A DNA stretch of 64,000 nt from Dyella dinghuensis (GTDB taxonomy: Bacteria; Pseudomonadota; Gammaproteobacteria; Xanthomonadales; Rhodanobacteraceae). Under the pieces are notes generated by a model, which saw only the letters and a program-made list of their open reading frames with translations, did no database searches and had not been told where the DNA came from. Where the stretch lies: positions 620,001 to 684,000 of the forward strand of contig NZ_RYZR01000005.1 of NCBI RefSeq assembly GCF_003977615.1, given 5' to 3'. Position numbers and translations under genes: made by a program. Shown one piece after another: positions 1-64,000 of this stretch (its first letter is position 1; every line of letters begins with the position of its first letter).

Positions 1-206
1 GTGATGACGAACCTGGTATTCAGCGGCGACTCGCCCACCTTGCGGAACGGCGCGTACGACACGCAGGCAATGCGCGCCGACGGCGCATCCTGCAGGCTCA
101 CCGGCTGCCCGACGCTCCACCACCAGATCACGCCGGTCAACGCGGCAGCCACCAGCAGCAACCAGGCGAAGCCGAAAGCAACAGCGTTATTGGAAGGTTG
201 CGGCAT
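1..206 (-). CDS. Partial GH17-like membrane glycosidase/glucan enzyme (N-terminus only)
   Basis: The minus strand reads openly from an ATG at 204-206 to the left edge, giving the first 68 residues of a protein whose remainder lies outside the window. It starts with a short polar stretch, then one membrane segment (about residues 9-28, rich in Ala, Leu and Val, ending in a WWW motif), then a segment containing CVSYAPFRK. That motif after a single anchor is typical of the glycosyl hydrolase 17-like (beta-1,3-glucan) proteins of xanthomonads. The family call rests on this motif from memory. The opposite-strand reading frame at 1-249 has no recognisable content and is taken as its shadow. Confidence 0.6.
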   Translation of the reverse strand, partial: MPQPSNNAVAFGFAWLLLVAAALTGVIWWWSVGQPVSLQDAPSARIACVSYAPFRKVGESPLNTRFVI

Positions 207-371
207 GGGTTATCCGTCGGTGCGTTGTGCTCCAAACGCGGAAGCTTAGCAGCCTGATCGCCATCGGCACGCTCACTGGTTCTCGACGAAATGCATGGAA
301 AGCTTACGACTCGTTCAGGGCGCCGCCAAACCATCCATTACACTTTGCCGGGATTGCCCGCAGGAGTTTCC

Positions 372-2471
372 ATGGCCCCGCAAGCCGTAACGCGTCTTGG
401 CCGCCGTCTGTTGATCGTGATCGCCAGCTGCATGCTGGCCGCTCCGATCGCCGCGCAGACGGACACCGCAACCCTCGAATCGCAACGTGCGGCGTTCAAA
501 CAAGCTTATGCCGCGGCAAGTCAGGGCGGTGACAGCTGGCGCTCGCTGGCGAGCGGATTGCAGGATTATCCGCTGTATCCCTACCTCGAAGCCGCGTCGC
601 TGGAGCACGACATCCAGCAAGCCGACCGGCCCACGGTCGAGGCGTACCTCAAGCAGAATCCGGATCTGATCCCAGCCGATGACCTGCGTCGTAACTTTTT
701 GGCGGAACTGGCGCGGCGTCAGGACTGGACCGACTTTCAGGCGATGTATCAACCCGGCCTTGGCGATGCGCTGACCTGCGACGCGTTGCAGGCGAAGCTG
801 GCCGGGAGTGTCGCGCTCGATTTCAACAAAGATCTTGCAGGACTTTGGTCGGAGGCGTCGCTGCCGTCCGCCTGCGATCCCGTCTTGCAAGCCGCCCATG
901 ACCAAGGGCTGCTGACACCGGCGCGGCTATGGGCGCGTATCGATCTGGCTGCCGATGCGGGTAAAGGCAACACCATTTCGGCCCTGGCGCCATGGCTGCC
1001 CGATGGCGATGCCAATGAAGCGCAGCGTCTGGCGCAGGCACTGAACGATCCCGCCAGCGCTGTTCGTGCCGCGGGAACATGGCCCGATACACCGCGCTCA
1101 CGACAGGCCGCCACGCTTGCACTGGTACGTCTGGCACGCCGCCAATCGGATACGGCCGACGACGCATGGCAGAGCCTGCAAGGTCATTTCCAGTTCACCC
1201 CCACGCAACGCAACAACATTCTCAATGCACTGGCCGTGTTTCACGCCACCGATTACGACGCCAATGCATTACAGCGCCTGATCGACCTGCCCGCTTCGGC
1301 GCAAACCGATACCAGCCGCGAATGGCGCGTGCGCGTTGCGCTGGCAGCACAGAACTGGAGCGCGGTGCTGGCAGCCATCGAGGCGATGCCTCCGTCACAG
1401 CGACAGGATGACGAGTGGCAGTATTTCCGCGCGCGTGCACTGAGCCAGCTCGGCCGATCGGACGAAGCGCAACGCGCTTACAACAGCGTGGCTATGCAAT
1501 CGAGCTACTTCGGCTATCTCGCCGCAGATCATCAGAACACGTCTTATTCCATCTGCTCCGTGCAACCGGCGGGCAGTCAACAAGGCGAGCAGGACGTGCT
1601 GGCGATCCCTGGTATCCGCCGCGCGTTCGAACTGTTTGCCGTGGACATGCTCAATCCCGCGCGGCGCGAGTGGAACAGAGCGCTTGCCAACGCCGATGCG
1701 CAGACCATTCGACAGGCCGTCGTCCTCGCCGACCAGCGCGGCTGGTACGACCGCGCCGTGTTCGCGTTCAACAACGGACAAGGCCTGCACTACTACACGC
1801 TGCGCTTTCCGTTGGGACGCCAGTACAACCTCGTGCAGCGGGCCGATCAGGCCGGCATCGATCCCTATTGGGCCTACGGCATTCTTCGCGTGGAAAGCGC
1901 CTGGATGTTCGACGCCCACAGCGGTGCCGATGCGCGCGGTCTGATGCAGCTCGTCCCCGGCAGCGCTGCAGAGGTGGCCCGCCGCAACGGGCTGCCGTGG
2001 AGCGGCGGCAACAGCCTTTTTGATCCGTCGGTGAACATCCAGCTTGGCACGCGTTATCTCGCGCAGATGGCAGACCGTTTCAACGGTTCGTTGTGGCTAG
2101 CCAGCGCCGCCTACAACGCGGGCGCAGCGCGTGCCAATCAATGGCTGGATCAGCGCAGCCAGCTGCCGCCCGACGTTTTCGTCGCCACGATTCCGTTCAA
2201 GGAAACCCGCGAATACGTGGCACGTGTGATGTACTACAGCGTGATCTATGATTGGCGATTGAATGGCAACGCGGCACCGATTTCCACACGCATGGCGCCG
2301 TTGAGTCAGGTGTATAGCCGTCCAACTGGTGAGCCGCAGCGCAAGATGATCACCTGCGCCACGCCACCAGAACCGGCATCGACCACAACGATTCCTGCAC
2401 CACCCAGCTCTGCCCATTTGAGCCCGGCACCATCGAGAAGCAGCGCACCCGCCACGGAACCGGCGCATTGA
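372..2471 (+). CDS. slt: Soluble lytic murein transglycosylase, Slt70 type
   Basis: A periplasmic enzyme that cleaves the MurNAc-GlcNAc bond of peptidoglycan with formation of 1,6-anhydro-MurNAc. The 699-residue product has a signal peptide (hydrophobic run near residues 14-29 ending in APIAAQ), a long alpha-helical superhelical U/L region up to about residue 480, and a C-terminal SLT domain. The catalytic Glu is E508 in the RVESAW motif, followed by GLMQLVPGSA and AAYNAGAARANQW motifs characteristic of family 1. A frame-compatible upstream start at 291 exists, but the ATG at 372 is preceded by CAGGAG and gives a clean signal peptide. The C-terminus is a Pro/Ser/Thr-rich tail that Slt70 of enterobacteria lacks. 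Confidence 0.95.
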   Translation: MAPQAVTRLGRRLLIVIASCMLAAPIAAQTDTATLESQRAAFKQAYAAASQGGDSWRSLASGLQDYPLYPYLEAASLEHDIQQADRPTVEAYLKQNPDLIPADDLRRNFLAELARRQDWTDFQAMYQPGLGDALTCDALQAKLAGSVALDFNKDLAGLWSEASLPSACDPVLQAAHDQGLLTPARLWARIDLAADAGKGNTISALAPWLPDGDANEAQRLAQALNDPASAVRAAGTWPDTPRSRQAATLALVRLARRQSDTADDAWQSLQGHFQFTPTQRNNILNALAVFHATDYDANALQRLIDLPASAQTDTSREWRVRVALAAQNWSAVLAAIEAMPPSQRQDDEWQYFRARALSQLGRSDEAQRAYNSVAMQSSYFGYLAADHQNTSYSICSVQPAGSQQGEQDVLAIPGIRRAFELFAVDMLNPARREWNRALANADAQTIRQAVVLADQRGWYDRAVFAFNNGQGLHYYTLRFPLGRQYNLVQRADQAGIDPYWAYGILRVESAWMFDAHSGADARGLMQLVPGSAAEVARRNGLPWSGGNSLFDPSVNIQLGTRYLAQMADRFNGSLWLASAAYNAGAARANQWLDQRSQLPPDVFVATIPFKETREYVARVMYYSVIYDWRLNGNAAPISTRMAPLSQVYSRPTGEPQRKMITCATPPEPASTTTIPAPPSSAHLSPAPSRSSAPATEPAH

Positions 2472-2502
2472 TTTAAGGCGCATTGATTTAAGGATTGCCG
2501 CC

Positions 2503-3447
2503 ATGACAACGCAGCGTATCGTCCTCCTCGGCGGAACCGGGTTCGTCGGCAGCTATCTTGTGCCCAGGCTTGCAGCCGATGGGCATCACATCATCCTGCT
2601 TTCGCGCAATCGGGAATCGCGACGCTCGCTTGCGGTGCTGCCCGGCGTTTTCGTTCGAAGTGCCGATGTGTACGACGACAACGTGCTGCGCCAGCATTTC
2701 GATGGTGCCGATGCCGTCATCAATCTGATCGGCATTCTCAATCCCGGCGGCCGCCATACTTTCCAGCGCGCGCATACCGACATGGCACGTCGTGTCGTCA
2801 ACGCCTGCAAAGTGGCCGGTGTAACGCGTCTGCATCAAATGAGTTCGCTTAAAGCCGGTCAAGGTCTGTCGAACTACCTGAAATCGCGCGGCGAAGCGGA
2901 AACGCTGGTCAGGGCATCGCCGTTGAACTGGACGATTTATCAGCCCAGCGTGATCTTCGGTGAAGGCGATGGTCTGGTCACGCGTTTCGCTGCATTGCTG
3001 CGCAAGATGCCTGCGTTGCCATTGGCACGCGCCAACTCACGGCTGGCGCCGACCTACGTCGGCGATGTCGCCGAAGCCATCGCGCGCTGCGTGGCGGACG
3101 ACAAACTAGCCACGCGCCGCAGCCTCGAACTGTATGGACCGGAAGTGTTGACACTTGGCGAGATCGTGCGCGCCATTCGCGATGCGGCAGGGCTTCGTAC
3201 GCCAATCATTCCTCTGCACGACAGCCTGGGGCGTCTGCAGGCACAAGTTGCTGGCATGCTGCCGGGCAAGCCGTTTTCGACGGATAACTTCCTTTCGCTG
3301 CGCACAGACTCGGTCGGCAAGGTCGATGGGTACGCAGCGCTAGGTATCGTGCCCCAGCCCTTCACGCCATGGTTGCCGTACCTCGTGCGTGGGTCGCACC
3401 GTCAAAACCGGCTCGACATCGCACGACAGACTTTCCGCCACCGTTGA
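2503..3447 (+). CDS. NDUFA9-like NAD(P)-binding epimerase-family protein
   Basis: A 314-residue Rossmann-fold protein of the extended/atypical SDR type, similar to the complex I NDUFA9 subunit family. The nucleotide-binding glycine motif GGTGFVG lies at residues 10-16 and is followed by a basic cluster (SRNR). The usual YxxxK catalytic pair is replaced by a YLKSR context, so a classical dehydrogenase activity is doubtful; NDUFA9-like proteins commonly bind NADPH without turnover. It starts 31 bases after slt and precedes cca on the same strand, so the three may be cotranscribed. Its substrate or partner is unknown; bacterial homologues are often annotated as sugar nucleotide epimerases. Confidence 0.85.
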
Positions 3448-3493
3448 ATCCCCTTCCAAAGGACTCATACGCGTAGCGTGTCAGAATAGGTGC

Positions 3494-4732
3494 ATGCGTA
3501 CCTACCTCGTTGGCGGCGCCGTCCGCGACAGATTGCTTGGACGACCGGTGATCGATCACGATCACGTGGTGGTCGGCGCACGCCCCGAGGACATGCTGGC
3601 GTTGGGCTACAAACCCGTTGGCAAGGATTTTCCGGTCTTTCTGCATCCTCAATCCAACGAGGAATACGCGCTCGCCCGCACCGAGCGCAAAACAGGACAC
3701 GGCTATCACGGCTTCGCGTTTCAGGCCGATCCCAGCGTGACGCTGGAAGAAGATCTGGCACGGCGTGACCTCACCATTAATGCGATTGCGCAAGACGAAG
3801 ACGGGACGCTCGTCGATCCTTATGGTGGCGTGCGCGATCTCGAGCAACGCGTACTGCGACATGTCTCGCCAGCCTTCGTGGAAGATCCCGTGCGTCTTCT
3901 GCGCGTGGCGCGTTTCGCTGCGCGTTTTGCGCCGCTCGGCTTCACGGTCGCCGACGAAACAATGGCATTGCTGCAGCAGATGGTGCTCGCGGGCGAAGTC
4001 GATCATCTGGTACCCGAACGCGTATGGGCCGAAACGCAAAAGGCGTTGACGGAAGCACAGCCTTCCGCGTTTTTGCGCGTGCTACGCGAATCGGGCGCAC
4101 TGGCCGTGTTGTTTCCGGAAATCGATGCGCTGTACGGCGTGCCGCAGCGCGCAGAGTTTCATCCGGAAATCGACACCGGCGTACATCTGGAAATGGTTCT
4201 TGATGCTGCCGCGAAACTGGCACCGGGCGACGACCTGGTCGGCTTTTGCGCACTCACCCACGATCTGGGCAAAGCGCTCACACCGGCCGAAGAGCTGCCT
4301 CGTCACGTCGGTCACGAACATCGCGGAGTGGCCCCTTTGCGCGCGCTGGCCCAGCGCCTGAAGGTGCCGACCGACTATGCCGAACTCGCCGAGCTGGTCT
4401 GCCGCGAGCATCTCAACGCGCACCGTGCGCTGGAGCTGAAACCCGCCACTGTGCTGAAGCTGCTGTTGTCGCTTGACGCCCTGCGCCGCCCGGAACGCCT
4501 GCAGACGTTCCTGGCCGCCTGCATGGCGGACAAGCGCGGCCGCCTTGGTCACGAGCAGGATGATTACCCGCAGGCCGCATGGCTGCGCTATGCGCGCGAG
4601 GCTGCGGCATCTGTCACGTCCGCCCCCTTTATCGCCGAGGGGCTACAGGGCCCGGCTGTGGGTGCCGCGATGGAGAAAGCCCGGATCCAGGTCATCGCAG
4701 AAGTGCGCCATAACAGCGAAGCTGGTAAATGA
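3494..4732 (+). CDS. cca: Multifunctional CCA tRNA nucleotidyltransferase
   Basis: Adds and repairs the 3' CCA of tRNA; the gammaproteobacterial form also has an HD phosphohydrolase domain. The 412-residue product matches the length of E. coli Cca. Visible motifs are LVGGAVRD at residues 5-12, the metal-binding carboxylates D21 and D23, RRDLTINA near residues 90-97, the [15 protein letters not shown] segment, and the HD pair H256-D257 in THDLGK. The open frame extends upstream to 3389 and overlaps the previous gene, but the ATG at 3494 aligns with the family N-terminus. It is therefore the class II bacterial type with nucleotidyltransferase, tRNA-binding and C-terminal HD domains in order. 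Confidence 0.95.
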
Positions 4733-4866
4733 AACTATGTAACACTTGAGCGAGTCGGCGTATAAAGAGCGACTCGAAAAAGCAGCCACGTCATCATCAA
4801 GCTTGCATTTGACTGACGACATGGTGCAAACCCGTCTACGCTGTCCGCCCTGACCGGAGCACGTCT

Positions 4867-7062
4867 GTGCCACTGACCTTTTCCTCCCCGTCGCCCATGC
4901 GCGAACGTTTCCGCCCATTGTGGTGGTTCGCCATCGTTTACGTGTTGCTCGGGGCCGTCACACGTGTGGCGTTATTAGTGATGACCGGCAAAGGCGTACC
5001 GCCGAATCCGCTTTACTGGCTGGTCGCGTTCGGCGTGGGCCTGTGCTCGGACCTGATGACGTTTCTGTATGTGGCGTGGCCGCTGCTGCTGTTCTTGTGG
5101 ATCGTGCCCTCACGGCGCCCGTTGATTTCCACGGCACGCCAGTGGGTCACCTATGTCGTCGCGATGGCGGCGCTTTATGCGCTCACTCTGTTGGTATTGC
5201 ACCTCACCATCCACGCACAGGTGCACGATGTCTGGCCGGTGATCGCCGTATTCCTGTTCTTCCTGCCGTTGCCGGCGCTCTGTTACAACGCGCGCAGCGG
5301 CCAGCGCGGTTTGCGCACGCTTTGCCTGTTGTTGATTTTTGGCCTGCTTTTCGTCGCCGCCTCCGAACTGGTGTTCTGGGAAGAATTCGGCGTGCGATTC
5401 AACTTCATCGCGGTGGACTATCTGGTCTACACGACGGAAGTGGTCGACAACATTCGCGAGTCGTATCCGCTCGCCCGCTGGATCACGATCATGGCGATCG
5501 TCGCCATTGCCATCCTGCTGCTGTCTCGCGGCTACCTGCGCACGCGCGATAGCAATACGCGCTTCTGGCAGCGCACCAGGGTTGTGGCAGTCTGGTTTGT
5601 GCTGACGGTCGCGTCGTTGTTTCTCTTCAACAGCGCCAGTAAGGATGTCACCAGCAACACCTACGTCAACGAGGTGGCCGGCAATGGCATCTATCAGTTC
5701 TTCGGCGCCTTCCGCAGCAGCCATCTGGACTACGATCGCTTCTATCGCACGATTCCCATCGACGATGCATTCACCCGCGTGCATGCAATGCTGAAAACGC
5801 CCGATGCAACCTTTGTCAGCAACGATCCGCACGACATCACGCGCGAGATTCGCAACCCGGCGCCGGAAAAACACCTCAACGTCGTGCTGATCAGCGTGGA
5901 AAGCCTTTCGGCTGATTTCATCAAAGCGTTCGGGTCGAGCCACGGCGACATCACGCCCAATCTCGATGCATTGGCTGGACAAAGCGTTTTCTTCGATCAC
6001 CTTTACGCCAACGGCACGCGCACGGTGCGTGGTCTTGAAGCGTTATCGATGTCGATTCCGCCGACGCCGGGCGACTCGATCCTCAAGCAGGCACACAACG
6101 AAGACATGCTGTCGCTCGGTCAGATTTTCGACCAGCACGGTTATATCTCGCAGTTTGTCTACGGTGGCTACGGCTACTTCGACAACATGAATTATTTCTT
6201 CAGCCATAACGGCTATCAGATCGTCGATCGCAGCTCGATCCCCAAGAGCATGCCGATTCATGGCCAGAATGTGTGGGGCGTGGCGGACGAAGATCTATAC
6301 ACCTTGGCGCTGAGCCAGATGGACGCGATCCATGCGCAGGGCAAGCCGTTCTTCCTGCACATCATGACCACATCGAACCACCGCCCCTTCACCTTCCCCG
6401 ACGGGCGCGTGAAGCAGCGTAACGGCACGCGCGAAGGTGCCATCGCGTACACGGACTGGTCGATTGCCGATTTCATCAATCGCGCGCGTTCAAAACCGTA
6501 TTTCGATGACACGGTGTTTGTGATTACCGCCGACCATTGCGCATCCAGCGCCGGCCGCAGCAGCGTGCCGATCGATCGCTATCACATCCCGTTGTGGATC
6601 TACGCACCGAAGCACTTTGCGCCCAAGCACGTCGAACAACAGATGGGCCAGCTGGACATTCCGACGACGCTGCTCGGCATGCTCGACTTCAGCTATCGCA
6701 GCCGCTTCTTCGGCCACGATGTGTTCCAGATTGCGCCCGAGCAGGAACGCGCTTTCCCGGCCACGTACGAGAAGCTGGGTTATCTGCACGGCAAGCGCCT
6801 GACCATTCTCGATCCGCAGCGCAAAACCGAACAGGTGTTCCCCAACTTTGACACGGGCGATGCCACACCGGTGCCCAGCGTCGATCAAAACGATGTGGAC
6901 GATGCAACGGCGTCCTACCAAGTCGCCAGCTACCTGTTCAAACACGGGATGCTTGCACGCACCGCGGCCGATGCGACGCCTGTTGCACCAGCCACGTCCA
7001 TCGCGCCCGCACCTCAACCGGCACCAGCCGCCAGCGCGGCGATTCAGCCACCCAGTCACTAA
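4867..7062 (+). CDS. LTA synthase/phosphoglycerol transferase-like sulfatase-fold membrane enzyme
   Basis: A 731-residue inner-membrane protein with about five N-terminal membrane segments (residues 20-250) and an extracytoplasmic alkaline-phosphatase/sulfatase domain. Metal-site features are the VLISVES segment (E345), the probable catalytic threonine T386 in GTRTVRG, and D556-H557 in ITADH. The family includes LtaS of Gram-positives and OpgB/MdoB of Gram-negatives, which transfer phosphoglycerol from phosphatidylglycerol; in this organism glucan modification is more plausible than lipoteichoic acid synthesis. A GTG at 4867 is used as start, with ATG at 4897 as an alternative. The C-terminus is an Ala/Pro-rich tail of about 50 residues. 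The exact substrate cannot be told. Confidence 0.85.
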   Translation: MPLTFSSPSPMRERFRPLWWFAIVYVLLGAVTRVALLVMTGKGVPPNPLYWLVAFGVGLCSDLMTFLYVAWPLLLFLWIVPSRRPLISTARQWVTYVVAMAALYALTLLVLHLTIHAQVHDVWPVIAVFLFFLPLPALCYNARSGQRGLRTLCLLLIFGLLFVAASELVFWEEFGVRFNFIAVDYLVYTTEVVDNIRESYPLARWITIMAIVAIAILLLSRGYLRTRDSNTRFWQRTRVVAVWFVLTVASLFLFNSASKDVTSNTYVNEVAGNGIYQFFGAFRSSHLDYDRFYRTIPIDDAFTRVHAMLKTPDATFVSNDPHDITREIRNPAPEKHLNVVLISVESLSADFIKAFGSSHGDITPNLDALAGQSVFFDHLYANGTRTVRGLEALSMSIPPTPGDSILKQAHNEDMLSLGQIFDQHGYISQFVYGGYGYFDNMNYFFSHNGYQIVDRSSIPKSMPIHGQNVWGVADEDLYTLALSQMDAIHAQGKPFFLHIMTTSNHRPFTFPDGRVKQRNGTREGAIAYTDWSIADFINRARSKPYFDDTVFVITADHCASSAGRSSVPIDRYHIPLWIYAPKHFAPKHVEQQMGQLDIPTTLLGMLDFSYRSRFFGHDVFQIAPEQERAFPATYEKLGYLHGKRLTILDPQRKTEQVFPNFDTGDATPVPSVDQNDVDDATASYQVASYLFKHGMLARTAADATPVAPATSIAPAPQPAPAASAAIQPPSH

Positions 7063-7186
7063 ATCCTGCGCTTGTCAGGCGGCGGCAGGGTCGTCTGACT
7101 ATCTTTTCGATTTCAAGGGCAGCAACGTTTCATAAAATGTCAGCGGTATGGCAACGCATCGCGCGCACGTGTTTCAAGGGACTTGA

Positions 7187-9418
7187 ATGAGTTCGGAAAA
7201 CATTCCATTTCGCCGTCTCTTCAGCGTGCTTTGTCTAATCTGGCTGCTGTTGAATATGCCCGTACTGCTTGGCCTGAAAGCCATGCCCTGGGATGCACTC
7301 GACGAGTTTTATCCCACCGTTTATTTCAACGTGCACCATCTTCGCCTTGGCGAAGCACCGTGGTGGAACCCCTATATCTATTCGGGTTATCCGCAAATTG
7401 CCGACCCGCAGGGGATGCTGTTTTCACCCCTGCTGATGTCATGGATGCTGCTACGTCAAGACCCCGGTACGACATGGTTCGCATGGGGCGTTCTGCTGCA
7501 TGTCCTGATGGGTGGCACAGCCATACTCGGCATACTGCGACGCGATGGCATCAATGCATTGGGCGCACTAGTTGGCGCAACCGTGTTTATGGCCGGCGGC
7601 GTTGCGGCATCGCGCATGGAGCATACGCCCGATCTGATTGCCTACGCGTACGCGCCGGTCGTTCTGCTCGCGCTACGTTATTTCCTCGCTTCCCCCACAT
7701 TTCTGCGTGGCATAGTGTTCGGCCTTGCAGCCGGCGCGATGGCCACGCAGCTCGTACAAATTTCCTATCTGGTAGCCCTGATGATCGCCACCTACGCGGT
7801 CATCGGTACGTTGCGGCATTGGCGCAGCTATACCACGACAGATCGTTGGCGCTGGTGTGCGGGGATGACGGCAGCGATTGTCTTCGCGCTCGCCCTGGCA
7901 CTGCCGCAACTTGTATTCAGTTGGGCATATATGAGTATGTCCAACCGCGCTGTCATGGCGTTGAGGGATACATCGAACGCATCGCTGGATTGGCGTGCAT
8001 TCCTCACCTTAGTGGACCCCAACGCGTTACATGCATTGCGTGGCAACTACAATGGCCCGGCGAGCGTCGTCGAGGCTTATCTCTTCATTGGCGTTCTGCC
8101 ATTGTTGCTGATGGTCGGCATCAAAGATGCGTGGCGTGATTCTCGCCACAGGCGCCAACTGCTGTTCTTCGCTGCGGTGTTGTCGGTAGCCGGCTTGTAC
8201 ATGTGCGGAATCAATACGCCGTTCTATCCCTGGCTCTACAACTGGCTTCCGGGCGTTCAGCATTTTCGCCGCCCGACCGACGCAGCTTATCTGTTCAATT
8301 TCGCCTTAGCCGTATTGGCAGGATGCGCGGCAGCCCACATCAACCTGAAATCGCGTCGCCACGTAATAGTCTTGGTTGCGATCGCATCGTGCTGGTTAGC
8401 GCTGGCCAGTCTGCACATGCGCGATCAAGGGTTCCGCTGGCAATACGCTACCGTTGCCGCAGCGGGGTTTGGATTGCTTGCCCTTTGGCGGCTGAGCAAG
8501 CCAGGCACTCCGTGGCGCAGCACGCTATGGCTATTGGCGTTACTGGTCGTGGACTATCGATGCTTCAATTTGAATGGCCGCTTCAATGAACAGCATGATT
8601 CTGTTCGCGAGTTCGCTGCCAATCCGGCGGTACCTTTTCTTGAGCGCGCCTTACAGAACGACCATCCTGTGCTCCCTGCGCGCATTGAAACATTGAATAC
8701 AAGCACCGAGTGGGACGATCAGGTGGCACTGCATGACATACCATCCACTCAGGGCTATAGCCCCGTGCGCTACGAGCTTTACGAGCAGTGGTATGGCGCG
8801 CGTGAAAGCAGCAACAGCCCCAGAGTCGACACACCTTTCAACCCTTCGCCCAATAGTGTGATGGGCAGACTCCTCGATGTGGAATATCTGGTTATAGGCC
8901 ATCGAAAGGATCAACCACCCATCTCCGCGCCTACCAGCTTCGAACGCGTATTCGCTGGCAAGGATGACGATATCTGGCGTAACGATCTGGCGCTTCCACG
9001 CTTGCTGACACCCTCGTCCGTACGCTTGTTGGCGGCTGGTGAATCCCCGGATGTCACAGAATTCGGGGACAGCGATTTTCGTCAGGTTCTTTGGCTGACA
9101 CCCCGCGATGAAGAGGATGCACGCGAAGACCATACCGCTGCATCGACATGCAACTCTGGCGTAGAACAAGCGATAGCCGTCAAGGCTAGTCTCACACAAC
9201 TAACCATACGAACGCATAGCGCCTCCCCAGCATGGGTTGTCGTTAGCGATCTAGACTTTCCTGGATGGGAAGCCGACGTCGACGGTCAGGCTTTACCCAT
9301 TCATCGTGCGAACGGCATGTTTCGGGCAGTGTGTGTCCCCGGTGGCGACCACGATGTGCACTTCACGTTCCATCCGTTCTCGATGGTGACTTACGCGTGG
9401 CGACATCAACATGCGTGA
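7187..9418 (+). CDS. YfhO-like polytopic membrane protein
   Basis: A 743-residue protein with roughly a dozen membrane segments followed by a C-terminal extracytoplasmic domain. The N-terminal region has the GT-C-like pattern of a hydrophobic segment followed by an acidic loop (ALDEFYPTVYFNVHHL), then a PWWNPYIYSGYPQ stretch. That arrangement is typical of YfhO-family proteins, which are linked to glycosylation of surface polymers in Bacillus and Listeria. The C-terminal domain ends in a YfhO-like beta-rich segment (PAWVVVSDLDFPGWEADVDG). The start at 7187 follows CAAGGG. It lies directly downstream of the LtaS-like gene, so both may modify envelope glycans; that link is inference. Confidence 0.7.
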   Translation: MSSENIPFRRLFSVLCLIWLLLNMPVLLGLKAMPWDALDEFYPTVYFNVHHLRLGEAPWWNPYIYSGYPQIADPQGMLFSPLLMSWMLLRQDPGTTWFAWGVLLHVLMGGTAILGILRRDGINALGALVGATVFMAGGVAASRMEHTPDLIAYAYAPVVLLALRYFLASPTFLRGIVFGLAAGAMATQLVQISYLVALMIATYAVIGTLRHWRSYTTTDRWRWCAGMTAAIVFALALALPQLVFSWAYMSMSNRAVMALRDTSNASLDWRAFLTLVDPNALHALRGNYNGPASVVEAYLFIGVLPLLLMVGIKDAWRDSRHRRQLLFFAAVLSVAGLYMCGINTPFYPWLYNWLPGVQHFRRPTDAAYLFNFALAVLAGCAAAHINLKSRRHVIVLVAIASCWLALASLHMRDQGFRWQYATVAAAGFGLLALWRLSKPGTPWRSTLWLLALLVVDYRCFNLNGRFNEQHDSVREFAANPAVPFLERALQNDHPVLPARIETLNTSTEWDDQVALHDIPSTQGYSPVRYELYEQWYGARESSNSPRVDTPFNPSPNSVMGRLLDVEYLVIGHRKDQPPISAPTSFERVFAGKDDDIWRNDLALPRLLTPSSVRLLAAGESPDVTEFGDSDFRQVLWLTPRDEEDAREDHTAASTCNSGVEQAIAVKASLTQLTIRTHSASPAWVVVSDLDFPGWEADVDGQALPIHRANGMFRAVCVPGGDHDVHFTFHPFSMVTYAWRHQHA

Positions 9419-9419
9419 A

Positions 9420-10625
9420 CTACAAGCGATCACCCTGATCGGCAGCCAGCAGCTCTTCCGGCACAGGTAACACGCTGAGCCCTCGCGCAAATAGCATGGC
9501 CTGGAAGCGTTCGCCCATCTGATCGGGCATGGTCAGCTTCTTCACTTGCTGCGCAAGGCGATAACGCTCGGCCTCGTTATCGGCACGCTCGTAAGTCTGT
9601 TCGAAGACCTGCTGCAATCCAGTGGCAATAAGGAACTGTGCCTGCGGTAAATAGGCCGCTACACCAAAGCCTGCGCTATTGCCCGCCTCCGCGAGCGCCG
9701 TGAAATCAACCGAAGCAGTGAGATCGTTAAGACCAGGCAAATACAACGGATCGTTGTGTGCGCGATGACGATAGTGCGCCATCAGCGTGCCGTCGTGACG
9801 CTCGGGCAGGTAGAACTCGCGGCGCACGTAGCCGTAGTCGATAAACAACATCACACCCGCTTCGAGTGTGCCGGCAATCGCCTGGATCCAGTACGGTAGT
9901 TGCGGCAGGATTTCCGAGCGATAGCCGTCTTCGAACTGGCGATCAAGGTCTCGCTCGACATGCCGCACCGCGCCTGTAACCAGTGCATCGGCGGGACGAT
10001 CGACACGCACTAGACGACCGTAGCCATCCAGCGCGACATGTTCTTCGTAGACCTCCCCGTGACCGATGACGAAACGCGTCGTCGGCAATGCATCGATCAC
10101 TTCGTTGGCGAACAGCACACCTTTCCAGTTTTCTTCGGGCGGGCGGTCGATCCACGCGACGCGCGCAACAACATCGGCGGACAGCGAGGCATGCAGCCGC
10201 TCGCACTGGCGATCGCGCAAGTCGGCGCTCGGTTCCAGAATCAAATACTGGCGCGGCAACGTGCCGTTCTCGGCGAAGGCGCGCAATGCCACCTCGGCGA
10301 AAATGCCGCTGCCGCCACCCAGTTCGAGAAAATCCGCGTCGTCACCGAGCACCGCGAGTGCCGGCTGCACAGCATTGACGACGCATCGTGCGAACAGTTC
10401 ACCAAGCTCCGGCGCGGTGACGAAATCGCCCGCTTCGCCAAACTTGGTCTTGCCTGCGCTGTAGTAGCCCAGGCCCGGCGCGTACAGGCAACGCTCCATG
10501 TACTGCGCAAAGGACATGGGACCATGCGCGGCAATTTGTTCGCGCAGATGCTGCAACAGGCGGTCCGAATGCGCGCGTTCGTCTGCGGCGGGTTCCGGCA
10601 GGCGTGAGGTTTTCGAGGGATTCAT
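9420..10625 (-). CDS. MidA/NDUFAF7-family SAM-dependent methyltransferase
   Basis: A 401-residue class I methyltransferase of the COG1565 family, whose mitochondrial member NDUFAF7/MidA methylates an arginine of a complex I subunit. The SAM-binding motif ELGGGSG is at residues 101-107, and the family signatures SFAQYMERCLYAPGLGYYS and GDFVTAPELGELF precede it. The bacterial target is not known. The gene begins 3 bases after tatC on the same strand, so it is probably the last gene of the tat operon, an association that does not by itself explain its role. Its stop lies only 1 base from the convergent stop of the YfhO-like gene. Confidence 0.88.
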   Translation of the reverse strand: MNPSKTSRLPEPAADERAHSDRLLQHLREQIAAHGPMSFAQYMERCLYAPGLGYYSAGKTKFGEAGDFVTAPELGELFARCVVNAVQPALAVLGDDADFLELGGGSGIFAEVALRAFAENGTLPRQYLILEPSADLRDRQCERLHASLSADVVARVAWIDRPPEENWKGVLFANEVIDALPTTRFVIGHGEVYEEHVALDGYGRLVRVDRPADALVTGAVRHVERDLDRQFEDGYRSEILPQLPYWIQAIAGTLEAGVMLFIDYGYVRREFYLPERHDGTLMAHYRHRAHNDPLYLPGLNDLTASVDFTALAEAGNSAGFGVAAYLPQAQFLIATGLQQVFEQTYERADNEAERYRLAQQVKKLTMPDQMGERFQAMLFARGLSVLPVPEELLAADQGDRL

Positions 10626-10628
10626 GGA

Positions 10629-11384
10629 TCAGACTGAAGCGTCAGCAGGTCGTGGCTTGAGCAGCCAGCGCACGGCAAGCACACCCAATTCGTAGAGCAG
10701 GCACATCGGAATGGCCAGCATGATCATGGAGGTAATGTCCGGCGGTGTGACCACGGCCGCCACGGCGAAAGCACCGACCATCGCGTAACGCCGGCCTTTG
10801 CGCAGTTTGTCCAGATCGACAATGCCTACTGCAGCGAGAATCACCACCGCAACAGGCACCTCGAAACACAGGCCGAAGGCGAAGAACATCAGCATCACGA
10901 AATCGAGGTAGTGCGTGATGTCCGTCATCATCTCCACGCCCTGCGGCGTCACTGCCGTCAGAAACCGGAACGCGGCGGGCAACACCAGAAAATACGCAAA
11001 GGCGCAGCCGATGTAGAAAAGGATCATGGCAGCGACCAACAACGGGCGCGCAAGACGCTTTTCGTGCTTGTACAAGCCGGGACTGACGAACGCCCACAGC
11101 TGATACAGAATCACCGGCATGCTGATGAACAGCGCGGTGTAGAACGCCAGCTTCAGCGGCGTGATAAAGGGACTTGCCACTTCCGTCGCGATGAGATGCG
11201 CGCCTTCGGGCAAACGCGACACGAGCGGAGCAGCCAGCCACGAATACAGGCGATTCGCAAACGGCACCAGCGCAGCAAGCACGACCACGACCGCGATGAT
11301 CGCCTTGATCAGACGCGAACGCAGTTCAAGCAGATGCGAGAACAGGCCCTGCTGCAAATCCATCTCGGGCTCAGACGCTGCCAT
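10629..11384 (-). CDS. tatC: Sec-independent protein translocase subunit TatC
   Basis: The polytopic core of the twin-arginine translocase, which with TatB recognises RR signal peptides. The 251-residue protein has six membrane segments. It carries the conserved N-terminal SHLLELRSRL and the FxTPLKLAF stretch after the first periplasmic loop, followed by GLxFEVPV near the fourth segment. It overlaps tatB by 14 bases and is followed 3 bases later by the MidA-type methyltransferase gene. Length and motifs are normal for the family. Confidence 0.97.
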   Translation of the reverse strand: MAASEPEMDLQQGLFSHLLELRSRLIKAIIAVVVVLAALVPFANRLYSWLAAPLVSRLPEGAHLIATEVASPFITPLKLAFYTALFISMPVILYQLWAFVSPGLYKHEKRLARPLLVAAMILFYIGCAFAYFLVLPAAFRFLTAVTPQGVEMMTDITHYLDFVMLMFFAFGLCFEVPVAVVILAAVGIVDLDKLRKGRRYAMVGAFAVAAVVTPPDITSMIMLAIPMCLLYELGVLAVRWLLKPRPADASV

Positions 11385-11712
11385 GCTCGGATTCCTTTGG
11401 CGCGTCGATCTGCGTGACTTCTTTCTTCGTTTCAGCAGCGGCCGTCTCGACCTGCTCGCGCGTCTGGCGCATGGTGCTGTTTACTTGGTTCTGCATGGCT
11501 TCCGCTTTGGCGGCAGCCTCGCGTGCAGTGCGCTTGAGATCTTCGATTTCCAGCTCGCGCTCGACCTCGGCGCGCACGCTGTCCCAGCCGGAACGCAGGC
11601 GGCGCACTAACGCACCCGCCGTGCGCGCCGCGTGCGGCAGCTTTTCCGGGCCGAGCACGATCAACGCGACCAGCGCCAGCAACATCAGCTTGCCGAGGCT
11701 GATCTCGATCAT
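11371..11712 (-). CDS. tatB: Sec-independent protein translocase subunit TatB
   Basis: A 113-residue single-span protein that forms the substrate receptor with TatC. The first 20 residues form the short membrane helix, then the GPEKLP hinge and an amphipathic helix lead into a charged, coiled-coil-like region rich in Arg, Glu and Ala. The N-terminus (IEISLGKLMLLALVALIVLGP) distinguishes it from TatA through the Glu near position 3 and the GPEKLP motif. The gene lies 24 bases after tatA and overlaps tatC by 14 bases. Confidence 0.95.
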   Translation of the reverse strand: MIEISLGKLMLLALVALIVLGPEKLPHAARTAGALVRRLRSGWDSVRAEVERELEIEDLKRTAREAAAKAEAMQNQVNSTMRQTREQVETAAAETKKEVTQIDAPKESEHGSV

Positions 11713-11736
11713 GACCGTGTCTCGTTTCGGCTGCCG

Positions 11737-11979
11737 TTATTTCGATTCGTTGGAATCGCGCTGGTTTTGCGTCGACTGAGTATTGCTCGGTGGCGGATCG
11801 GCCTGCAGTTTTTCCTGCGCCTTGCGCTTTTCTTCGTCCTCATCGCCCTGCATGGCTTTCTTGAAGCCACGCACAGCGTTGCCGAGGTCGGAACCGACGC
11901 GCGTGAGCTTGCCGGTGCCGAATATCAGCAGGATGACAACCAGAAGAATCAGCCAATGCCAAATGCTATCCAAACCCAT
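11737..11979 (-). CDS. tatA: Sec-independent protein translocase subunit TatA
   Basis: An 80-residue pore-forming or membrane-thinning component of the Tat system. It has a short N-terminal membrane helix ([15 protein letters not shown]), then the FGTGKL hinge, an amphipathic helix with [15 protein letters not shown], and a polar tail rich in Glu, Lys, Gln and Ser. It is the first gene of the tatA-tatB-tatC-midA-like cluster, and the intergenic space upstream of it (11980-12042) is the likely promoter region. No Tat nuclease tatD is in this cluster; tatD lies far away at 51863. Confidence 0.95.
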
Positions 11980-12042
11980 GAGAACCTCGTTGCGGAGCTC
12001 TTTGCCGTCTGCGACCGCGGTTGCTGCCGCTGGCCTTCCGTA

Positions 12043-12732
12043 TCAGTGAGCAGTGTACTCCTCCAGGGCGTCACGAAAGTTGACAACCGAGGCAGGAACG
12101 TTCGTCACGCCACCTTCGAAAATGCGCCGCGGGGTGATGCCCTGGCCGTAAACTGCCGCATTGGCGTCATAATCGATCTTCAGCACCGAGCCATCCAGCG
12201 CCACGCCGGCAAACAGGCCCCTGGCACGCGAGTACGAATAAATTTCGGCTTTCAACTGCTCATCGGTAGCGGCGGACGCAGTGCGGCCTACCGGGCCGGC
12301 AGCAGCCGAGGCATCCGCGCCGAGCGTGAATTTGCCGTTGACGACCGAATCCACGCCGCGCTGTGTGCGGAAGACCAGGATTACGTCGGTCTTGGATACG
12401 CCGATCTGGAACCCGACACTGCCGCCGCCGAACGAGATAAAGCTGGGATTGGACCATGTTCCATCCGGGTTCTTCACCGAGATAAGGCCTTCGCCACGAC
12501 GTCCGCCAAAGACGAAGCCGACCTTCAGCACGTCGGGAATCACGGCGATGGCCTTGGCATCCTTGAGCAGATCGCCCGGGATGGATTTGTCCGGCGCCTG
12601 CTCGATTTCGTTGAGCACGCGGACCGCATTCTGCGCACGGGCCTGCGGGGTGTCGTCGTCGGCGTGCACCGCCAGCGGCAGCAAAAGTGCCAAAGCCAGG
12701 AACGAAATACGACGCAGCGATGTTTTGAACAT
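12043..12732 (-). CDS. SYLF-domain (Ysc84-type) lipid-binding protein, secreted
   Basis: A 229-residue protein with a clear signal peptide (cleavage after about residue 24, LAVHA|DDD) followed by a SYLF domain covering nearly all the mature part. Typical features are the AKAIAVIPDVLKVGFVFGG segment, GRRGEGLI, the GGGSVGFQIGVSKTDVILVF run and a C-terminal ARGLFAGVALDGS motif. SYLF proteins bind phospholipids or phosphoinositides; in bacteria their role is unsettled. The start at 12732 is preferred to 12753 because CGGAG precedes it at good spacing. It lies 63 bases upstream of tatA on the same strand and diverges from hemH. Confidence 0.88.
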   Translation of the reverse strand: MFKTSLRRISFLALALLLPLAVHADDDTPQARAQNAVRVLNEIEQAPDKSIPGDLLKDAKAIAVIPDVLKVGFVFGGRRGEGLISVKNPDGTWSNPSFISFGGGSVGFQIGVSKTDVILVFRTQRGVDSVVNGKFTLGADASAAAGPVGRTASAATDEQLKAEIYSYSRARGLFAGVALDGSVLKIDYDANAAVYGQGITPRRIFEGGVTNVPASVVNFRDALEEYTAH

Positions 12733-12845
12733 GGGCAGCTCCGGTTTAGTCAAAAGAGTCTGGATCGTGATGCGGCGGCATGGAACCCGCGCGATGCGGA
12801 GCGCTTGTGGCAGACTTCGTCTGCTAACCAGCTACCATCGCCACG

Positions 12846-13904
12846 ATGCCACGCAACCACTATACCTACCTGGGCGGTCATTCCAACGACCAGTCTTCCA
12901 AGGCTGGCGTACTGCTGGTGAACCTTGGCACACCGGAAGCGCCGACGGCACGTGCTGTAAGGCCTTATCTGGCCGAGTTCCTGGGCGATCCACGCGTCAT
13001 CGAATATCCGCGCTGGCTGTGGTGGCTGATCCTGCACGGCGTCATCCTGCGCATTCGCCCGGCGCGTTCCGCGCATGCCTACGCACGCATCTGGACGTCC
13101 GAAGGCTCGCCCCTGCGCGTGGGCTCGGAAAAACTTGCCACCGGCTTGCAGGAGAAACTCGGCCAGCTTTGCACTGAGCCGGTACGTGTCGCATTGGCGA
13201 TGCGCTACGGCACCCCGTCCGTTCGCACGCAAATCGAACAACTGCAGCGTCAGGGCGTGCAAAGGCTTTTGGTGCTGCCGCTATATCCGCAATATTCGGC
13301 CACCTCCACCGGCTCAGTCATCGACGCGGTGGCCGATACGCTCAAGCAACTGCGCTGGCCCCCGGAGTTGCGCATCGTCAACGATTATCACAACGATGAA
13401 GGCCACATCCAGGCGCTCGCGCATTCCATCGAGCGCTGGTGGTCCAAGCATGGACGGGGAGAAAAACTGCTGCTTTCTTTCCATGGCATTCCGCAGCGAT
13501 ACGTCACCGCGGGCGATCCGTATTTCGATCAGTGTCAGAATACGGCGCAGTTGCTGCGCACACACCTGGGACTCAGCGAGACGGAACTCATCGTGAGTTT
13601 TCAGTCGCGTGTTGGCCGCGAGCCGTGGCTAGAACCGTATACCGACGCCACCGTGCAACGCCTGGCTAAAGAAGGCGTGAAACGACTGGATGTCGCCTGT
13701 CCTGGCTTTTCCGTGGATTGCCTGGAAACGCTGGAAGAAATAGCGATGCAGAATCGCGATTTCTTTATCGGCGCCGGCGGTGAAGACTTGCGTTACATAC
13801 CCGCGCTCAATGACAGCCCCGAACAACTGAGCAGTCTCGCCGCGCTCATTTTGAAACACACACACGGTTGGCTGCAGCCTGCCAGTGCGGCCCAAGCCAC
13901 ATAA
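12846..13904 (+). CDS. hemH: Ferrochelatase
   Basis: Inserts Fe2+ into protoporphyrin IX in the last step of haem synthesis. The 352-residue product shows the GVLLVNLGTPEAP N-terminal motif, GSPL at 87-90, and LPLYPQYSATSTGS near residues 144-157. The catalytic pair is H213 in LSFHGIP and E294 in CLETLEE, and a VACPGFSVDC segment lies just before the latter. The product ends without the Cys-rich 2Fe-2S tail of mitochondrial enzymes. It diverges from the SYLF gene across a 113-base gap and is followed 17 bases later by an alpha/beta hydrolase. Confidence 0.97.
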   Translation: MPRNHYTYLGGHSNDQSSKAGVLLVNLGTPEAPTARAVRPYLAEFLGDPRVIEYPRWLWWLILHGVILRIRPARSAHAYARIWTSEGSPLRVGSEKLATGLQEKLGQLCTEPVRVALAMRYGTPSVRTQIEQLQRQGVQRLLVLPLYPQYSATSTGSVIDAVADTLKQLRWPPELRIVNDYHNDEGHIQALAHSIERWWSKHGRGEKLLLSFHGIPQRYVTAGDPYFDQCQNTAQLLRTHLGLSETELIVSFQSRVGREPWLEPYTDATVQRLAKEGVKRLDVACPGFSVDCLETLEEIAMQNRDFFIGAGGEDLRYIPALNDSPEQLSSLAALILKHTHGWLQPASAAQAT

Positions 13905-13921
13905 CCTTTCGAGAACACCGC

Positions 13922-14764
13922 GTGACCGCACCCATTGAAGAGCGCATTCCCCTGCGCAGCCATTTGACGCTGACTGCGCAGATGTGGGGCAAGCCCGATG
14001 CGCCGCCGTTGCTCGCATTGCATGGCTGGCTCGACAACGCGGGTAGTTTTGCGTTTCTTGCGCCGATGCTAGCCAAGCGCTGGCGTGTGATCGTGCTCGA
14101 ACTGCCCGGTCACGGCCACTCCGGTCACTTGCCCGCCGGTAGCACTTACCACTATCTCGACTACGTCAGCTCCGTCCTTGCAGCAGTCGATGCACTGCAT
14201 CTGCAACGATATTCCCTGCTCGGCCACTCACTCGGCGCGGGCATTGGATCGCTTGTAGCAGCAGCACGGCCACAATGCATCGAGCGGCTCTATCTGATCG
14301 AAGGACTTGGTCCGCTCGGCGATGACGGCACCAACACGCTGCAACGTTTCCGCGACGCGTATGTGTCTACCACTACGAAGACCAAGGCCAAACGCGTCTT
14401 CGCCAACATCGACCAGGCCATCAGCGCACGCACGCTTGCAAGCGGTCTTCGCGCGGATCTGGCGCGACCGATCGTCGAACGCGGCCTGATCGAAGTGGAG
14501 GATGGCTGGCGCTGGCGAAGCGATTCACGTCTGACACGACCGAGCCCTGTGCGCCTCGCGGAAAGTCAGATCGGCGCGTTGCTGTCGGGCATCGAAGCGC
14601 CGACATCGCTGTTGCTGGCCAGTCCCTTCACGCCTTATCTGCCGACGGCGTTGATGCAAGCGCGCGCCGCACACGTCAATCGCATCACGTTGACGCACAT
14701 GGAAGGCGGTCATCACCTTCACCTGGAACATCCCGACGCCGTTGCGGCGTGGTTGATAGCCTAA
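13922..14764 (+). CDS. Alpha/beta-fold hydrolase
   Basis: A 280-residue serine hydrolase fold with HGWLDNAGSF (oxyanion side), the nucleophile elbow GHSLGAG with S103, and a C-terminal catalytic His in EGGHHLHLEHP around residue 264. It resembles the serine hydrolase-like (SERHL/MhpC-like) esterases, but the substrate is unknown. The GTG at 13922 is taken as start because the upstream extension to 13868 lies inside hemH. It probably shares the hemH transcript and is followed by a strong hairpin before the convergent ABC operon. Confidence 0.85.
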   Translation: MTAPIEERIPLRSHLTLTAQMWGKPDAPPLLALHGWLDNAGSFAFLAPMLAKRWRVIVLELPGHGHSGHLPAGSTYHYLDYVSSVLAAVDALHLQRYSLLGHSLGAGIGSLVAAARPQCIERLYLIEGLGPLGDDGTNTLQRFRDAYVSTTTKTKAKRVFANIDQAISARTLASGLRADLARPIVERGLIEVEDGWRWRSDSRLTRPSPVRLAESQIGALLSGIEAPTSLLLASPFTPYLPTALMQARAAHVNRITLTHMEGGHHLHLEHPDAVAAWLIA

Positions 14765-14778
14765 GCCAGCATGTAAAT

Positions 14779-14809
14779 CAGGCGGGGCCGGTGTCGCCAG
14801 CCCCGCCTG
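14779..14809. terminator. Hairpin between convergent genes
   Basis: The arms CAGGCGGGGC (14779-14788) and GCCCCGCCTG (14800-14809) form a 10-bp perfect GC-rich stem with an 11-base loop, between the stop codons of the alpha/beta hydrolase and the ABC permease. There is no clear T-run on either side, so termination function is likely but not certain. Confidence 0.55.
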
Positions 14810-14818
14810 CTTACGTAC

Positions 14819-15994
14819 TTACGCAGAAATCGCCAGTCGCTCCGAGCGATAGACCTGTGCGGTCACCAGCGTCACCAGGAAAGCAACCAGCAGACCGACC
14901 GCAATAACGGTCGCCAGTTGCGAACCGCTGATGCTGTCGCCATGAAGCAGTTGCGTGATGCCGACCTGCTGCCCGAGCAACGGCACGGCATACATCCAGT
15001 CGGCAACCTTCACCGGCAACACACTCAACATGACGGACGGTACCGCGGGTATCAACATCAGCATGGAGAGATACGTCTGCGCTTCGCGATAACTCTTGGC
15101 AAAGGCAGCCACGAGTGTTTGCAGCGATGCGAACAGGATGACCAGCGGAATCATCATCACCAGCACCTGCAAGACGAAGGAAGGCCCGAAATTCATCGTC
15201 ATGCCTAGTTTCTCGGCGGGAATCAGTCGGCCGAATACATTGAAGCCGAGCAGGCAGATCAACAGACTCGTCGACGAGAACACACAAATCGCCCCCAGCT
15301 TGCCGAGCAACACTTGCCAGCGCGGCACCGGATTGGCGAAGAGAGGCTCAAGCGACTGCCGCTCGCGCTCGCCTGCGGTGAGATCGATGGAGAGATACAT
15401 GCCACCGATAAAGATGGCGAGCACAATGAAGTACGGAAGGATGGCGAACAATTGCCCAGAGCGCGACTGCGGCGTGGATTGATCGCGCTCGTCGATCGAT
15501 ACCGGCGCCATCATGGTTGGCGAGAGACCACGCGCCACCAATCGCATCGCGCCCTGTTCGCGCGTGTAGAGTTGAAGCATACCTTTTAGCCGTTCAACGG
15601 AACTGCCGGTGTCGCGCTGGGAGGAGTCGTAGATCATTTCCACCTGAGAGGCCTGCCCTTTGCGCCAGGAATCGCCGAAGTCCTTCGGGATGCGCAGTAC
15701 TACGTCGGCATCCATGTCACGCACGGCTTTTTCGGGATTGGCGATACCGGGCTGAGGTACGAACCCTTGCTGCTTGAGCGCGCTGATCAGATTTGGCGCA
15801 TATTCGGCGCCGATTACCGGCACCTTCAACGGTTGATCCGCCTTGTTGAGCTCACGTGTGATGACGACGTTCATGATCATCACGAGAAACAGCGGACCAA
15901 TCAGCGGACTGAACAACAGAGCACTCATCATGGTGCGCCTGTCGCGCAGGTTTTCTTTCACTTCCTTGAGGAAGACGATCAGCATCGTGTTCAT
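14819..15994 (-). CDS. ABC-2 type transporter permease, NatB-like
   Basis: A 391-residue permease with an N-terminal membrane anchor (FSPLIGPLFLVMIMN), a large extracytoplasmic domain of about 150 residues, and five further membrane segments in the C-terminal half. The conserved GERERQSLEPLF amphipathic coupling motif precedes the second half. This matches the NatB family of sodium or drug exporters in the ABC-2 class. It overlaps the ATPase gene by 4 bases (ATGA) and is the last gene of the five-gene unit starting at 19149. The cargo is unknown; pairing with a secreted hydrolase in the same unit is notable. Confidence 0.88.
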   Translation of the reverse strand: MNTMLIVFLKEVKENLRDRRTMMSALLFSPLIGPLFLVMIMNVVITRELNKADQPLKVPVIGAEYAPNLISALKQQGFVPQPGIANPEKAVRDMDADVVLRIPKDFGDSWRKGQASQVEMIYDSSQRDTGSSVERLKGMLQLYTREQGAMRLVARGLSPTMMAPVSIDERDQSTPQSRSGQLFAILPYFIVLAIFIGGMYLSIDLTAGERERQSLEPLFANPVPRWQVLLGKLGAICVFSSTSLLICLLGFNVFGRLIPAEKLGMTMNFGPSFVLQVLVMMIPLVILFASLQTLVAAFAKSYREAQTYLSMLMLIPAVPSVMLSVLPVKVADWMYAVPLLGQQVGITQLLHGDSISGSQLATVIAVGLLVAFLVTLVTAQVYRSERLAISA

Positions 15995-16725
15995 GCGGCC
16001 AGGCCCTCCTCGCTGCCGATAATCTTCACGAACGCGTCCTCCAGATTGGCCTCGCCCGTTTGCGCACGCAGTGCGTCAGGCGTTTCGTCGGCGACGACAC
16101 GACCGTGCGCGATCACGACGATGCGATCGCACAGCGCCGCCACCTCTTGCATGATGTGACTGGAAAAAAGTACGCAGCGGCCTTCTTCCTTCAACTTGTG
16201 CATGAACTGACGCAGGCTTCGCGTTGCCATGACATCAAGGCCGTTGGTAGGTTCGTCGAGAATCACATTCTTCGGATCGTGGATCAGCGCACGAGCAATG
16301 GCCGTCTTGACGCGCTGGCCCTGCGAGAAACCCTCCGCGCGGCGATCGGCGATGTCGGCCATATCCAGCGTCTCGATGAGTTTGTCGCGGCGTGTACGAA
16401 TCAGCGCCTTGTCCATGCCTTGCAGACGCGCGAAATATTCGATGTTTTCGCGCGCGGTGAGGCGTTTGTACAAACCGCGCGCATCCGGCAATACGCCGAG
16501 CTGGCGACGAACGGCTTTTGCATCGCGCGCGACGTCGATGCCATCGACCAATACCTGCCCTTGGTCCGGCGTCATGAGTGTGTACAACATGCGTAACGTC
16601 GTCGTCTTGCCGGCACCATTGGGGCCGAGCAGCCCGGTGATTTCACCATCGCGTGCCTTGAAGCTGACGCCATCGACGGCTTTCACGGCGCCGAAGTGTT
16701 TGCGTAGATCCTTCACTTCGATCAT
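15991..16725 (-). CDS. ABC transporter ATP-binding protein, NatA-like
   Basis: A 244-residue ATPase with Walker A GPNGAGKTT at residues 34-42, the ABC signature in a divergent form (FSQGQRVKTAIARAL rather than LSGGQ), Walker B VILDEPTNGLD and the switch His in LFSSHIM. It powers the NatB-like permease encoded by the next gene, which it overlaps by 4 bases, and overlaps the preceding hydrolase gene by 4 bases. The Q in SQGQR is common in NatA-type ATPases. Direction is presumed export. Confidence 0.93.
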   Translation of the reverse strand: MIEVKDLRKHFGAVKAVDGVSFKARDGEITGLLGPNGAGKTTTLRMLYTLMTPDQGQVLVDGIDVARDAKAVRRQLGVLPDARGLYKRLTARENIEYFARLQGMDKALIRTRRDKLIETLDMADIADRRAEGFSQGQRVKTAIARALIHDPKNVILDEPTNGLDVMATRSLRQFMHKLKEEGRCVLFSSHIMQEVAALCDRIVVIAHGRVVADETPDALRAQTGEANLEDAFVKIIGSEEGLAA

Positions 16726-18299
16726 GGCAATGCTCCATTGAAATCGATGAATGCAGGTGTTCCGTCCAACCTATCCAGACAACTCGCGTCGAGCTGCTTC
16801 GGGTCGGGTTTGTCGATGAATTTGCCGAGCAGCTGCGGCATGCAGCCGCGTGGCAGCAGTGAGTGCCCCTGTCCCTTGAAGACGAGCTGTCGTCCATTAG
16901 TAAGGCCCGGCAAAATCTGCTCGCCATAACGCGGCGGCGTCACGGGATCGAATTCACCGGACAGAATCAGAATGGGTTTGTCGCTCTTCAGCGGATCGTG
17001 GAAGTTCGCCGGACGCGTGCCGTGCGGCCATGCATCGCACTGCGCTTTCAATGCGTCGATCAGATGATTGCCGAGTATGGTGTTCTGGTCCTGCGGGCGC
17101 GGTTGCAACAGGTCGGCATCTTCGCTGCATATCACGCTCATCGACATGCCGTTGTTCATGTCGCCACTGAGGTCGCCGTTGAGCAGTTTGGCCTGACCAA
17201 GCAAAGGCCCGACGTCGCCGTGCGCGGCAGCATTGATGGAAAGCGGCAACAGGGCGGCAGTTTCCGGCTGATAGGCGAACATGCGCACGACACTGGCGAG
17301 CGAGAACTCCGTCAACGGACGTTCGACCGTTTCGTAGGTCTCAGGATCGCGGAAGCTCACCGTATGCGGATTGGCGCGCAATGCGTCACGCAACTGATAC
17401 AGCGTTTGCATCGAATCGCCAAAGCGCTGCTTGCAGGCGGCGATGGCCGCGCAGTTGGCGAAATTTTTCTTCAGCGCATCGTCCAGATTGGCGGCGAAGT
17501 CTTCGCCTAGCACGAGCTGATTGGGCACCACCGAATCGAGCACGACACTGCGCACGCCATCGGGATAGTGCACCAGGTATTGCTGCGCCATGCGTGTGCC
17601 GTACGAAACGCCGACCAGATCAAACAACGGCGAACCGAGTGCCTTGCGCACATCTTCCAGATCCTGTGCCGCAATCGTCGTGGTGTAGTAGCGCGGATCG
17701 GCCTTCTTCTCCACCTCCGCCAGACACGAAGCGACTTCCGTGCGTACTTTGGTCAGATCCAGCGTCGTGCTGGAATCGTTCGCAGCATCTTCGGTTTTCT
17801 TGCAGCTCAACGGATTGGAGCTGCCAGTGCCGCGCTGATCCAGCAGTACGACATCGTGGTGCTTGCGAACATCCGCAAAGGCCTGTGATTCGACGACCCA
17901 CGATTCGGTGGCCGCCTCACCCGGGCCGCCTGCCAGCAACACGGCCATGTCCGGTTCGGGCACTTGCGCATCGCTGCGCGCAATCGCCAGCTTCAAACCG
18001 ATGTGCCGGCTGTGCGGATCGTCGCGATTTTCCGGTACGTCGAAGGTCGTGCACCACGCTTGCGCGGTGGCGCCGCTGCCCTCACGCCCCAGCTCGCACG
18101 GCTTGAACGTGAGCGAGCCGCGTTGCCAGGTGCGCGGGACCTGCGAAGGTTCCTTGGTGTCCACGGCCGTGGCAATCGGCGCGGCATCGTTGTTCGTCGC
18201 ACTGGCAGGCATGTTCTCGCGCCAGTGCTGATAAGCCACGATGCCGACCACTACAACGGCAACCCCGATGCGAAACATGGTTCGTGCCTGCATGGCCAT
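16722..18299 (-). CDS. Exported alpha/beta hydrolase of the TAP-like (tripeptidyl aminopeptidase) family
   Basis: A 525-residue protein with an N-terminal membrane segment (residues 9-24) that is either a signal anchor or uncleaved signal. The alpha/beta hydrolase core contains the GGPGEAA oxyanion motif, DQRGTGSS, the nucleophile S232 in GVSYGTR, an Asp in LSGEFDPVTPP and a His in GQGHSLLPRGC. The C-terminal segment matches the TAP-like domain of SlpD/E-type tripeptidyl aminopeptidases. Multiple cysteines fit a periplasmic protein. It lies 7 bases after the XRE regulator and overlaps the ABC ATPase by 4 bases, so it belongs to the same operon. It may process a peptide handled by that exporter; this is inference. 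Confidence 0.85.
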   Translation of the reverse strand: MAMQARTMFRIGVAVVVVGIVAYQHWRENMPASATNNDAAPIATAVDTKEPSQVPRTWQRGSLTFKPCELGREGSGATAQAWCTTFDVPENRDDPHSRHIGLKLAIARSDAQVPEPDMAVLLAGGPGEAATESWVVESQAFADVRKHHDVVLLDQRGTGSSNPLSCKKTEDAANDSSTTLDLTKVRTEVASCLAEVEKKADPRYYTTTIAAQDLEDVRKALGSPLFDLVGVSYGTRMAQQYLVHYPDGVRSVVLDSVVPNQLVLGEDFAANLDDALKKNFANCAAIAACKQRFGDSMQTLYQLRDALRANPHTVSFRDPETYETVERPLTEFSLASVVRMFAYQPETAALLPLSINAAAHGDVGPLLGQAKLLNGDLSGDMNNGMSMSVICSEDADLLQPRPQDQNTILGNHLIDALKAQCDAWPHGTRPANFHDPLKSDKPILILSGEFDPVTPPRYGEQILPGLTNGRQLVFKGQGHSLLPRGCMPQLLGKFIDKPDPKQLDASCLDRLDGTPAFIDFNGALP

Positions 18300-18306
18300 A
18301 TATCCG

Positions 18307-18504
18307 TCACTCCCCTCCGGGTACGAAGATCATTTCAATCGGCATCCCGAATAGACGCGCGATCTTGAAAGCCAACGGCAGACTCGGATCATATTTGCCG
18401 GTCTCGATGGCATTGATGGTTTGTCGCGAGACATCCAGTTTTTGCGCGAGATCGGCCTGCGACCAGCCACGCTCGCCGCGCAAATCGCGTACAACATTGT
18501 TCAT
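18307..18504 (-). CDS. Small XRE-family helix-turn-helix regulator
   Basis: A 65-residue DNA-binding protein made almost entirely of one HTH domain: VRDLRGERGWSQADLAQKL, then VSRQTINAIETGKYDPS, and a C-terminal IARLFGMPIEMIF. It has the layout of YozG-type single-domain regulators that are usually encoded beside a small membrane protein, as here. The ATG at 18504 matches the family start; a GTG at 18546, directly abutting the upstream stop, would add 14 residues without homology. It is very likely autoregulatory through the two palindromes at 19274-19335 upstream of the operon. Confidence 0.88.
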   Translation of the reverse strand: MNNVVRDLRGERGWSQADLAQKLDVSRQTINAIETGKYDPSLPLAFKIARLFGMPIEMIFVPGGE

Positions 18505-18546
18505 GGCACGGCTCGCCCGTGCATGCCACTGTTGTGAGCGGCACAC

Positions 18547-19149
18547 TCAATCATGGGATTGCCTGCGCCGCTGCCAACGCGCGATGCCGATGGCCAACCC
18601 TATCCCGAGAAATCCGGCGCCCGCACCACACAGGAAGCCCTCGCTCATATCGTCGAGCGAATGGCGGGAAAACCACGCCGCGGCAAGCCCGATACATCCG
18701 CCGAGCAGAAACCAGATGTAACGAGGAATGGCCGCATCATCGTCGCAAGCGGCATCCGCGCCATAGCGGCGCGAGACCCACCAGCGTGTAAAGCCATAGC
18801 AAATGACGGTGACGGGAAACACCCAGATCAACACCGTGCCATCCAGCTTGAGCACGCCAGCCGCGCTGAGGAAACCGCCGATCAGACTCAGCGTGCCCAG
18901 CACCGCAGTCGCGGCCCCCAGCCCGACCAGATGCATGCGCTGCTCGAGTTCGTCGCTATCGCGGATGCGCCGGAACATCAGGCTGATGACATACAGCATC
19001 GGCACCACCGGGACGAGCGCGAGACAGACCTTCATGGGCAGGCTCGTCATGGTTCGTACCAATGGCCATGCCAGCAGCATGAAGGCGGTATAGAGCGCCA
19101 TCGCCACCATGACCCGCCGTGTGTATTGCCTCTCGGAGAAACGTGACAT
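18547..19149 (-). CDS. Polytopic membrane protein paired with XRE regulator
   Basis: A 200-residue protein with about six hydrophobic segments and a conserved-looking central motif RIRDSDELEQRMHLVGLG between segments two and three. Proteins with this DELEQR/MHL motif followed by a small XRE regulator gene are common in xanthomonads, but no function is known. It is the first gene of the minus-strand unit and its upstream region holds the palindrome-flanked promoter. The cytoplasmic tail is Arg-rich (ARWQRRRQSHD). Confidence 0.75.
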   Translation of the reverse strand: MSRFSERQYTRRVMVAMALYTAFMLLAWPLVRTMTSLPMKVCLALVPVVPMLYVISLMFRRIRDSDELEQRMHLVGLGAATAVLGTLSLIGGFLSAAGVLKLDGTVLIWVFPVTVICYGFTRWWVSRRYGADAACDDDAAIPRYIWFLLGGCIGLAAAWFSRHSLDDMSEGFLCGAGAGFLGIGLAIGIARWQRRRQSHD

Positions 19150-19273
19150 GGCTCGCCTCAGGCCTTAGCGGGGCGATGGTCTGCGGATGCGTGGCCAACA
19201 GCCCCGCCAATTGCCCAGATAGGGCAACCCCCTTGTCGTATCGCGGCGCCGCTGCTCATAACCCTTCCCCGTC

Positions 19274-19293
19274 ATGTCAAGTTTGCTTGACAT
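19274..19293. promoter_or_regulatory. Operator-like palindrome O2
   Basis: ATGTCAAGTTTGCTTGACAT is an inverted repeat with 8-bp arms around TTTG. It sits directly downstream of the candidate -10 on the minus strand, at the expected transcription start. The 7-bp core arms are identical to those of the second palindrome 43 bp away. The nearest encoded DNA-binding protein is the XRE regulator of the same operon. Confidence 0.65.
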
Positions 19294-19294
19294 A

Positions 19295-19323
19295 AGCCTA
19301 GGCGCGCCTATCGGGCATGTCAA
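19295..19323 (-). promoter_or_regulatory. Candidate promoter of the membrane protein-XRE-hydrolase-ABC operon
   Basis: On the minus strand TTGACA (19323-19318) is followed after 17 bases by TAGGCT (19300-19295). The -35 is a perfect consensus and the -10 matches at the first two and last positions. The spacer contains the symmetric TAGGCGCGCCTA. The transcript would begin inside the downstream palindrome, about 140 bases before the ATG at 19149. Confidence 0.55.
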
Positions 19324-19335
19324 GTGTGCTTGACA
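19318..19335. promoter_or_regulatory. Operator-like palindrome O1
   Basis: TGTCAAGTGTGCTTGACA has the same 7-bp arms as O2 with a TGTG centre. It covers the -35 hexamer of the minus-strand promoter. Two such sites, one over -35 and one over the start point, fit repression by a dimeric XRE protein. Confidence 0.65.
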
Positions 19336-19336
19336 A

Positions 19337-19650
19337 AAAGGAGATCAAAACCACCGCCTTGGACCCATCGCGTCACTTTTGGACAGGGCCATCTTCGGTT
19401 TTGTACACCCGGTTCACACTTTTCCTTGACGTGACGGCAACTTTTTTAGCTAAAACGTGTAGGCCTTGTGAGGATTTTGGTAGAGAATCCTTGAAAGTGT
19501 GACTCTCATCACCCTTTGGCCCGATTGTTGCTCGATGGTCAGTGCAAGGCGGTGAGCCGGCCCGTGAGGGGGCCGGCGCGCCACGCTTAAAGCAAGCGAT
19601 TTACCGAACCGCTGCACCCTTACTACACACGCTAAACAAGGAATATCGCA
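19337..19650 (+). promoter_or_regulatory. Upstream region of the fimbrial operon
   Basis: This 314-base stretch has no convincing gene. It contains TTGACG (19426-19431) followed by an AT-rich TTTTTTAGCTAAAAC segment (19442-19456) that could supply a -10 element at a non-ideal spacing. It also holds a GC-rich hairpin with arms GCCGGCCC (19556-19563) and GGGCCGGC (19570-19577), which would lie in the mRNA leader about 75 bases before the pilin start. The T6AGCTA box recurs upstream of the orphan pilin at 24997-25386. A 61-codon frame at 19317 is not supported. Confidence 0.4.
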
Positions 19651-20214
19651 ATGAAGAAGACCTTACTCACCGCGGCACTGCTGACCGCTTTTGGCGTTGC
19701 AGCCGTTGCTCCGCAGGCCCGCGCCGCCAATACCAGCTCCGGCACCATCACTTTCACGGGCTCGCTCACCGCTTCCACCTGCACGGTGGCAGTCAACGGC
19801 GGCGCTTCGACTCAGACGGTCACGCTGCCCACCACCCCGCTCGTTAACGGTGTGCTGTCGGCTGCCGGCCAGTCGGCTGGTTGGACGGCGGTCACGCTCA
19901 CCCTGAGCGGCTGCACGGGCCTGACCGGTTACACCAAGGTGTACCCCTATTTCACGGGCACGGGCATTGATACGACCACCGGTTACCTGAACAACACCGG
20001 CACTGCCACCAATGTGGAAGTTGCGTTGTCCAACGGCCAGAGCACGGCCAATGCGCTGACGCTGCAGGGCGCATCTGGCGCTCAGAACGCTGGCACGCAA
20101 TTGCTCTCGGCCACCACCCCGACGTTCTCGTACTTCGCCGGTTATGTGGCTACCGGCGCTGCGACGGCCGGTGGCGTGTCTGCCTCCGTGCAGTACACCC
20201 TCAACTACCAGTAA
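19651..20214 (+). CDS. Major fimbrial subunit (chaperone-usher pilin)
   Basis: A 187-residue pilin with a signal peptide (cleavage near APQARA|ANTSS) and a mature domain starting GTITFTGSLTASTCTV, typical of type 1-like fimbrial subunits. The first Cys (in STCTV) pairs with the Cys in LSGCTG. The C-terminus ends YTLNYQ, giving the penultimate Tyr of the beta-zipper recognised by PapD-like chaperones. It is the first gene of the pilin-chaperone-usher-adhesin operon and is separated from the chaperone by an intercistronic hairpin, as expected for a highly expressed subunit. Confidence 0.92.
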   Translation: MKKTLLTAALLTAFGVAAVAPQARAANTSSGTITFTGSLTASTCTVAVNGGASTQTVTLPTTPLVNGVLSAAGQSAGWTAVTLTLSGCTGLTGYTKVYPYFTGTGIDTTTGYLNNTGTATNVEVALSNGQSTANALTLQGASGAQNAGTQLLSATTPTFSYFAGYVATGAATAGGVSASVQYTLNYQ

Positions 20215-20232
20215 TAACCAGCAAACCTCGCT

Positions 20233-20258
20233 GCTGCGGCCGGATTTCCGGCCGCAGC
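20233..20258 (+). terminator. Pilin-chaperone intercistronic hairpin
   Basis: GCTGCGGCCGG (20233-20243) pairs perfectly with CCGGCCGCAGC (20248-20258) around the loop ATTT, 19 bases after the pilin stop. No T-run follows, so it is more likely a partial terminator or 3'-end stabiliser that raises pilin over chaperone and usher expression than a full stop. Confidence 0.65.
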
Positions 20259-20286
20259 GTACTCGCCAACTGGTTCTGAGATTCCC

Positions 20287-21036
20287 ATGAACAAACTGAT
20301 CCGCGCCCTGGCCGCGGCGCTGCTGGCTTCCGGCTGCTTGCTTTCCAGTGCCCATGCCAACGTCATCATCAGCGGCACGCGAGTGATCTTTCCGGCGCAG
20401 GACGGTGAGGTCGACGTGCGACTGACCAACCAGAACGCCACACCGGCATTGGTCGAGGCATGGATCGACAGCGGGGATCCGAAATCCACGCCGGACAAAG
20501 TGAACACCCCGTTCCTGATCACGCCGCCGCTGTTCCGTATGGAAGCGAACCGCGATCAGAGCCTGCGTATCCTGTTTACGCATAGCGAACAGCCGATGCC
20601 GGCTGATCGCGAATCGCTGTTCTACCTCAACGTGCTGGAAGTCCCGCCCAAGCCCAGCGGTCCGCAGTTTCAGGGCAAAAATTACATGCAGCTGGCGATT
20701 CGTTCGCGGCTGAAACTTTTCTATCGTCCTGCCGGTTTGGCGGGCGATCCGCAGAAAGCACCGAACGCACTCACCTTCAAGGCGGCCAACGACGCCGGGG
20801 TGGGCACGGTGGTGGTGCATAACCCCACGCCCTACTACGTCACGATCGGTCAGATCACGGTGACGGTTGGCGGCGTGTCGCACAAAGTGGACACCGGCAT
20901 GGTGGCACCGCTTTCGGATTTGCGTCTGGCCGTGTCGGATCTGAAGCAGGCGCCGAGCGCTGGCAGCGCGATCCAGTATGACTGCATCAACGACTACGGC
21001 GCTGACGTGGTCCTCAAAGGCAACGTAACGCCGTGA
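20287..21036 (+). CDS. Periplasmic pilus-assembly chaperone, PapD family
   Basis: A 249-residue periplasmic chaperone that donates its G1 strand to pilin subunits. A signal peptide ends near SSAHA|NVII. The subunit-anchoring Arg is in GTRVIFPAQ and the Lys in RSRLKLFYRP, with the FYLNVLEVPPKP motif of the F1-G1 region between them. The short F1-G1 loop suggests the FGS subclass. The gene overlaps the usher by 4 bases (GTGA), so translation is coupled. Confidence 0.93.
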   Translation: MNKLIRALAAALLASGCLLSSAHANVIISGTRVIFPAQDGEVDVRLTNQNATPALVEAWIDSGDPKSTPDKVNTPFLITPPLFRMEANRDQSLRILFTHSEQPMPADRESLFYLNVLEVPPKPSGPQFQGKNYMQLAIRSRLKLFYRPAGLAGDPQKAPNALTFKAANDAGVGTVVVHNPTPYYVTIGQITVTVGGVSHKVDTGMVAPLSDLRLAVSDLKQAPSAGSAIQYDCINDYGADVVLKGNVTP

Positions 21037-23834
21037 CGAATCGGCGCGCCACATGCCGACCTGGCCATTCATGGCCTGTGGCGTGTCGTCGCGCGCTTCT
21101 TTGCGTGGGTATCGCGGCTGCGTTGACGAGCTGGGCTGATGCGTCGCTGGCTGCCGCCGCCAATGGTGCGGATGCATCGGCCAGTCCCGCAGCAGCAAGC
21201 GGTGCAGATGCCAACGCCAGCAGCGGTTACGCCGATTTCGATCGCAATCTGCTCTCGGGCGCCGGTCAGAACACCACGGATCTCTCCCGCTTCGAACACG
21301 GCAATCCGGTACTGCCGGGTAGCTACAACACCGATATCTATCTCAACGATACGTGGGTCGGCCGCGGCGATGTGCGCTTTGCCATGACGGCTCCGAAAAC
21401 CAGCGCGGTACCGTGCGTGGATAGCAAGCTGCTCGACGTATTGGGCTTGCATCCGACCAAGCTGTCCGACGCGACCGTCGCACAACTGAAAGACCCGAAC
21501 GCGTGCGTGACCATCGGCAACGTGATCCCGGGCGCGACCATGGCGTTCGACATGACGGAGCTGCGACTGAATGTCGTCGTACCGCAGGCCTACATGAATC
21601 AGATGCCGCGCGGCTATGTCAGTCCGGAATATTGGGACGCGGGCGTGCCGGCGGCGATCTTGAACTACGACTTCAACAGCTACCGCAGCGACAGCAATGG
21701 CCAGTCGCAGACCACTTCGTACCTTGGATTGAACAGCGGCCTGAATATCGGCCCGTGGCATCTGCGCGAAGACGCCACCGTCAACTGGCAATCGGCCACG
21801 GCCAATAGTCCGGCGCGGATGGAATGGCAAAACATCCAGGCGTATGTGCAGCGCGATCTTCCCTCGATGCGAGCGCTGCTGACCATCGGCGATAGCTACA
21901 CCGACGGCGCAGTGTTCGACAGCTACGGCATCCGCGGTGTGCAGCTGGGCACCGATGATCGCATGTTGCCGCAATCGCTGCAGGGTTACGCCCCGCTCAT
22001 TCGTGGCGTCGCCAACACCAATGCCAAAGTCACCGTGCGCCAGAACGGCGTGCAGATCTATCAGACGACCGTCGCACCGGGTCCGTTTCAGATCAGCGAT
22101 CTGTATCCGACCGGTTACGGCGGCACGCTGGATGTCACGGTGACCGAAGCGGATGGTCATGTAACGACTTTCTCCGTGCCCTATGCCTCGGTCGCGCAAT
22201 TGCTGCGTCCCGGCATCACGCGTTTCGACATCGCCGTAGGTGAGCTGCGCGATGCGACGATCAATAACAAACCCGCCGTGGTGCAGGGCACGTTGCAGCA
22301 TGGCTTCAGCAATCTGTTGACCGGTTACGCCGGTATCGTCGGTTCGACCGGCTATGCCGCTGCGCTGATCGGCGCCGCGATCGACACACGCTACGGCGCT
22401 CTCGCGGTAGATCTCACGCAGGCAAACGCGCACATCCCCGGCTATTCGACGCAGTCCGGGCAGAGCATGCGGATCACGTACAGCAAAATCATTCCGTCGA
22501 CACAGACGACCTTCTCGGTCGCTGCCTATCGCTACTCCACGGGTGGCTTTCTCAGCCTCACGCAGGCCGCGCAGGCGCGCCAATATGCGCGCGAAGGCAT
22601 CAATGCCTTCGACTACGTACCCCCGTCGAATGTACCGACGATCGATGGCGTGCCGGAACAAAGCGTACTGACACCTGCGCAACAGGCAGCGCTCAACGGC
22701 ACGGCATTCACGACGAATCCGATTCTCTCCGCCACCGGCGTAGAGCGCCAGCGCAACAATTTCACGCTCTCGCTCAGCCAGCGTCTGGGACAAAGCGGCG
22801 GTTCGATCTATGCCAACGTCACCGCTAGCGACTATTGGAACACCACTGGCAACTCCACGCAGTTCCAGGTGGGTTACAACAATCATTTCCATCGGCTGAA
22901 CTTCGGCATTTCGGCGACGCGGTCGGTGACGCCGCTTGGCCGCTACGACAACGAATACTTCGTGAACTTCAGCCTGCCGCTGGGCTCAAGTCCACATGCG
23001 CCGACCTTCATGCTCAATGTCACGCATGACCAGCTCACCGGCTCGCAGGATCAGGCGATCCTGAATGGCACGCTCGGTTCGGACAACCAGTTCGACTACA
23101 GCGCAACCGGCACACACAGCGGCGATGGTGGCGGCAACTCGGGCAGCGTGAACGTGGGTTACCGCAGTCCGTACGCCGTGTTTAACGCCAGCTACGGCGA
23201 CGGCAGCGGTTACTCGCAGGCCTCTGCGGGCGTGACCGGTGTCATCGTCGCGCACCCGGGCGGCGTCACCTTCGGCCAACCGACCGGCGACACGATCGGC
23301 ATCGTCTACGTGCCGGGCGCCGCTGGCGCACAAGTGCAGAGCGCGCCTGGCGCACGCATCGACCACTTCGGCTATGCCGTGGTGCCTTATCTGACGCCTT
23401 ACAACCTCAACACCGTGCAGATCGATCCGAAGGGATTGCCGCTGGATGTACAGCTCGATGCGACAAGTGCGCAGGTGGCTCCGTATGAAGGCGCCGTGGT
23501 GATGCTGAAGTTCAAGACCGAGAATGGCCGTGCGATCATCGTGCACGCTACCTTGGAAAACGGTGAACCGCTGCCGTTCGGCGCGGAAGTTTTCAATGAG
23601 AAGGGAACGTCGCTCGGTGTGGTTGGCCAGGGCGGACAGATCCTGGTGCGCGGCGTCAATCAGTCCGGCCGATTGAGCGTACGCTGGGACGATAACGGCG
23701 CGGCCCAATCGTGCTCGTTCGACTATCAGCTTGCTCCGCGGGCCAAGGGCAAGAAGGCGAAAGCCTATAACGAGATCCAGGCAACCTGTACGCGTGTCGA
23801 CGCCGTCGCACAGGTCACGAGGAGTGGTACATGA
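21033..23834 (+). CDS. Outer-membrane fimbrial usher, FimD/PapC family
   Basis: A 933-residue outer-membrane assembly platform. After a signal peptide and an unusual Ala/Ser-rich stretch (about residues 38-65), the N-terminal usher domain begins (FDRNLLSGAGQNTTDLSRFE, GSYNTDIYLND). Then come the 24-strand barrel with plug region (IRGVANTNAKVTVRQNG, GPFQISDLYPTGYGGTLDVTV) and two C-terminal domains ending in a cysteine pair (SCSFDY and ATCTRV). Start is GTG at 21033, overlapping the chaperone stop; its stop overlaps the adhesin start by 4 bases. Length is within the usual range. Confidence 0.94.
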   Translation: MTNRRATCRPGHSWPVACRRALLCVGIAAALTSWADASLAAAANGADASASPAAASGADANASSGYADFDRNLLSGAGQNTTDLSRFEHGNPVLPGSYNTDIYLNDTWVGRGDVRFAMTAPKTSAVPCVDSKLLDVLGLHPTKLSDATVAQLKDPNACVTIGNVIPGATMAFDMTELRLNVVVPQAYMNQMPRGYVSPEYWDAGVPAAILNYDFNSYRSDSNGQSQTTSYLGLNSGLNIGPWHLREDATVNWQSATANSPARMEWQNIQAYVQRDLPSMRALLTIGDSYTDGAVFDSYGIRGVQLGTDDRMLPQSLQGYAPLIRGVANTNAKVTVRQNGVQIYQTTVAPGPFQISDLYPTGYGGTLDVTVTEADGHVTTFSVPYASVAQLLRPGITRFDIAVGELRDATINNKPAVVQGTLQHGFSNLLTGYAGIVGSTGYAAALIGAAIDTRYGALAVDLTQANAHIPGYSTQSGQSMRITYSKIIPSTQTTFSVAAYRYSTGGFLSLTQAAQARQYAREGINAFDYVPPSNVPTIDGVPEQSVLTPAQQAALNGTAFTTNPILSATGVERQRNNFTLSLSQRLGQSGGSIYANVTASDYWNTTGNSTQFQVGYNNHFHRLNFGISATRSVTPLGRYDNEYFVNFSLPLGSSPHAPTFMLNVTHDQLTGSQDQAILNGTLGSDNQFDYSATGTHSGDGGGNSGSVNVGYRSPYAVFNASYGDGSGYSQASAGVTGVIVAHPGGVTFGQPTGDTIGIVYVPGAAGAQVQSAPGARIDHFGYAVVPYLTPYNLNTVQIDPKGLPLDVQLDATSAQVAPYEGAVVMLKFKTENGRAIIVHATLENGEPLPFGAEVFNEKGTSLGVVGQGGQILVRGVNQSGRLSVRWDDNGAAQSCSFDYQLAPRAKGKKAKAYNEIQATCTRVDAVAQVTRSGT

Positions 23835-24919
23835 TGCATCGTTTCTTCAACCATGCTTCTCGATGCATCCAACTTTTTGGCCTGCTGTTGCTGGCGATCT
23901 TTGCGATCGGCTGGGCGCCGCGCGCTGCTGCCACCAATTGCACGGCCTCATCGGCGACACTCAGCTTCCCCGCCACCGTGTCCGTCCCAACGACTGCGGC
24001 GGTAGGAAGCACGCTGGCTTCGGGCAGCGCCACCATGACCTTTTCATGTACCGCCGTGTCGAAGAACAATACGCCGGCGACCATCCAGGCGGGCCAGTAT
24101 CTGGCCACGCTGGATCCCACCAACAATACGAACGGCCCTGGCATCACCTTCTCGACCGGCGTGTCCGGTCTCGCGGTGCTGGTCAATGGCAGCCCGGTTG
24201 CGACATCGAGCAACAGCGGCAATGCGAGTCTGGATGGCCCCACGAGTACCGCTGGTTACGTTCCAGGGTCCGTTTCGTGCACCACTAACAATTGCAGCGG
24301 CACGGTAACGGCAACCTACACGGCTACGCTGATCAAAACCGGACCGATTGCACCCGGCACCATACCCCAGATCAATCTGATTCCTTTCTGGTGGTATATC
24401 CCCGGAAACGGAAACGGGTATTCCACCAGCATGAGTTTGAATGCAAACCTCATCCTGCCGTCCATCGCTTTGACGGTGCCCAGCTGCACTCTCACTGCCG
24501 GCTCCCAAAATATCGCGGTGACGCTGCCGGGTGTCGCAGCGTCATCGTTAGCGACCACTGGGCAAGTGAACGGTAGAACCGGTTTCAGCATCGCGGTAAC
24601 AGGTTGCCCAACGAGCGTGACCCAGATCACCACGTATTTTTATGGCGGTAACATCGATACCGCCACTGGCAATCTGACCAACAATGGCTCGGCGACGAAT
24701 GTCGAAGTGCAGTTGTTGAATGGTTCCGGCGGCAGCGCAGCGGCACTCTCGGCGATCACGCTGACTGGCGCACAGGCGACGGCGCAGAATTCTTCGGTGT
24801 TCAACGTCAGCGGTGGCAATGCGACATTGAATTACTACGCGCAATACATCGCTTCAGGTGGCGCGGCGACTGCCGGCAGCGTCTCCACCAGCGTGACGTT
24901 CACGATTGCCTATCCGTAA
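23831..24919 (+). CDS. Two-domain fimbrial tip adhesin
   Basis: A 362-residue protein with a signal peptide ending near RAAAT and two domains. The N-terminal part (about 35-215) begins NCTASSATLSFPATVSVP and contains several Cys and Asn/Thr-rich loops, resembling spore-coat U/lectin-like domains. The C-terminal pilin domain (about 218-362) starts PSCTLTAGSQNIAVTLPG and ends FTIAYP with a penultimate Tyr. This arrangement and its last position in the operon fit a tip adhesin like FimH. The ligand is unknown. Confidence 0.85.
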   Translation: MMHRFFNHASRCIQLFGLLLLAIFAIGWAPRAAATNCTASSATLSFPATVSVPTTAAVGSTLASGSATMTFSCTAVSKNNTPATIQAGQYLATLDPTNNTNGPGITFSTGVSGLAVLVNGSPVATSSNSGNASLDGPTSTAGYVPGSVSCTTNNCSGTVTATYTATLIKTGPIAPGTIPQINLIPFWWYIPGNGNGYSTSMSLNANLILPSIALTVPSCTLTAGSQNIAVTLPGVAASSLATTGQVNGRTGFSIAVTGCPTSVTQITTYFYGGNIDTATGNLTNNGSATNVEVQLLNGSGGSAAALSAITLTGAQATAQNSSVFNVSGGNATLNYYAQYIASGGAATAGSVSTSVTFTIAYP

Positions 24920-24929
24920 TCCTGATAAC

Positions 24930-24949
24930 GCGCGAGTCGTTATTCGCGC
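24930..24949. terminator. Short hairpin between fimbrial operon and orphan pilin
   Basis: GCGCGA (24930-24935) and TCGCGC (24944-24949) form a 6-bp stem with an 8-base loop, 11 bases after the adhesin stop and between two convergent genes. No T-run follows. Confidence 0.35.
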
Positions 24950-24996
24950 CACTCACGCTCAAGTTATTCAGCAGATTTGCCGATAACTTTCAGGCA

Positions 24997-25386
24997 TCAC
25001 TCGTACGTTTGAGTCACCAGTACCGGATCGGCCGTACTGGATTGAGCGGCACGAACATAGCCAGCGAAATACCTGAGCACTTGATCGGACTCGATGCTGG
25101 ATAGATGCACCACGCTGGTGCTGTAAGTCCGCGATGCATCGACCGTCGTTCGGGTCGTGCCGCCAGAACAGCTTCGCCGATACGACTGGCGTGCTCCTTC
25201 GACGCTGGCGGCCTGACTCAGCAAATCCGGTGCGGTAGAAAGGTTGCATGTCGGTTCGACCAACGAACCCATGAACGAAATGGTTCCGCCTTCCATCGTT
25301 CCGCCTCCGCCAGCTTTCACTGCGGACGCGCCAACGACCGACACGACGAAACATCCAACAAGAAGTACCCACCGCCGACCACGCAT
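24997..25386 (-). CDS. Short orphan fimbrial subunit-like protein
   Basis: A 129-residue product on the strand opposite the fimbrial operon. It has a signal peptide (MRGRRWVLLVGCFVVSVVG...VKA), then GTISFMGSLVEPTCNL, which parallels GTITFTGSLTASTCTV of the major pilin. A second Cys lies in YRRSCSGG, and a C-terminal YFAGYVRAA...TQTYE parallels YFAGYVATGAA...LNYQ, including the penultimate Tyr. The mature part is only about 104 residues, shorter than normal pilins, so it may be a minor subunit, a terminator of polymerisation, or a decayed copy. Start at 25386 is chosen because GGAGGG precedes it by 6 bases. Confidence 0.75.
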   Translation of the reverse strand: MRGRRWVLLVGCFVVSVVGASAVKAGGGGTMEGGTISFMGSLVEPTCNLSTAPDLLSQAASVEGARQSYRRSCSGGTTRTTVDASRTYSTSVVHLSSIESDQVLRYFAGYVRAAQSSTADPVLVTQTYE

Positions 25387-25808
25387 ATCGCCGCCCTCCA
25401 TCGACACCCACTACTGCGTGGGTGCTTGAAGGCCACATCGGCCGCGTCGCTCATCACCTTGATAGCGCCGGCCGGGGTCATCGCTGGAAGTGTGAAGTGC
25501 ATCACATAAGTTGACGTGATCGGCGCGTCAAAAAGTCTGCACATAGCTAAAAAAATGACTCGCGTTTTCCGAAATTCCTTATTTTGGACAATAAGTTACC
25601 GTGACCGCGCTGTTCTTTGGCAGAACAGATGCGATCTCCAGTCCTTCATCGGAGAACCAAACCCAGGCGACCAGGGGGCGAAGGTCGCGAGGGCGATGTC
25701 TATGAAGCAGGCGATGCCGTGACGGCATCACGTGATCCAGAACTCCTGCATGTCGGCTACGTCCGACTTATCGGCAAGAATTTGGCGCGCTTGAGTGCGC
25801 CTTCGCTA
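25387..25808. other. Intergenic stretch upstream of the orphan pilin
   Basis: About 420 bases without a convincing gene. It holds a minus-strand TTTTTTTAGCTA box (25555-25544), 158 bases before the orphan pilin start and like the box upstream of the fimbrial operon. It also holds a small palindrome GATGCCG-TGA-CGGCATC at about 25713-25729. A plus-strand frame crossing 25617-26813 is not credible because it runs antisense through the reductase gene. I could not assign the GC-rich section 25630-25760 to any riboswitch class or mobile element. Confidence 0.5.
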
Positions 25809-26555
25809 TCAACGCGAGGAAATGTATTTCTCGCGACGGATTTGCGGCACGGGCAAACCGAAGTCCTTGAGCGTGTTGAACGCCGCGTCAACCATGTTGG
25901 GATTACCGCACAGGTAAGCGATATCCCTATCCGACGCAGGCACCAGTTCGGCCAGCACGCTTTGCACGTGGCCGTTGCGATCGCCAGGACGCGGCACGGC
26001 GCGCGGTTGGCGACTGAGGCAGCCGTGGAACATGAAACCTGGATGCGTCTGCGCGAAAACCTCGAATTCCTCGCCGTAGAGCAGCTCGGTTTCGTTACGC
26101 GCGCCGTAAAGCAAAACGACTTCGCGATTGCCTTGCGCCAGCAGTTTCTCGAACAGCGGCAGCATGGCGCGATACGGCGTCACGCCTGTGCCGGTGGCCA
26201 GCAGCAAGTAACGCGGGTGGGTGTCGGTGTCCTGCAAGCAGAAGCGGCCGTACGGACCGCTTGCCTCGATCGTGCCGCCGATTTCCAGCTCGCTCAGCAA
26301 CTTCGTTGCCGCGCCGCCATCGACGTAGCTCACGGCAATTTCGATCTGCTGCACCGGCGAGGTGCCATCGCCCACGCTGCCCACGGAGTAGCTGCGCTTG
26401 GTCGCGGTGCCATCTTCATAGTGGAAGTGAATCTGCAGGAATTGGCCCGGGATGAACGCCAGCGGCTGTCCGTCTACGCGCTCGAAAACCAGATGCCGGA
26501 CAGAAGGCGCCAGCATGCGGCTGTCGGCGAGGCGGAGGGTGAAATGTTCGGCCAT
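25809..26555 (-). CDS. fpr: Ferredoxin/flavodoxin-NADP+ reductase
   Basis: A 248-residue flavoenzyme that exchanges electrons between NADPH and ferredoxin or flavodoxin. The FAD-binding RSYSVGS motif is near residue 50, the GTGVTPYRAML nucleotide-binding motif near residue 120, LLYGARN follows, and CGNPNMVDAAF precedes the C-terminal REKYISSR. Its size and KRSYSV/CGNP order match the bacterial Fpr subclass. It is transcribed away from the structured RNA and ABC transporter region. Confidence 0.85.
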   Translation of the reverse strand: MAEHFTLRLADSRMLAPSVRHLVFERVDGQPLAFIPGQFLQIHFHYEDGTATKRSYSVGSVGDGTSPVQQIEIAVSYVDGGAATKLLSELEIGGTIEASGPYGRFCLQDTDTHPRYLLLATGTGVTPYRAMLPLFEKLLAQGNREVVLLYGARNETELLYGEEFEVFAQTHPGFMFHGCLSRQPRAVPRPGDRNGHVQSVLAELVPASDRDIAYLCGNPNMVDAAFNTLKDFGLPVPQIRREKYISSR

Positions 26556-26633
26556 TCAGGGGTTGCTCTGATCAAAACTGCGCGGGAAACAGTGCGTGCG
26601 CCCGGATGGACCGGTCCGCAGGACAAGGCCCGC

Positions 26634-26639
26634 TATAAT
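26634..26639 (+). promoter_or_regulatory. Perfect TATAAT -10 box of the structured RNA
   Basis: TATAAT at 26634-26639 is a perfect -10 hexamer in GC-rich surroundings. Transcription would start near 26645, at the 5' strand of the closing helix of the RNA. No good -35 is visible at 16-18 bases; the nearest TTGACA-like string (TGGACC, 26607) is 21 bases away, so an activator may be needed. Confidence 0.6.
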
Positions 26640-26644
26640 AAGGG

Positions 26645-26875
26645 TCCCGGACACTCCGATCTATTCTGCGCAGGCGGTGTGATCTCCAGAAGGCCCACGG
26701 GACGGCCGAGGACCCTCTGGAGATCACCCCTCACCGACGCGCTTGGGGTTGGCCCTGTCTGCCCGCATCTGTTCGGGTGCGACAGAGTGGCGCAGACCGC
26801 CGGTCTGCCCTAGCCAACACCCCAGCCGACGGCACTGCTCCTGCCGTGTGCGCAGAACGGATCCCGAGCGTCCTT
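26645..26875 (+). ncRNA. Candidate highly structured RNA (novel leader or ncRNA)
   Basis: About 230 nt between fpr and the YadG-like gene with many mutually compatible helices. P1 joins the ends: TTCTGCGCA (26664-26672) with TGCGCAGAA (26849-26857), plus GATC/GATC, CTC/GAG and GGAC/GTCC outside it. P2 is a perfect 12-bp stem, GTGATCTCCAGA (26679-26690) with TCTGGAGATCAC (26716-26727). P3 pairs GGGGTTGGC (26745-26753) with GCCAA-CA-CCCC (26813-26823) and encloses P3a (CTGTC/GACAG) and P3b (GCAGACC/GGTCTGC, loop GCC). P4 is ACGGCA/TGCCGT (26829-26847). A TATAAT box precedes it. It has no SRP, RNase P, tmRNA or known riboswitch core motif that I recognise. It could be a cis-acting leader of the ABC transporter or an independent RNA. 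Confidence 0.6.
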
Positions 26876-26893
26876 CCACTGATGGTGCAGTCC

Positions 26894-27844
26894 ATGTCCT
26901 CTACTCCCGCGCTTGTCGTCGACAATTTGCGCAAAACGTATGGAAACGGCGTCGAAGCGCTCAAAGGCGTCAGCCTGACGGTGCAACCCGGCGACTTCTT
27001 CGCCCTGCTGGGGCCCAATGGCGCCGGCAAGTCCACGCTGATCGGCATTCTCTCCTCGCTGGTGAATTCCACCTCGGGCGATGCGGAGGTCTTCGGCGTA
27101 TCGGTCAACAAACGCCGCAACGAGGCGATGAAGCTGATCGGCCTGGTGCCGCAGGAACTGAACTTCAATCAGTTCGAGAAGCCGTTCGATATCTGCGTGA
27201 ACGAAGCCGGTTTCTACGGCATCCCGCGCAAGATCGCTGCCGAACGCGCCGAGAAGTACCTCAACGAGCTGCGCCTGTGGGACAAGGCACAGCATCAGGC
27301 ACGCATGTTGTCCGGCGGCATGAAGCGCCGGTTGATGATCGCCCGCGCGATGATGAACGAGCCGCGCCTGCTGATTCTGGACGAACCCACCGCCGGCGTG
27401 GACATCGAGATCCGCCGTTCGATGTGGCAATTCATCAGCGGCATCAACGCAGCCGGCACCACGGTGATTCTCACCACGCATTACCTGGAAGAAGCCGAAC
27501 AGCTGTGCCGCAACATCGCGATCATCGATCACGGCAACATCGTCGAAAACACCACGATGAAGCGCCTGCTTTCCAAGCTCGACGTGGAAACCTTCGTACT
27601 CGATGTCGACAACGCCCCGTCACATCTGCCCACCGTGCCAGGCATGACGTTGCGCCGCATGGACGAACACACCATCGAAGCCGAAATGCCACGTACGCAG
27701 GCACTCAACACGCTGTTCGAGGTATTCAGTACCAGCGGCATCAGCGTGACCTCGATGCGCAATAAAACCAACCGTCTGGAAGAACTGTTCGTGCGACTCG
27801 TCGAACATGGCCGCCAAGAGCCGAGCAAGGAGAAAGTGGCGTGA
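26894..27844 (+). CDS. ABC transporter ATP-binding protein, YadG-like
   Basis: A 316-residue ATPase with Walker A GPNGAGKST at residues 40-48, signature LSGGMKRRLMIARAM, Walker B LLILDEPTAGVD and the switch His in LTTHYLEEA. A C-terminal extension of about 80 residues follows, as in YadG. It pairs with the permease that overlaps it by 4 bases. Two starts are possible, ATG at 26882 or 26894; neither has a clear Shine-Dalgarno sequence, which is unusual and may relate to the structured RNA just upstream. Cargo is unknown. Confidence 0.9.
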   Translation: MSSTPALVVDNLRKTYGNGVEALKGVSLTVQPGDFFALLGPNGAGKSTLIGILSSLVNSTSGDAEVFGVSVNKRRNEAMKLIGLVPQELNFNQFEKPFDICVNEAGFYGIPRKIAAERAEKYLNELRLWDKAQHQARMLSGGMKRRLMIARAMMNEPRLLILDEPTAGVDIEIRRSMWQFISGINAAGTTVILTTHYLEEAEQLCRNIAIIDHGNIVENTTMKRLLSKLDVETFVLDVDNAPSHLPTVPGMTLRRMDEHTIEAEMPRTQALNTLFEVFSTSGISVTSMRNKTNRLEELFVRLVEHGRQEPSKEKVA

Positions 27845-28620
27845 GCAACCTGTCCGGCAATCTCATCGCGCTGCACACCATCGTGCGCCGCGAAATCGTA
27901 CGCATCATGCGCATCTGGACGCAGACGCTGATTCCGCCCGCGATCACCATGACGCTGTACTTCGTCATCTTCGGCAAGCTGATAGGTAGCCGCATCGGCA
28001 CGATCCAGGGTGGCTTTACTTACATGCAATACATCGTGCCGGGGCTGGCGATGATGAGCATCATCACTAACAGCTACGGCAACATTTCCAGCTCGTTCTT
28101 CGGCGCCAAGTTCCAGCGCTCGGTGGAAGAGATGCTGGTGTCGCCAATGTCCAACTGGGTGATTCTGCTTGGCTATGTAACGGGTGCGGTGGCGCGTGGA
28201 TTGGTGGTTGGTGTGCTGGTGCTGGTGATTGCCCTGGGATTTACATCGCTGCATATCCAGCATCCGCTCATCACCTTGTTGTCGGTGTTGTTGGGGGCGA
28301 CGATTTTTTCGCTAGCCGGTTTCGTCAACGCGATCTATGCGAAAAAATTCGACGACATCGCGCTCGTTCCCACCTTCGTACTGACGCCGCTGACGTACCT
28401 GGGTGGTGTGTTCTATTCGGTGAGCATGCTTGGCGAGCCATGGCAGGCGATATCGCGTGTCAACCCGATTCTCTACATGGTCAACGCGTTTCGTTACGGT
28501 GTACTGGGCATCAGCGACGTGCAGGTCGGCGTTGCGTTCGCCGTGATGCTGGCGTTCGTGGTTGTGCTGTCGTGGCTGGCGCTGAATCTGCTACGCCGCG
28601 GTGTGGGCCTGCGTTCGTAA
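27841..28620 (+). CDS. ABC-2 type transporter permease, YadH-like
   Basis: A 259-residue permease with six membrane segments, matching the YadH subfamily. The IVRREIVRIMRIWTQTLIPP N-terminal coupling segment, the YMQYIVPGLAMMSIITNSY stretch and the LTPLTYLGGVFYS segment are characteristic. GTG at 27841 overlaps the ATPase stop. Physiological cargo of the E. coli counterpart is not established. Confidence 0.9.
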   Translation: MSNLSGNLIALHTIVRREIVRIMRIWTQTLIPPAITMTLYFVIFGKLIGSRIGTIQGGFTYMQYIVPGLAMMSIITNSYGNISSSFFGAKFQRSVEEMLVSPMSNWVILLGYVTGAVARGLVVGVLVLVIALGFTSLHIQHPLITLLSVLLGATIFSLAGFVNAIYAKKFDDIALVPTFVLTPLTYLGGVFYSVSMLGEPWQAISRVNPILYMVNAFRYGVLGISDVQVGVAFAVMLAFVVVLSWLALNLLRRGVGLRS

Positions 28621-28638
28621 CGGCACGGCCCATCGCTT

Positions 28639-29358
28639 ATGCGCGTCAACAAATACATCAGCGAAGCCGGCCTTTGCTCCCGCCGCGAAGCGGACGAGTG
28701 GCTGCTGGCCGGACGCGTCACCATCAACGGTGAAGTCGTCACCACCGGTGCCAAGGCGCTGGATGGTGACGAAGTACGGGTGGATGGCGAGATCGTCAAA
28801 GCACGCATTCTCGCCAGCACGCCCGGCGCCAAGCGCGCTGTGTACATTGCGCTCAACAAACCCGTCGGCATCACGTGCACGACGGATCAGGACGTCGACG
28901 GCAACATCATCGACTTCGTGGATCATCAGGAACGCATCTTCCCCATTGGTCGGCTCGACAAGGATTCCGAAGGGCTGATCCTGCTGACCAGCAATGGCGA
29001 TATCGTCAACGAAATCCTGCGAGCGGAAAACCATCACGAGAAGGAATATCTCGTGGCCGTGAACAAGGCCGTGACGGATGAGTTTCTCAAGGGCATGGCG
29101 CGCGGTGTACGCATTCACGGCCAGATGACGCAACCCTGCCGCACACGCAGAATCGCCAAGTTCGGCTTCGGTATCGTGCTGACGCAAGGCCTCAACCGGC
29201 AAATCCGCTTGATGGCCGCGGAATTCGGCTATCGCGTCACGCAACTTCGCCGCGTGCGCATCATCAATGTGAAACTCGGTCACCTGAAGCCCGGGCAGTG
29301 GCGCAATCTCACCGACGCCGAATTGAAAAGCCTGCTGCCCAACCGCACGCAGTGGTGA
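28639..29358 (+). CDS. rluF: 23S rRNA pseudouridine synthase RluF
   Basis: Converts uridine (E. coli position 2604) of 23S rRNA to pseudouridine. The 239-residue product has an N-terminal S4 domain (RVNKYISEAGLCSRREAD), the ALNKPVG motif, and the catalytic Asp D107 in IGRLDKDSEGL. It then shows HEKEYLV and the QGLNRQIR motif. It aligns closely with E. coli RluF but lacks the basic C-terminal extension of the latter. It starts 18 bases after the YadH-like gene. Confidence 0.93.
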   Translation: MRVNKYISEAGLCSRREADEWLLAGRVTINGEVVTTGAKALDGDEVRVDGEIVKARILASTPGAKRAVYIALNKPVGITCTTDQDVDGNIIDFVDHQERIFPIGRLDKDSEGLILLTSNGDIVNEILRAENHHEKEYLVAVNKAVTDEFLKGMARGVRIHGQMTQPCRTRRIAKFGFGIVLTQGLNRQIRLMAAEFGYRVTQLRRVRIINVKLGHLKPGQWRNLTDAELKSLLPNRTQW

Positions 29359-29387
29359 TGTGAACCACTGCGCCTTGATAGCGGCGC

Positions 29388-30941
29388 TTAGTGCCGCTTG
29401 CGCAGCGGCACGTCTCGCAACATCCACGCGGCGGCAAAGGCGAGCACGATCACGCACGCAGCCACCATGTAGACATAGTGCAGCGCGCCGCCGAATGCGT
29501 TGAGATAAATGCCACGCAACGCATCGGGCAACTGGTGTACACCTTGCGGACCCATCGAATGCGGCAGGACGGCATCGTGCGGAAGCGTATCGGCCAGCTT
29601 CGTGTGCAGCTGATTGGTGAACAACGCACCGAACGCCGCCACGCCGATCGAACCGCCGATGGAACGAAATAAGGTGGCGCCAGACGTCGCCACACCGATG
29701 TATTTGAAGTCCACCGCGTTCTGCACAGCAAGAATCAACACCTGCATTACCATGCCCAGGCCCATGCCGAGCAGGCAGATGTACATGTAAAGCAGCCACA
29801 CCGACGTGTCGTTGTTGAGCGTCGCAAGCAAGCCCATCGCCACGCACGCGAGCAGCGTGCCGACAATCGGGAAGACGCGATAGCGGCCTATCTTGCTGAT
29901 CAGTCGCCCGCTCACGATCGAGGTGAGCATCAAACCGCACATCATCGGCAGCAGCTGCATGCCGGCTTCCGATGGGGTCGAGTTTTTCACGACCTGCAGA
30001 TAGAGCGGCAGGAACGTCATGCCACCGAACAACGATGTACCGATAATGAAACCGATCAGGCAGCACAACAGGAACGTGCGCTCCTTGAACAGGTGCAGTG
30101 GAATGATTGGTTCGGAAGCGTGGCGCTCCTCATAGATGAAACCGCCAAGCGCAATAAGACCGAACACCAGCGTGAACCACAATTGTCCCGAGTCCCACGG
30201 CAAAATCACGCCACCTTGCGTCGTAAACAAAATAATGCACGTCAGCCCTGTCGCAAGAAAGCCGGCGCCCATGTAGTCAATCTCATGCTTTACCTGTGCG
30301 CTGTGTGGCTTGAACACAGCGCCGATCACCGCCAGCGCCACGATGCCGAGCGGCAAATTGATGTAGAAAATCCAGCGCCATGACAGATGTTCGACCAGGA
30401 AGCCGCCGATCAGCGGACCGATCACGGTCGCCAATCCAAACACGCCACCGAACATGCCTTGATAGCGTCCGCGTTCGGCTGGCGGAATGACGTCGCCGAT
30501 CGCCGCCATCGTCACCACGAGCAAACCACCGCCGCCGAGGCCCTGCAGCGCGCGCATCAGAATGAGTTCCGTCATGTTCTGCGCGAGGCCGCAAAGAATC
30601 GAGCCGCCGAGGAACAAGACGATTGCCGCCTGCAAAACAATCTTTCGGCCGAACAGATCGCCAAACTTCCCGTAGAGCGGCACGACGATCGTCGATGTCA
30701 GCAAGTACGCGGTGACCACCCACGACAGATTCTCCAAGCCACCCAATTCCCCCACGATGGTGGGGAGCGCGGTGGAGACGATGGTTTGATCGAGGGCCGC
30801 CAACAACATCACCAGCAGCAGCGCCGAAAACAGCAGCCGGATAGGCGGATGCTCGCGCACTGGTTCAGATGCTGGTGAGGACGCGCCCCCGCCTGCGACG
30901 GTGGGGCGTTCTTCTTCGATAACGGGCAAATCTACGCTCAT
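29388..30941 (-). CDS. DHA2-family multidrug efflux transporter (EmrB/QacA type)
   Basis: A 517-residue major facilitator with 14 membrane segments. Segment one carries [19 protein letters not shown] (motif D1), followed by [10 protein letters not shown] (motif A) and GLGGGGL plus [10 protein letters not shown] (motif C), the antiporter signatures of the proton-driven drug exporter DHA2 family. ATG at 30941 is favoured over an upstream TTG/ATG near 30989 that would enter the divergent regulatory region. The adjacent divergent TetR gene is its likely local repressor. Substrates are unknown. Confidence 0.9.
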
Positions 30942-30960
30942 GAGCAGTCGATTGAAATTA

Positions 30961-30978
30961 ATTAATGACTTGGTTAAT
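30961..30978. promoter_or_regulatory. Candidate TetR operator between efflux pump and regulator
   Basis: ATTAATGACTTGGTTAAT is an imperfect palindrome (ATTAA and TTAAT arms) within an AT-rich divergent promoter segment in otherwise GC-rich DNA. Its position between the pump gene and the divergent tetR gene fits an operator for both. Confidence 0.45.
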
Positions 30979-31004
30979 ATATATTGCACTACTCAGTACA
31001 GTCA

Positions 31005-31721
31005 ATGGCCGTGGACATGGTGGCTCGAAACGCCGACAAATCAGCCCTTCGTACGCCCAGAAGCCGCGTCAAGCGTCAAATCGAGCCGCGCCGCCCCGGT
31101 CGTCCAACAGGTGCCGTGAGCGGACCGGAACAACGCAATCGACTACTCGACACCGCGCTCGCGCTGTTTGCCAAACAAGGCATCGTCGACACCCCACTTT
31201 CAGCGATTGCACGCGAAGCGGGCGTCACGCCCGCCATGCTGCATTACTACTTCAAGACGCGCGATCAGCTGCTCGATGTACTCATAGATGAACGCATTCA
31301 ACCGCGCCGCATCGCCGTCAGCGAGATGTTCAAGATGGACGAAGGCGAACCCGTCACCGTCATCACACGACTGGCGGAAAAGATGATGCAAACCGCGACG
31401 GAACATCCCTGGTTCCCTTCGCTATGGATGCGCGAAGTGTTCAGCGATAACGGTGTGCTCAGGCAACGCATCATCAAGCGCTACGGAAAACTGCATCACC
31501 AAGGTGCCATTGATTGCATTGCGCACTGGCAGGCCGAAGGCCGTCTCAATCCGGACATCGAACCGGCGTTGGTGTTCATCTCGATTCTGGGCCTGACGAT
31601 CATGCCCTTGATTGCCGTATCGTCCTGGCACACAGATCCTTCGCGGCCCACGCTGGGGGCGTCGGACGTTGCTCGACACGCCGTCGCCCTGCTCTCGAAC
31701 GGTGTCGGTCCGAAACGTTGA
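31005..31721 (+). CDS. TetR/AcrR-family transcriptional regulator
   Basis: A 238-residue regulator with an N-terminal HTH: LLDTALALFAKQGIVDTPLSAIAREAGVT followed by PAMLHYYFKTRDQLLD, which is the classical TetR recognition region. The ligand-binding part is variable. A basic Arg/Pro-rich extension of about 35 residues precedes the HTH. ATG codons at 31005 and 31017 are both possible starts. Divergence from the DHA2 pump gene suggests it represses that pump and itself. Confidence 0.85.
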   Translation: MAVDMVARNADKSALRTPRSRVKRQIEPRRPGRPTGAVSGPEQRNRLLDTALALFAKQGIVDTPLSAIAREAGVTPAMLHYYFKTRDQLLDVLIDERIQPRRIAVSEMFKMDEGEPVTVITRLAEKMMQTATEHPWFPSLWMREVFSDNGVLRQRIIKRYGKLHHQGAIDCIAHWQAEGRLNPDIEPALVFISILGLTIMPLIAVSSWHTDPSRPTLGASDVARHAVALLSNGVGPKR

Positions 31722-31756
31722 CCGAATCGTCAATCATTTTTCGCCGAATAAACTGC

Positions 31757-31793
31757 AAAAAAAGCCCGACCGCAAAGGCCGGGCTCTTTTTTT
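31757..31793. terminator. Bidirectional rho-independent terminator
   Basis: AGCCCG (31763-31768) pairs with CGGGCT (31780-31785), with a further CC/GG inside. It is flanked by A7 on the left and a T-run on the right, so it terminates tetR rightward and the S53 peptidase leftward. Confidence 0.88.
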
Positions 31794-31836
31794 GTTCTGA
31801 TAAAAAACGATGCGCGTCCCTGCGCATCACATGCAC

Positions 31837-34401
31837 TCAGAATGTCACGCTCCAGTTGTTCAAGGTGCCGTAGTCGCCGTAATACTCCGGATCGTTGTCG
31901 ATCACTTTCAGCTTCCACGTACCGTTTGCCTTTTCGCCCGAGGCGTTCACGGTAAACGTCTTGTTGATGTTGCCGTTGTCCTCATAGTTCGGCTTCTGCA
32001 GGACCGCGTAGTCGCCGCTCGGTGCGTACAGCACGATCTCCAGATCGCCCGACCAGTTGTGCGTAATGTTCACGTGCACCTGCAGGTTGGACGGCGCATT
32101 GCCCGATTCACCCGTTACCGCAATGTTGCTGGTGATGGTGGCGTTGTCGTTGATCGTCACCGGCGTGTTGTTGGAGAACACACCCGTACCGCCGCCACTG
32201 CTGCTTACCGTCACCGAGTTGCTGGTGCTGTTGGTAGCACCGGTGTTGTCGGTCACCTGCAACGTCACCGTGTACGTACCGGCTGCCGTGTAGGTGTGAC
32301 TTGGGCTGGCGGACGTGGACGTGCTGCCGTCGCCGAAATTCCACGAATAGCCGCTGATGGTGCCGCCGGTATCGGTGGAGGTGTTGGTGAACGCAACGGC
32401 GAGACCGCTCACGCTATCGGTGAAGCTCGCCACCGGCTTGCCGGTAGCACCCGACGACACCGTGACCGAACCGGTCTTGGTGTTGGTGGCACCGGTGTTG
32501 TCAGTCACCTGCAGCGTTACCGTGTACGTACCGGCGGCGGTGTAGGTGTGGCTCGGGCTGGCCGAGGTGGAGGTGCTGCCGTCACCGAAGTTCCACGAAT
32601 ACGCGTCGATCGTGCCGCCGGTATCGGTAGACGTGTTGGTGAAGGACACCGCCAGGCCGCTCACCGAATCGGTGAAGTTTGCAACCGGACTGCCACCCGA
32701 CGAAGTGCCGCCGTTGGCGAGCGTGGCGAACTGACTGGTGATCACGCTGCCCCAGCCGGTGGTGTAGTCCCAACCGGTCGCTGCGGATTCACCGGAGTTG
32801 TTGCCCGACGTGACGTCGTGGAACGCCGCGGCATAGTTCGCCGACGACGACTGTGCCACCTTGTAGAACACCGGCGCGGCGAAACCGAGGCTGGTGCCAT
32901 CGGCCTGCAGAACGCGTGCCCACACGCTCAACGCAAGCGGCGCAGCAAGGCTGGTACCGCCGATCTGCTGATTGGCTGCACCGTCGACGGTGACCAACGC
33001 ACCGCTATCCGGGCTCGCGTTGAAAGCAACATCCGGCACACCGCGATAGGTCTGATTGGTGATGCCCGACACACCCTTCTGCCAGCTCGGAATCGGCTCG
33101 AACGTGCTCGGGCTGCCACCGGTGGCACCCTCGTTCTCGCTGAGGTTGTTCCACACGGTTTCGCTCGACCACGTCGTGGTGCCGGTGGTGTACAGCTCCG
33201 TGCCACCCACCGCGGTGACGTATTGCGAACTTGCCGGCCAGCTTGGCGTTACGCCGCCATTGCCGCACTCATCCGCGCCCGAGTCGCCAGCGGAGACGAA
33301 GAACGTCTGACCTTGTGCCACGGCCTGCTTGAACGTGGTGTCGTTCGATGCTGCCGAACCGTCGGACTGCGAATCGGTTTCGCACTCGCCCAGCGATACG
33401 TCGACGGCCTTGATGATGTTGTCCGACACCACTTGCGCGTAGTCAGTTTGCAGATCCGCATCGTCCAGTGATGCCGCGACGTAGAAGTAATACTGCGTCA
33501 CACCGGTGAATGCGATGATGTCCTGGCTATCCAAGTCCCATTCGCCATCGCCGCTGGTGTCGCTACCAGAGGTGTTGCCCTTTAGCGTGAGCGTAACGCT
33601 CGGCAAACCGGCCGAGGAGAGGTAAGACTTCACGTCGCTCTCGACGTTGGTCATCGAACCTTCCGACACCGAACCGATCGGCACCGACGTCACTTTCGCC
33701 AGACTGCTGGCGCCGTAGATCACCGGAAAATCGGTGGGATTGTGACCGACAGCGGTGCCGGTTGCATTCGGCTTCGTGGCATTCATGTGCGCCACGATCG
33801 GATCGGCATAACGCGCAAACACATGCGAGGTATGCACGTTCTGCACACCCAACACGGCATGCACAATGCCCTGCAAGTTGGCAGGGATCTTCACGTCGCT
33901 GTTGTTGGCGTAAGCATCGCGGCCGTCATGCGTCTTCACGTGCACGAACGACGTGTTGAACGCGGCCTGTGCCGTATCGGCATGGCCATCCGCTTGCACG
34001 TAGGCATTGTTCGCACCGATCTGCACATTCGAGAAACCCGCCTTGGTCAGATACGCAGCGACCTGCTGTGCCTGATCTGCCGTCGGCGCGTATTGCGCGT
34101 TGAACTGGGCGGAGGTCAGCGGCTTGAAACCGGGTTTTGCAAGGTAATTGTCCAGCTGCTGTTCGTTACGCAGCTTCAATGTGAGAACCACATGCAGCGG
34201 TTGTGCAAACGCCAGCGGACCGACCACCTGATCGCCCTGACGCAACGACACAGCCGGGTGGATGGACACCAAGGCTGCATTGGTTGCGCTCGGGACAGCG
34301 ACGCTGTCTGCAACCGGTTGCGCCATGGCGCCCACGGAACCGAGCATGGATATGCCCAGCGCAGCAATCAGCGTTTTGATACGAAGTTGACTACTCGGCA
34401 T
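31837..34401 (-). CDS. Secreted S53 (sedolisin/kumamolisin-like) peptidase with two PKD domains and a P domain
   Basis: An 854-residue secreted serine-carboxyl peptidase active at acidic pH in known members. Order: signal peptide to about 28; inhibitory pro-domain about 45-205; catalytic domain about 220-565; PKD domains about 571-650 and 655-733; C-terminal P/proprotein-convertase-like domain about 740-854. The catalytic residues are E287 and D291 (GEWDLD), the oxyanion Asp D373 (SAGDSG) and S484 (GGTSLAAP). The DxTxGxN-type calcium region appears as HDVTSGNNSG...TGWG. The two PKD domains are an 84-residue tandem repeat. GGGAG precedes the start. Export through Sec and then the nearby type II system is plausible but inferred. 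Confidence 0.92.
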   Translation of the reverse strand: MPSSQLRIKTLIAALGISMLGSVGAMAQPVADSVAVPSATNAALVSIHPAVSLRQGDQVVGPLAFAQPLHVVLTLKLRNEQQLDNYLAKPGFKPLTSAQFNAQYAPTADQAQQVAAYLTKAGFSNVQIGANNAYVQADGHADTAQAAFNTSFVHVKTHDGRDAYANNSDVKIPANLQGIVHAVLGVQNVHTSHVFARYADPIVAHMNATKPNATGTAVGHNPTDFPVIYGASSLAKVTSVPIGSVSEGSMTNVESDVKSYLSSAGLPSVTLTLKGNTSGSDTSGDGEWDLDSQDIIAFTGVTQYYFYVAASLDDADLQTDYAQVVSDNIIKAVDVSLGECETDSQSDGSAASNDTTFKQAVAQGQTFFVSAGDSGADECGNGGVTPSWPASSQYVTAVGGTELYTTGTTTWSSETVWNNLSENEGATGGSPSTFEPIPSWQKGVSGITNQTYRGVPDVAFNASPDSGALVTVDGAANQQIGGTSLAAPLALSVWARVLQADGTSLGFAAPVFYKVAQSSSANYAAAFHDVTSGNNSGESAATGWDYTTGWGSVITSQFATLANGGTSSGGSPVANFTDSVSGLAVSFTNTSTDTGGTIDAYSWNFGDGSTSTSASPSHTYTAAGTYTVTLQVTDNTGATNTKTGSVTVSSGATGKPVASFTDSVSGLAVAFTNTSTDTGGTISGYSWNFGDGSTSTSASPSHTYTAAGTYTVTLQVTDNTGATNSTSNSVTVSSSGGGTGVFSNNTPVTINDNATITSNIAVTGESGNAPSNLQVHVNITHNWSGDLEIVLYAPSGDYAVLQKPNYEDNGNINKTFTVNASGEKANGTWKLKVIDNDPEYYGDYGTLNNWSVTF
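32182..32685 (-). repeat. Tandem 252-bp repeat encoding two PKD domains
   Basis: Two adjacent units of 252 bp (32434-32685 and 32182-32433) encode near-identical 84-residue segments starting VANFTDSVSG and VASFTDSVSG. Most nucleotide differences are silent, which indicates an in-frame duplication within the peptidase gene followed by limited drift or conversion. Confidence 0.88.
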
Positions 34402-35154
34402 TTCTAACTCCCCAGGAATTTGGAGACAAAACGACCCTTCTGAGGTCGCATGTACCCCATAACAGTTAAGTCGCGTTAGGACGCGACGCCTTGTGTTTCG
34501 CTAGATGCCTAACGATTCCTCGAGTCTCGGCATGCCGCTGCTCCCCCTGCACTCCCAATGCAGCCAGTGCCGACCCATCACTCGAACGACGCGTACCCCT
34601 AACTTGCAAAGCGTCATCGCGGAATCATTCGCCGCGTGCTCCATGCAGCGAATACTTGCGAAAGTATCTTTCGAAGAATCCTGCGTCAAGCCGACGCGAT
34701 AGAACCGATGCGACGAAACTAATCACTATTTCTTCTTCGCATCGCGCACGCGAATGTCGTCGTTGCATTCACAAAAATTAATGCACGACGTCAGCACGGA
34801 GACAGCGTTGATGTTATCGATAGCATGCGCTTCTCGTAGTCAACAAGCATTGTGTTTTCCTCGTGAAAACAGCTTGTTTTGAGCGCTCTTTGGCGTCTAC
34901 GCCGTGTGAACGACCACGAGATGAAAAATCGCGAAAGGTGATGAATAAAACATCATTCACCGTTCACAATGAGACCTAGTCGACAGTGCACCGCAAGGCT
35001 CATGCAAGCGAGCGTTTTGAAAGTGTCATCGCTTCTGCACATCTCAATGCACATTCGCACGATCCAAAGTTTCATACGTTTGTGCATGCAACATCATCGC
35101 GCGACATTGCGCTGCGCGAAAAATGATGAACCGTTGCTAACGCACGTGTTGCGA
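34402..35154. other. 750-base gene-free, AT-richer region
   Basis: No reading frame here looks like a protein. Next to the peptidase start lie its ribosome site and a 7-bp hairpin GTCGCGT-TAGG-ACGCGAC (34470-34487) that would be in its leader. The section 34700-35110 is distinctly AT-richer than its surroundings. It contains a nested palindrome: TGTGAAC (34905-34911) with GTTCACA (34962-34968), enclosing GGTGA/TCACC. It may hold promoters and operators for the peptidase, or be transferred DNA; I see no transposase or att site. Confidence 0.5.
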
Positions 35155-35853
35155 TCAGGTATCGAGACGCACGCCGAGCTTGGCAAGCCGGCGTAAACCA
35201 TCCGGCGTCGGCAGCAATGCGCGATTGCGATGTGCGCGACGAAGCCATCCAGCATCAAGCATGGCACCTGTAATCGCCACACCCAGCGGACCACCGAGAT
35301 GCAGGCGGCGTTCGGTCCAATCCAGACAGCCGCGTCCGCGTAAACGCAGCAGCTGAAGCGCAGGCGTGGCCTCGAAGCCCGCACTTACCAGCGCGTCGGT
35401 GGCGGCGGGTTGCAGCGACATGCCGTCGCTTCCCGCATGCAGCCAGCCGCGCTCCAGCCACGCTTCGCACAGTGCAACGCCCAATTGACCGGCAAGATGC
35501 CGATAACAGGTCCGCGCACGACACAGTGCGGGATCGCGCGCTGCGGCCGACGACGCCGTGCGATTTGCATGCGGAAGTGCCATCGCTTCCAGCCATGCCG
35601 CAACATCGTCGTTCGCCAGCCGAAAATAGCGGTGGCGTCCCTGCTCATGCAAACCGAGCAGACCGCCATCAAGCAAGCGCTTAAGATGCGCACTCGCCGT
35701 CGCGGCACTGACGCCTGCGACACGCGCCAATTCGCCAGCGGGACGCATCGTGCCATCCATTAGCGCGAGCAACATCGCCGCCCTGGCCGGTTCCGCCAGC
35801 ATGGAACCCAGCTCGGCAAGCTGATAGCGATTGAGTGGGCTGACTTCGGTCAT
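35155..35853 (-). CDS. ArsR-family winged-helix regulator with C-terminal extension
   Basis: A 232-residue regulator. The N-terminal 90 residues form an ArsR winged helix (LAEPARAAMLLALMDG, then RPAGELARVAGVSAATASAHLKRLLDGGLL and the wing GRHRYFRL). The remaining 140 residues carry ARTCYRHLAGQLGV, which includes a Cys in the ligand region, and two further regions of a conserved ArsR-associated domain. No CxC metal motif is present in the recognition helix, so metal sensing is not indicated. ATG at 35853 is preferred; 35871 is possible. Its target is unknown. Confidence 0.85.
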   Translation of the reverse strand: MTEVSPLNRYQLAELGSMLAEPARAAMLLALMDGTMRPAGELARVAGVSAATASAHLKRLLDGGLLGLHEQGRHRYFRLANDDVAAWLEAMALPHANRTASSAAARDPALCRARTCYRHLAGQLGVALCEAWLERGWLHAGSDGMSLQPAATDALVSAGFEATPALQLLRLRGRGCLDWTERRLHLGGPLGVAITGAMLDAGWLRRAHRNRALLPTPDGLRRLAKLGVRLDT

Positions 35854-35918
35854 GGGGCACAGTCTAGCCATCGTGCGTCGTCAACGCTTCGTTAGCAGCC
35901 GAAGCTTTTTGGCAACGA

Positions 35919-36851
35919 TTATCGTCGTATTTCAGCGCTTTGCTTTGCTGACGGGCGTGACGACAACTTCGCATAGCCGATCAATGCCTCGGCAAGATGA
36001 CTGAAGAGCGCTCGCGCGGGCGCGCTACGGCGCAGGTCCTCATGCATCACGACCCATGTATCCATGTTTATCGCCAGCTCGGGAAACAAACGCACAAGTG
36101 CCGGATCCCGCCGCGCGAGGCCCGCCTGGCAAACGCCAATGCCAAAGCCGGCGCGTATCGCCGATAGCGCAGCCATATCGTTATCGGTGCGCAACGAAAA
36201 GTTCTCGCGTGTATAGGGCATGCCGGGGGGACGCATGCTTCGTATGTACGCTGTCTCACGATCGAAACCGATCAGCGCGTGCTTGCTCAGATCGGCCATG
36301 CTCTTGGGACGCCCATTTGCCTGGATATAGCGCTTGTGTGCATGGAAGCCCAGGGCGATGTTGCCGACCTGTCGCGCCACCAAGGCCTCCTGCGTGGGGC
36401 GAACCATGCGAATGGCGATATCGGCATCGCGACGAAGCAGGTCTTCAGCCTGATTGGACAACGACAACTCGATCACGATGCCGGGATGCTGTTGCCTGAA
36501 ATCGGCCAGCATGGGCGGAAGCACTTCGGCACCGATCACTTCGCTTGCCGTAACACGCACGACGCCAGCGACGGTGTCTTGCTGTGTCGTGGCCGCACGA
36601 CGCAAGGCAGCGGAAGCCGATGCCATGGTCTGCGCGTGTGGTAGCAACGCATGCGCCATGTCCGTGGGCGTTAGTCCTTGTGGCGATCGCGCGAAAAGCG
36701 GCACGCCCAACGCATCTTCCAATTCGCGCATGTGCCGGCCGAGACTGGGTTGCGTCATGCCGAGCTCGCGCGCAGCGCCAGAAAGACTCCCTTCGCGCAT
36801 AACCGCGAGGAAGGATCGATAGAGCTCCCAGCCGGGCTCGTGATTGGCCAT
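35919..36851 (-). CDS. LysR-family transcriptional regulator
   Basis: A 310-residue LysR regulator: HTH in residues 8-65 (FLAVMREGSLSGAARELGMTQPSLGRHMRELEDALG) and a C-terminal periplasmic-binding-like effector domain from about residue 92. The first residues (ANHEPGWELYRSFLAV) and the 'SLSGAAREL' HTH place it in the group controlling nearby oxidoreductases. It diverges from the NAD-dependent epimerase gene at 36943 across a 91-base region containing an ATAGC/GCTAT palindrome. Confidence 0.88.
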   Translation of the reverse strand: MANHEPGWELYRSFLAVMREGSLSGAARELGMTQPSLGRHMRELEDALGVPLFARSPQGLTPTDMAHALLPHAQTMASASAALRRAATTQQDTVAGVVRVTASEVIGAEVLPPMLADFRQQHPGIVIELSLSNQAEDLLRRDADIAIRMVRPTQEALVARQVGNIALGFHAHKRYIQANGRPKSMADLSKHALIGFDRETAYIRSMRPPGMPYTRENFSLRTDNDMAALSAIRAGFGIGVCQAGLARRDPALVRLFPELAINMDTWVVMHEDLRRSAPARALFSHLAEALIGYAKLSSRPSAKQSAEIRR

Positions 36852-36861
36852 GCATATTTGT

Positions 36862-36879
36862 ATAGCAGATCTACGCTAT
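36862..36879. promoter_or_regulatory. Candidate LysR binding site
   Basis: ATAGCAGATCTACGCTAT has 5-bp inverted arms (ATAGC and GCTAT) around an 8-base centre. It lies 11 bases upstream of the lysR start and 64 bases upstream of the divergent epimerase gene. Confidence 0.45.
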
Positions 36880-36942
36880 TAGGCAATTTTCAATTAGCCA
36901 TGACACGCCCAGACTGGCTCCATCTCAACGGAGGGCCTAGTC

Positions 36943-37932
36943 ATGAACTCATCGAAGATAGCGCTGGTAGTGGGTGCCAATGGCGGCATTGGCGGCGAAG
37001 TGTGCATGGCTCTGAAGCGGCACGGATGGCAGGTGCGGGCACTCGTGCGCACACCACCAGCCGATGCCAACACCCATGGCATCACCTGGATGAAAGGCGA
37101 CGCGATGCAATCCGACGATGTGCTGGCCGGCGCCGAAGGCGTCGATGTGATCGTTCACGCGGTCAATCCGCCCGGCTATCGCGGCTGGGACAAGCTGGTG
37201 TTGCCGATGCTGGACAACACGATTGCAGCAGCGCGTGCGGCAGGCGCCCGTATCGTCTTGCCCGGCACGATCTACAACTTTGGCACCGATGTCTTTCCAT
37301 TTCTGCGCGAAGACTCCCCGCAACATCCCTGCTCGCGCAAGGGAGAAATTCGCGCGGAGATGGAACGTCGTCTCGCTGAAGCGAGCCACGAAGGCATACG
37401 CACATTGATTTTGCGCTGCGGCGATTTCATCGGTCCGCGCGCCGGCAATTCCTGGTTCTCGCAAGGTTTGACGAAACCTGGAAAACCGGTGACAACGGTC
37501 GCCTATCCCGGCGATTACGCCACCGGCCATGCATGGGCCTATCTACCCGACGCAGGCGAAACGATGGCTCGCTTGCTTGATCGCGAAGATGAGCTTGCGG
37601 ATTTCGACGTCTTTCATTTCGGCGGTTACTGGCTGGATGGACATGGCATGCAGGACGCTGTTCGTCGCGCGACGGGCAATCCACGCATCGCCTTGAGCCA
37701 CTTTCCCTGGTGGCTGGTTACCGTCGCTGCACCGTTCAACGAGACGATGCGCGAATTGCGCAAGATGCGTTATTTGTGGAAGAAACCCGCCAAGCTCGTC
37801 GACGACAAGCTTGTGGCCTTTCTTGGCGGTGAACCTTACACCCCGATCGACGAAGCATTGCGCACGACGCTGACCAGCATGCGTTGCCTGCCTGTGCAAA
37901 CCAAATCGGTCGGTGCGCAGCTACTGGTGTAA
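36943..37932 (+). CDS. NAD(P)-dependent epimerase/dehydratase-family protein
   Basis: A 329-residue SDR-type protein with the nucleotide-binding motif VVGANGGIGGEV at residues 9-20. The region where UDP-sugar epimerases carry YxxxK instead shows SRKGEIRAEMER, so it belongs to the atypical NAD-binding (NmrA/epimerase-like) group. Substrate is unknown. It diverges from a LysR gene, its likely regulator, and converges on hrpB with only 8 bases between stops. Confidence 0.8.
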   Translation: MNSSKIALVVGANGGIGGEVCMALKRHGWQVRALVRTPPADANTHGITWMKGDAMQSDDVLAGAEGVDVIVHAVNPPGYRGWDKLVLPMLDNTIAAARAAGARIVLPGTIYNFGTDVFPFLREDSPQHPCSRKGEIRAEMERRLAEASHEGIRTLILRCGDFIGPRAGNSWFSQGLTKPGKPVTTVAYPGDYATGHAWAYLPDAGETMARLLDREDELADFDVFHFGGYWLDGHGMQDAVRRATGNPRIALSHFPWWLVTVAAPFNETMRELRKMRYLWKKPAKLVDDKLVAFLGGEPYTPIDEALRTTLTSMRCLPVQTKSVGAQLLV

Positions 37933-37940
37933 TCATAGGA

Positions 37941-40445
37941 TCATGTACCGCGTGGCTTGGCACGATGCGTGGGCGTTGCCGTCCACGGATCGTCCGGCCA
38001 CGGATGTTTGGGATAGCGGCCCTTCAATTCCTTCTTCACTTCCGGATACGTGCGTTCCCAGAACCCTTTCAGATCCTGTGTGACCTGTATTGGCCGCCCC
38101 GCAGGCGACAGCAAATGCAGCGTGACGGGAACGCGGTTTCCCGCCACGCACGGCGTATCGGCCAGACCGAATAATTCCTGCAGCTTCACCGCGAGTACGG
38201 GCGGCTCGCCAGGACTGTATTCCAGCCGCCGTGTTTGACCGCTGGGCACCGTCAAACTGTCGGGAACCTGCACGTCGAGTTGTTTGCGTTGTTCGTAGTC
38301 GAACAATGACCCCAGTGCTTGCGAAAGATCATCGGCGGCCAATGCATCGAGCTTTCGTATGCCTTGAAGATACGGCGCGAGCCATGTTTCGAGCGTATTG
38401 AGCAGCTGCGCGTCGGAAACGTCGGGCAATCCCAGTTCCGGCATCCACTCGCGCAGCGATTGCATGCGCAGGCGAAGGCGTCGCGCCGATTCGCTCCATG
38501 GCAATGCATCCAGGCCTCGCTGGCGAATCGCGGCAAGCAGCGCCGGAACGGCATCTTCCGCTTGCACGGGAACGCTACGGCGCTCGAGCACGATGCCCGC
38601 GAAACGGCGCTCGTCGAATGCCTCTACGGCTGCACGTTCGTCATTCCAGCGCACCGCGCGAACGCGCTTGAACTGGTCTGGATAGTCCTCTTCCAACACG
38701 CGCGGATCGAACGGTGCCGCGGAAAGTATCAGGCTGTCGCGTGATTCATGCCGCAAATCCAGCGCCACCAGCCAAGGTTCGCCGAGCAATGCGGTTTGTT
38801 CGTGCAGACGCGCGCCGCGTCCGTTGGCGAGCGTGTATCGCAACGTATTATTTTCGTCCTGACGGGCGATGCGATCCGGGAAGGCATGCAGCATGAGATC
38901 GCCGACAGCGTGACTGTGTGGCACACCGCTGGCCGCACTGCGGACATCCAGACGGCGGCGCCAGCCTTTGCAGGCCTGCTCGATGGCGGCAAGCGCTCCG
39001 CTATCCGCACCACCGCCTTGTCCCGTAGCGCTGCGACGATCGCGCCATGTATGCAGCGCGTTCACGCGCACACGAAAGTCATCGCTGCGCGCTTGCTCGC
39101 CACGCATCGGCGAACGTGCCTCCATCAATGCAAGCAAATCAGCAACGAGTGGACGCCACGTTTCGGGAGCGCGTAGCGCCGCCGCACCGAGACGCGGCGT
39201 CGCACCAAGTTCCAGCATATTTCGCCCCAGCGGCGTGATGCGCTGTTGCGTATCGAGCGCACCCAGACGCGTCAACAGCTCGCGCGCTTGCGCCAGCGCA
39301 CCGTTCGGCGGCGAATCAAGCCAGGGCAATTCCGCACTGCCCCATGCGGCAAGTTCCAGGGCGAGTCCGGACAATTCTGCCTGCATGATCTCCGCGGTTC
39401 GCGCGGGATCGAGCCGCCGGCTTTGCGGCCAGAGCCGATAGGCCGTGCCTTCCGCCACGCGGCCCGCACGACCGGCGCGCTGATCGGCTGATGCTTGCGA
39501 GATGTTCACCGTTTCCAATCGCGTAAAGCCCGAATTGGGATCGAAGCGCGGCTCACGTGCCAGGCCCGCATCGATGACGGTGCGAATGCCTGGCAAGGTG
39601 ACGCTGGATTCCGCGACGTTGGTGGCGAGAACGATGCGTCGCGTACCCTCTTCTGCCGGCGCCAGCGCGAGTTGCTGTTCGGCCAGTGAAAGTTCGCCAT
39701 GCAATGCAACGACTTCCACGTCGTCGCGCTGCAGAGTTTGCGACAAGACGTTTTCGGCACGTGCGATCTCACGACGACCCGGCAGAAATGCCAGCAGATC
39801 GCCCGCACTCTCTTCGAGCGCCTGCTTGGCAATGCGCGCCATGTGATGCTCGATGCTTTCCTGCGCGCGCGCAGGCGGATATTCGATGCGAACGGGAAAG
39901 CTGCGACCCGGACTGCTGATGCGCGGCGCATCCATCCACTGCGCAATGCGCTCGCCATCCAGCGTGGCCGACATCACGACGATACGCAGATCCCGACGCA
40001 ACGTTGCTTGAATGTCCAGCGCCAATGCCGCACCGAGATCACCTGCCAAATGACGCTCGTGAAATTCGTCGAACAGAATCGCACCGATATCCGTGAGCTC
40101 GGGATCGTCCTGGATCAGGCGTGTGAGAATGCCCTCGGTCACCACTTCGATACGCGTGGCGTTGCCGACTTTCGATTCGAAGCGAATGCGATAACCGACC
40201 GTCTGCCCAACCTGCTCACCACGCTGCTGTGCCATGAACTGCGCAGCAGCACGCGCCGCGATACGACGCGGCTCGAGCATCACGATCTTTTTGGCCGCCA
40301 GCCACGATGCGTCGAGCAATGCGAGCGGAACCTGCGTCGTTTTACCCGCACCAGGAGGTGCTTCGAGCACCAGCCGCGGCCGCGCCTCCAGCGAGGCGCG
40401 GATGTCGGGCAACAACGCGGTGATCGGGAACACGAGCGGTTTCAT
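37941..40445 (-). CDS. hrpB: ATP-dependent RNA helicase HrpB
   Basis: An 834-residue DExH-box helicase. Walker A APPGAGKTTQVP starts near residue 29, the DEFH box is at residues 126-129, SATLDGERI is motif III, and QRAGRAGR is motif VI. A helicase-associated and OB-like region follows, then the HrpB-specific C-terminal domain (GRYPKHPWPDDP). ATG at 40445 is chosen over an upstream frame start at 40502 because it begins the conserved N-terminus (KPLVFPITALLPDI). The cellular role of HrpB is not well defined. It is named for helicase similarity and is not a type III secretion component. Confidence 0.95.
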   Translation of the reverse strand: MKPLVFPITALLPDIRASLEARPRLVLEAPPGAGKTTQVPLALLDASWLAAKKIVMLEPRRIAARAAAQFMAQQRGEQVGQTVGYRIRFESKVGNATRIEVVTEGILTRLIQDDPELTDIGAILFDEFHERHLAGDLGAALALDIQATLRRDLRIVVMSATLDGERIAQWMDAPRISSPGRSFPVRIEYPPARAQESIEHHMARIAKQALEESAGDLLAFLPGRREIARAENVLSQTLQRDDVEVVALHGELSLAEQQLALAPAEEGTRRIVLATNVAESSVTLPGIRTVIDAGLAREPRFDPNSGFTRLETVNISQASADQRAGRAGRVAEGTAYRLWPQSRRLDPARTAEIMQAELSGLALELAAWGSAELPWLDSPPNGALAQARELLTRLGALDTQQRITPLGRNMLELGATPRLGAAALRAPETWRPLVADLLALMEARSPMRGEQARSDDFRVRVNALHTWRDRRSATGQGGGADSGALAAIEQACKGWRRRLDVRSAASGVPHSHAVGDLMLHAFPDRIARQDENNTLRYTLANGRGARLHEQTALLGEPWLVALDLRHESRDSLILSAAPFDPRVLEEDYPDQFKRVRAVRWNDERAAVEAFDERRFAGIVLERRSVPVQAEDAVPALLAAIRQRGLDALPWSESARRLRLRMQSLREWMPELGLPDVSDAQLLNTLETWLAPYLQGIRKLDALAADDLSQALGSLFDYEQRKQLDVQVPDSLTVPSGQTRRLEYSPGEPPVLAVKLQELFGLADTPCVAGNRVPVTLHLLSPAGRPIQVTQDLKGFWERTYPEVKKELKGRYPKHPWPDDPWTATPTHRAKPRGT

Positions 40446-40489
40446 GCGCCCGATGATAGTGGCGTTGACCTTGAACGCGAACCTACGCC

Positions 40490-40516
40490 GTGCATGCCCC
40501 ACGAAGGGGCATGCAC
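40490..40516 (-). terminator. Perfect hairpin after the type II secretion operon
   Basis: GTGCATGCCCC (40490-40500) and GGGGCATGCAC (40506-40516) form an 11-bp stem with loop ACGAA, 10 bases beyond the gspD stop and 45 bases before the hrpB start on the same strand. No T-run follows, so it is a terminator-like or processing hairpin. Confidence 0.6.
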
Positions 40517-40526
40517 TAACAGTCAG

Positions 40527-42953
40527 TTACTGTTTGAGCGGATATGTCACAGGATTGGGCGCCGGCGCGTTCGCCGCGGGAGGACGCGCACGCAACGGTG
40601 CCAGCGACTCGAAGCCATTCTGGTAATCATTGGTAATTTGCTTGGCATCGTCACTGTCCGTAATCACGCGCGGCGTAATCAACACGATCAGTTCAGTGCG
40701 GGTCTTGGACTTGCCCGTTGAGCCGAACAGCTTGCCCAGTACGGGAATGTCGCTCAGCAACGGAACACCCTGGCCATTGTCGGAGTTTATCTGCTGAATC
40801 AAGCCGCCTAGCAGCACGGTCTGTCCATTCTGCACGCCAAGCTGAGTCGCGATCTGGCGCTGTTCAATGGTGTAGTTACCCTGGCTATTAGCCGCACCCG
40901 TGGTGGCGCTGACTTGCTGATCGATGTTGAGATAGATCAGTCCACCCGGATTAACACGCGGCTGCACGTCGAGAATGATGCCGGTGGGAATGTATTCCAC
41001 CTGGCCGACCGTCGTGGCGGTCGTGCCGGTGGTCAGTCCGTTGTAATACGTCTGATTGACTGGAATCTGATTGCCCACCTGGATGTGCGCCACCTGATTG
41101 TTGAGCACCACCAGCGAAGGCGCCGACAGGGTCTTGGTGTTCTGGCTGCTTTCCAGCGCGTTGAGCGCTACCTGAAATTTTCCATTCGAACTCAGGAACG
41201 AATAGAAGAACGGCTGCCCGCCATAAGTATTGGTCGAGTTTGAATTGGCGCCAATGCCACCGCCAAGACCAATCATGCGGTGCGCTTCCGGATTGCCTGG
41301 CGTGTAGCCGCCGCTGGAATTCTGCGAGCCGCCAGCCAGACCTTGCAGATACCACTGCACACCGTATTCGAGATCTCCCTGCAGATCGACTTCGAACACG
41401 CGCGTTTCGATCTGCACCTGCAACGGCGGTACGTCGAGCTGCTTGATTGCACCAAGAATTTCCAGCCACTGCGCCGGACGGCAACGCACCAGCAGCTGAT
41501 TGTTGGCATCCACGGAACTGATTCGGATGCTGCCATCTTTCGAGCTGTAACCCTGATCCTGGTTGTTGTTGTTGGCCAAGCCGCCATTCATACCCACGCC
41601 ACTGACACCAGTGCTGCCGCCGGTACCGCCGGACGTGCTGCCAAACGCGCCACTCGTACCCGAACTGGATGTCGACGGGAACGAACTTGACCCGCTGCTG
41701 CTGCCCAGACCACTCGAAAGACCACCGCTGGTGGAACTACCGAAGCTGCCGGCCGTGCTGCCCATGCCGCTGGACGAACCGCTCGCATTGTTGCCAATAC
41801 CGAGTGTCGTCGCGCCACCGGCGCCCGGTGCAACAGCTCCGCCGTGATCGCTACTGCTGCCGCCGGCATTGTCGGTGTAGATCTGTGCGAGATAGTGCGC
41901 AAGGTCGGACGCATTGTCGTTGCGCACATCGTAGACATAGAGCTGCGGTTCGTTGCCGCCACCGAGATCGATCTTCGCAATCCAATCGCCGACTTCGCTG
42001 AGGTAATTCGGTTGCGTGCTGATCACCACCAGTGCGTTGGTGCGCTTGATGGGAATGAAGCGCAGCATGCCGGCCAACGGTGTATCGCCCTTGGGCCCGA
42101 ACATGCTGTCGAGCTGCGGCATCAGATCGTCGACCGTCGCGTGCTGAAGATTGAACACACCGACCGACATGCCGCGCAACCAATCGACATCGAAGGTGCG
42201 CACCGTGCGGTTGTAGTTGTCCAGTTCATCGGGCGTACCCGACACGACGATGACATTGCGCGCGTTGTCGACCAAGAGGATCGAATCAGGCCGCGCGAAC
42301 GGCTTCAGCAGCTTCTGCATCTGATCGGCAGCGATGTAATGCAGCGGGAACAGCCGCGCTTGCAATCCTCCGGCCGGTGCCGCAGCGCCAAGACTGGGCG
42401 CGACATTACCTTGCACGGCATCCTTCTCCGGCATGACAACGTAGCGGCCATCCGTCTTGATTACCGTGTTGTGCGTCCACGACAGCAACGTTTCCAGGAT
42501 GGGCATCGCCTGGCTGCTGTCCACCGGTTCAGAAGTAGAGAAGGAAATATTGCCTTCCACGCCCGGCACGATGGTGTAGTTCTGTTGCAGCAGATCGCCA
42601 AGGATCGCCTTCACCACCGCCTGCACAGGCTGATTTTCGAAGTTGAACGTCACCGCACCGCTACCGGTAGCCGCCGGTCGCGGTGTCGACAACGCAGTCG
42701 GGCGTACGAATTGGCCGGTACCGGTGCTGACGCTGGCCACACTTGGCGCGGCGGGAGCGTTGTTCAAGCTGTTATTGAGCGATTGCGGCTGCGGTGCGGG
42801 CTTGTCGGTCCCCGCGACCGCTTCGCGCTCCAGCGACAGGTCCGGCTGGATCAGCGGCTTGTTCGCCGCGCAACCACTCAAGAAGACGGCCAGCGCGAAG
42901 GCGCCGATGTGCAGGCCGTGGCGTCGGTAACGTTGCATGCGCGTGTGTGACAT
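40527..42953 (-). CDS. gspD: Type II secretion secretin GspD (XpsD)
   Basis: An 808-residue outer-membrane secretin forming the exit channel. A lipobox LSGC gives lipidated C28, as in XpsD of Xanthomonas. N-domains follow (N0 about 98-180, N1 about 198-260, N2 about 262-335, N3 from about 336), then the C-terminal secretin domain with VQIETRVFEVDLQGDLEYGVQW and QTVLLGGLIQQ motifs near the end. A Gly/Ser-rich insertion of about 100 residues (363-460) interrupts the N3 region, longer than usual. It is the last gene of the operon, as in xpsE-to-D, and starts 3 bases after gspC/xpsN. Confidence 0.95.
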   Translation of the reverse strand: MSHTRMQRYRRHGLHIGAFALAVFLSGCAANKPLIQPDLSLEREAVAGTDKPAPQPQSLNNSLNNAPAAPSVASVSTGTGQFVRPTALSTPRPAATGSGAVTFNFENQPVQAVVKAILGDLLQQNYTIVPGVEGNISFSTSEPVDSSQAMPILETLLSWTHNTVIKTDGRYVVMPEKDAVQGNVAPSLGAAAPAGGLQARLFPLHYIAADQMQKLLKPFARPDSILLVDNARNVIVVSGTPDELDNYNRTVRTFDVDWLRGMSVGVFNLQHATVDDLMPQLDSMFGPKGDTPLAGMLRFIPIKRTNALVVISTQPNYLSEVGDWIAKIDLGGGNEPQLYVYDVRNDNASDLAHYLAQIYTDNAGGSSSDHGGAVAPGAGGATTLGIGNNASGSSSGMGSTAGSFGSSTSGGLSSGLGSSSGSSSFPSTSSSGTSGAFGSTSGGTGGSTGVSGVGMNGGLANNNNQDQGYSSKDGSIRISSVDANNQLLVRCRPAQWLEILGAIKQLDVPPLQVQIETRVFEVDLQGDLEYGVQWYLQGLAGGSQNSSGGYTPGNPEAHRMIGLGGGIGANSNSTNTYGGQPFFYSFLSSNGKFQVALNALESSQNTKTLSAPSLVVLNNQVAHIQVGNQIPVNQTYYNGLTTGTTATTVGQVEYIPTGIILDVQPRVNPGGLIYLNIDQQVSATTGAANSQGNYTIEQRQIATQLGVQNGQTVLLGGLIQQINSDNGQGVPLLSDIPVLGKLFGSTGKSKTRTELIVLITPRVITDSDDAKQITNDYQNGFESLAPLRARPPAANAPAPNPVTYPLKQ

Positions 42954-42956
42954 GGA

Positions 42957-43685
42957 TCAGTGTTCTCCTTGAGCGTTCCCGGATGGCTGCTGGGAGCGCT
43001 GCTTAAGAATGGCGGCCCGGAGCTTGAGTAAACGTTGAGATTGAGCGTCGTTGGGTTGAGGCGCTAAAGGCACACCCTGCTGTACTGGCGTGCCCATTCC
43101 CGGACCAGGCACCATGGGCCCGACACTGGGTGGGCCGCCCATGGGAATGGCCTGGTTGGTGGCGCTCGCATTCTTTTGATCGATGGGTGCACCAGCGGGC
43201 AATTTCAGTTCTGTGCGCCCACTGGACGAGGCAAAGATGGCCGAACGCGGAAGCACCTTGATCAGCTTCCAGCTGCTGTCCGGCAACATGGCACCTTCGC
43301 GTACGCGAACATCTTGGCTGGTATCGCTCTTGTTGTTGTCGTGGTCGTGCGCGCTACCGAGCAATGCCATACGCAGAGTGGGCGTGATAATGACGCCGGT
43401 CAGTTGCAGATCGCCGATGCTGACGCCTTCGTTATTACCGCTGGAAACGATAGGTTTGCGATCGCTGCTGAACAGCGGATGCTCCCAGACCTGCGAGTAA
43501 GTCTGCAGCAATGGTGGCGATGGTAGCGCGACGTTGTGCATGACAGGCAGTGGTGGTGTAACACGCGGCGGATCCCATTCCACACTGCGACCCACCCCAA
43601 AAAGCAGCGACAGAAAGACGACGCCAAGCACAGCGACTGCTGCGGCACACGCGGGTGTCAGGCGACGTTGCGCGGCGGCGTTCAT
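42957..43685 (-). CDS. xpsN: Type II secretion GspC-like protein (XpsN)
   Basis: A 242-residue inner-membrane protein: one N-terminal membrane segment (about residues 12-32), then a periplasmic homology region (about 85-165; LQLTGVIITPTLRMALLG) that links the inner-membrane platform to the secretin, and a Pro/Gly-rich tail. It lacks a PDZ domain, as does XpsN. Its position between gspM and gspD fits the xps order. Named here by position and by the HR-like LTGVI motif. Confidence 0.85.
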   Translation of the reverse strand: MNAAAQRRLTPACAAAVAVLGVVFLSLLFGVGRSVEWDPPRVTPPLPVMHNVALPSPPLLQTYSQVWEHPLFSSDRKPIVSSGNNEGVSIGDLQLTGVIITPTLRMALLGSAHDHDNNKSDTSQDVRVREGAMLPDSSWKLIKVLPRSAIFASSSGRTELKLPAGAPIDQKNASATNQAIPMGGPPSVGPMVPGPGMGTPVQQGVPLAPQPNDAQSQRLLKLRAAILKQRSQQPSGNAQGEH

Positions 43686-44332
43686 GGCGCGTCATCCCCC
43701 GTTGTGGCGGCAGCGTCCGCCGAACCGGCAGCAGGCGCCTTCGCATGCACGTAACCGGCTAGCGTGAATTGAACTTCCAAGGGTGCAACGCCGGTCTTCT
43801 GCATGGCGATCAGCGGATTGCGATAAACGCTGAAGTCCTGCACAAACAGATAAGGCTTGCCTTTCTCAAGCGCATACAACAACCCGATCAACGGCTGCAC
43901 GTCACAGTGCAGGCTGATGCTCACGACCACTTTGCGATACGGATCGCCCGGTGTTGCAGGCGGATTGGGCACCGGCATCTTCTGACTGACTTCGCAGCTG
44001 CCTTGCTGCGATTGCGCGGCGGCGTCGTCCACCACGCGCTGCATCAAGCCGGCGGCAGCAGCGTTCGGATCGTTTTCAGGCAGGAAGGTGCTGCTATCGA
44101 TGGAGTCGCGGCCAAGCTCCGCAAGGCGCTTCTGCAATTGTGGTTTTTCTGCGATCGCTGCGGCGAAGCGGCTCTGCGTGTCGCGCAGATCGTCCATCTG
44201 ACTGCTGATATCGCGCAATGGCGCGACGAACCACCAGTGCAGCAACAGGAAATAGGCAAGCACGATAACCAGCACGAGCAAGCCAATCGCAGCAAGGCGG
44301 CTTTCCAGCGGCTTCATCGGCCTTAAGTTCAT
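43682..44332 (-). CDS. gspM: Type II secretion protein GspM
   Basis: A 216-residue inner-membrane platform protein. The MNLRPM start precedes one membrane segment (residues 14-36), a coiled-coil-like region (DDLRDTQSRFAAAIAEKPQLQKRLAEL) and a ferredoxin-like periplasmic domain of the PilO/GspM type. Its Ala/Asp-rich C-terminal tail is variable. It overlaps gspL and xpsN by 4 bases each, so the genes are translationally coupled. Confidence 0.85.
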   Translation of the reverse strand: MNLRPMKPLESRLAAIGLLVLVIVLAYFLLLHWWFVAPLRDISSQMDDLRDTQSRFAAAIAEKPQLQKRLAELGRDSIDSSTFLPENDPNAAAAGLMQRVVDDAAAQSQQGSCEVSQKMPVPNPPATPGDPYRKVVVSISLHCDVQPLIGLLYALEKGKPYLFVQDFSVYRNPLIAMQKTGVAPLEVQFTLAGYVHAKAPAAGSADAAATTGDDAP

Positions 44333-45489
44333 GGCGTTGCTCCCGCCGTGCTGCTGGCCGCGGGTTTGGCGCTCTTGGGCTTGACCAACTGCGCGTCCAT
44401 GTAGAAACGCTCCTTGTTGGTCTGCGGATCGCGCTGAATGACACCCTGGAAATTCGCACCCGTAATCAGCTTGCTGCTTTGGAGCACGTCGATCAGCGGC
44501 GCCGCCTTGGCGCTTTGTCCCTGAATACCGATGCGGCCGCCGCTATCGATGGTGAAACGTTCCAGCCATGTGTCATCGGGGATGCGCGTGGTGAGATCCT
44601 GCAACACATCGACAATGGCAACGGCATCGGTCTTGCGATGGGCGAGGAATCCGGAAGCGCCAGCGCTATCTTCAAGCTGCTTGCGAAGATCGGCGATCTT
44701 CTGCGCATCTGCGCGCATATCGTCGACCTGCGATTGCATGGCGGTGAGTGTGTCTTCGCGATTGTGCAGCCACTGCCCTAAGCACAACAGCAACAGTACG
44801 AGCGCTGCAATGGCCAGACCAATGTTGAGCCTGCGGCGCGGATCGGGATGCGCGCGCGCCATCTCCGGCGGCAACAGGTTCACACCCAGACGCTTGTCGC
44901 CCTCGCACAGATCGACCGCATCAATAGCGATACCCGCCTTGCGCAACTGCTCCAGTTGCGCATCGACTGCGGCACGCGGCACCGCAACGAGTTCGGCGGC
45001 GATGCGGCCCGCGGTCACGGAAACGGAAAGTTCGCGCAGGTCGTAGTACACCTGCTCAATGCGGAACGGTGTTTGCCGATCCATTTCGAACGCGCCGATC
45101 TGACGCAAGTTGTCGCGCGCCGCTTCGGGCAACACGATTCGGCGCCGCAACACCGCGTCTTGTGGCAGGCACAGCGCCAGGCGCAGGTCCTGCGGATCGA
45201 TACCCGTTACAGCCGATTTCAACAGCGCCTGTTGTTCGGGTGCATCGAGCTCATCGCTCCAGGGCGCCGACACCGCCGGTTGGCCGCTGCGATGCACGGA
45301 CCATTGGCCACCGTGGTGCCGCAACAGGCACCAGACGTTGCCGGCGCGGAAATACGCCTGCCAGCGAACCGGCAGCAACTCGCGCAATTCGCCGCCCCAC
45401 CACGCAAAGAATGCGGGCATGGGCGAACTTCGCCATGCGCGGCGTGCGCGATCGAGCTGCGATCGCCATGTCTGTGTTGCGGAATTCAC
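44329..45489 (-). CDS. gspL: Type II secretion protein GspL
   Basis: A 386-residue bitopic protein that links the GspE ATPase to the platform. The N-terminal cytoplasmic actin-like part (about 1-215) is followed by a membrane segment (about 222-242, LNIGLAIAALVLLLLCLGQWL) and a periplasmic PilN-like ferredoxin domain ending in an Ala/Lys-rich tail. GTG at 45489 overlaps the gspK stop; it overlaps gspM by 4 bases. Confidence 0.88.
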   Translation of the reverse strand: MNSATQTWRSQLDRARRAWRSSPMPAFFAWWGGELRELLPVRWQAYFRAGNVWCLLRHHGGQWSVHRSGQPAVSAPWSDELDAPEQQALLKSAVTGIDPQDLRLALCLPQDAVLRRRIVLPEAARDNLRQIGAFEMDRQTPFRIEQVYYDLRELSVSVTAGRIAAELVAVPRAAVDAQLEQLRKAGIAIDAVDLCEGDKRLGVNLLPPEMARAHPDPRRRLNIGLAIAALVLLLLCLGQWLHNREDTLTAMQSQVDDMRADAQKIADLRKQLEDSAGASGFLAHRKTDAVAIVDVLQDLTTRIPDDTWLERFTIDSGGRIGIQGQSAKAAPLIDVLQSSKLITGANFQGVIQRDPQTNKERFYMDAQLVKPKSAKPAASSTAGATP

Positions 45490-46355
45490 TCCCCATCTCC
45501 CTCTTGCCAGCGCAGCACCGCAAAAGATTGCGACCCGGGCCGATATCCCTGCAAGCGTACCGTGGCACGCAGCACTGCGCGCGTTCCATCGGCCAAAACT
45601 GCTTCGGAACGAATACTATCTGTGATGCCGTTATTGGATAGCCCCGCGAGGGGGTTGGCAGCAGCGGCCGCAGCCGCAGCCGTGCGATTGGCAATCATCG
45701 CCTGCGCCTGTTGCATGTTCATGCCAGGCAACGCGGCCAGATCGAGCAGCGGTGCGGTGGCCGGGTCGGGGCTGGTACGGCCGGACCAGATCGTGACGTA
45801 GGGGGAAAGGGCTTCGTACAGCGCTGGGTTCATCCCCAGCACCATCTGCAATTCGTCCAGGCTGGCGAAGGGTCCGTTGCGGGGGCCGTAGTCGCGCCCG
45901 GCCGCGATATAGGCTGCCTTGCGCTGACTCGCTTGCTGCGGGGACACGGCGAAGCTGCGCCAGTCGACGACGGACTGCGCAAGTTGTGCAGCATGATTCT
46001 GATCGACGCCCGCCGCGACGAAGAGATTGGTGATGACATCGGGCGTAGCGGCATTGATATCCACTTTGCCGCTTTCGGAAATGATGGAAACGGCGACTTT
46101 CGAATCTTCGAACGCGAACGGATACATGCGTCCGTCCGCCATCCACCGATCGGCCATGTTTGGCGCTTGCAATGCATAGATTGCGCGCATCAACCCGGCT
46201 TCGGCGGCATAGTGCGCGCGCGTCTGCTGGAACTGATATGTCGCTTGCAAACCTTCGGTGTGCGCCAGTGCTGCATAGCCGCCCAACAGAATGGCGAGCA
46301 GCGTGCATGCCCACATGACCAGTAACAAAGCAACACCGCGTTGGGTCTTTTTCAT
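45486..46355 (-). CDS. gspK: Type II secretion minor pseudopilin GspK
   Basis: A 289-residue minor pseudopilin that caps the pseudopilus tip. The N-terminus KKTQRG|VALLLVMWACTLLAI has the prepilin peptidase site with Gly at -1 and a hydrophobic N-helix, but no Glu at +5, as is normal for GspK. The start at 46355 overlaps the gspJ stop by 1 base (TGATG). The large globular part includes GKVDINAATPD and a SAM-like alpha-domain segment (LDELQMVLGM). Confidence 0.92.
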   Translation of the reverse strand: MKKTQRGVALLLVMWACTLLAILLGGYAALAHTEGLQATYQFQQTRAHYAAEAGLMRAIYALQAPNMADRWMADGRMYPFAFEDSKVAVSIISESGKVDINAATPDVITNLFVAAGVDQNHAAQLAQSVVDWRSFAVSPQQASQRKAAYIAAGRDYGPRNGPFASLDELQMVLGMNPALYEALSPYVTIWSGRTSPDPATAPLLDLAALPGMNMQQAQAMIANRTAAAAAAAANPLAGLSNNGITDSIRSEAVLADGTRAVLRATVRLQGYRPGSQSFAVLRWQEGDGE

Positions 46356-47020
46356 CACATCACCGGCTGCGGCTGTTGCAGGCCTCGCAGCAAACCCGGA
46401 CCCTGTGCGGCTGCTGCATTGACGCGCAACGGTGCGCTCAGCAGTGGCCACTCTCTTCCGTGTGCGAGCGTCAGCTTGATTTCGACGATGTTCGGCATGT
46501 TGCCGGTAAATTTCCAATCGTCCTGCCAATCCATCGGCTGGCCTTGTGCATTGAGGCCGCGATAACTGAAAGCGCCATCGACAACGCCATCGACCAATAC
46601 CTGGGGATCGCCCAACGGATGCAGCGGGCTGCCATCGGGCGGCAGTTCGGCAAGGCTTGCGACAAGTTGCTTGCCGTCCCTGTCCGTCGACACCAGTTTC
46701 ACGTCGATCAGCTGCGGCCCCATCCTGCCCAAATAACCCGGCAACGGCGCGACGAAGCGCATTTCGTCGCTGCTGCCGACGAAGAAGATGTTGTTGCCGC
46801 TGTCGTCATGCGCGATGGCCTGCGCCAAGGCCTGCATCAGTTCGCGCCGCAGGAATTGCTGCGAGGAACGCACTTGGTCCAGTTGCTCGATCTTCAACTC
46901 ACCCGATTCCACTGTATGCGTCGACGAACGAATGCCGGCATAAACACCCAGTAGCAATAACGACAATAGCGCTAGCGCTGCCAGGACTTCGAATAAGGTA
47001 AACCCGGCCGTATGCTTCAT
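46355..47020 (-). CDS. gspJ: Type II secretion minor pseudopilin GspJ
   Basis: A 221-residue minor pseudopilin of the tip complex. KHTAG|FTLFEVLAALALLSLLLLG is the class III signal with Gly at -1, Phe at +1 and Glu at +5. The C-terminal part is rich in Leu, Pro and Gln. Start at 47020 overlaps the gspI stop by 4 bases. An upstream frame extension has no homology. Confidence 0.93.
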   Translation of the reverse strand: MKHTAGFTLFEVLAALALLSLLLLGVYAGIRSSTHTVESGELKIEQLDQVRSSQQFLRRELMQALAQAIAHDDSGNNIFFVGSSDEMRFVAPLPGYLGRMGPQLIDVKLVSTDRDGKQLVASLAELPPDGSPLHPLGDPQVLVDGVVDGAFSYRGLNAQGQPMDWQDDWKFTGNMPNIVEIKLTLAHGREWPLLSAPLRVNAAAAQGPGLLRGLQQPQPVM

Positions 47021-47439
47021 AACGGCGCCGTGGGACTGTTGACGGAGCCGATGCGCAATGTACTGAAGTGCGCCTTGTGCTCGAAGGGTTCGGCACCCCA
47101 CATGACGTCGAGATCAAGCCGGTACATTTGCATCGCATTGGCGTTCGTAGCCGACGCAACACCCGGTGCGGTCCACGGCGTAACGGCGAGTTTCCAGCGA
47201 TAGTGATCGTCGAAGTGCCCCTCGGTGACGCCAGGCTTCACCGGATCGATCGCAAAGCGCGTATCCAGCAGCGTGCGTGCCCATAAGGCGGCCTGACTAT
47301 GATCGGCTGCGTCTTTGGACAGACGAATCGAACCACCGGCAACTTCCATCAAGGCACCAAATGCAATCGCCAACAGCATGATCGCGGCGATCACCTCGAG
47401 CAGGCTGAAGCCTCGCGCATGGCGCCTCGATGCGTTCAT
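47017..47439 (-). CDS. gspI: Type II secretion minor pseudopilin GspI
   Basis: A 140-residue minor pseudopilin. NASRRHARG|FSLLEVIAAIMLLAIAF carries the prepilin peptidase site and Glu at +5. The mature part is short, as in other GspI. ATG at 47439 overlaps the gspH stop by 4 bases. Confidence 0.92.
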   Translation of the reverse strand: MNASRRHARGFSLLEVIAAIMLLAIAFGALMEVAGGSIRLSKDAADHSQAALWARTLLDTRFAIDPVKPGVTEGHFDDHYRWKLAVTPWTAPGVASATNANAMQMYRLDLDVMWGAEPFEHKAHFSTLRIGSVNSPTAPL

Positions 47440-47984
47440 GTGTTCTTGGCCGTGTCGTAGATGCTGATGGCGCCGGTCAGCCATGACACGTTGACGTGCC
47501 ATTCGCGCCGCCCGCTACGCAACGTAATGCGGCCGCCGGTGGAACTGCCATCGGGGAAGAAACGGATACGTGCAACGTCACCGCTGCTCTGATCGCTAGC
47601 CGCGCTGGTCACAGACAGATCCAGTCCTTTGGGCAGACGCACGTCTCGTTTGTCGGTACCGCTGTAGGTCGCGTTGCTGGTGTCGATCTGAAAGATGCGC
47701 TGCTGGCCGTGCACGATCGCTTGCGTGCGTGTCGCGCGCAGCGATGCGGCAAGTTCACCGGCGGCGGCGTTGATACGCGCACTTGCCAATCCATGCGTGA
47801 CCGACACCGCAACTGCTGCTGCCGCGATACCGATGAGCAGAATCACGGCAAGCATTTCGAACAACGTAAAGGCGCGCAGCGCACGCCTGGATCGATAACG
47901 GCGGGACCGTGAAAAAGCGGCGGAATGAGGCGTCTTTGCACAGCCCCATCCAGCAACGCTTGCTACCGGTCCCTGGATGTTCAC
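47436..47984 (-). CDS. gspH: Type II secretion pseudopilin GspH
   Basis: A 182-residue pseudopilin with a long 38-residue leader before ALRA|FTLFEMLAVILLIG. The +1 Phe and +5 Glu are present, but the -1 residue, normally Gly, is Ala; this is a noted exception. The leader itself is Ser/Arg-rich and much longer than the usual 6-10 residues, so the true start may be downstream, although the GTG at 47984 is coupled to the gspG stop by GTGA. The globular part has the GspH/FimT features (ATRTQAIVHGQ, RLPKGLDL). Confidence 0.88.
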   Translation of the reverse strand: MNIQGPVASVAGWGCAKTPHSAAFSRSRRYRSRRALRAFTLFEMLAVILLIGIAAAAVAVSVTHGLASARINAAAGELAASLRATRTQAIVHGQQRIFQIDTSNATYSGTDKRDVRLPKGLDLSVTSAASDQSSGDVARIRFFPDGSSTGGRITLRSGRREWHVNVSWLTGAISIYDTAKNT

Positions 47985-48421
47985 TGCCAGTTACCCACGT
48001 CGGCGCTATAGCCATCGCCACCCGGCTTGCCGTCCTGACCGTAGAAAATCAGGTCGTACGCACCGTGCTCACCGGGATACTTGTAGCCAAAGTCATGCCC
48101 CCAGGGATCCTTCAACTGCGAGGGCTTCAAATACGGGCCCTGCCAATTGGTAGCGGCAGCCGGTTTGCTCACGAGATCGCCCAGCTGCGCGGGCGGCGAA
48201 CCGTTGTCCAGCGCATACGCATCCACCGCCTGACTGATCGTGGTGAGCTGCGCTTTGCCTGCGCCGTACTTGCCCTTGTCCACGCTGTTGCCAACCTGAC
48301 GAACGACGATGGCGCCGACGATACCAATCAGCACGATCACTGCCAGCATTTCCAGCAGGGTGAAGCCAGCGCTGCGGCGTGGATGACGCAGTTGCCGGGT
48401 TCGCGGATATCTGTACTGCAT
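47981..48421 (-). CDS. gspG: Type II secretion major pseudopilin GspG
   Basis: A 146-residue major pseudopilin that builds the pseudopilus. QYRYPRTRQLRHPRRSAG|FTLLEMLAVIVLIGIVGA gives the cleavage site, with Glu at +5. The C-terminal calcium-binding loop is recognisable: DPWGHDFGYKYPGEHGAYDL followed by GQDGKPGGDGYSADVGNW. ATG at 48421 is chosen because GGAG precedes it; an extended frame begins at 48475. Confidence 0.95.
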   Translation of the reverse strand: MQYRYPRTRQLRHPRRSAGFTLLEMLAVIVLIGIVGAIVVRQVGNSVDKGKYGAGKAQLTTISQAVDAYALDNGSPPAQLGDLVSKPAAATNWQGPYLKPSQLKDPWGHDFGYKYPGEHGAYDLIFYGQDGKPGGDGYSADVGNWQ

Positions 48422-48481
48422 GGGCTGGTTTCTCCGTTTTAGGCGTGTAGCGTGTGGGATGCGTTTATCGGACAACGCAAA

Positions 48482-49699
48482 TCATTGGATGTTGCTGGTA
48501 AGACTGAGCAGCGGCAACAGGATGGCCGACATGATGATGGCCACAAAAACCGTCATGACGATGGTAAGCGCAGGAACTAACGCAGCCAGCAGACGATCGA
48601 TCGCACGGCGGCTTTCAATCTCGAACGTGTCGGCGACTTTCAGCAGCATGGTATCGAGCTGGCCCGCTTCTTCGCCCACTTGCACCATCTGAATCGCCAG
48701 ACGCGGAAAGCGCTGCGATTGCGACAGCGCGAGGCTCAAACCGTTACCGCCCTTGACCATTTCCGTGGCTTGTATGAGCGACTCATCCAACGCGCGGTTA
48801 GATGTGACCTGCCGCGCAATACCGAGCGCCGAAAGCAACGGCACGCCGTTCTTGACCAGCGTGCCGAGCGTGCGTGCAAGACGCGCCGTTTCCACTTTCA
48901 ATACCAGCGGACCGATCATGCGTATCTTCAACAGCTTCTCGTGCCACGCGAGCCGCAATGCCGGATCGCGCATGCGTGAGCGCCATACGAAGATGCCACC
49001 GACAACAAGCAAAATGATCAGCCACCACCAATCCTGCAGTGTGGTGCCAAGCGCGAGCACGGCGCGCGTGATCCACGGAATCGGCACCTGCATGTCCTGA
49101 AAGATCGGCACGAATTGCGGCACGACATACGTGAGCAGCAACAACAGCGAGCCCAGCACGCCCACCATCAGGAACGCCGGATAGATCAGTGCGTTGATGA
49201 TGCTGCCGCGCAGTTGCTGCGAGCGTTCCAGGTAATCGGCGAGACGACGCAACGTGTCTTCCAGCGATCCGCCCACTTCGCCCGCGCGCACCAGCGCGAT
49301 GTAAAGCTTGGGAAAGACCCCGTGCTCTTCATCCAGCGATTGCGAAAGCGTGGTGCCGCCGCGCACGCGGTCGCGCACACGTTCGATCAATTTTTTTGCG
49401 TGCTCGCCTTCGGGCAGATCCATCAGTATGCCGAGCGCGCGATCGAGCGGCTGTCCTGCACCAAGCAGCGTCGCCAGCTGATGCGTGAACTGCGCCAGTT
49501 GATCGCCATTGAACGGACCGCGCTTGAAAAAGCCCGCAAATCCGGTGCCCTCGCCGCCCGCGTCAGCCGGCTTGGCTTCCAGCGGCGTGTGGCCCTGATC
49601 CTGCAGGCGCATGACGACTTCGTCGAGGCTCGATGCCTCCATCTGCCCTTGCAGGATTTCGCCAGCGGCACTGACGGCGCGGTAACGGAACTGGCTCAT
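48482..49699 (-). CDS. gspF: Type II secretion platform protein GspF
   Basis: A 405-residue polytopic inner-membrane protein of the GspF/PilC family with three membrane segments (near residues 170-195, 222-240 and 375-398) and two cytoplasmic F-domains. MSQFRYRAVSAAGEILQG is the typical start. The paired F-domain motifs are TLLGAGQPLDRALGIL and GTLVKNGVPLLSALGIA, with GEVGGSLEDTLRRLADYLER and GEEAGQLDTMLLKVADTFE following each. The palindromic repeat lies in the 174-base gap before it. Confidence 0.95.
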   Translation of the reverse strand: MSQFRYRAVSAAGEILQGQMEASSLDEVVMRLQDQGHTPLEAKPADAGGEGTGFAGFFKRGPFNGDQLAQFTHQLATLLGAGQPLDRALGILMDLPEGEHAKKLIERVRDRVRGGTTLSQSLDEEHGVFPKLYIALVRAGEVGGSLEDTLRRLADYLERSQQLRGSIINALIYPAFLMVGVLGSLLLLLTYVVPQFVPIFQDMQVPIPWITRAVLALGTTLQDWWWLIILLVVGGIFVWRSRMRDPALRLAWHEKLLKIRMIGPLVLKVETARLARTLGTLVKNGVPLLSALGIARQVTSNRALDESLIQATEMVKGGNGLSLALSQSQRFPRLAIQMVQVGEEAGQLDTMLLKVADTFEIESRRAIDRLLAALVPALTIVMTVFVAIIMSAILLPLLSLTSNIQ

Positions 49700-49726
49700 A
49701 TCAAGAATGGCTCTTTACGTTTGCCT

Positions 49727-49857
49727 CCTCTCCCCTCCGGGGAGAGGATCGAGGTGAGGGGCCAATCTTGCGTCGTGGCAGCATCGAAATCCGCTGCCAT
49801 GTGAGCGAGGGGCGAGAACCGCCCCTCACCCCAGCCCTCTCCCCGGAGGGGAGAGGG
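49727..49857. repeat. BIME-like palindromic element inside the xps operon
   Basis: Two GC-rich hairpins bound a 131-bp element. The left is CCTCTCCCC-TCC-GGGGAGAGG (49727-49747) and the right is CCCTCTCCCC-GGA-GGGGAGAGGG (49835-49857). Between them, GGTGAGGGGC (about 49753-49762) pairs with GCCCCTCACC (49821-49830), so the whole element can fold into one long imperfect hairpin. The sequence class resembles REP/BIME elements common in many proteobacteria. It sits between gspE and gspF. Confidence 0.8.
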
Positions 49858-49873
49858 AGCAACGCTGAGACGA

Positions 49874-51607
49874 TTAGCCCTCTTGCGTGACACGCAACAC
49901 CTCCTCGATGGTGGTGATGCCCGCCACAGCTTTGGCAATGCCATCTTCATACATGGTGCGCATGCCTTCCGCACGCGCCTGACGTTCGATCTCGCCAGCA
50001 TCGGCACGCTGCATCACCAGGCGACGCAGCGCATCGCTCATTACGAGAAATTCCAGAATGGCGCGACGGCCGCGATAACCCGTGGGATTAGACGTGCTGG
50101 TACCCGGCTTCCACAAGCGAATCGGCCGCTCGTCGGTGTACTTCTCCAACTCGAACTCTTTGACGACTTCCGGTGGCGCCTCATAAGGAATTGCCGTTTC
50201 CGGATCGAGTCGGCGCACAAGACGCTGCGCGAGAATGCCGTTGACGGTGGAGCCGAGCAGATAATCTTCCACGCCCATGTCGAGCATGCGCGTGACGCCG
50301 CCTGATGCGCTGTTCGTATGCAGGGTTGACAGCACAAGGTGACCGGTCAACGCGGACTGGATGGCGATGCGGCACGTTTCCAGATCGCGCATTTCGCCGA
50401 TCATGATGACGTCCGGATCCTGTCGCATGATCGAACGCAATGCATTGGCGAAATCCAGACCGATCTGCGGCTTCACCTGAATCTGGTTGATGCCCTCAAG
50501 CTGGTATTCGACCGGATCTTCCACCGTGATGATCTTGACGCCGGGCGTGTTGATCTTCGACAGCGCGGTGTAAAGCGTGGTGGTTTTGCCCGAACCGGTC
50601 GGACCGGTGACGAGCAGAATGCCGTGCGGCCGCTGCAGCACCTCCACGAAACGTTCACGGAAGTTCTCGGTGAATCCGAGCGATGCAAAATCGAACACCA
50701 CCGTTTCGCGGTCGAGAATACGCATCACCACCGACTCGCCGAAGCTGGTCGGCACGGTGGAAACGCGCAAGTCGAGTTCCTTGCCTTGCACGCGCAATTG
50801 AATGCGGCCGTCTTGCGGCAGGCGGCGCTCGGCGATGTTGAGCTTCGCCATGATCTTTACGCGGCTGATCACGGCAGCGGTCGAGCTGGACGGCGGCGCT
50901 TCCACTTCGTGCAGCACGCCGTCGATGCGGTAGCGCACTTTCAACCGGTTTTCGAACGGCTCGATATGCACGTCCGATGCACGCTGTTCGACCGCGCGTT
51001 GAAGAATCAGGTTGACCAGGCGAATCACCGGCGCTTCGGATGCCAGATCGCGCAGGTGTTCGACATCGTCTTCTTCCGCCGCACTGCCATCGAGATTTTC
51101 CACGATGGTGCCCATCGCCGATCGGCCCTGACCGTAATAACGCTCGATCAGATCGTCGATCTCCGAACGCACGCCGATACAAAGCGCCACCGGTTTGCCC
51201 GCGGCAAGACGCACGGCGTGCAGCGGATAGGTATCGGCCGGATCGGACACCATCAGTGCAAGACCGTCATCACCTACACGCACCGGCACGACGTGCTGCT
51301 GCTTGAGGAAGCGAACGGAAATATCGAAGTCAACGGGCGGCATGTCGGGGGCATCACGTGCGGCGAGCAACGGCGCATCCAGACGTTCCGCCCAGGCTTC
51401 GGCCAGCTCGCGCTCGGAGACCAGGCCCAGCCGGGCCAGCAAAGCGGTCAAGGTGCCCTCGGGCGCTTCTTCATGAAGACGGCGTGCGCGGGCCAAATCG
51501 TTGTCTTTCAGGCGCCCACGCGCCACCAGCAGTGTGCACACTGCCAATTCATGGTCATCCGTGGCCTTCATCGCCCCAACGGACGCCGGCTTTACGACTG
51601 CCGACAT
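49874..51607 (-). CDS. gspE: Type II secretion ATPase GspE (XpsE)
   Basis: A 577-residue cytoplasmic hexameric ATPase that powers pseudopilus assembly. N1E-type region up to about 150, Walker A GPTGSGKT at about residues 335-342, the Asp box around 358-370, Walker B (IMIGEMRDLE, about 401-410) and the His box (TGHLVLSTLHTNSA). The region where most GspE proteins carry a four-Cys zinc motif reads RLDPETAIPYEAPP...LWKPGTSTSNPTGYRGR, with no cysteines. Start at 51607 (SAVVKPASVG) is preferred to 51637. It is the first gene of the eleven-gene operon and diverges from tatD. Confidence 0.95.
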   Translation of the reverse strand: MSAVVKPASVGAMKATDDHELAVCTLLVARGRLKDNDLARARRLHEEAPEGTLTALLARLGLVSERELAEAWAERLDAPLLAARDAPDMPPVDFDISVRFLKQQHVVPVRVGDDGLALMVSDPADTYPLHAVRLAAGKPVALCIGVRSEIDDLIERYYGQGRSAMGTIVENLDGSAAEEDDVEHLRDLASEAPVIRLVNLILQRAVEQRASDVHIEPFENRLKVRYRIDGVLHEVEAPPSSSTAAVISRVKIMAKLNIAERRLPQDGRIQLRVQGKELDLRVSTVPTSFGESVVMRILDRETVVFDFASLGFTENFRERFVEVLQRPHGILLVTGPTGSGKTTTLYTALSKINTPGVKIITVEDPVEYQLEGINQIQVKPQIGLDFANALRSIMRQDPDVIMIGEMRDLETCRIAIQSALTGHLVLSTLHTNSASGGVTRMLDMGVEDYLLGSTVNGILAQRLVRRLDPETAIPYEAPPEVVKEFELEKYTDERPIRLWKPGTSTSNPTGYRGRRAILEFLVMSDALRRLVMQRADAGEIERQARAEGMRTMYEDGIAKAVAGITTIEEVLRVTQEG

Positions 51608-51781
51608 GTTCCACCCCGCTCGTGACCTACGTCTCAATATGTCTTCAACTGCCCGACGTTCCCACGTGTCGAGCAGACGAATCCCATTCGTAACACAACC
51701 TTCAAGCGACTGGCGAGCCTTGTTAGGCGGATATCTATGCGATAGCTGACCGGCTGTTCATGCTGCGATTGGGCGGCACCT

Positions 51782-51825
51782 GAGCGACCGGACCCTTTGT
51801 GCAGGCGGCATGGATAGGGTCGCTC
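51782..51825. repeat. Inverted repeat upstream of tatD
   Basis: GAGCGACC (51782-51789) and GGTCGCTC (51818-51825) are perfect inverted copies 28 bases apart, 38 bases before the tatD start and in the divergent gspE-tatD region. It could be an operator or a leader hairpin; no further evidence. Confidence 0.35.
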
Positions 51826-51862
51826 GGTAAATGGGACAATAAAACCTTTAAAAGGGTTCGCC

Positions 51863-52648
51863 ATGCAGCTCATCGATATCGGGGCCAACCTGACCCACGA
51901 ATCTTTCCGGCACGATTTCGACGCCGTTCTGGACCGTGCGCGGACGCATGGGATTACGCGGATGATTGTCACCGGCGCGTCACACGCCGGTAGCGAGCAC
52001 GCCCTGGACCTGGCCCGTGCCCATCCTGGCTTTTTATATGCCACGGCGGGCGTCCATCCCCATCACGCCATCGACTACAACGACGCTACGGACACGCTTC
52101 TTCGTACCTTGGCGCACGCACCGGAAGTGCGCGCGGTGGGCGAAACCGGGCTGGACTACAACCGCAACTATTCCCCGCGCGATGTGCAGCTGCAGGTCTT
52201 CGAGCGGCAATTGCAGATTGCTGTGGATGTCGGCAAGCCGCTCTTTTTGCATCAGCGCGATGCGCATCATGATTTCGTTGCGTTGCTGAAGAAGTATCGC
52301 GACAAAGTACCCGCCGCCGTCGTGCATTGTTTCACCGATACACGCGAAGCGTTGCACGACTATCTCGCGCTCGATTGCCATATCGGCATCACGGGTTGGA
52401 TTTGCGACGAGCGTCGCGGCACGCATCTGCGCGAATTCGTGCGCGAGATTCCTGTCAACCGATTGATGATCGAAACCGATGCGCCGTATTTGCTACCGCG
52501 CACCGTGCGCCCACAACCAAGTCATCGACGCAATGAGCCGATGTTTCTCAAGCACATCTGCGAAGAAATTGCGCGCGATCGTGGTGAAGCTGTTGATGTT
52601 ACTGCGGCGAACAGTACTGCGGCGGCGACTACATTTTTTTCGTTGTGA
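51863..52648 (+). CDS. tatD: TatD-family metal-dependent deoxyribonuclease
   Basis: A 261-residue TIM-barrel nuclease. It follows E. coli TatD motif by motif: DIGANLT, TAGVHPHHA, GETGLDYNRN, FLHQRDAH, VHCFTDT, GITGWICDERRG and IETDAPYLLPR. The E/H/D ligands of the metal centre lie in these motifs. It reads away from the type II secretion operon. TatD acts in 3'-5' DNA trimming and repair; it is not needed for Tat export. A good AAAGGG site precedes the ATG. Confidence 0.93.
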   Translation: MQLIDIGANLTHESFRHDFDAVLDRARTHGITRMIVTGASHAGSEHALDLARAHPGFLYATAGVHPHHAIDYNDATDTLLRTLAHAPEVRAVGETGLDYNRNYSPRDVQLQVFERQLQIAVDVGKPLFLHQRDAHHDFVALLKKYRDKVPAAVVHCFTDTREALHDYLALDCHIGITGWICDERRGTHLREFVREIPVNRLMIETDAPYLLPRTVRPQPSHRRNEPMFLKHICEEIARDRGEAVDVTAANSTAAATTFFSL

Positions 52649-52760
52649 GGTGGCGCTGTTTGCGAAATGCGTTCAGCGCCGTGGTTTCGCTATGCCCTGA
52701 TTGTCAGTCGTAGCGAAACTAGAGAATCGCACTCATTTCCGATACATAAAAAGCTTGCAT

Positions 52761-52881
52761 CGTCATTCCGGCGAAGGCCGGAATCCAGTACAATTATGCT
52801 GTACGAAGTACTCAACATAATTGGTTATGTGTGCTTCGCACGACGTATTCAGACTGGATTCCGGCCTTCGCCGGAATGACG
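52761..52881. repeat. 29-bp perfect inverted repeat element (REP/MITE-like)
   Basis: The arms at 52761-52789 (starting CGTCATTCCGGCGAAGG) and 52853-52881 are exact reverse complements over 29 bp. Each arm is itself a mini-palindrome, ATTCCGGC-GAAG-GCCGGAAT. The interior contains AATTATG (52792-52798) and CATAATT (52815-52821). The 121-bp element sits between the convergent tatD and rluE genes, where it could also terminate both. This repeat family occurs many times in xanthomonad genomes. Confidence 0.85.
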
Positions 52882-52962
52882 CCGCTACCTTTTATCCTCT
52901 TCGGATAATGCGCGGCCGCCTAATTTTGTCGTGGTCGACAATGAAAACCGCAAAGCACCGCA

Positions 52963-53499
52963 TCAAGTTTTCAGCACGCGCGTTTCACCCGGTGGCAAAT
53001 CATCCAGCGTGTAACTGCCAACACGCACACGTATCAACCGCAACGTCGGAAACCCGACCGCAGCCGTCATGCGACGAACTTGCCGATTGCGCCCTTCGCG
53101 CAAGGTGATCGTCAACCAGCTGGTCGGAATGCTCTTGCGAAAGCGCACGGGCGGATCGCGCGGCCAAAGCCACGACGGCTCGCCAGCATGCTCGGCAACC
53201 ACCGGTAGCGTCAGTCCGTCGTTCAAGACGACACCACGACGCAACGCCTGCAGCGCTTCATCGTTCAATGCACCATCGACCTGCACAAGATAGGTTTTAG
53301 GTTCTTTGTGCTTCGGATCGGTAAGACGATGCGCCAGTGCACCGTCATCAGTGAGCAGCAGCAAACCTTCGCTGTCGTGATCCAGTCGCCCGGCCGGATA
53401 GACGTCCTTTTGGCGAACATAGTTCGCCAGGGTCGGACGTCCATCGTTGGCCGTAAACTGACACAGTACGCCGAACGGCTTATTCAGCGCGATCAGCAT
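52963..53499 (-). CDS. rluE: 23S rRNA pseudouridine synthase RluE
   Basis: A 178-residue RsuA-family synthase without the N-terminal S4 domain, as RluE of E. coli, which modifies U2457 of 23S r[15 protein letters not shown], the catalytic D40 in [20 protein letters not shown], and [11 protein letters not shown] are visible. Short length and lack of S4 separate it from RluF at 28639. Confidence 0.92.
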
Positions 53500-53515
53500 T
53501 GCTCGTGCGAAACGA

Positions 53516-54424
53516 TCACTTCGCTGTGCTGCCCGAAGCCGTGGGCATAGCGGCCGGCTTTTTATCGGCGCCGTTTTTGACGAAGCGCAACGTCATGCGA
53601 TCCGACTCGCCAATGGCCAGATACTTGGCACGATCCTGATCGCCCAAGGTCAACGTTGGCGGCAACGTCCAGACACCTTTCGGGTAATCCTTGGTGTCTT
53701 TCGGATTGGCGTTGATTTCGCTCTGGCCATCCAGCTTGAAGCCCGCATCGGTGGCCAGCTTGATCACGTAGGCAGTCGGCAGATAGCCGCTGCCTTTCAC
53801 CAAATCCATCGTCGCGCCATCGGCTGCACGATGATCCACCACGCCGAGCGTACCGCCCGTTTTCAGGACGGCATAGAACGCCTTGAACATCGCCTGCGCG
53901 GTGCCGGCCTGCGTCCAGTTGTGCACATTGCGGAAGGTGAGCACCATGTCGGCCGAACCGGCCGGTCCGAGCACCGGTGCTTGCGGATTGAATGTCGCGA
54001 TCGTGGCTTTGCTGTATTCCGCCGGATCGGCCGCGAACTTGGCACGCAATGCCGCGGTGTCCTGCTTCGCTTCGGCGTTGTTGTCGGCGACCGCAGCGAT
54101 GTAATGACCGTTGTCGCGCAGCAGCGGTGCCAGAATCTCGCTGTACCAGCCGCCGCCAGGGGTGATTTCGATCACCGTCTTGTCGGGCTGCAGGCCGAAA
54201 AACTGCAACGTTTCCTTCGGATGGCGATACACGTCGCGCGCTTTATTCGGCGCAGAGCGCCATGAGCCGGCGAGCACGGTATCCAACTGGCCAGCGGTGA
54301 AATCACTGGCACTGGTGGGAGGTACCAAGTCGCCCGCCGGTTGATCCTGCCCCGCCTGTTGCGCATGGGCCACGCCTGCGAACAGCAACGCAGCTGACAA
54401 CCCGAAGGCCAGCTTGATTTTCAT
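53516..54424 (-). CDS. Exported class I SAM-dependent methyltransferase-like protein
   Basis: A 302-residue protein with a signal peptide ([22 protein letters not shown]) and a methyltransferase fold: [15 protein letters not shown] as motif [13 protein letters not shown], and [11 protein letters not shown]. Homologues of the COG4798 type are annotated as predicted methyltransferases and share the leader peptide, so a periplasmic location is expected; whether SAM is used there is unclear. ATG at 54424 has GGAG five bases upstream; the longer upstream frame is not credible. Confidence 0.85.
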
Positions 54425-54584
54425 GACGACTCCTTCCCAAGTGATCTGCGGCAGCCTGCCGCCGGACGTGTGCAGCGAATGTGGATATTTTACGATTAAT
54501 TTACAAGAGGCGTGTGGCCATTTAGCTATCAGACTCTTTCCTAGCCCTGATCCCTGACTTATACGCTTCAAGCGTGCGCCCGGT

Positions 54585-54608
54585 TACCTCCCTTTGCACG
54601 GGGAGGTA
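54585..54608 (-). terminator. Hairpin after the NYN-domain gene
   Basis: TACCTCCC (54585-54592) and GGGAGGTA (54601-54608) form an 8-bp stem with an 8-base loop, 31 bases beyond the stop of the NYN-domain gene and 160 bases before the methyltransferase start. No T-run. Confidence 0.4.
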
Positions 54609-54639
54609 AAGATATTTGTCAGGCTGTCGTTGGGCAAAG

Positions 54640-55302
54640 CTAAAACGGTCTTGGACAGACCGATTGCAACCCGTCGATATGCTCGTGCAAATCCGGAGCG
54701 ATGCCCTGCCACATGGGGTCGAGAATGAAGTCGATACCTTCGTAGCGCGCTAGTTTGGCCGCCGGAATGAAGTCCGCATCGCCAGCCACCAAAACGATCT
54801 GATCGACCTGCTTTTTGTAGGCCAGCGCGGCGATATCGATGCCGATTTTCATGTCCACCTGCGTCTGGCGCATGTCCGGCTCGAAATGCTCGTCGCCCAG
54901 CTCTTCCCAATACAGCGATTCGTCGCGCAGCTGCTGATAGGCATGTTGCTTGAGCTTCCATTCGCCACGATCGGCCAGGCGGCCAAGACGCAAGGCCATC
55001 TTGCGCTGACGACGAAGCTGATCGTGCAGATCGCGCCGAAACCCTGCTGCGTTGGTGCGCGCGAAATCCATGCTCTCACCACTGATCGGCTTCACCAGCG
55101 ATTTCTCGAGCGGCGGACAGTCGTAAAAGAAAATGCGATACAACGCCTCACGAGGACGATCCAGCGCTTTCAAATGTTCCAGCGCCATACCGAACACTGT
55201 CTTGGCTACCGTGCGTGCATCGTTGGCGTCTCGATCACCCCAGACTTTGCGATAACGTGCAAGAAAAAAAGCGCCGTCGATAAGAATGGCGGTGCTTGGC
55301 AT
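54640..55302 (-). CDS. NYN-domain (LabA/DUF88) putative RNase
   Basis: A 220-residue PIN-like nuclease fold. Acidic residues that would bind the metal appear in AILIDGAFF (D9), VDMKIGIDIAALAY and LVAGDADFIPAAKLAR. NYN proteins are related to RNA-degrading or tRNA-processing nucleases, but this member is not assigned. The gene diverges from the TonB-like protein gene across a 178-base region. Confidence 0.85.
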   Translation of the reverse strand: MPSTAILIDGAFFLARYRKVWGDRDANDARTVAKTVFGMALEHLKALDRPREALYRIFFYDCPPLEKSLVKPISGESMDFARTNAAGFRRDLHDQLRRQRKMALRLGRLADRGEWKLKQHAYQQLRDESLYWEELGDEHFEPDMRQTQVDMKIGIDIAALAYKKQVDQIVLVAGDADFIPAAKLARYEGIDFILDPMWQGIAPDLHEHIDGLQSVCPRPF

Positions 55303-55480
55303 AGGAATCCTTATAAGTGCCGCGATGAAATGTGATGTCGATTCGACTGACTTGCATATTTTACGTGATGTCAGCGCAATCGTCGCCCTATCGACAGTGA
55401 TCGACTTGTCCTTGCTGATGTCGTCATACGCTCGTCACGCCTCACGTTATACTCGGCGAGACACAACAGGGGACTGTGCC

Positions 55481-56332
55481 ATGACACGCATGATAGCTGG
55501 CTTGATGCTGATGGGATTGACGTTTGCGGTATTGGCCGCGTCACCTGCCGAAGTGCGCAGACGCGCCGAGGCAAGCATGGTTGTCACCGGCTGGATCGAG
55601 GTCATGCCTGATGGCAGCGTGCACAGCTATACGATCGACCATCCTGAAAAGCTGCCGCCCGCTGTCGTCTCGCTGATTCAGAACAACGTGCCCGCATGGA
55701 AGTTCAAAGTCGACGGCAATCCGCAAGTTATTGAACGCGCGCAGATGAACTTGCGCATTGTCGCCAGGCGCGTGGATGACACGCATGACACCGTCGCGAT
55801 CGCTAGCACCAATTTCGATAGACCTTTTGTTCCTGGCCAAAGCCCTGCGTCCAAAGACCGAGTGGCGCCTAAATACCCGCAGGAGGCCATCAATGCCCGG
55901 GTGACTGGCACCGTTTTCCTACTCGTGCGTGTTGGCCGCGATGGCACGGTCATGAATGCAGGAGTGGAGCAGGTCAATCTGGGCGAATACGGTAACGACA
56001 GAGACATGGAGCACTACAGCGCCGTGCTCGCCAATTCTGCGATCGCCGCTGCCAAGCAATGGACGTTCACCATTCCAACTTCTGGGCCAACGGCCAACGA
56101 TCCCTTCTGGTACGTGCGCGTACCTGTGAATTACAACCTGCAACAGTACGGATCGCCGCCTGCAAAAGATCTGTACGGCAAATGGGATGTCTATATTCCC
56201 GGCCCACGTGAAGTCATTCCGTGGTTGCAACCGGACATTCGTCAGCCCGCGCAAAGCAGCGACGCCATTCCAGCTGGCAGCATTTCGCAAGCGGATGAAA
56301 ACTTGCATCTGCAGACGCAGCCAAGCGGCTGA
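55481..56332 (+). CDS. TonB C-terminal-domain protein
   Basis: A 283-residue protein with an N-terminal signal or anchor (TRMIAGLMLMGLTFAVLAAS) and a TonB C-terminal-like domain at about residues 120-225 (PKYPQEAINARVTGTVFLLVRVGRDGTV). No Pro-rich spacer is present, so it is not a canonical energy transducer, and it may simply use the TonB fold. An AGGGGAC ribosome site precedes ATG 55481; the frame extension back to 55286 lies across the promoter. A TATACT -10-like box is at 55448-55453. Confidence 0.75.
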   Translation: MTRMIAGLMLMGLTFAVLAASPAEVRRRAEASMVVTGWIEVMPDGSVHSYTIDHPEKLPPAVVSLIQNNVPAWKFKVDGNPQVIERAQMNLRIVARRVDDTHDTVAIASTNFDRPFVPGQSPASKDRVAPKYPQEAINARVTGTVFLLVRVGRDGTVMNAGVEQVNLGEYGNDRDMEHYSAVLANSAIAAAKQWTFTIPTSGPTANDPFWYVRVPVNYNLQQYGSPPAKDLYGKWDVYIPGPREVIPWLQPDIRQPAQSSDAIPAGSISQADENLHLQTQPSG

Positions 56333-56381
56333 GAAGGCCAAACCAATCTCGGTATGACTGGATCACAGGATGGCGGATGAC

Positions 56382-56720
56382 TTATTCACCGCCATCCGGC
56401 CCCCAAAAGATCACCCACGTCGAAAAATCGTCGGTGAAATTTTCGAAGCGGTGAGAAATTCCCGCTTCGACGAATAGAACGTCGTTTGCCTGAAAGCGGC
56501 GGCACTCATCGTTCTTGATGAAATCACCACTACCGCTAATGACGACGTAAAGCTCATCCTGCTTGTGCGGACCTTGCGTATCGATCTGCTGCGGCGCGTA
56601 GAGGCCGGCTTTCATCGTGCCATGGCGAAGACCGTAGAAAAACCTGAAACCTTCGGCGTTACCGGGGAGATTTGCCTTTGCGTGGGCAAGTGTCAGCAGC
56701 CAATCCGCGTCTGGTTGCAT
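56382..56720 (-). CDS. Cupin-domain protein
   Basis: A 112-residue single-domain beta-barrel. The cupin motif 1 region GLYAPQQIDTQGPHKQDELYVVISGSG supplies the H and E ligands, and motif 2 follows in FVEAGISHRFENF. Substrate cannot be inferred. Start at 56720 is preferred to 56741 because GGGAGACATCC precedes it. Confidence 0.85.
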   Translation of the reverse strand: MQPDADWLLTLAHAKANLPGNAEGFRFFYGLRHGTMKAGLYAPQQIDTQGPHKQDELYVVISGSGDFIKNDECRRFQANDVLFVEAGISHRFENFTDDFSTWVIFWGPDGGE

Positions 56721-56757
56721 GGATGTCTCCCGTTCGATCAATGGCTGTGCACAAACG

Positions 56758-57675
56758 TCACACGGACGCCGTTTCGTAGTTCAACTCCGGCAGTTGCCCG
56801 CAATAAGCATCTGCCTCTTCGACGAGCCAATCGCGGAATGTGCTCACACCGCGATGATCATCCGAGCGCGGCGGATAGACCAGGTAATACGCTTCTTTGG
56901 CAATCATGTAACGATCGCCCAGCATGATCAGACGCCCGGCATCGATCAGCGACTTGCACGTCACCATGCGCCCCAGCGCAACACCCAGTCCTTCCAGCGC
57001 AGCCTGCTTCAGCGCATCGACCGTATCGACTTGCGCGACATAGCGTTGCGGCGGCTTGCCGCCATATTTGTCAAACCAGTCGTTCCATCGGTTGTTACTG
57101 TTGGGATCGCCGATCAAAGGCCAGTTTGCGAGATCCGTCGGATCGGCGCCTGCCATGCGTTCGATCAGCGCTGGTGCAGCGACCGGTGCGATCCATTCGC
57201 CGAACAGGCGCACACTGCGCAGCCCTTCCCATGTGCCTTTTCCGTAGCGAATGGCTGCATCGACGGCTTCGCGGTCGAAATTCACCAGCGCCGAACCCGT
57301 CTGCAAATTGAGCTCCAGCTCCGGGTGCCCTGCTAGCAGTCGCGGCAAACGTGGGACGAGCCAGCTGGAAATAATGCCGGCACTCGCACTCAGCGTGAGC
57401 GCCTCGTGCCGCCTGCAGCGATAGCGCGACATCGCGTGCTCAATGCCGTCGAAGTGTTCGCCCACGGCTTCGAGCAGGCTGCAGCCCTCGACCGTCAACG
57501 TCACGCCACGTGGCCCGCGCTCGAACAGGCGTCGTTCGAGGCGTTCCTCCAGCTGGCGCATTTGATGGCTCAACGCGCTGACGGTGAGGTTGGCTTGTGC
57601 AGCCGCGCGGGACAGATTGCCCAACCGCGCGACCTGCACGAATTGCTGCAAAAGACTGAGAGGCACCCTGCTCAT
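56758..57675 (-). CDS. LysR-family regulator, GcvA-like
   Basis: A 305-residue LysR regulator. HTH in residues 5-60 (LLQQFVQVARLGNLSRAAAQANLTVSALSHQMRQLEERL) and the effector domain with a GcvA-like C-terminal fold (AIRYGKGTWEGLRSVRLFGEWIAPV). It diverges from a small ORF and the aldo/keto reductase, with a 98-base intergenic region holding ATATCCC/GGGATAT. It may control these genes. Confidence 0.88.
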   Translation of the reverse strand: MSRVPLSLLQQFVQVARLGNLSRAAAQANLTVSALSHQMRQLEERLERRLFERGPRGVTLTVEGCSLLEAVGEHFDGIEHAMSRYRCRRHEALTLSASAGIISSWLVPRLPRLLAGHPELELNLQTGSALVNFDREAVDAAIRYGKGTWEGLRSVRLFGEWIAPVAAPALIERMAGADPTDLANWPLIGDPNSNNRWNDWFDKYGGKPPQRYVAQVDTVDALKQAALEGLGVALGRMVTCKSLIDAGRLIMLGDRYMIAKEAYYLVYPPRSDDHRGVSTFRDWLVEEADAYCGQLPELNYETASV

Positions 57676-57680
57676 CTTGA

Positions 57681-57726
57681 ATATCCCTCAAACCTGGCTT
57701 GCGAATATATCGCTTTTTCGGGATAT
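57681..57726. promoter_or_regulatory. Candidate LysR operator
   Basis: ATATCCC (57681-57687) and GGGATAT (57720-57726) are inverted copies 32 bases apart in the lysR-small ORF divergent region, directly upstream of the lysR start codon. Spacing is longer than a usual LysR box, so they may be separate half sites. Confidence 0.35.
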
Positions 57727-57773
57727 GGCATGCCATTACCTTGAGCACACCCCAACCCACAACGGAACCTCCC

Positions 57774-57947
57774 ATGCGCTCGCCATGGATCGATCTGCTG
57801 TTTCTGCACGGACACGCCACCCCGAGCCAGCTGGCCTGGCGCCCCGACAAGCCTGCCCACGACGCGTCACCGCGGCAGATAGAGGTGGACGTCGCTCAAT
57901 TGCCGCTGCAGAGCGGCGTCGCACGGGATCACGCCTGCCCCGCTTGA
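57774..57947 (+). CDS. Small hypothetical protein upstream of aldo/keto reductase
   Basis: A 57-residue frame beginning RSPWIDLLFLHGH with GGAACC upstream. It lies between the divergent LysR gene and the aldo/keto reductase. The composition is plausible for a protein, and a similar small gene appears to accompany LysR genes in related bacteria, from memory only. It has no recognised domain. Confidence 0.4.
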   Translation: MRSPWIDLLFLHGHATPSQLAWRPDKPAHDASPRQIEVDVAQLPLQSGVARDHACPA

Positions 57948-57966
57948 TTACATCGCGTGCACACCC

Positions 57967-58025
57967 ACCTCGGAAGGATCATGTTTCGCTTCATGCGACG
58001 CATCCGTCCCCGATCCTTCCGAGGT
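57967..58025 (+). promoter_or_regulatory. Leader hairpin covering the ribosome site of the aldo/keto reductase
   Basis: ACCTCGGAAGGATC (57967-57980) and GATCCTTCCGAGGT (58012-58025) are perfect 14-bp inverted arms around a 31-base loop. The right arm contains GAGG (58021-58024), 8 bases before the ATG at 58033, so in the mRNA the ribosome site would be paired. Confidence 0.65.
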
Positions 58026-58032
58026 CTCTTCC

Positions 58033-58977
58033 ATGCAACAACGTCAATTGGGCCGATCCTCCCTATCTGTCGCCCCGCTCGCCTTCGGCGGCAACGTGTT
58101 TGGCTGGAGTGCCGACGAGAAGCGCTCGTTCGAACTGCTGGATGCCTTCGTCGAAGCCGGTTTGAATCTGATCGACACCGCCGACGTCTACTCGGCGTGG
58201 GTACCGGGCAATCGCGGCGGCGAATCGGAGACCATCATCGGCAAGTGGCTCAAGCAAAGCGGCAAGCGTCATAGCGTGGCGATCGCCACCAAGGTGGCCA
58301 AGTGGACCGAACATCGCGGTCTCTCGCCCATGAATATCAACGAAGCCGTGGAAGGCTCGCTCAAGCGATTGCAGACCGACTACATCGATCTGTATCAAGC
58401 GCATGAGGACGATGCCACCGTGCCCCTGCACGAAACGCTCGGTGCGTTCTCGCGATTAATCGAGCAGGGAAAGGTGCGCGTAATCGGCGCTTCGAACTAT
58501 GGCGCAGACCGATTTGCCGAGGCGTTGAACGTATCGAAAGAACACAACCTCGCGCGCTATGAAAGCCTGCAGCCGGAATACAATCTGGTAAGCCGCCACG
58601 GCTATGAGAAGGAACTTGAGCCGTTGGTGCTGAAAGAAGGCATCGGCGTCATCAACTACTACGCGCTCGCCAGCGGCTTTCTAAGCGGCAAGTACCGTAC
58701 CGAGGCCGATCTCACCAAGAGCAGTGCGCGCAGCGGTTCGGTGAAGAAATTCCTCAATCCACAAGACTTGAAGGTATTGGCGGCGCTCGATGACATCGCC
58801 GCCGCACACAAGGCAACCACTGCTCAAGTGGCGCTTGCATGGCTGATGGCACGCCCTGGTATTACTGCACCTATTGCCAGCGCGACCAGCGTGGAGCAAC
58901 TTCAGGAATTGATCGGCGCCGTAAATCTCACGCTTTCTGCCAATGAAATCGCCGCATTGAATGCTGTCAGTGCGTGA
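58033..58977 (+). CDS. Aldo/keto reductase
   Basis: A 314-residue NADP-linked reductase of the aldo/keto reductase superfamily. The tetrad is D48, Y53, K87 and H124 (DTADVYS, ATKVAK, QAHEDD). Other motifs are VIGASNYGADRF and LASGFLSGKY. It belongs to the group with YajO/Tas-type members. Substrate unknown. It follows a SD-sequestering hairpin and is adjacent to a LysR gene. Confidence 0.9.
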   Translation: MQQRQLGRSSLSVAPLAFGGNVFGWSADEKRSFELLDAFVEAGLNLIDTADVYSAWVPGNRGGESETIIGKWLKQSGKRHSVAIATKVAKWTEHRGLSPMNINEAVEGSLKRLQTDYIDLYQAHEDDATVPLHETLGAFSRLIEQGKVRVIGASNYGADRFAEALNVSKEHNLARYESLQPEYNLVSRHGYEKELEPLVLKEGIGVINYYALASGFLSGKYRTEADLTKSSARSGSVKKFLNPQDLKVLAALDDIAAAHKATTAQVALAWLMARPGITAPIASATSVEQLQELIGAVNLTLSANEIAALNAVSA

Positions 58978-59045
58978 TATCGACGGCGCCTGTGCGAAAG
59001 CACGGGCGCCATTCAAGCGCTATAAGCGACGCATGCTGAGACGAC

Positions 59046-59423
59046 CTAACGCCGGCGCAATCGCACCGCCGTTTCATAAGCCGCGTTGATCTCTTTGGAT
59101 TTCGCCTCGGCCAGCTGTCTTATGTCCTCGCCCATCTGCGCTACTTTGTCCGGGTGGTACTGACTGATCTTCACCCGGTAGGCGTATTCGATCTGCGCGA
59201 GATCGGCGGTTTCCGCAACGCCAAGCACGTCGAACCATGCCGGAGTACTGGGTGCAGCAGGCTCCCAATTCCGTTCCCACTGTTGTCGGGGCGGATCGTT
59301 CCGAGGGCGATCCGCATCCTGGCGCGTTGGTTCACGACTTGTATTAGGCGTCAGATAGTTGCTGACGAGGCGGTAGCCAAAGAACAGGCCTGCGACGATT
59401 ACCACGATGTCTACGGCAGTCAT
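59046..59423 (-). CDS. Membrane-anchored J-domain protein
   Basis: A 125-residue protein with an N-terminal membrane segment (residues 4-20), a Pro/Arg/Asp-rich linker and a C-terminal J domain of about 60 residues with the HPDK motif at residues 90-93. It is shaped like DjlA-type co-chaperones that direct DnaK to the membrane but lacks the TerB-like middle region. It is the last gene of a three-gene unit and overlaps the previous gene by 4 bases. Confidence 0.85.
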   Translation of the reverse strand: MTAVDIVVIVAGLFFGYRLVSNYLTPNTSREPTRQDADRPRNDPPRQQWERNWEPAAPSTPAWFDVLGVAETADLAQIEYAYRVKISQYHPDKVAQMGEDIRQLAEAKSKEINAAYETAVRLRRR

Positions 59424-60142
59424 TCCCGCAAGCCCTCAAAGTGATGCAAATAGGTTGTCAGCGCTTCGAACGCGGCGGTGTCGGGCTCCACGAACTGAAG
59501 GCTGGCATGGATGCGTTCACGAAGAATGCCAGCGAGATCGTTCACTGCCTGCGGCGATAATCGCGTTGCGGCAACAACGCGTAAGTCGCCGTCGAAACGT
59601 TGCCGCAGGCTGATCTTCCGAACGATGTTTAGCGCGAATGGCGCGCACAGCAGTGCGTCGAGCGCAATCGCCGCAACGGCGCGGCGAGACAGATTCAACG
59701 CCTTTCTGTACCGGTATACGTGGAGCAAGGCGAGAATAATCGCCGCATAGACGCTAGCAATCCACACAAGCAATGCCTGAGCGCTCTGTAGTACAAGCAA
59801 CGCATACGGCAGCGCGACAGCAAAAAGCAGCAGCAATAACAGCGTCCATGGCGCAATCGCCGACAATGCGACCACTATCCGGCGCGATGGCACGGACTGC
59901 GCACTACCGCTGAATTCGCCATGCTCCGGCCAATTCAGGCGAAACAACGGACGATTCGGAAAGAAGGGATTCGGCAGGAAAACATGCCTTCCGCGCAGCT
60001 CGAACGTCGAACCGCCCGAAACACGGCAACCGTTGCGTGTGCTCTCGAGAACGATCTCGTTGTGATAAAGCAGCAGCGCGGAGTCGTAGAGATAGAGCGC
60101 TACGACTCCGCCCAGCAACCACAGCACGTCGTGCAAGGTCAT
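59420..60142 (-). CDS. Hypothetical membrane protein between DUF2167 and J-domain genes
   Basis: A 240-residue protein with an N-terminal membrane segment, a polar domain of about 70 residues, and two to three membrane segments at about residues 93-160 (VALSAIAPWTLLLLLLFAVALPYALLVL). No family is recognised. Start at 60142 overlaps the DUF2167 stop by 4 bases (ATGA) and its stop overlaps the J-domain gene by 4 bases, so all three are translationally coupled. Confidence 0.75.
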   Translation of the reverse strand: MTLHDVLWLLGGVVALYLYDSALLLYHNEIVLESTRNGCRVSGGSTFELRGRHVFLPNPFFPNRPLFRLNWPEHGEFSGSAQSVPSRRIVVALSAIAPWTLLLLLLFAVALPYALLVLQSAQALLVWIASVYAAIILALLHVYRYRKALNLSRRAVAAIALDALLCAPFALNIVRKISLRQRFDGDLRVVAATRLSPQAVNDLAGILRERIHASLQFVEPDTAAFEALTTYLHHFEGLRE

Positions 60143-60984
60143 TGCGTCGACTGTTTTTTCTTGAACAGATTCTTGACCCAGGCGCTCAGCGCGACAAAAC
60201 CCGCCAGTACAAACTTCCACGCGGCAATCAGGAAGCTGCCGATAACGGTAAATAGACCTTTCTTCGCCGCAACCGCCAGTGCGCCGCCGGTAATCAATGC
60301 CGCCAGGCCATATTCCGCCACGCGATCGCCCGGGCGATATTCGGCGTAGCTCTCGCCAGGCGCGAACTGAAATCCGGACAGCGTGCTCTTGAAGCTGGTA
60401 ATGGCCGCAGCGAGGTTGTCCGGTGCGCTGACCACCGTCACGCCCATGACACCGTGCCGCCCCAACAGTCGCGTGTCGTAGTTCACGGCACGCTGATGAT
60501 TTCCCGTGTTTTCAACGAGCAAGGACCACGTCAGCGATTTGATTTGCGAGTCGTATAGAGGCTGTGCGTACCAGCCGATGACATTGAGCTCATCCCATCC
60601 ACGCTCTCGGCGCTGCTTGTTTGCTTCGGTAGTTCCATCCCGATAGGACTGAAGGATGGCGTCCGGATCGAGCTTTTCATCATCCTTGACGTAGCCGGTG
60701 TCCTGATAGGAGAACAGCGCAATCCACTTTATAGGTTTCGGAGCGAGCGTGTACTGATCGCCGTTGGACGGCGGATCATGCATGATTTCCCTTAGCGAAC
60801 GCGTCCCCGCCGCATCGAGAAACGCATAGCCATCCGGAACATTCAACGTTGCGTGCGTACCGAGCTTTACGGTGACGGGCCCTACCTGCCAAGGCAATCC
60901 CGCGACAGGATTCTGCTGCGCAACAGCCGTCTCACCGAGACACGACAAAAGCAGCGCGAAAAGCACCAGAACTAACCGTTTCAT
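60139..60984 (-). CDS. DUF2167 membrane-anchored protein
   Basis: A 281-residue protein with a signal peptide (KRLVLVLFALLLSCLGETAVA|QQ) and a DUF2167 domain: HATLNVPDGYAFLD near the start, KPIKWIALFSYQDTGYVKDDEKLDPDAI, ERGWDELNVIGWYAQPLYD and a C-terminal membrane segment (about 238-262) with a basic tail KNLFKKK. Function unknown. Start at 60984 preceded by AGGGG. Confidence 0.85.
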   Translation of the reverse strand: MKRLVLVLFALLLSCLGETAVAQQNPVAGLPWQVGPVTVKLGTHATLNVPDGYAFLDAAGTRSLREIMHDPPSNGDQYTLAPKPIKWIALFSYQDTGYVKDDEKLDPDAILQSYRDGTTEANKQRRERGWDELNVIGWYAQPLYDSQIKSLTWSLLVENTGNHQRAVNYDTRLLGRHGVMGVTVVSAPDNLAAAITSFKSTLSGFQFAPGESYAEYRPGDRVAEYGLAALITGGALAVAAKKGLFTVIGSFLIAAWKFVLAGFVALSAWVKNLFKKKQSTQ

Positions 60985-61066
60985 CCCTTGTCCCCTGTAT
61001 CCCTGAAACACGTTACACCCCGCGCCACTTTATCAGGACCGGCGGTTAGCGTGGCTAAGCCTCTCG

Positions 61067-62107
61067 CTATTTGTCCAATTCTTCTGGCGACTGGACGGTA
61101 TAGCCCTTGGCCTTAAGCTGCGCGAGGAAGCCATCGGGTGACATAATTTGTTCCATCGGCAATACCGCAAACGTTTGCGTGTTGCGCGACATCGCCGATT
61201 GGGCGGCGGCCACCCAGGTGGCGGCCATGCGTTCGGGTAAATCGTGCAGGCCCAGCTGCTGGGCGAAATCCGCATTGACGACCGCGATCACGCACGACTC
61301 GTAACGGTTGTTCAGCGCGAAGCCTCGCAAGGTTTGAATATCCCCGGTCGACCATGCGTTGGCGCGCTGGGTGAGTGCGTCCATGTCGTTTTCGACCGTG
61401 TCCAAGGTCTGATTGAAACAGCTGATGTCGTGCAGACTAGTCTGCTTGATCGTTTCCACGGCATCGCGTGGATGTTCGACCACTACCTGATATTTGATGG
61501 GCGTGCTGGTGACATTGTGTTTGTGCGCCAGTTTCTCCACGGTGCCTACCACGCTGCCGCCGTTGGTGAGGTCGGCTTTGTCGAGGGCTTTCTGATAAAG
61601 CTTCATCGCCACCAAGATCGGGCGCCAGTATTCGATGCTTTTGTCATCACCGAAGTACTGCTGTTTGGCGACCTCCCAGCGGATATAGATTTCCGGAGGA
61701 AGAACCTGCTGCAGGCTTTCGCCGCCTGGATTTTTGCGTGCGCTGTAGACCGATGGCAGCAACGCCAGCTTTGTGAAAAAGCCCGCATGCAGTTTCAATT
61801 CTGCGCTGGGTGGCTCGAGCAATTCCTGCGAGTGCGCAAGAGTGTCTTCAACTTCCGTCGAGCGCCACTGCATATGTCGTGGAAGCGGCGACAATGTGCC
61901 TAGCACCCACATCACGTGATCACCTTTGCTCACTTTCCAGAGACCTGGGCCCGGTTGCACGCCGGTGACGATCACTGTTTGCAACAGGGGCGCGTGAAGG
62001 TGGGACGATGACGGCGCACTGCTTGAAGAGGCGGGTGCAGCGGTCTGCGTCCATGCCGGCATGGCGATGAAAAAAACCAGCAACCCTAAAGCCAAGCTCA
62101 TACGCAT
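61067..62107 (-). CDS. TraB/GumN-family exported protein
   Basis: A 346-residue protein with a signal peptide and the TraB/PrgY/GumN fold: GLWKVSKGDHVMWVLGTLSPLP and a late EQIMSPDGFLAQLKAKGYTVQ segment are typical. Members are thought to be metallo-peptidase-like, and GumN lies with the xanthan operon in Xanthomonas. Its role here is unknown. Alternative start at 62101. A long Ser-rich stretch follows the signal. Confidence 0.8.
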   Translation of the reverse strand: MRMSLALGLLVFFIAMPAWTQTAAPASSSSAPSSSHLHAPLLQTVIVTGVQPGPGLWKVSKGDHVMWVLGTLSPLPRHMQWRSTEVEDTLAHSQELLEPPSAELKLHAGFFTKLALLPSVYSARKNPGGESLQQVLPPEIYIRWEVAKQQYFGDDKSIEYWRPILVAMKLYQKALDKADLTNGGSVVGTVEKLAHKHNVTSTPIKYQVVVEHPRDAVETIKQTSLHDISCFNQTLDTVENDMDALTQRANAWSTGDIQTLRGFALNNRYESCVIAVVNADFAQQLGLHDLPERMAATWVAAAQSAMSRNTQTFAVLPMEQIMSPDGFLAQLKAKGYTVQSPEELDK

Positions 62108-62230
62108 GCGTGATGCTCCTGAATTGCTGGGAAGCGACTCATCGACGTCCTCACGATACTAACGACATCGTTGACGGCGCAGCGTTCCCGTACAAACGAG
62201 CGGCGTTTCGACATCGGTCAAACAACCGTA

Positions 62231-62260
62231 AAAAACAAAGGGCGCCGAGCGCCCTTTGTT
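62231..62260 (-). terminator. Rho-independent terminator after icd
   Basis: AACAAAGGGCGC (62234-62245) pairs perfectly with GCGCCCTTTGTT (62249-62260) around CGA, 12 bp. On the minus strand a T-run follows the stem. It lies 27 bases after the icd stop. Confidence 0.9.
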
Positions 62261-62287
62261 CACGCTACAACGATGTAATGGCAGCGA

Positions 62288-64000
<1,713 letters not shown>

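Follow-up and report, generated by a model that had tools for sequence, protein, structure and literature searches.

The structured feature upstream of yadG in the window (the whole stretch of DNA that was analysed, 64,000 nucleotides) is a worn copy of a palindromic MITE, typically ~287 bp long, and not a stand-alone RNA gene. Our preferred reading, to which we give a probability of about 0.91, is that of a non-autonomous, palindromic, IS5-type MITE mobilised in trans into the yadG leader; its movement is proposed from its ends, its target sites and the existence of element-free sites, from which we also infer mobilisation in trans. The kind of element is an ordinary one. The family (Rhodanobacteraceae, IS5-type ends, two-armed palindrome) appears to be new as far as our searches reach, and it was found by name neither in Rfam nor in the literature among the matches listed. 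The features discussed are collected in Table 1.

Table 1. Coordinates of the element, its parts and its neighbours (positions in the window).
Feature	Position	Strand	Remarks
"fpr", ferredoxin/flavin reductase-type oxidoreductase	25809..26555	-	divergent neighbour; Pfam NAD_binding_1, FAD_binding_6
Probable lone remnant of another MITE end (GGGTTGCTCTGATCAAAACTGCGCGGG)	26560..26586	+	repeats the left end of the element in direct orientation (D1; 76% over 21 nt), from which its identity is deduced
TATAAT, yadG promoter	26634..26639	+	outside the element; same box in 16/16 genomes, 13 of them element-free
Element	26649..26873	+	diverged 225-bp MITE copy; limits by fit to full-length relatives, alignment A1 and BLAST matches
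P1 5' arm (left terminal inverted repeat)	26649..26678	+	pairs with 26843-26873; aligned to the ends of 22 other copies
P1 outward extensions	26649-26652/26870-26873, 26654-26656/26866-26868, 26658-26662/26859-26863		interrupted
P1 core	26664-26672 with 26849-26857	+	9 bp
P2 hairpin arm	26679..26728	+	stem 26679-26690/26717-26728, 12 bp; longer version in relatives
P3 hairpin arm	26734..26838	+	two inner hairpins; shortened and rearranged relative to relatives
P1 3' arm (right terminal inverted repeat)	26843..26873	+	from the fold, the 23-copy alignment A1 and the 67-copy consensus
yadG-type ABC transporter ATPase	26894..27844	+	Pfam ABC_tran; orthologues in 16/16 genus genomes; element in its leader

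The window copy folds with a minimum free energy of -127.7 kcal/mol (shuffled mean, -97.0; standard deviation, 4.9; z, -6.2), a value matched by 0 of 200 shuffles. The first-pass annotation had described a multi-helix fold with paired ends preceded by a TATAAT box, and both the box, just before the 5' end of P1, and every claimed helix are present. It had also put forward an alternative fold, the two strands of which, GGGTCC (26642-26647) and GGACCC (26710-26715), do occur, but the minimum-energy fold leaves them unpaired with each other. The opposite strand folds at least equally well (-140.4; z, -6.9), as it should in a palindrome, so the fold alone names no transcribed strand; the good predicted fold of that strand is itself a hint that the feature is palindromic and not a strand-specific RNA. 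The ends of the window copy are GGACACTCC ... GAGCGTCC, and the 3' arm of P1 stops 20 nt upstream of the ATG at 26894 and 8 nt upstream of a further in-frame yadG ATG at 26882. One P2 pair of the relatives, GTCC/GGAC, is CTCC/GGAG in the window copy, with both sides changed.

At gathering thresholds, Rfam returned 0 families across the 64-kb window, in which no tRNA or tmRNA was found either. Under permissive settings, the window and an intact copy drew only sub-threshold chance models of miRNAs and snoRNAs, those for the window being just eukaryotic miRNA models far under threshold. Known Rfam classes (rnpB, ssrA, ffs, 6S, riboswitches and others) were rejected as candidates, with no covariance-model score above the gathering threshold, in agreement with the earlier remark that no common class was apparent.

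We gathered 98 distinct end-bounded copies (42-378 bp; mode, ~287 bp), a set that required 15 of 18 complementary end bases and in which end pairing is not independent. Intact relatives share a common plan, with ends GGATGCTCTGATC...GATCAGAGCATCC and then two long hairpin arms. Queried by BLAST, the window copy matched unrelated sites elsewhere in its own genome, which holds six further full-length copies, and in 12 of 61 related genomes. A copy from a Dyella lipolytica contig (L074) matched 37 of 119 genomes, all 37 in the window's family, covering 16/16 genomes of the window's genus and 14 of 55 genera; several of the weakest of these 37 (e.g., G008, G069, G074 and G083; E, 1e-6 to 1e-3) may be fragments. 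Scanning named genomes for the pattern returned 52 stretches, chiefly under Dyella, Rhodanobacter or Frateuria titles; the stretch L063 was a chance match. The copy L042, from a record titled Eremiobacteraeota, is a true one, its coordinates matching those of a genome that is placed in the window's genus. Plasmid and phage records yielded no MITE matches (0/72,556 and 0/50,697, respectively). Crude ORF calling around 68 copies placed 22 in tandem, 12 in divergent and 6 in convergent contexts; another 11 lay at the edge of a locus, and 17 seemed to fall within an ORF, a class that is overcounted because N-masked elements carry no stops.

Several copies depart from the common plan. A palindromic repeat, GTAGGCTGGGAT...ATCCCAGCCTAC, is nested within some of them (L016, L110, L115 and L134), and a second nested palindrome (CTCGCTCCTCAAA... 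/ ...GAGGAGCGAGG) lies within others (L009, L018, L102, L103 and L112). In a minimal form of ~44 bp (L117; G010:C1, about 4735552), two ends stand back to back and TTA/TAG-type flanks are kept. Unpaired GGATGCTCTGATC-type ends were sought in three genomes (G010, G012 and G002; up to 3 mismatches allowed), and the 20 regions found were truncated or diverged copies, with no transposase-bearing element seen among them. At two contig ends of G012 (L125 and L126), an identical, different interior adjoins the GGATGCTCTGATC end; this may be one end of an IS that is otherwise missing from the assembly.

The flanks of the copies point to an IS5-type target. Direct 4-bp flanks, mostly CTAG or TTAA, were found at 33 of the 98 copies against 12.9 expected by shuffling, 32 of the 33 being palindromic (CTAG/TTAA), so that direct and inverted flanks are indistinguishable there. 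Both flanks were CTAG in 21/98 copies and TTAA in 11/98, and flank complementarity ended beyond 4 bp. The window copy, flanked by TCCC / TTCC, has no recognisable target duplication. Away from yadG, one clean pair of occupied and empty sites was found (L021 versus L070).

Searching seven genomes of the genus for DDE_Tnp_1 revealed, in G003, an IS of 1196 bp that is bounded on both sides by GGATGCTCTGA; its transposase reached 309 bits against the NCBIfam model transpos_IS5_4 (cut-off, 140) but is interrupted by a stop. Intact 1188-bp relatives of this IS, in G032 and G140, have the same GGATGCTCTGA ends and, like it, YTAR duplications; relatives of the G003 IS occurred in 18 of 87 family genomes, and G032 carries both the IS5-family IS and MITE matches in one genome. 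One IS end and the commonest MITE end of G012 are identical at 22 of 23 bases. The window's own genome gave 0 matches to the IS5-type transposase at E 1e-60, and within the genus one of six genomes drawn carried the transposase (G003; copies stop-interrupted or partial). An IS630/Tc1-type MITE with a TA-only target was considered and rejected, DDE_3 (PF13358) being present in 0/7 genus genomes and full IS copies carrying 4-bp YTAR duplications (16/19).

Comparison of yadG leaders gives the element-free state of the window's site. In 13 of the 16 genus genomes, the leader runs ~27 nt from TATAAT to the start codon and contains no element, with CTAG present in 6 of the 13; in the window genome, 254 nt separate the box from the yadG ATG. 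The TATAAT box, earlier taken for the promoter of the RNA, is shared by occupied and element-free leaders alike (Table 1). At the same site, G003 has a 35-nt hairpin built from two MITE ends and G007 a decayed MITE piece. The yadG genes nearest to the window's (G013, G010, G001 and G006; 90-91%) are all element-free, which makes it probable, on sequence grounds, that the three elements are separate insertions at a favoured site. The first-pass annotation had read the missing ribosome site before yadG as a sign of RNA control; in element-free relatives yadG is preceded by the same short GGTGCAG-CC(C)-ATG stretch, which likewise lacks a clear ribosome site, and since this sequence is native, the element is not the cause of that absence.

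Two further observations concern the neighbourhood. The probable remnant between fpr and the yadG promoter was not seen by eye in the shorter intergenic regions L143, L145 and L147. Positions 21033-24919 hold a long ORF resembling a fimbrial usher and then an adhesin-like ORF, as read from the translation.

For the window copy, we propose the following history. The GGATGCTCTGATC ends of the MITE were most likely recognised in trans by a transposase of the IS5 family, and the MITE would have gone into a YTAR site within the short leader that separates the start codon of yadG from the conserved TATAAT. The copy would then have decayed, with loss of a clear target duplication and shortening of P2 and P3. 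If the yadG promoter is still active, the element is predicted to be transcribed as most of the 254-nt leader, with P1 closing P2 and P3. The gene is probably still translated, because the native pre-start sequence is kept and lies outside P1. The likeliest effects on yadG would be on leader stability (e.g., as a target of a double-strand RNase) or a modest polarity, not ligand sensing; by analogy with Correia and ERIC elements, they would most likely be indirect, through leader folding and RNase attack.

Covariation had been named beforehand as a check on the RNA, and it is very strong among relatives but is no proof of RNA function, as mobile copies at unrelated sites show it too. In alignment A1 (23 copies), from which the structure was itself derived, 97.4% of cells pair, compared with 34-39% for slid partners, and both sides have changed in 55 of 103 pairs versus 19.0 in shuffles (0/500 shuffles as high); helix 1 (31 pairs) has 97.1% of its cells paired. 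Across 67 distinct full-length copies, a set filtered on end complementarity and in which the outer 18 P1 pairs are not independent, within-copy Watson-Crick pairing was 92.8%, versus a mean of 79.4% (maximum, 81.0%) with the 3' side swapped in from another copy. Same-site occupied pairs between species (5 site pairs, both directions) showed 106 doubles that kept pairing against 23.8 expected, along with 10 pairing-breaking doubles and 69 single changes. These pairs were not accepted as proof of in-place compensatory evolution, the partners being mutually nearest in just 1 of 10 directed comparisons; as partners are so seldom nearest, independent insertion at the same site is possible.

The arms may be coupled through selection acting on how the MITE folds in a transcribed or single-stranded state that it needs in order to spread, rather than through their correction at the level of mutation; we give this slightly less than an even chance. 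In the 67-copy alignment, G-T cells in P2 far outnumber A-C cells (239 versus 12; 22 columns versus 2), the pattern that folding of one strand, as RNA or as single-stranded DNA, would produce, although strand-biased C-to-T mutation could also give such a bias, and the balance of G-T and A-C in P1 (30 versus 37 cells; 8 versus 9 columns) and in the columns of P3 (11 versus 11) indicates no strand preference there. A stepwise route further predicts more single than double changes among close copies, and over all 104 pairs there were 48 singles versus 14 doubles below 6% divergence (188 versus 116 at 6-9%). Selection on the fold sits less well with the flanking base beyond the element, which joins the pairing.

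That base bears on the other explanation, a one-step DNA correction (template switching in the hairpin) that keeps the arms complementary and reaches one base into the target-site duplication. We regard such correction as unlikely, if far from negligible. Template switching is a published route for keeping hairpins paired (PMC8794818). The base flanking the end (target base) was complementary in 51 of 53 MITE copies versus 6 of 19 IS copies. Among full IS copies flanked by TA on both sides, 16 of 19 had direct duplications, 12 of those 16 non-palindromic, versus 1 of 33 among the direct flanks of MITEs (Fisher, MITE versus IS, 3e-8 for target-base complementarity and 2e-7 for non-palindromic duplications). 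Either the MITEs choose palindromic targets, or the arms are corrected after insertion as far as one base of the duplication; the mixed MITE flanks (CTAG/CTAA in 4 copies, TTAA/TTAG in 2) fit post-insertion correction. Doubles at low divergence also exceed chance. When the count was confined to 82 of the 104 pairs, those with 90% or more Watson-Crick pairing, a choice that drops mismatch-rich columns and is made over copy pairs that are not independent, doubles exceeded singles from 6% divergence on (89 versus 48 at 6-9%; 9 versus 15 at 3-6%; 0 versus 2 below 3%). The lead of singles at low divergence over all 104 pairs lowered our probability for arm correction, against which there also stands the G-T bias of P2, which a pure DNA process does not predict and which P1 does not show.

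Whichever process couples the arms, we hold to a MITE inserted in the yadG leader and consider it improbable that its fold has been domesticated as a cis-regulatory leader, maintained by selection and now in control of yadG translation or decay. The element sits exactly between the yadG promoter and the start codon, as such a role would have it, but 13 of the 16 genus genomes do without one; the different MITE remnants at the same place in G003 and G007 also speak for it, yet these and the window element are unlike in size and sequence. Despite its divergence the window copy retains P1 and P2, with some pairs changed on both sides, whereas against the 67-copy consensus 5 of 31 cells of P1 are unpaired, P2 has 4 unpaired and 17 gapped of 39, and P3 has 4 unpaired and 11 gapped. 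Least probable is the reading proposed at first, a separate non-coding RNA gene driven by a promoter of its own, for which the strong fold, the adjoining TATAAT and the covariation could be cited: the box belongs to yadG in 16/16 genomes, a scan found neither a sigma-70 hexamer pair nor a site resembling an intrinsic terminator, the strands fold equally well, and the feature is one of many dispersed palindromic mobile copies that lie at unrelated sites, with transposon-type ends of the IS5 type and matching target sites.

The candidate RNA is explained away, and the case exposes a trap: palindromic mobile repeats show covariation of textbook quality, with which they can satisfy the standard criterion for functional RNA. 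If arm correction were true, covariation, the gold standard for functional RNA, would arise here without RNA function, and the MITEs would provide a record of the process that occurs naturally and can be counted. The coupled arms and target base make a concrete data set for deciding whether selection or template switching keeps hairpins paired, and the repeated insertions in the yadG leader form a simple natural experiment on leader insertions.

Among known systems, the family is closest to IS5-family IS (NCBIfam transpos_IS5_4) and the MITEs derived from them, with which it shares ends of the GGATGCTCTGA type (22/23 end bases), the YTAR target and the 4-bp duplication; unlike these IS, it has no transposase, is almost fully palindromic and bears two long inner hairpin arms with no counterpart in the IS ends looked at. 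RUP and bcr1 are structured bacterial MITEs. Like them, and like ERIC and Correia elements, the present copies are short, dispersed and palindromic, with transcripts predicted to fold, but they differ in ends, target site and host range, and P1 in this family closes off two long, separate arms, with coupled changes in the arms. According to a review (PMC10969869), RNase III cleaves Correia-bearing mRNAs, and ERIC has effects through RNase E. In hairpins maintained by template switching (PMC8794818), too, the arms stay complementary via coordinated changes; the hairpins treated there are RNA genes, whereas ours is a mobile DNA repeat that includes the target-site base and is a candidate case.
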